From Nocardia sp. (GTDB lineage: Bacteria; Actinomycetota; Actinomycetes; Mycobacteriales; Mycobacteriaceae), in assembly GCA_013361595.1 (NCBI GenBank), contig JABFXT010000715.1, positions 1 to 10,646 of the forward strand: DNA of 10,646 nt. Direction: 5' to 3'. A program made the position numbers and the translations under genes. The notes below the pieces were generated by a model. It was not told the DNA's origin. It saw nothing but the letters and a program-made list of their open reading frames with translations, and made no database searches. This document shows, in pieces, positions 1-10,646 of the stretch (within the stretch, counting starts at the first letter, position 1; each line of letters opens with the position of its first letter).

Positions 1-1570
1 CGATACCACCGTCACCAGCTACAACGGCGGGACCACCGCGGGCGCGGCCGCGGCCCAGGCGGTCTTCGGCCGGGTGCTCACCGGATTCTTCTACACCGGG
101 CCCAACGGTCAGCCGGTTGCCGATTCCGATACCGGGTCCGCCAAAGAGGTCCCGGGGGAGGCGCAGACCATCCAGTACCGGCTGAACCCGGCGGGGGTCT
201 ACTCCGACGGGGTGCCCACATCCTGTGACGATCTGGTGTTCACCTGGGCCGCCCGCAGCGGGCGGTTTCCCGGATTCGATTCGGCGAGCACGGCCGGTTA
301 CGAGGATATCGAGCGGGTGGAATGCCAGCCCGGCTCCAAGGACGGCACGGTGGTGTTCCGGCCGGGTCGCCGCTATCTGCCCTGGCGGACCCTGTTCGGC
401 GCCGGGGAACTTATGCCCGCGCATGTGGCCGGACAGTCGGCGAATGTGCCCGATATCGTCGCCGCCGTCCAGAGCGACGACCGCCCCGCGCTCGACCGGC
501 TCGCCCAGTTCTGGAACACCGGCTGGAATCTGACGCCCGGTGAACTCGATATCACCGCGTTCCCGTCCTCCGGCCCGTACCGGCTCGAATCCTTCGATCT
601 CGACGACGGCCTGGTCCTGGTCGCCAATGAACGCTGGTGGGGAGACGCGCCCGCCACCGGCCGGATCGTCGTCTATCCGAAGCCCGCCGACCTCGCCGCG
701 CATATCGACGACGGTTCGGTCTCGGTGGTCGATATCGGCACCGGTTCGCTACCCGACCTGAACTTGGACGCGTTCGCCGTACAGCAATTGCCCAGCCGCG
801 GTGTGGAACAGCTGGTACTCAGTACCGGTGGTGCCCTCGAATCGGATGCCGCCCGGCGCGCGCTGGCACTCTGCGTGCCGCGGCAGGCGCTGTTCGACCA
901 GCTCGGCCGGGTGGCCGACGCGCCCGAGACCGGACTGGGCGCCGGACTCGCGGATTCGCGGACGGTACAGCCGGATTCGGCGTACTACCCCGCGGTGACC
1001 GGTGCCGCCGGCCCGTTCGCGGGCGGCGATGTGGCCGGTGCGAAGGCGGCGCTCGCCGAGACCGGTAAGAAGCAGCTCACCGTTCGGGTCGGCTATCTGG
1101 CTCCGGACGCCCGGCGCGCCCGGACCGTCTCGATGATCGCCGACTCCTGCAAACAGGCCGGGATCACGGTGGAAGACGCGAGCACACCGGATTTCGGCTC
1201 GGCACAGCTGGCCGGGGGCGCCGTCGACGCGATTCTCGGTGGTCCGGGCGGATTGCCGGGTCCGGCCGGTTCCCTCGACGGGTCCGCCGCGGTCGGTGGA
1301 TTGCGCAGCGGTAGCGGCCTCAATGCCGGTCGATTCCGCAACGGCCGATACGATGCGATCACGGATCAGCTTGCGGCCGACGACAACTCGACAGATCAGC
1401 TGAATCTGCTCACCGAAGCGGAGAACCTGCTGTGGGCTCAGCTGCCGAGTGTTCCGTTGTTCGCGACTCCGCGCACCATCGCCTTCGCCGGTGGTCTGCA
1501 GAACGCGGTCGCGGGGCCCACCAGGGCTGGATCCGGCTGGAATATGGATCAGTGGGTCCTGCAGCGCTGA
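1..1570 (+). CDS. ABC transporter family 5 (oligopeptide/dipeptide-type) substrate-binding protein, 5' truncated
   Basis: The open frame runs from base 2 without a stop to TGA 1568-1570, giving 522 residues; the true start and the lipoprotein signal lie upstream of the window. The protein reads as an extracytoplasmic peptide- or solute-binding protein of the DppA/OppA (SBP family 5) type. The N-terminal stretch VTSYNGG...VFGRVLTGFF is the usual entry into the fold. It is followed by a YSDGVPTSCDDLVFTW segment (family hallmark 'dG.plta.Dv.ft'), and the C-terminal end has LPSVPLFATPRTIAF and NMDQWVLQR. The family is normally 500-560 residues, so only a few dozen residues are missing. Its position directly before apt and relA matches M. 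tuberculosis Rv2585c, a DppA-like lipoprotein, which is the likely orthologue (known gene order, not tested here). No permease or ATPase gene is adjacent, so it may serve a transporter encoded elsewhere; the ligand is unknown. Confidence 0.85.
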   Translation, partial: DTTVTSYNGGTTAGAAAAQAVFGRVLTGFFYTGPNGQPVADSDTGSAKEVPGEAQTIQYRLNPAGVYSDGVPTSCDDLVFTWAARSGRFPGFDSASTAGYEDIERVECQPGSKDGTVVFRPGRRYLPWRTLFGAGELMPAHVAGQSANVPDIVAAVQSDDRPALDRLAQFWNTGWNLTPGELDITAFPSSGPYRLESFDLDDGLVLVANERWWGDAPATGRIVVYPKPADLAAHIDDGSVSVVDIGTGSLPDLNLDAFAVQQLPSRGVEQLVLSTGGALESDAARRALALCVPRQALFDQLGRVADAPETGLGAGLADSRTVQPDSAYYPAVTGAAGPFAGGDVAGAKAALAETGKKQLTVRVGYLAPDARRARTVSMIADSCKQAGITVEDASTPDFGSAQLAGGAVDAILGGPGGLPGPAGSLDGSAAVGGLRSGSGLNAGRFRNGRYDAITDQLAADDNSTDQLNLLTEAENLLWAQLPSVPLFATPRTIAFAGGLQNAVAGPTRAGSGWNMDQWVLQR

Positions 1571-1592
1571 ATTGCGTGAGTTGGGAGATGAT

Positions 1593-1597
1593 GGAGG
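1593..1597 (+). promoter_or_regulatory. Ribosome binding site of apt, fixes its start
   Basis: GGAGG lies 5 bases before the ATG at 1603. It decides the start: the frame is open much further upstream, to 1432, but that extension lies inside the preceding gene in another frame and lacks any APT similarity. ATG 1588 and ATG 1591 are upstream of or overlap this site and cannot use it. Confidence 0.75.
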
Positions 1598-1602
1598 TGT
1601 CG

Positions 1603-2175
1603 ATGAGCAAGCATGCGGCGGTCGAAGCCGCGGACGCGGTCGCCGGACGGACCGGCGAGGCCGCCGCGATGGTGCGCAGATACACCCGCTGGGCCGACGA
1701 CTTCCCGGAGCCCGGGATCAGGTTCGCCGATCTGACACCGGTTTTCGCCGATCCCGAGGGTTTCCGGACCGTCGTCGACTGCCTCGCGGCGCTGGTACCC
1801 GATGTCGATCTGGTCGCCGGCGTGGATGCCCGGGGTTTCCTGCTCGGTGCTGGTGTCGCCACCACCTTGGGTACCGGTGTCCTCGCTGTCCGTAAGCGCG
1901 GCAAGCTGCCGCCGCCGGTGATCACCCGGGAATACGAACTCGAGTACGGTACGGCCGCCCTGGAGATCCCGGCCACCGGAGTCGCGCTGGCGGGCCGCCG
2001 GGTCCTGCTGCTCGACGATGTGCTGGCCACCGGCGGCACCTTGGCCGCGGCCGCCGAGCTGTTCGCCGATGCCGGAGCCGAGGTCGTGGCGGCCGCGGTC
2101 GTCCTCGAGCTCGAGGCACTGGGGGGCCGGGCCCGGCAGGGCGATTATCCCGTCACCTCGATCGTCGCCGTGTGA
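1603..2175 (+). CDS. apt: Adenine phosphoribosyltransferase
   Basis: A 190-residue cytoplasmic purine-salvage enzyme that converts adenine and PRPP to AMP and pyrophosphate. The N-terminal signature of bacterial APT is present (DDFPEPGIRFADLTPVFADP), then the VAGVDARGFLLGAGVA segment, then RKRGKLPPPV and the conserved EYELEYG tract that covers the active site in this family. The PRPP-binding motif is VLLLDDVLATGGT, with acidic residues D138 and D139 and the T-G-G-T loop. Length is slightly above the usual 170-180 because of a short N-terminal extension. The start at 1603 is chosen for its GGAGG site. The gene lies 32 bp after the substrate-binding protein stop, with no terminator between, so co-transcription is likely. 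In mycobacteria apt is followed directly by relA; here an ABC-F gene intervenes. Identification is firm; all catalytic motifs look intact. Confidence 0.95.
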   Translation: MSKHAAVEAADAVAGRTGEAAAMVRRYTRWADDFPEPGIRFADLTPVFADPEGFRTVVDCLAALVPDVDLVAGVDARGFLLGAGVATTLGTGVLAVRKRGKLPPPVITREYELEYGTAALEIPATGVALAGRRVLLLDDVLATGGTLAAAAELFADAGAEVVAAAVVLELEALGGRARQGDYPVTSIVAV

Positions 2176-2190
2176 TCGCTCCGGCCGCCG

Positions 2191-2209
2191 GGCTCCGGAC
2201 CGGAGTTTT
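2191..2209 (+). terminator. Probable intrinsic terminator after apt
   Basis: CTCCG (2193-2197), a three-base GAC loop and CGGAG (2201-2205) form a perfect 5-bp GC-rich stem, extended by two G-T wobbles, and are followed at once by TTTT (2206-2209). It starts 15 bases after the apt stop codon. The stem and U-tract are short, so termination may be partial. Confidence 0.5.
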
Positions 2210-2264
2210 CCGCTACCTGCCCGGTCGTCGTGAAGTCGACGATTACGGTGTGCCGGGTGCGGTC

Positions 2265-2282
2265 GGCCGGTTCGTACCGGCC
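2265..2282. repeat. Perfect 7-bp inverted repeat in the apt/ABC-F gap
   Basis: GGCCGGT (2265-2271), loop TCGT, then ACCGGCC (2276-2282). The hairpin is strong, without a following T-run. It could be a second terminator of the U-tail-less kind proposed in actinobacteria, part of an mRNA leader, or a protein site. The role is not determinable from sequence. Confidence 0.4.
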
Positions 2283-2301
2283 TGTGACGGGTTCGCGGCA
2301 G

Positions 2302-2323
2302 GTGCCACGGTGTGATGTGGCAC
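2302..2323. promoter_or_regulatory. Perfect dyad GTGCCAC-N8-GTGGCAC, candidate operator
   Basis: Two exact 7-bp half-sites, GTGCCAC at 2302-2308 and GTGGCAC at 2317-2323, are separated by 8 bases, giving a centre-to-centre distance of 15 bp. That geometry suits a dimeric helix-turn-helix regulator, though the same sequence could also fold as an RNA hairpin. It lies about 150 bp upstream of the ABC-F start. No regulator gene is adjacent. The assignment as operator is inference. Confidence 0.4.
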
Positions 2324-2405
2324 GTAATTCCCTGGCATTTGCGACGGTCTCGGGGGTAGCCTCGCCGGAGTCTTGTTCCCGACGATCGGAGCTGCCGTTG
2401 CTCTC

Positions 2406-2445
2406 ATGAGGTAGTCGCTCGCGCGACCCGCAGTCTGCGCGTCGC
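2406..2445 (+). promoter_or_regulatory. Putative leader: Met-Arg-stop mini-ORF and competing hairpins upstream of the ABC-F gene
   Basis: ATG AGG TAG (2406-2414) is a minimal two-codon frame. Directly after it, GCGAC (2423-2427) can pair with either upstream GTCGC (2414-2418, loop TCGC) or downstream GTCGC (2441-2445). The second pairing forms a hairpin over 2423-2445 with 9 base pairs, one C-C mismatch and a GTC loop. The two pairings exclude each other, which is the geometry of an attenuator or translational switch. ABC-F resistance genes in other bacteria are known to be controlled by ribosome-stalling leaders, so a similar mode is possible. Transcription start and promoter are not identified, and GC-rich DNA forms such pairings by chance fairly often. 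Confidence 0.3.
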
Positions 2446-2448
2446 TTC

Positions 2449-2460
2449 GGTATCGATACC
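2449..2460. repeat. 12-bp perfect palindrome before the ABC-F ribosome binding site
   Basis: GGTATCGATACC is its own reverse complement and ends 13 bases before the ATG at 2474, just ahead of the AGGGG ribosome binding site (2464-2468). It could be a repressor site or a small hairpin near the ribosome binding site. Function is unproven. Confidence 0.35.
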
Positions 2461-2473
2461 TCCAGGGGCAGCC

Positions 2474-4051
2474 ATGGCCGCTATTTCTCTTTCCGATCTC
2501 TCTTTCGCCTGGCCGGACGGGACTCCGGTGCTCGACGGGCTCGACGCGGTGCTGGGGCCGGGCCGTATCGGGCTCGTCGGAGCAAACAGCGCCGGTAAAT
2601 CCACCTTGTTACGGCTGATCGCGCGTGAGCTGTCGCCGGTGCGGGGATCCGTCACGGTCGCCGGGACACTGGGCTATCTGCGCCAGGACCTCGGCCTGGC
2701 CGCGGGCTGCCGCGTCGACGAGGTTCTCGGTATCGACCGGATACGAGAAGCGTTGCACCGCATCGAGTCCGGCAGCGGGTCCGCTACCGATTTCGAGGTC
2801 GTCGGAACGCAATGGGATATCGAAGAGCGCGCAGTGGCACTGCTCGGCCGTCTGGGCCTGGGTTGTGCGGCCGGCACCGGGCGGCAACTCGATCGCCGGC
2901 TGGACACATTGTCGGGCGGTGAGACCGTCCTGCTTGGCCTGGTGGCGCAATTGCTCACCGAACCGGATGTGCTGTTGCTCGACGAACCCACCAACAATCT
3001 CGATCGGACCGCCCGGATGCGTCTGTACGAAGTCGTCGCGCAGTTCACCGGTACCGTCGTGGTCGTCGGCCACGACCGCGACCTCCTGGACCGGATGGAC
3101 ACCATCGCCGAACTGCGCGGTGGCGTGGTGCGCTTGTTCGGTGGCAATTACCGCGACTACGAGCACACTGTCGAGCTGGAGCAGGACGCCGCTCGCGCCG
3201 CGATCCGCGACGCCCGCGGCGATATGCGCAAACAGTCGCGCGAACTGGTGGAGGCGCGGATCAAGCTCGACCGGCGGCAGCGGTACGGGCAGAAGATGTT
3301 CGAGAACAAGCGCGAACCGAAGATCATCATGGGCCAGCGCAGACGGCAGGCCGAGGTAGCGGCGGGCAAACTGCGCAACAACCACCTGGAGAAGGTGGAC
3401 GATGCCCGGAAACGCCTGGAACAGGCCGAGGACCTGCTACGCGATGATCGCGAGACCCGCGTCGAGCTACCCGGTACGCGCCTGTACGCGGGCCAGGAGG
3501 TCATCGATCTGCGGGAGGTGCGGCTGGTGAACGGGCCGGTGGTGTCACTGGCCGTGCAGGGCCCGGAGCGGCTGGCGGTCACCGGCCGCAACGGTGCCGG
3601 CAAGACGACCCTGCTGCGGCGGATCGTCGCCGAACCGCCGCGAGTGCCGTGGCGTTCGCTCCCGCAACGCCTCGATATCTTCGACGAGGAACGGACAGTT
3701 TACGAGAACGTCGCCGATACCGTCCGGCACGTGGATCCGGAGCGGATCCGGGCCCAGCTCGCGCGTTTCCTGTTCCGCGGCGCGGCCGCCGATGTACCGG
3801 CCGGGGCGCTCTCCGGTGGCGAGCGGCTGCGGGCGGCGCTGGCCGTACTATTGCTCGCCGAGCCCGCTCCCGGGCTGCTGATACTGGACGAACCCACCAA
3901 TAATCTCGATCTGGTGAGTCTCGGCCACCTCATCCAGGCGCTCGCCGCGTACCGCGGAGCGTTGATCGTGGTGAGCCACGATCAACGGTTCCTGGACGAG
4001 ATCGGGGTCACTCGGCAACTGGAACTGACCGCGGCCGGTCTGGTGGGATGA
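2474..4051 (+). CDS. ABC-F family ATPase (ribosome-associated, possibly antibiotic-protection type)
   Basis: A 525-residue soluble protein with two tandem ABC ATPase domains and no membrane segments, the layout of ABC-F factors that bind the ribosomal E site and act on stalled or drug-bound ribosomes. Domain 1 has Walker A GANSAGKST (K42; S39 replaces the usual Gly), signature LSGGE (146-150) and Walker B with DEPTNNLD (D170, E171). Domain 2 has GRNGAGKTT (K377), LSGGE (446-450), Walker B D472/E473 and a VSHD switch. Both catalytic glutamates are present, so both sites look active. The interdomain linker, roughly residues 232-332, is charged, predicted helical and about 100 residues long, nearer to resistance-type ABC-Fs than to a short EttA-like linker. 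ATG 2474 has AGGGG five bases upstream. It sits alone between apt and relA with a 298-bp structured leader, so it probably has its own promoter. Drug specificity cannot be read from sequence; a housekeeping translation-factor role remains possible. Confidence 0.9.
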   Translation: MAAISLSDLSFAWPDGTPVLDGLDAVLGPGRIGLVGANSAGKSTLLRLIARELSPVRGSVTVAGTLGYLRQDLGLAAGCRVDEVLGIDRIREALHRIESGSGSATDFEVVGTQWDIEERAVALLGRLGLGCAAGTGRQLDRRLDTLSGGETVLLGLVAQLLTEPDVLLLDEPTNNLDRTARMRLYEVVAQFTGTVVVVGHDRDLLDRMDTIAELRGGVVRLFGGNYRDYEHTVELEQDAARAAIRDARGDMRKQSRELVEARIKLDRRQRYGQKMFENKREPKIIMGQRRRQAEVAAGKLRNNHLEKVDDARKRLEQAEDLLRDDRETRVELPGTRLYAGQEVIDLREVRLVNGPVVSLAVQGPERLAVTGRNGAGKTTLLRRIVAEPPRVPWRSLPQRLDIFDEERTVYENVADTVRHVDPERIRAQLARFLFRGAAADVPAGALSGGERLRAALAVLLLAEPAPGLLILDEPTNNLDLVSLGHLIQALAAYRGALIVVSHDQRFLDEIGVTRQLELTAAGLVG

Positions 4052-4065
4052 GGCCGGCCCCGGCC
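4052..4065 (+). terminator. Possible hairpin at the ABC-F stop codon
   Basis: GGCCGG (4052-4057) and CCGGCC (4060-4065) form a tight stem immediately after the TGA. There is no T-run, so this is at best a U-tail-less terminator or an mRNA-stabilising hairpin. Confidence 0.25.
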
Positions 4066-4145
4066 CGCAGGGGGAACGTGGGAGGGTGGTGGGGCGTTCT
4101 CCCGGGTAACCCCGTATATCGAGAGATGTCGATGGTGTTGCGGTG

Positions 4146-4168
4146 GTGGGTTCCCACGGTGCTGTGGG
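4146..4168 (+). promoter_or_regulatory. Alternative hairpins in the relA upstream region
   Basis: Three segments, GTGGG (4146-4150), CCCAC (4153-4157) and GTGGG (4164-4168), allow the middle one to pair with either flank; the second pairing has a comfortable 6-base loop. They lie 60-83 bases before the relA start. The 177-bp ABC-F to relA gap must also hold the relA promoter if relA is separately transcribed. TATATC at 4115-4120 resembles a -10 box, but no matching -35 is seen. Confidence 0.2.
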
Positions 4169-4228
4169 GGTTAAAGTTGGTGGTCTGGAACGTTGCGGTG
4201 ATCGGCCGCGGCACGGAGAGGTGGTGGC

Positions 4229-6625
4229 ATGACTCAGCATCTGGGCGAGGCGAATGTCGAGCAGACGTCCGGCCCGCAGTCGAAAGGTGCCGTCACCCCC
4301 ACCCCTGCCGCCGGTTCGCGTCCGGAGCCCGCGCCCGAAACCGACGGGGTTCGCGCCTCCGGCGCGGTGCCGAGTTCGGCCTCACGGCGGGTACGTGCCC
4401 GGCTGGCCCGGCGGATGACCGGTCAGCGCGGTATCCCGGCGGTGAAACCGGTGCTGGAGCCATTGGCCACGGTGCACCGGGAGCTGTATCCGAAAGCCAA
4501 CCTCACCCAGCTGCAGCGTGCGTTCGACGTCGCCGACGAGCGGCATGCCACCCAGTTCCGGAAATCCGGTGACCCGTACATCACCCATCCGCTCGCGGTC
4601 GCGAATATCCTCGCCGAACTCGGTATGGATACCACCACCCTGGTCGCGGCGCTGCTGCACGACACCGTCGAGGACACCGGCTATTCGCTCGAGCAACTGA
4701 CCGCCGATTTCGGTTCCGAGGTCGCCCATCTGGTCGACGGTGTGACCAAACTGGACAAGGTCAACCTCGGTGCGGCCGCCGAGGCCGAGACCATCCGCAA
4801 GATGATCATCGCGATGGCCCGCGACCCGCGTGTCCTGGTGATCAAGGTGGCCGACCGGCTGCACAATATGCGGACCATGCGGTTCCTGCCCCCGGAGAAG
4901 CAGGCCAAGAAGGCACGCGAGACCCTCGAGGTGATCGCGCCGCTGGCGCACCGGCTGGGTATGGCCACCGTCAAATGGGAGCTCGAGGACCTCGCGTTCG
5001 CGATCCTGCATCCCAAGAAGTACGACGAGATCGTTCGCCTGGTAGCCGATCGTGCGCCGTCACGTGACACCTACCTGGCAAAGGTGCGCGCGGAAATCGT
5101 CAACACCCTGGCGGCGTCCCGTATCCCCGCCACTGTCGAGGGCCGCCCCAAGCACTACTGGTCGATCTATCAGAAGATGATCGTCAAGGGGAAGGACTTC
5201 GACGATATCCACGATCTGGTGGGTATCCGGATCCTGTGCGACGAGGTGCGGGACTGCTACGCCGCGGTCGGCGTGGTGCATTCGCTGTGGCAGCCGATGG
5301 CCGGCCGGTTCAAGGACTACATCGCCCAGCCCCGCTACGGTGTCTACCAGTCGTTGCACACCACGGTGGTCGGTCCGGACGGTAAACCGCTCGAGGTGCA
5401 GATCCGTACCCACGATATGCACCGGACCGCCGAGTTCGGCATCGCCGCGCATTGGCGCTACAAGGAGACCAAGGGCCGCCATTCCGGTGATGCCGCCGAG
5501 GTCGACGATATGGCCTGGATGCGGCAGCTCCTCGACTGGCAGCGCGAGGCCGCCGACCCGGCGGAGTTCCTGGAATCGCTGCGCTTCGACCTGAAGGCCC
5601 CCGAGATCTTCGTCTTCACCCCCAAGGGTGATGTGATCACGCTGCCGCAGAAGTCGACGCCGGTCGACTTCGCCTACGCCGTACACACCGAAGTCGGGCA
5701 CAAATGTATCGGAGCCCGGGTCAACGGTCGGCTGGTCGCGCTCGAACGCCAGCTGGAGAACGGGGAGGTCGTCGAGGTCTTCACCTCGAAGGCACCCAAC
5801 GCCGGGCCCAGCCGCGACTGGCAGACCTTCGTCGTCTCGCCGCGGGCCAAAGCCAAGATCAGGCAGTGGTTCGCCAAGGAACGCCGCGAAGAGGCCCTGG
5901 AGAGCGGTAAGGAGCAGATCAACAAGGAGGTCAAACGCGTCGGTCTGCCGCTGCAGCGGCTGATGAACGTCGACGCCATGACCGCCGTCGCCCACGAACT
6001 GCACTACGGCGATATCTCCGCCCTCTACACCGCGGTCGGCGAGCATCAGGTCTCGGCCCATCACGTGGTGCAGCGGCTGATGGCCCAGCTGGGCGGTATC
6101 GGCGATGTCGAGAACGAACTCGCCGAACGGTCCACACCGTCGACCACACCCTCGCGGCAGCGGCTCACCGGCGACGCCGGCGTGCTGATCCCGGGCGCGG
6201 AGGGCACCGTCGCGAAACTGGCCAAATGCTGCACGCCTGTCCCGGGTGACGAGATCCTGGGCTTCGTGACCCGCGGTGGGTCGGTCAGTGTGCACCGTGT
6301 CGACTGCACCAACGCCGGTTCGCTACAGGCACAGTCCGAACGCATCATCGAGGTGGAGTGGGCACCGTCGCCGCATTCGGTGTTCCTGGTGGCCATTCAG
6401 ATCGAGGCTCTCGACCGCACCCGCCTGCTCTCCGATGTCACCAAGGTTCTCGCCGACGAGAAGGTGAACATCCTGTCGGCATCGGTCGCCACCCACGGCG
6501 ACCGGGTCGCGATCAGCAAGTTCACCTTCGAAATGGGCGATCCGAAGCATCTCGGGCATCTGCTGAATGTCGTCCGCAATGTCGAGGGAGTCTACGACGT
6601 GTACCGGGTGACCTCCGCCGCCTGA
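4229..6625 (+). CDS. relA: Bifunctional (p)ppGpp synthetase/hydrolase Rel (RelA/SpoT family)
   Basis: A 798-residue stringent-response enzyme that makes (p)ppGpp from ATP and GDP/GTP and hydrolyses it again; it acts on the ribosome in amino-acid starvation. The N-terminal HD hydrolase domain has H120 ([10 protein letters not shown]), H144-D145 (LLHDTVEDT) and [12 protein letters not shown]. The synthetase domain carries the [12 protein letters not shown] motif (R360-D363, the RxKD form of bifunctional enzymes), YQSLHTTV and EVQIRT with the catalytic Glu. A TGS domain begins near residue 457 ([15 protein letters not shown]). The conserved-cysteine segment KCCTPVPGD follows, and an ACT domain occupies about 718-797. 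Length and sequence closely match M. tuberculosis Rel (790 residues), including the [13 protein letters not shown] segment before the HD domain and the [11 protein letters not shown] end. ATG 4229 has GGAGAGG seven bases upstream. Every key residue is intact, so both activities are expected. The long antisense open frames inside this gene are codon-bias mirrors. Confidence 0.98.
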
Positions 6626-6769
6626 GCGTACCTCCGCATTCGCTCCGGCCGTGCGCGTAGTGCGTACCTCCGCATTCGCTATTGCCCTGTGCTCGGCTGC
6701 ATGATCCCGGGATTCGCACTATGGGTGGGGTTCGGGTACCTCCGGGCCTGCTCCGGTGGCGCCCCGCTC
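6626..6769 (+). repeat. Degenerate direct repeats at 36-bp spacing after relA
   Basis: GCGTACCTCCGCATTCGCT occurs exactly at 6626-6644 and 6662-6680. A diverged copy beginning GGGTACCTCCG sits at 6734, exactly 72 bases further on. The slot between them (near 6698) keeps only fragments such as ATTCGC. The first copy starts on the base after the relA stop codon. The conserved 19 bases are followed by about 17 variable bases. Two exact units are too few, and the intervals too short, for a CRISPR array. Confidence 0.5.
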
Positions 6770-6784
6770 GGTGTGGCGGGCGCC
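6758..6784 (+). repeat. Strong GC hairpin downstream of relA
   Basis: GGCGCCC (6758-6764) is the exact reverse complement of GGGCGCC (6778-6784); with one bulged base the stem extends to nine pairs (adding CGC/GCG) around an 8-base loop. It lies about 130 bases after relA and may end its transcript without a U-tail. That role is inference. Confidence 0.4.
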
Positions 6785-6864
6785 CGCGTCGACCGTTCGG
6801 TTCGTCCGCGTGTCGCTGTGTGCCCGTCGCTCACTTCGCTCCGGATCTCGGGTATGGAACGGCC

Positions 6865-6898
6865 GGCCCCCGACGGCGACGCGGAGCGTTTCGGGGCC
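6865..6898 (+). repeat. Imperfect inverted repeat with 17-base loop
   Basis: GGCCC-C-CGA (6865-6873) pairs with TCGGGGCC (6891-6898) in eight pairs with one bulged C, followed by only TT. It is a weak terminator candidate or a chance pairing in GC-rich DNA. Confidence 0.25.
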
Positions 6899-7023
6899 TT
6901 GGCAGCGGAGCCGGGTATGCCGGAAATATATAACGTTCGGGCCTCGGCGCGCCGCGTCGTGTACGGATCGCCCTGGCGGGTCACGTAAACTCTTCGCCGC
7001 GTCAGCGGTCATAGCCGGAATCT

Positions 7024-7058
7024 GTTACCGTTTACTGCGTTTCGTCGCGCTCGGTAAC
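7024..7058. promoter_or_regulatory. Inverted repeat GTTACCG-N21-CGGTAAC upstream of the cutinase gene
   Basis: Exact 7-bp arms lie at 7024-7030 and 7052-7058, ending 26 bases before ATG 7085. Each arm is followed by ACTGCG within a few bases, so there is also a partial direct repeat. It could be an operator for the downstream operon or a 5' UTR hairpin. No promoter hexamers can be assigned with confidence. Confidence 0.3.
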
Positions 7059-7084
7059 TGCGGTAGGACTGATTGCGGGTCGCT

Positions 7085-8758
7085 ATGGCTGGATGCACAA
7101 GATTCTCGGGGATGCTGATCGCACTCACCGTCGCTGTGGCGACGGCGACAGCAGGCACAATCGCCGCTCCCGCGTACGCTCAACCGGCCGGCCCCGGGGG
7201 CCCGCCGACCGAGCTCGCGGTGACGTCGTGTCCGGCACTGTACGCGTTGGGGATTCAGGGCACAGGTGAATCGTCGCCCGACGCCGCGCCGACGACCGAT
7301 ACCGGCATGCTGTCCACCGTCTTCCGGCCGCTCATGGCCGCGGCACCGGACCAGGGGCTGGTGGAACGCGCCTATGTGCCCTACGAATCCAGTTTCGGCG
7401 GTGTCGACGGCGGTAGCGCCACACCGTATTCGGATTCGGTCAAGGGCGGTCTGATCCGGCTGCGCAGTATGGCGAGCTCGGTGGCGCAGCGCTGCCCCGA
7501 AACCCGCTTCGCGATCGTCGGATATTCGCAGGGCGCCCATGTGGCCTCGGTGTTCGCGCAGGAGGTCGGTCAGGGGCAGGGCACGCTGCCCGCCGAAAAG
7601 GTCGCCGCGGTAGCGCTGATCGGTGACCCCACCCGCAACGCGGGCGCCCCGCTGTTCCCCGGCTCACCCGGCAAGGCCAATCCCGATCCCGCGCCCGGTA
7701 CCGAGGGTACGGAGATCGGGCATATCGCTGCGCTGAACCAGGCCCCCGCCGCCGGTGGTGGTATCGCGCCGGATCGCGATACCGCAGAGAACTTCGGTGA
7801 GCTCACCGGCCGGGTGGCCAGCTTCTGCGCCGCGGGCGATCTCGCCTGTGACGCGCCCGAAGGCGCCCCGATCCTCAAGGCGGTCGCCGGTGTCGTCGGA
7901 CAGATGAAGCTCAGCGGTGGCGATCCGATCGCCTCCCTCACCTCGATCGCGCAGGCGCTCGCCTTCACATCGATCAAAACCGCCACGAAGGTGATCAACG
8001 AGGATGTGCAGGGCACCTCACTGGCGACCCTGAACATCTCACCGAAGAAATCGATCTCCGAACGGCTGGCCGACGCCGCCGATCCGCGCACGCCGCTGGA
8101 TATTCCGGGTGCGATGCGTGCGCTGCTCAAAGTGGGCATGATCGGACTGAACGCGGTGGTCACGGTGGTCCGGACGGTGCTGAACCCCACGGCGATCGCC
8201 GAACTCGCCACCGCCGGTCTGGCGAATCCACCGGCGGCACTGTTGATGCTGGGAGCCAAACTACTCGGGGCGATTCCGCAGCTCGTTCCGCCGACCACCG
8301 GGATCCGCCTGGTGAGCCAGGCTTTCACCGCGGTGATCGACAATATCCAAGACAATCACGCTCTGCTCGACACCACGACGTGGGTGCGTTACTGGGACAC
8401 CATCCAACGGCATCAGGCGTACGGAAACGCGGCCATTTCGGCGACCGGCGAGGCACCCACCCGGTTCATCGCGGACTGGTTCGCCGCCGCCGCGCGGGAT
8501 CTCGCCGCGGTGCACGGTAGCGGCAACGAACCCGTCGCCGAAAAGGCTGCGCCCCCGGTCGGAAGCATGCCGAACGGTGGAACGCCCGCCCCGAACGGAT
8601 TCTCAGGTTCCGACCCCGGCGCGTCGCCCGCACCCGCTCCCTCCGGTACGGGACAATTCCCATTTGGGACAGGAGTGAACAATGGTGCCCCGGAAGGTCC
8701 GGCGGCCGCCGCTCCCGCACCCGATACAACCGAAACCGACTCGTTCTCCGTGAACTGA
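7085..8758 (+). CDS. Secreted cutinase-family serine hydrolase with large insertion and Pro-rich tail
   Basis: A 557-residue exported alpha/beta hydrolase of the cutinase superfamily. A signal peptide covers residues 1-32 (hydrophobic core LIALTVAVA, cleavage after AYA). The mature N-terminus has the cutinase-like Cys49 and a GTGES turn. The nucleophile elbow is GYSQG (S148). Asp252 sits in CAAGDLAC with flanking C248 and C255, as in Fusarium cutinase, where this pair forms a disulfide. The catalytic His normally follows the Asp by about 13 residues. Here the best candidate is H443 in RHQAYGN, 191 residues later, so a largely helical, hydrophobic insertion fills the catalytic half. Residues from about 480 are Pro/Gly/Ala-rich and may cross the cell wall. 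Natural substrates of actinobacterial members are lipids and esters; this one is unknown. ATG 7085 is chosen; TTG 7073, with AGGA four bases upstream, would add four residues. It leads a probable operon with the next genes. Confidence 0.85.
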   Translation: MAGCTRFSGMLIALTVAVATATAGTIAAPAYAQPAGPGGPPTELAVTSCPALYALGIQGTGESSPDAAPTTDTGMLSTVFRPLMAAAPDQGLVERAYVPYESSFGGVDGGSATPYSDSVKGGLIRLRSMASSVAQRCPETRFAIVGYSQGAHVASVFAQEVGQGQGTLPAEKVAAVALIGDPTRNAGAPLFPGSPGKANPDPAPGTEGTEIGHIAALNQAPAAGGGIAPDRDTAENFGELTGRVASFCAAGDLACDAPEGAPILKAVAGVVGQMKLSGGDPIASLTSIAQALAFTSIKTATKVINEDVQGTSLATLNISPKKSISERLADAADPRTPLDIPGAMRALLKVGMIGLNAVVTVVRTVLNPTAIAELATAGLANPPAALLMLGAKLLGAIPQLVPPTTGIRLVSQAFTAVIDNIQDNHALLDTTTWVRYWDTIQRHQAYGNAAISATGEAPTRFIADWFAAAARDLAAVHGSGNEPVAEKAAPPVGSMPNGGTPAPNGFSGSDPGASPAPAPSGTGQFPFGTGVNNGAPEGPAAAAPAPDTTETDSFSVN

Positions 8759-8774
8759 TCGCCGAGAGGGATCG

Positions 8775-8822
8775 ATGATGCCAGATCACGTGCCCGGCGC
8801 CACGGGAATGGGGGAATGTTGA
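8775..8822 (+). CDS. Possible 15-codon leader ORF overlapping the next gene start
   Basis: ATG ATG at 8775-8780 is preceded by GAGAGGG (8764-8770), a better ribosome binding site than the one before the annotated gene. The frame encodes MMPDHVPGATGMGEC and stops at TGA 8820-8822, seven bases after the A of the downstream ATG (8816). Such an arrangement would couple translation of the membrane protein gene to the leader. It could equally be chance; there is no homology to support the peptide. Confidence 0.25.
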   Translation: MMPDHVPGATGMGEC

Positions 8823-9742
8823 AGTCCTACAAAAAACTCGATCGATGGTACGGTCCGCTGGAGCCCGAGGGGGCGCGCGACACGGACATATCGGCACCCG
8901 CGCCCGAATCCGGTGGCGAGGACGTGCCGGGGGCCGACGACGGCCCTGCCAGGTACCCCGACTACATCGCGGAGGCCGGAAGCGCTTCCGCGCGACCCCA
9001 CCCCGCACCCGCCGAGCTGTCCGGCCGGCGCACCGAATTCACCGGTGGCTGGTCGGACTGGGTCGATGCGCCCGACGAGGATCGGGACGCGGATCTGGTG
9101 CGATTTCCCTGGACCGATTCCGATCCCGAGCAGACCGAGCCCGCGCGGATCGGCCGGACTCCGGCCCGGCTCCGCGACGCCGGACCCGACGATCGGATCG
9201 TCCGGCGTCGCCGGACCGCCGGTGTCCTGCTCGCCGCCGTGGTGCTGCTCGGTATCGCCACGGCCGTGGTCCTTTACCTCCTGGCGCCGGGTACGCCCGG
9301 GGCCGGGCCGGTACCCGACGAAGGCGCGGGTCTGCGATTCACCGCGGGCAGCGCCGGTGCCGACCCCGCCGCCGCGGCCTGTCCGGCGGAACGGACCGCC
9401 GAGGTGGTGCGTGGCGCGGGCCCGGGCGGTACGACCTCCGGACCCGAGGCCATCCTGCGGTTCCAATACGCCTACTACGTCCAGCGTTCCGGTGCCGAAG
9501 CCCGCGCGGCGGTCGCGCCCGACGCGCCGGTATCGGCGGCCGAGGTCATCCAGGCGGGTATCGACAGCGTCGCGCCCGGCACCGCGCACTGTGTACACAT
9601 CACGACCGTCGCCGACGGCCGGTACACGGTCGAGGTCACCGAGTTCCGGTCCGGAGGCGAACCCGCGACCTACAGCAGGCAAACGGTCACCACCGCGGTG
9701 GTCGACGGCCGCACCCTCATCACGGGTATCTCGGCCGGATAG
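8816..9742 (+). CDS. Single-pass membrane protein with extracytoplasmic domain, unknown function
   Basis: A 308-residue protein I do not recognise by name. The first ~130 residues are hydrophilic, acidic and Pro-rich, hence probably cytoplasmic and disordered. They contain DRWYGPLEPEG near the start and a tryptophan motif WSDWVDAP...LVRFPW (W79, W82, W99). RRRR precedes one membrane helix (about 136-156, GVLLAAVVLLGIATAVVLYLL), giving an N-in orientation. The exterior domain (about 185-308) has helical PEAILRFQYAYYV, then beta-rich repeats ending TTAVVDGRTLITGIS, a layout reminiscent of NTF2-like or VirB8-like accessory domains (inference only). It holds the only two cysteines, C189 and C259, possibly a disulfide. 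ATG 8816 is the first start after the cutinase stop in this frame, though its own ribosome binding site is poor. It lies 57 bp after the cutinase gene and 14 bp before the ParA-like gene. A role as membrane anchor for the downstream protein is plausible. Confidence 0.8.
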   Translation: MLKSYKKLDRWYGPLEPEGARDTDISAPAPESGGEDVPGADDGPARYPDYIAEAGSASARPHPAPAELSGRRTEFTGGWSDWVDAPDEDRDADLVRFPWTDSDPEQTEPARIGRTPARLRDAGPDDRIVRRRRTAGVLLAAVVLLGIATAVVLYLLAPGTPGAGPVPDEGAGLRFTAGSAGADPAAAACPAERTAEVVRGAGPGGTTSGPEAILRFQYAYYVQRSGAEARAAVAPDAPVSAAEVIQAGIDSVAPGTAHCVHITTVADGRYTVEVTEFRSGGEPATYSRQTVTTAVVDGRTLITGISAG

Positions 9743-9749
9743 AGGAGAG
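9742..9749 (+). promoter_or_regulatory. Ribosome binding site fixing the start of the ParA-like gene
   Basis: GAGGAGAG ends seven bases before ATG 9757. The same frame is open far upstream, to 8845, but that part only mirrors the membrane protein gene in a shifted frame; this site and the change to normal composition mark the true start. Confidence 0.7.
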
Positions 9750-9756
9750 TGCAGCG

Positions 9757-10623
9757 ATGGGAGAGGATTGGAGCCGCTGGCTCGACACCGCGCCGGATTC
9801 GGCAGCGGACGAGACCGACGGAGACCGGAAGGCGCGAGTGGTGCGGTTGCCGGGCGGCGCCCGGACCCGTGCCGCCGGTGCGCCCCGGCCGATCCTGGTG
9901 GTGGGCGGTTGCGGGGGAGCCGGAACCACTACCACCGCGCTGGGACTGGCGGGCGAACTCGGCCTGTCCGGCGCCGCCACGGTCGCGGTGGACGCCACCC
10001 CGGCCGGGGGTGATCTCGCGCTGCGCGGTGCCGACGAGCATCTGCACCCCATCAGCATGCAGCAGTGGTTGTACGGCCGTGGCGACGACGAACCGGCGCC
10101 TTTGAAGGAATGTATGTCCCGGGCGACCTCCGGTATCGGTCTGCTGTGGCGCGATGCCGCGCCGCTACGCCGCCGCGCCAGCTATCTCACCGTCGCCCGG
10201 GCGGTGGACCAGGCCGGATACACCGGCGTCTACGACGGTGGGAACCCGATCGCGAGCCGGCAGTTGCGGCCGTTGCTCGATGACGCGGACGTCGCACTGG
10301 TCCTGACCATCCCGGCCCGGGTGGACGCGGCCAATCGGTTGCGGGTGACCCTCGAATGGCTGGACGACGAGTACGGGGACGCGTCCGAGCCGATGGGCGG
10401 CGGGATCGTGGGCGACACCACCATCGTGGTCTCTCATCAACAGCGCGGTGCCGATTCGCGCGTGGCCGACCATTTGCGGGAACACCTGTCGGGCTGGGTC
10501 CGCGATATCGTCGAAGTGCCCTACGACCCGCATCTGGCGCGCGGCGAACTGGTACGCCATATCGAACTCGCCGACGAGACGCGGCAGACCTATGAGCACC
10601 TGCTCGCCGGGATGGCATCATGA
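9757..10623 (+). CDS. ParA/MinD-fold protein with degenerate P-loop
   Basis: A 288-residue soluble protein of the SIMIBI/ParA-MinD fold. After a 45-residue acidic leader (MGEDWSRWLD...VVRLPG) comes ILVVGGCGGAGTTTTALGLA. Aligned to the ParA signature GKGGVGKTT, C52 replaces the signature lysine and T57 the Walker A lysine. The next strand gives AVDATPAGGDLAL (D79, A'-like motif), GVYDGG (D160) stands at the Walker B position, and ALVLTIPARVDAANRL and TTIVVSHQQ follow the usual fold order. Loss of both lysines suggests weak or no ATP hydrolysis, as seen in other degenerate MinD-like proteins of actinobacteria (for example Ssd/TadZ-like ones), so a scaffold or localisation role is likely. It shares the tryptophan motif with the preceding membrane protein. 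It is followed with a 4-base ATGA overlap by another gene, so tight translational coupling is expected. It lacks a ParB-type partner and is unlikely to be the chromosome-partition ParA. Confidence 0.8.
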   Translation: MGEDWSRWLDTAPDSAADETDGDRKARVVRLPGGARTRAAGAPRPILVVGGCGGAGTTTTALGLAGELGLSGAATVAVDATPAGGDLALRGADEHLHPISMQQWLYGRGDDEPAPLKECMSRATSGIGLLWRDAAPLRRRASYLTVARAVDQAGYTGVYDGGNPIASRQLRPLLDDADVALVLTIPARVDAANRLRVTLEWLDDEYGDASEPMGGGIVGDTTIVVSHQQRGADSRVADHLREHLSGWVRDIVEVPYDPHLARGELVRHIELADETRQTYEHLLAGMAS

Positions 10624-10646
10624 TGCGGTCCCTTCGCCTTCGCTCC
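10620..10646 (+). CDS. Start of a downstream gene, truncated by the window end
   Basis: ATGATG at 10620-10625 overlaps the TGA (10621-10623) of the ParA-like gene. The frame begins MMRSLRLRS and is open to the last base. An ATGA overlap is typical of co-translated operon partners. Nine residues are too few to identify the product. Confidence 0.4.

Follow-up and report, generated by a model that had tools for sequence, protein, structure and literature searches.

A box of the form W-x(2,3)-W-hydrophobic is conserved in the disordered cytosolic tails of two neighboring proteins, a DUF8176 membrane protein and a ParA-like protein, encoded by the last two genes of the window, by which we mean the whole 10,646-nucleotide stretch of Nocardia DNA that was analyzed. 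Within the genus, there are also modules in which a second DUF8176 protein carries the ParA-type version of the box and the ParA-like protein has none. We regard the conserved tail boxes as a real feature of these proteins and, judging by sequence comparison, as good candidates for docking tags. For a DUF8176 protein and lysine-less ParA-like neighbor that are uncharacterized in Nocardia and its relatives, the boxes provide a candidate contact site with few residues to mutate. We know of no model for bringing a ParA-like protein and membrane subunits to a Gram-positive secretion-like machine, and a receptor shared by the boxes, if there is one, would explain how the ParA-like protein reaches such a machine along with several membrane subunits. 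The features are as follows, in window coordinates unless a locus is named.

8816..9742, forward strand: single-pass DUF8176 membrane protein, 308 residues (PF26527, precomputed on the identical protein P0121)
8840..8869, forward strand: tail box 1, DRWYGPLEPE, residues 9-18 (W11, L15, E16 and P17 invariant in 45 diverse homologues)
9044..9064, forward strand: tail box 2, GGWSDWV, residues 77-83 (GWSDW[VI] in 120/120; G77-W82 invariant in the 45)
9095..9112, forward strand: tail box 3, LVRFPW, residues 94-99 ([FLI]P[WR] after box 2 in 118/120)
9185..9283, forward strand: transmembrane helix, residues 124-156 (AlphaFold2 helix, mid-helix block pLDDT 91 and 95)
9371..9739, forward strand: NTF2-like outer domain (DUF8176)
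9757..10623, forward strand: ParA/MinD-fold protein with a lysine-less P-loop, 288 residues
9766..9795, forward strand: ParA tail box A, DWSRWLDTAP, residues 4-13 (W[ST]xW in 98/102; WL[DE] in 96 of those 98)
9832..9852, forward strand: ParA tail box B, ARVVRLP, residues 26-32 (VVxLR-like in 87/98; V-x-R-x-P in 3/98)
9904..9936, forward strand: degenerate P-loop GGCGGAGTTTT, residues 50-60 (HMMER-aligned to KGGVGKTTTA of 8ray)
10560-10620: contig-end overlap, at least 61 bases identical to L032:1-61
L032:246-932: second ParA-like protein, the next gene of the operon, with a GGAGASS-type P-loop (DUF6668 below threshold, 25 bits against 27)

A tryptophan box conserved in both tails

AlphaFold2 gave low confidence to both tails, in keeping with the disordered-looking N-terminal regions in which a sequence-only reading of the window had placed its motifs. 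In the model of the membrane protein, helix 124-156 and the C-terminal domain are confident and the tail is of low confidence; the ParA tail, some 40 residues that precede the ATPase fold, is likewise of low confidence and is taken to be disordered. The sequence-only reading quoted WSDWVDAP (residues 79-86) and LVRFP (94-98) from the membrane protein and WSRWLDTAP (5-13) and VVRLP (28-32) from the ParA-like protein, within positions 9050-9852, and all four stretches and the span are exact. It took them for one shared pattern, W-S-x-W-hydrophobic-D followed by V-R-x-P, and for short docking motifs.

Homologues divide that pattern in two. W-S-x-W-hydrophobic occurs in 120/120 membrane proteins and 98/102 ParA-like proteins, but the aspartate is not common to both: W[ST]xWL[DE] is found in 96/98 ParA-like boxes, but D84 of the membrane protein in only 7/28 complete tails of the genus. 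[VL]RxP follows box 2 in 57/120 membrane proteins (the best 120 of 177), and V-x-R-x-P is as rare in the ParA-like proteins as listed above. Instead, the membrane protein conserves FPW and the ParA-like protein VVxLR. These are two different elements, each kept within one of the two proteins, so that what the proteins have in common is W-S-x-W-hydrophobic, and V-R-x-P was rejected as a common element. VVRLP is peculiar to near relatives of the window, and the likeness of the second halves was a local coincidence. The expected conservation in orthologues holds for the tryptophans of both proteins and fails for VRxP; what stands of the proposal is that both have short conserved tryptophan boxes in disordered cytosolic tails, a property of docking motifs.

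Conservation is concentrated in the boxes. Of the membrane tails read in the genus, 28 are complete (L022 and L030, without a standard start, were left out); they keep G77-V83 and P98 in 28/28 and R96 in 20/28. When 45 diverse membrane proteins are compared, 14 columns within residues 1-130 are invariant (M1, L2, Y5, W11, L15, E16, P17, G77, G78, W79, S80, D81, W82 and P98), and all lie within M1-Y5 or boxes 1 to 3. Box 1 showed no useful similarity by hhalign to box 2 or to ParA box A. In 30 ParA tails of the genus, D4, W5, S6, R7, W8, L9, P13, K25, A26, V28, V29 and R30 are kept in all 30 loci and P32 in 4. The 102 ParA-like proteins counted above are the closest ones (P0001-P0102, from the best 120 of 127 homologues), with the motif sought within 30 residues; P0087, P0089, P0094 and P0098 were the misses, and W[ST]xW was found in 0/18 of the remainder (P0103-P0120) within the first 60 residues. 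Two genomes of the genus have lost the ParA tail (MGEDWSS..RQRPILVV) and retain WSDW in the membrane protein. Loci L259 and L260 (genomes G020 and G229) have a nearly tail-less ParA-like protein and a membrane protein with ELKFPWE upstream of WSDWV and TVRTLP at the usual place of FPW.

Background frequencies come from one closed genome of the genus, sampled as 40 stretches of 20 kb that cover 0.8 of its 6.2 Mb and in which a crude codon-composition picker called 632 genes with 228,940 residues. The full pattern of the sequence-only reading occurred in 0 of these 632 proteins, as that reading required of a pattern not common in unrelated proteins. W[ST]xW was found five times anywhere and in 0/632 within the first 60 residues, where the looser W-x-x-W-[LVMI] occurred in 5/632; [FY]xGxW[SAV]xW[VMLI] occurred once, in a DUF8176 gene. 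At the level of DNA, W-S-x-W-[VL] was unenriched across five genomes (48 matches, 30 of them inspected, against 78 for a reversed control). The signal is therefore conservation.

The likeness of the two boxes to each other is clear to the eye and weak by profile. Aligned by hhalign with cut tails, the membrane and ParA boxes gave 33% probability and a P value of 4.6e-4. When a membrane-box profile was run against 825 mixed sequences, four DUF8176 proteins came first, followed by two ParA tails (E 0.2 and 0.41), and most other ParA tails fell outside the top 30. A 24-column profile of 16 membrane boxes returned only DUF8176 genes at E<0.01 from five closed genomes, namely the operon copy in 5/5 and one orphan in 4/5, and returned no ParA-like protein at E<=10.

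Operon context and other carriers of the box

Only 14 bases separate the membrane gene from the ParA-like gene. The window's contig ends at 10646, and at least 61 bases close to that end are identical to the beginning of contig C118 from the same assembly, which places the break within an operon. The closest named homologues are from Nocardia (among the best 120 of 127 listed). In the closed relative G050, the pair is followed by a second ParA-like gene, a lipoprotein gene, a TcpC-like gene, a polytopic membrane gene, an SCO6880-family gene (569 bits, cut-off 60), a VirB4/TraG-type ATPase, an M23-SLT-NlpC wall hydrolase, a lipoprotein, a VirD4/TraG coupling protein and then a hisS-like gene, with the labels TcpC-like, polytopic, lipoprotein and hisS assigned by reading the sequences rather than by profile. 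The DUF8176 and ParA-like pair heads a type IV secretion-like operon, whose VirB4-, VirD4- and SCO6880-type genes are present in G050, the window's contig stopping short of them. A receptor encoded just downstream, as the sequence-only reading proposed, is a putative operon-linked partner with some support. The C-terminal end of the L032 TcpC-like protein, LEGWTRW, was set aside as a further box because that end is expected to be extracellular. On the other side of the pair, a cutinase-like gene (7073-8758) adjoins it in the window and, by reading, also in L056 and L059 from other genera.

The box is not confined to the operon. DUF8176 is multicopy in the genus (between 3 and 10 matches in each of 59 genomes, E<=1e-8), and orphan copies were collected as the best match in each of 30 genomes, lower paralogues being read in part. 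Omitting L097, L111 and L119, whose tails are short or cut, 23 of the 27 readable orphan tails carry [WY][SAV]xW, mostly as [YF]xGxWxxW[VMI]; the four without it are L105, L116, L117 and L118. Because each is the best match of its genome, the orphans may be largely one orthologous line. One orphan DUF8176 gene in a closed genome is interrupted where the tail passes into the domain, by an in-frame TAG (L167:16614-16871 and G043:C1:3766695-3767372).

Second modules in the genus (L122-L129 and L141) show the box on a different carrier. There the ParA paralogue, which is flanked by two DUF8176 proteins and has a tail that reads GSPTDxVPLRGG, lacks a tail tryptophan in 9/9 cases. The adjoining DUF8176 protein carries W[AS]xWL (WAQWLDE, WSEWLEA, WASWLSE) in 7/7 readable cases, and another DUF8176 protein about 3 kb further on carries WSDWI or WADWI in 8/8 readable cases. 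The ParA-type box thus occurs on a membrane protein too, an argument that the motif is of one kind and that its carrier can change. SCO6880 is absent from the contigs or neighborhoods of these modules and was found elsewhere in the same genomes (10/10); it was present in all genomes of the genus that were searched (21/21 and 10/10, the two sets having two genomes in common). Further ParA paralogues in the genus (L130-L132; identity 47-54%) belong to pairs in which neither tail has a double-tryptophan box.

Beyond the genus, the double box goes with SCO6880 in part. Of 251 genomes that represent the family, 43 have the ParA-like gene (E<=1e-20), 143 have DUF8176 (E<=1e-6) and 87 have SCO6880 (E<=1e-30). 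The 22 ParA-bearing genomes outside the genus comprise 13 with SCO6880 and 9 without, and in 8 of those 9 DUF8176 still lies beside ParA. Three SCO6880-free places, read as lists of open reading frames over 15-16 kb without a profile scan, contained no recognizable secretion gene. The membrane tails of SCO6880-free pairs have single-tryptophan boxes, such as SHWFPPFAP, PTWLSADDEP and PEWMRESGLPP. A W-[FY] box of the box-1 kind was seen by eye in 20 of 28 loci of other genera; as a side observation, box 1 (W-[FY]-x-x-hydrophobic-x-P near the membrane protein's N terminus) also occurs in SCO6880-free pairs there.

W-x(2,3)-W was present in either tail of 10/12 SCO6880-linked pairs outside the genus and of 0/16 unlinked pairs (Fisher P 5e-6, uncorrected for relatedness of the genomes). 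Tails in this 28-pair comparison were the last 260 residues. Some box counts outside the genus fall in sequence ahead of true starts, and the boxes were checked by eye. Unlinked means that SCO6880 (E<=1e-30) is neither on the same contig nor in the genome; G089, G190 and G077 are in many contigs, and a break may hide a link. The 28 pairs do not include L212, L224 and L225, where the contig is broken or the stretch contains no DUF8176. Five genomes with both kinds of pair (G099, G102, G105, G256 and G248) have the double box only in the linked one. Membrane double boxes outside the genus include DWMAWLDLPG (L056), GWLGWLGDE (L214) and DWTGWLASE (L053), and the L226 ParA-like protein, EWMQWLGQEPEPETDLPPAAVVPLRG, has both ParA boxes. 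ParA-like proteins of the g23 loci (L057, L058, L215, L216, L219, L222 and L223) have no tryptophan after the likely start. A cut of the ParA match at 120 bits (10/10 linked against 0/16 unlinked, outside the genus) was discarded, the threshold having been chosen post hoc.

Linkage to SCO6880 is not sufficient for the double box. Six more linked pairs from outside the genus brought the count to 11/18, and as a prediction, the linkage rule fits one of the six (L265; not L267 or L274-L277). In more distant genera with SCO6880 on the same contig, 0/17 DUF8176 tails (L242-L258) had W-x(2,3)-W; L252 and L258 among them are also the two linked misses of the 10/12 count. Twenty further linked stretches gave a convincing double box only in L265 and, inside the genus, in L284. 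The match in L268 and L280 was confined to an apparently non-coding reading ahead of the gene, and no DUF8176 was seen in L278 and L282.

Candidate receptors and competing explanations

One possibility, which we favor tentatively, is that the boxes are one kind of docking peptide whose predicted receptor is a component that accompanies the SCO6880-type secretion system. The VirB4-like, SCO6880 or VirD4-like protein would be the candidate receptors. DUF8176 could then be a VirB8-like subunit, orphan copies could be read by the same receptor in trans, and the ParA-like protein could be recruited to those docking sites as well, placing or switching the machine. A secretion-system receptor is favored because of the SCO6880 association outside the genus and because secretion genes occur in all searched genomes of the genus. 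The counts that point toward docking are those of box 2 (120/120), box A (98/102) and the orphans (23/27), together with the second modules, the 14 invariant columns, the box profile that returned only DUF8176 genes at E<0.01, and the operon content. R388 offers a precedent, with VirB8 tails that bind VirB4 (PMC9259494). Against docking, a two-hybrid test in ICESt3 detected no contact between the VirB8-like OrfG and the VirB4-like protein (PMC11753425). In the genus, the box is also kept where SCO6880 is not linked, in orphans and second modules, 0/17 linked tails of distant genera have it, the likeness between the boxes is thin, and the ParA tail can be lost while WSDW stays.

Another explanation, somewhat unlikely in our judgment but a live rival, is that box 2 and ParA box A are unrelated, alike by convergence and bound by different partners. 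The different second halves, the weak profile similarity, the failure of the membrane-box profile to find ParA and the independent loss of the ParA tail would all follow. It is harder to reconcile with the same near-invariant core in adjacent genes, which is rare at N termini (0/632), or with the ParA-type W[AS]xWL[DEN] on DUF8176 proteins. A clade outside the genus has W-A-x-[DE]-W in both proteins (L227, L239 and L240, WASEW with WAGDW), though L241 is mixed (WASEW with WMEW).

Movement of the box between carriers, as seen in the second modules, also suggests an unlikely but more specific arrangement, in which every module in the genus retains two boxes, one of the WSDW[VI] type and one of the WxxWL[DE] type, and DUF8176 subunits and ParA compete for sites. 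ParA would carry the WxxWL[DE]-type box in the module linked to secretion genes, and an additional DUF8176 protein would carry it in the other module. Interchangeable DUF8176 subunits and a lysine-less ParA-like protein would then use common docking sites on one secretion-like machine.

A receptor within the pair itself, namely the ParA-fold protein, is unlikely but likewise a live rival. Here, the DUF8176 tail would recruit ParA to the membrane, and ParA's own box would be an internal mimic for the same groove. The pair does persist without SCO6880 (the 8 of 9 genomes and the three places read over 15-16 kb described above), all SCO6880-free pairs have tryptophan boxes in the membrane tail, and in second modules the ParA-type box is on the DUF8176 gene adjoining ParA. 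However, the SCO6880-free boxes have single tryptophans instead of W-x(2,3)-W and therefore may be something else, and nothing indicates the putative groove. The linkage counts moved the odds from a ParA groove to a secretion receptor.

MinD carries a membrane-targeting sequence, and the tryptophans, the short amphipathic pattern and the MinD-like fold might suggest that the boxes are interfacial membrane anchors. We consider this very improbable: the acidic flanks are unfavorable for an anionic membrane, and box 2 is already on a membrane-anchored protein, about 40 residues from the helix. Chance resemblance without function, to which a short motif unenriched at the DNA level might point, has next to nothing in its favor overall, being refuted for each box separately by conservation, with near-invariant boxes inside otherwise variable tails.

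Comparison with known systems

Docking at a secretion-like machine invites comparison with VirB8/TcpC-like subunits such as R388 VirB8, TcpC and ICESt3 OrfG. Like them, the DUF8176 protein is a single-pass (bitopic) protein with a cytosolic N-terminal tail and an NTF2-like outer domain, and it is encoded with VirB4-, VirD4- and wall-hydrolase genes. The NTF2-like conjugation protein 3ub1, which we take to be TcpC, was a weak Foldseek match (E 0.021) and was absent among 50 VIA-align rows. In contrast to VirB8 and TcpC, the DUF8176 protein has a long, acidic, disordered tail that bears tryptophan boxes and an FPW box, and DUF8176 has orphan copies and stand-alone pairs away from secretion genes; the likeness rests on architecture. 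The DUF8176 domain (PF26527) itself is assigned by precomputed annotation (PF26527.1 on P0121 and on homologues, the best 120 of 177), a direct Pfam scan having given no family; the tail boxes lie outside the domain, and a literature search on the word DUF8176 found no mention.

The ParA-like protein has the ParA/MinD fold and a P-loop, GGCGGAGTTTT, in which both lysines are replaced; HMMER places C52 and T57 against the lysines of 8ray. No lysine occurs at residues 50-59 in any of 67 aligned homologues, which also sets the protein apart from canonical ParA/MinD ATPases, whose deviant Walker A motif has both lysines. ATPase activity cannot be assumed, because both P-loop lysines are absent in all 67. 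TadZ, CpaE and Ssd resemble it in the ParA fold, in the absence of both P-loop lysines and in a weak match to TIGR03815, an NCBIfam equivalog (E 2.2e-6). Eubacterium rectale TadZ is reported to lack both P-loop lysines as well (PMC10482377). The ParA-like protein differs in its disordered tail of about 40 residues, and its TIGR03815 score of 27 bits lies below the cut-off of 154.45. TadZ has a receiver-like N-terminal domain.

The MinD-like regulators FlhG/FleN and BcsQ share the fold of the ParA-like protein. With FlhG, a short peptide acts on or from such an ATPase.
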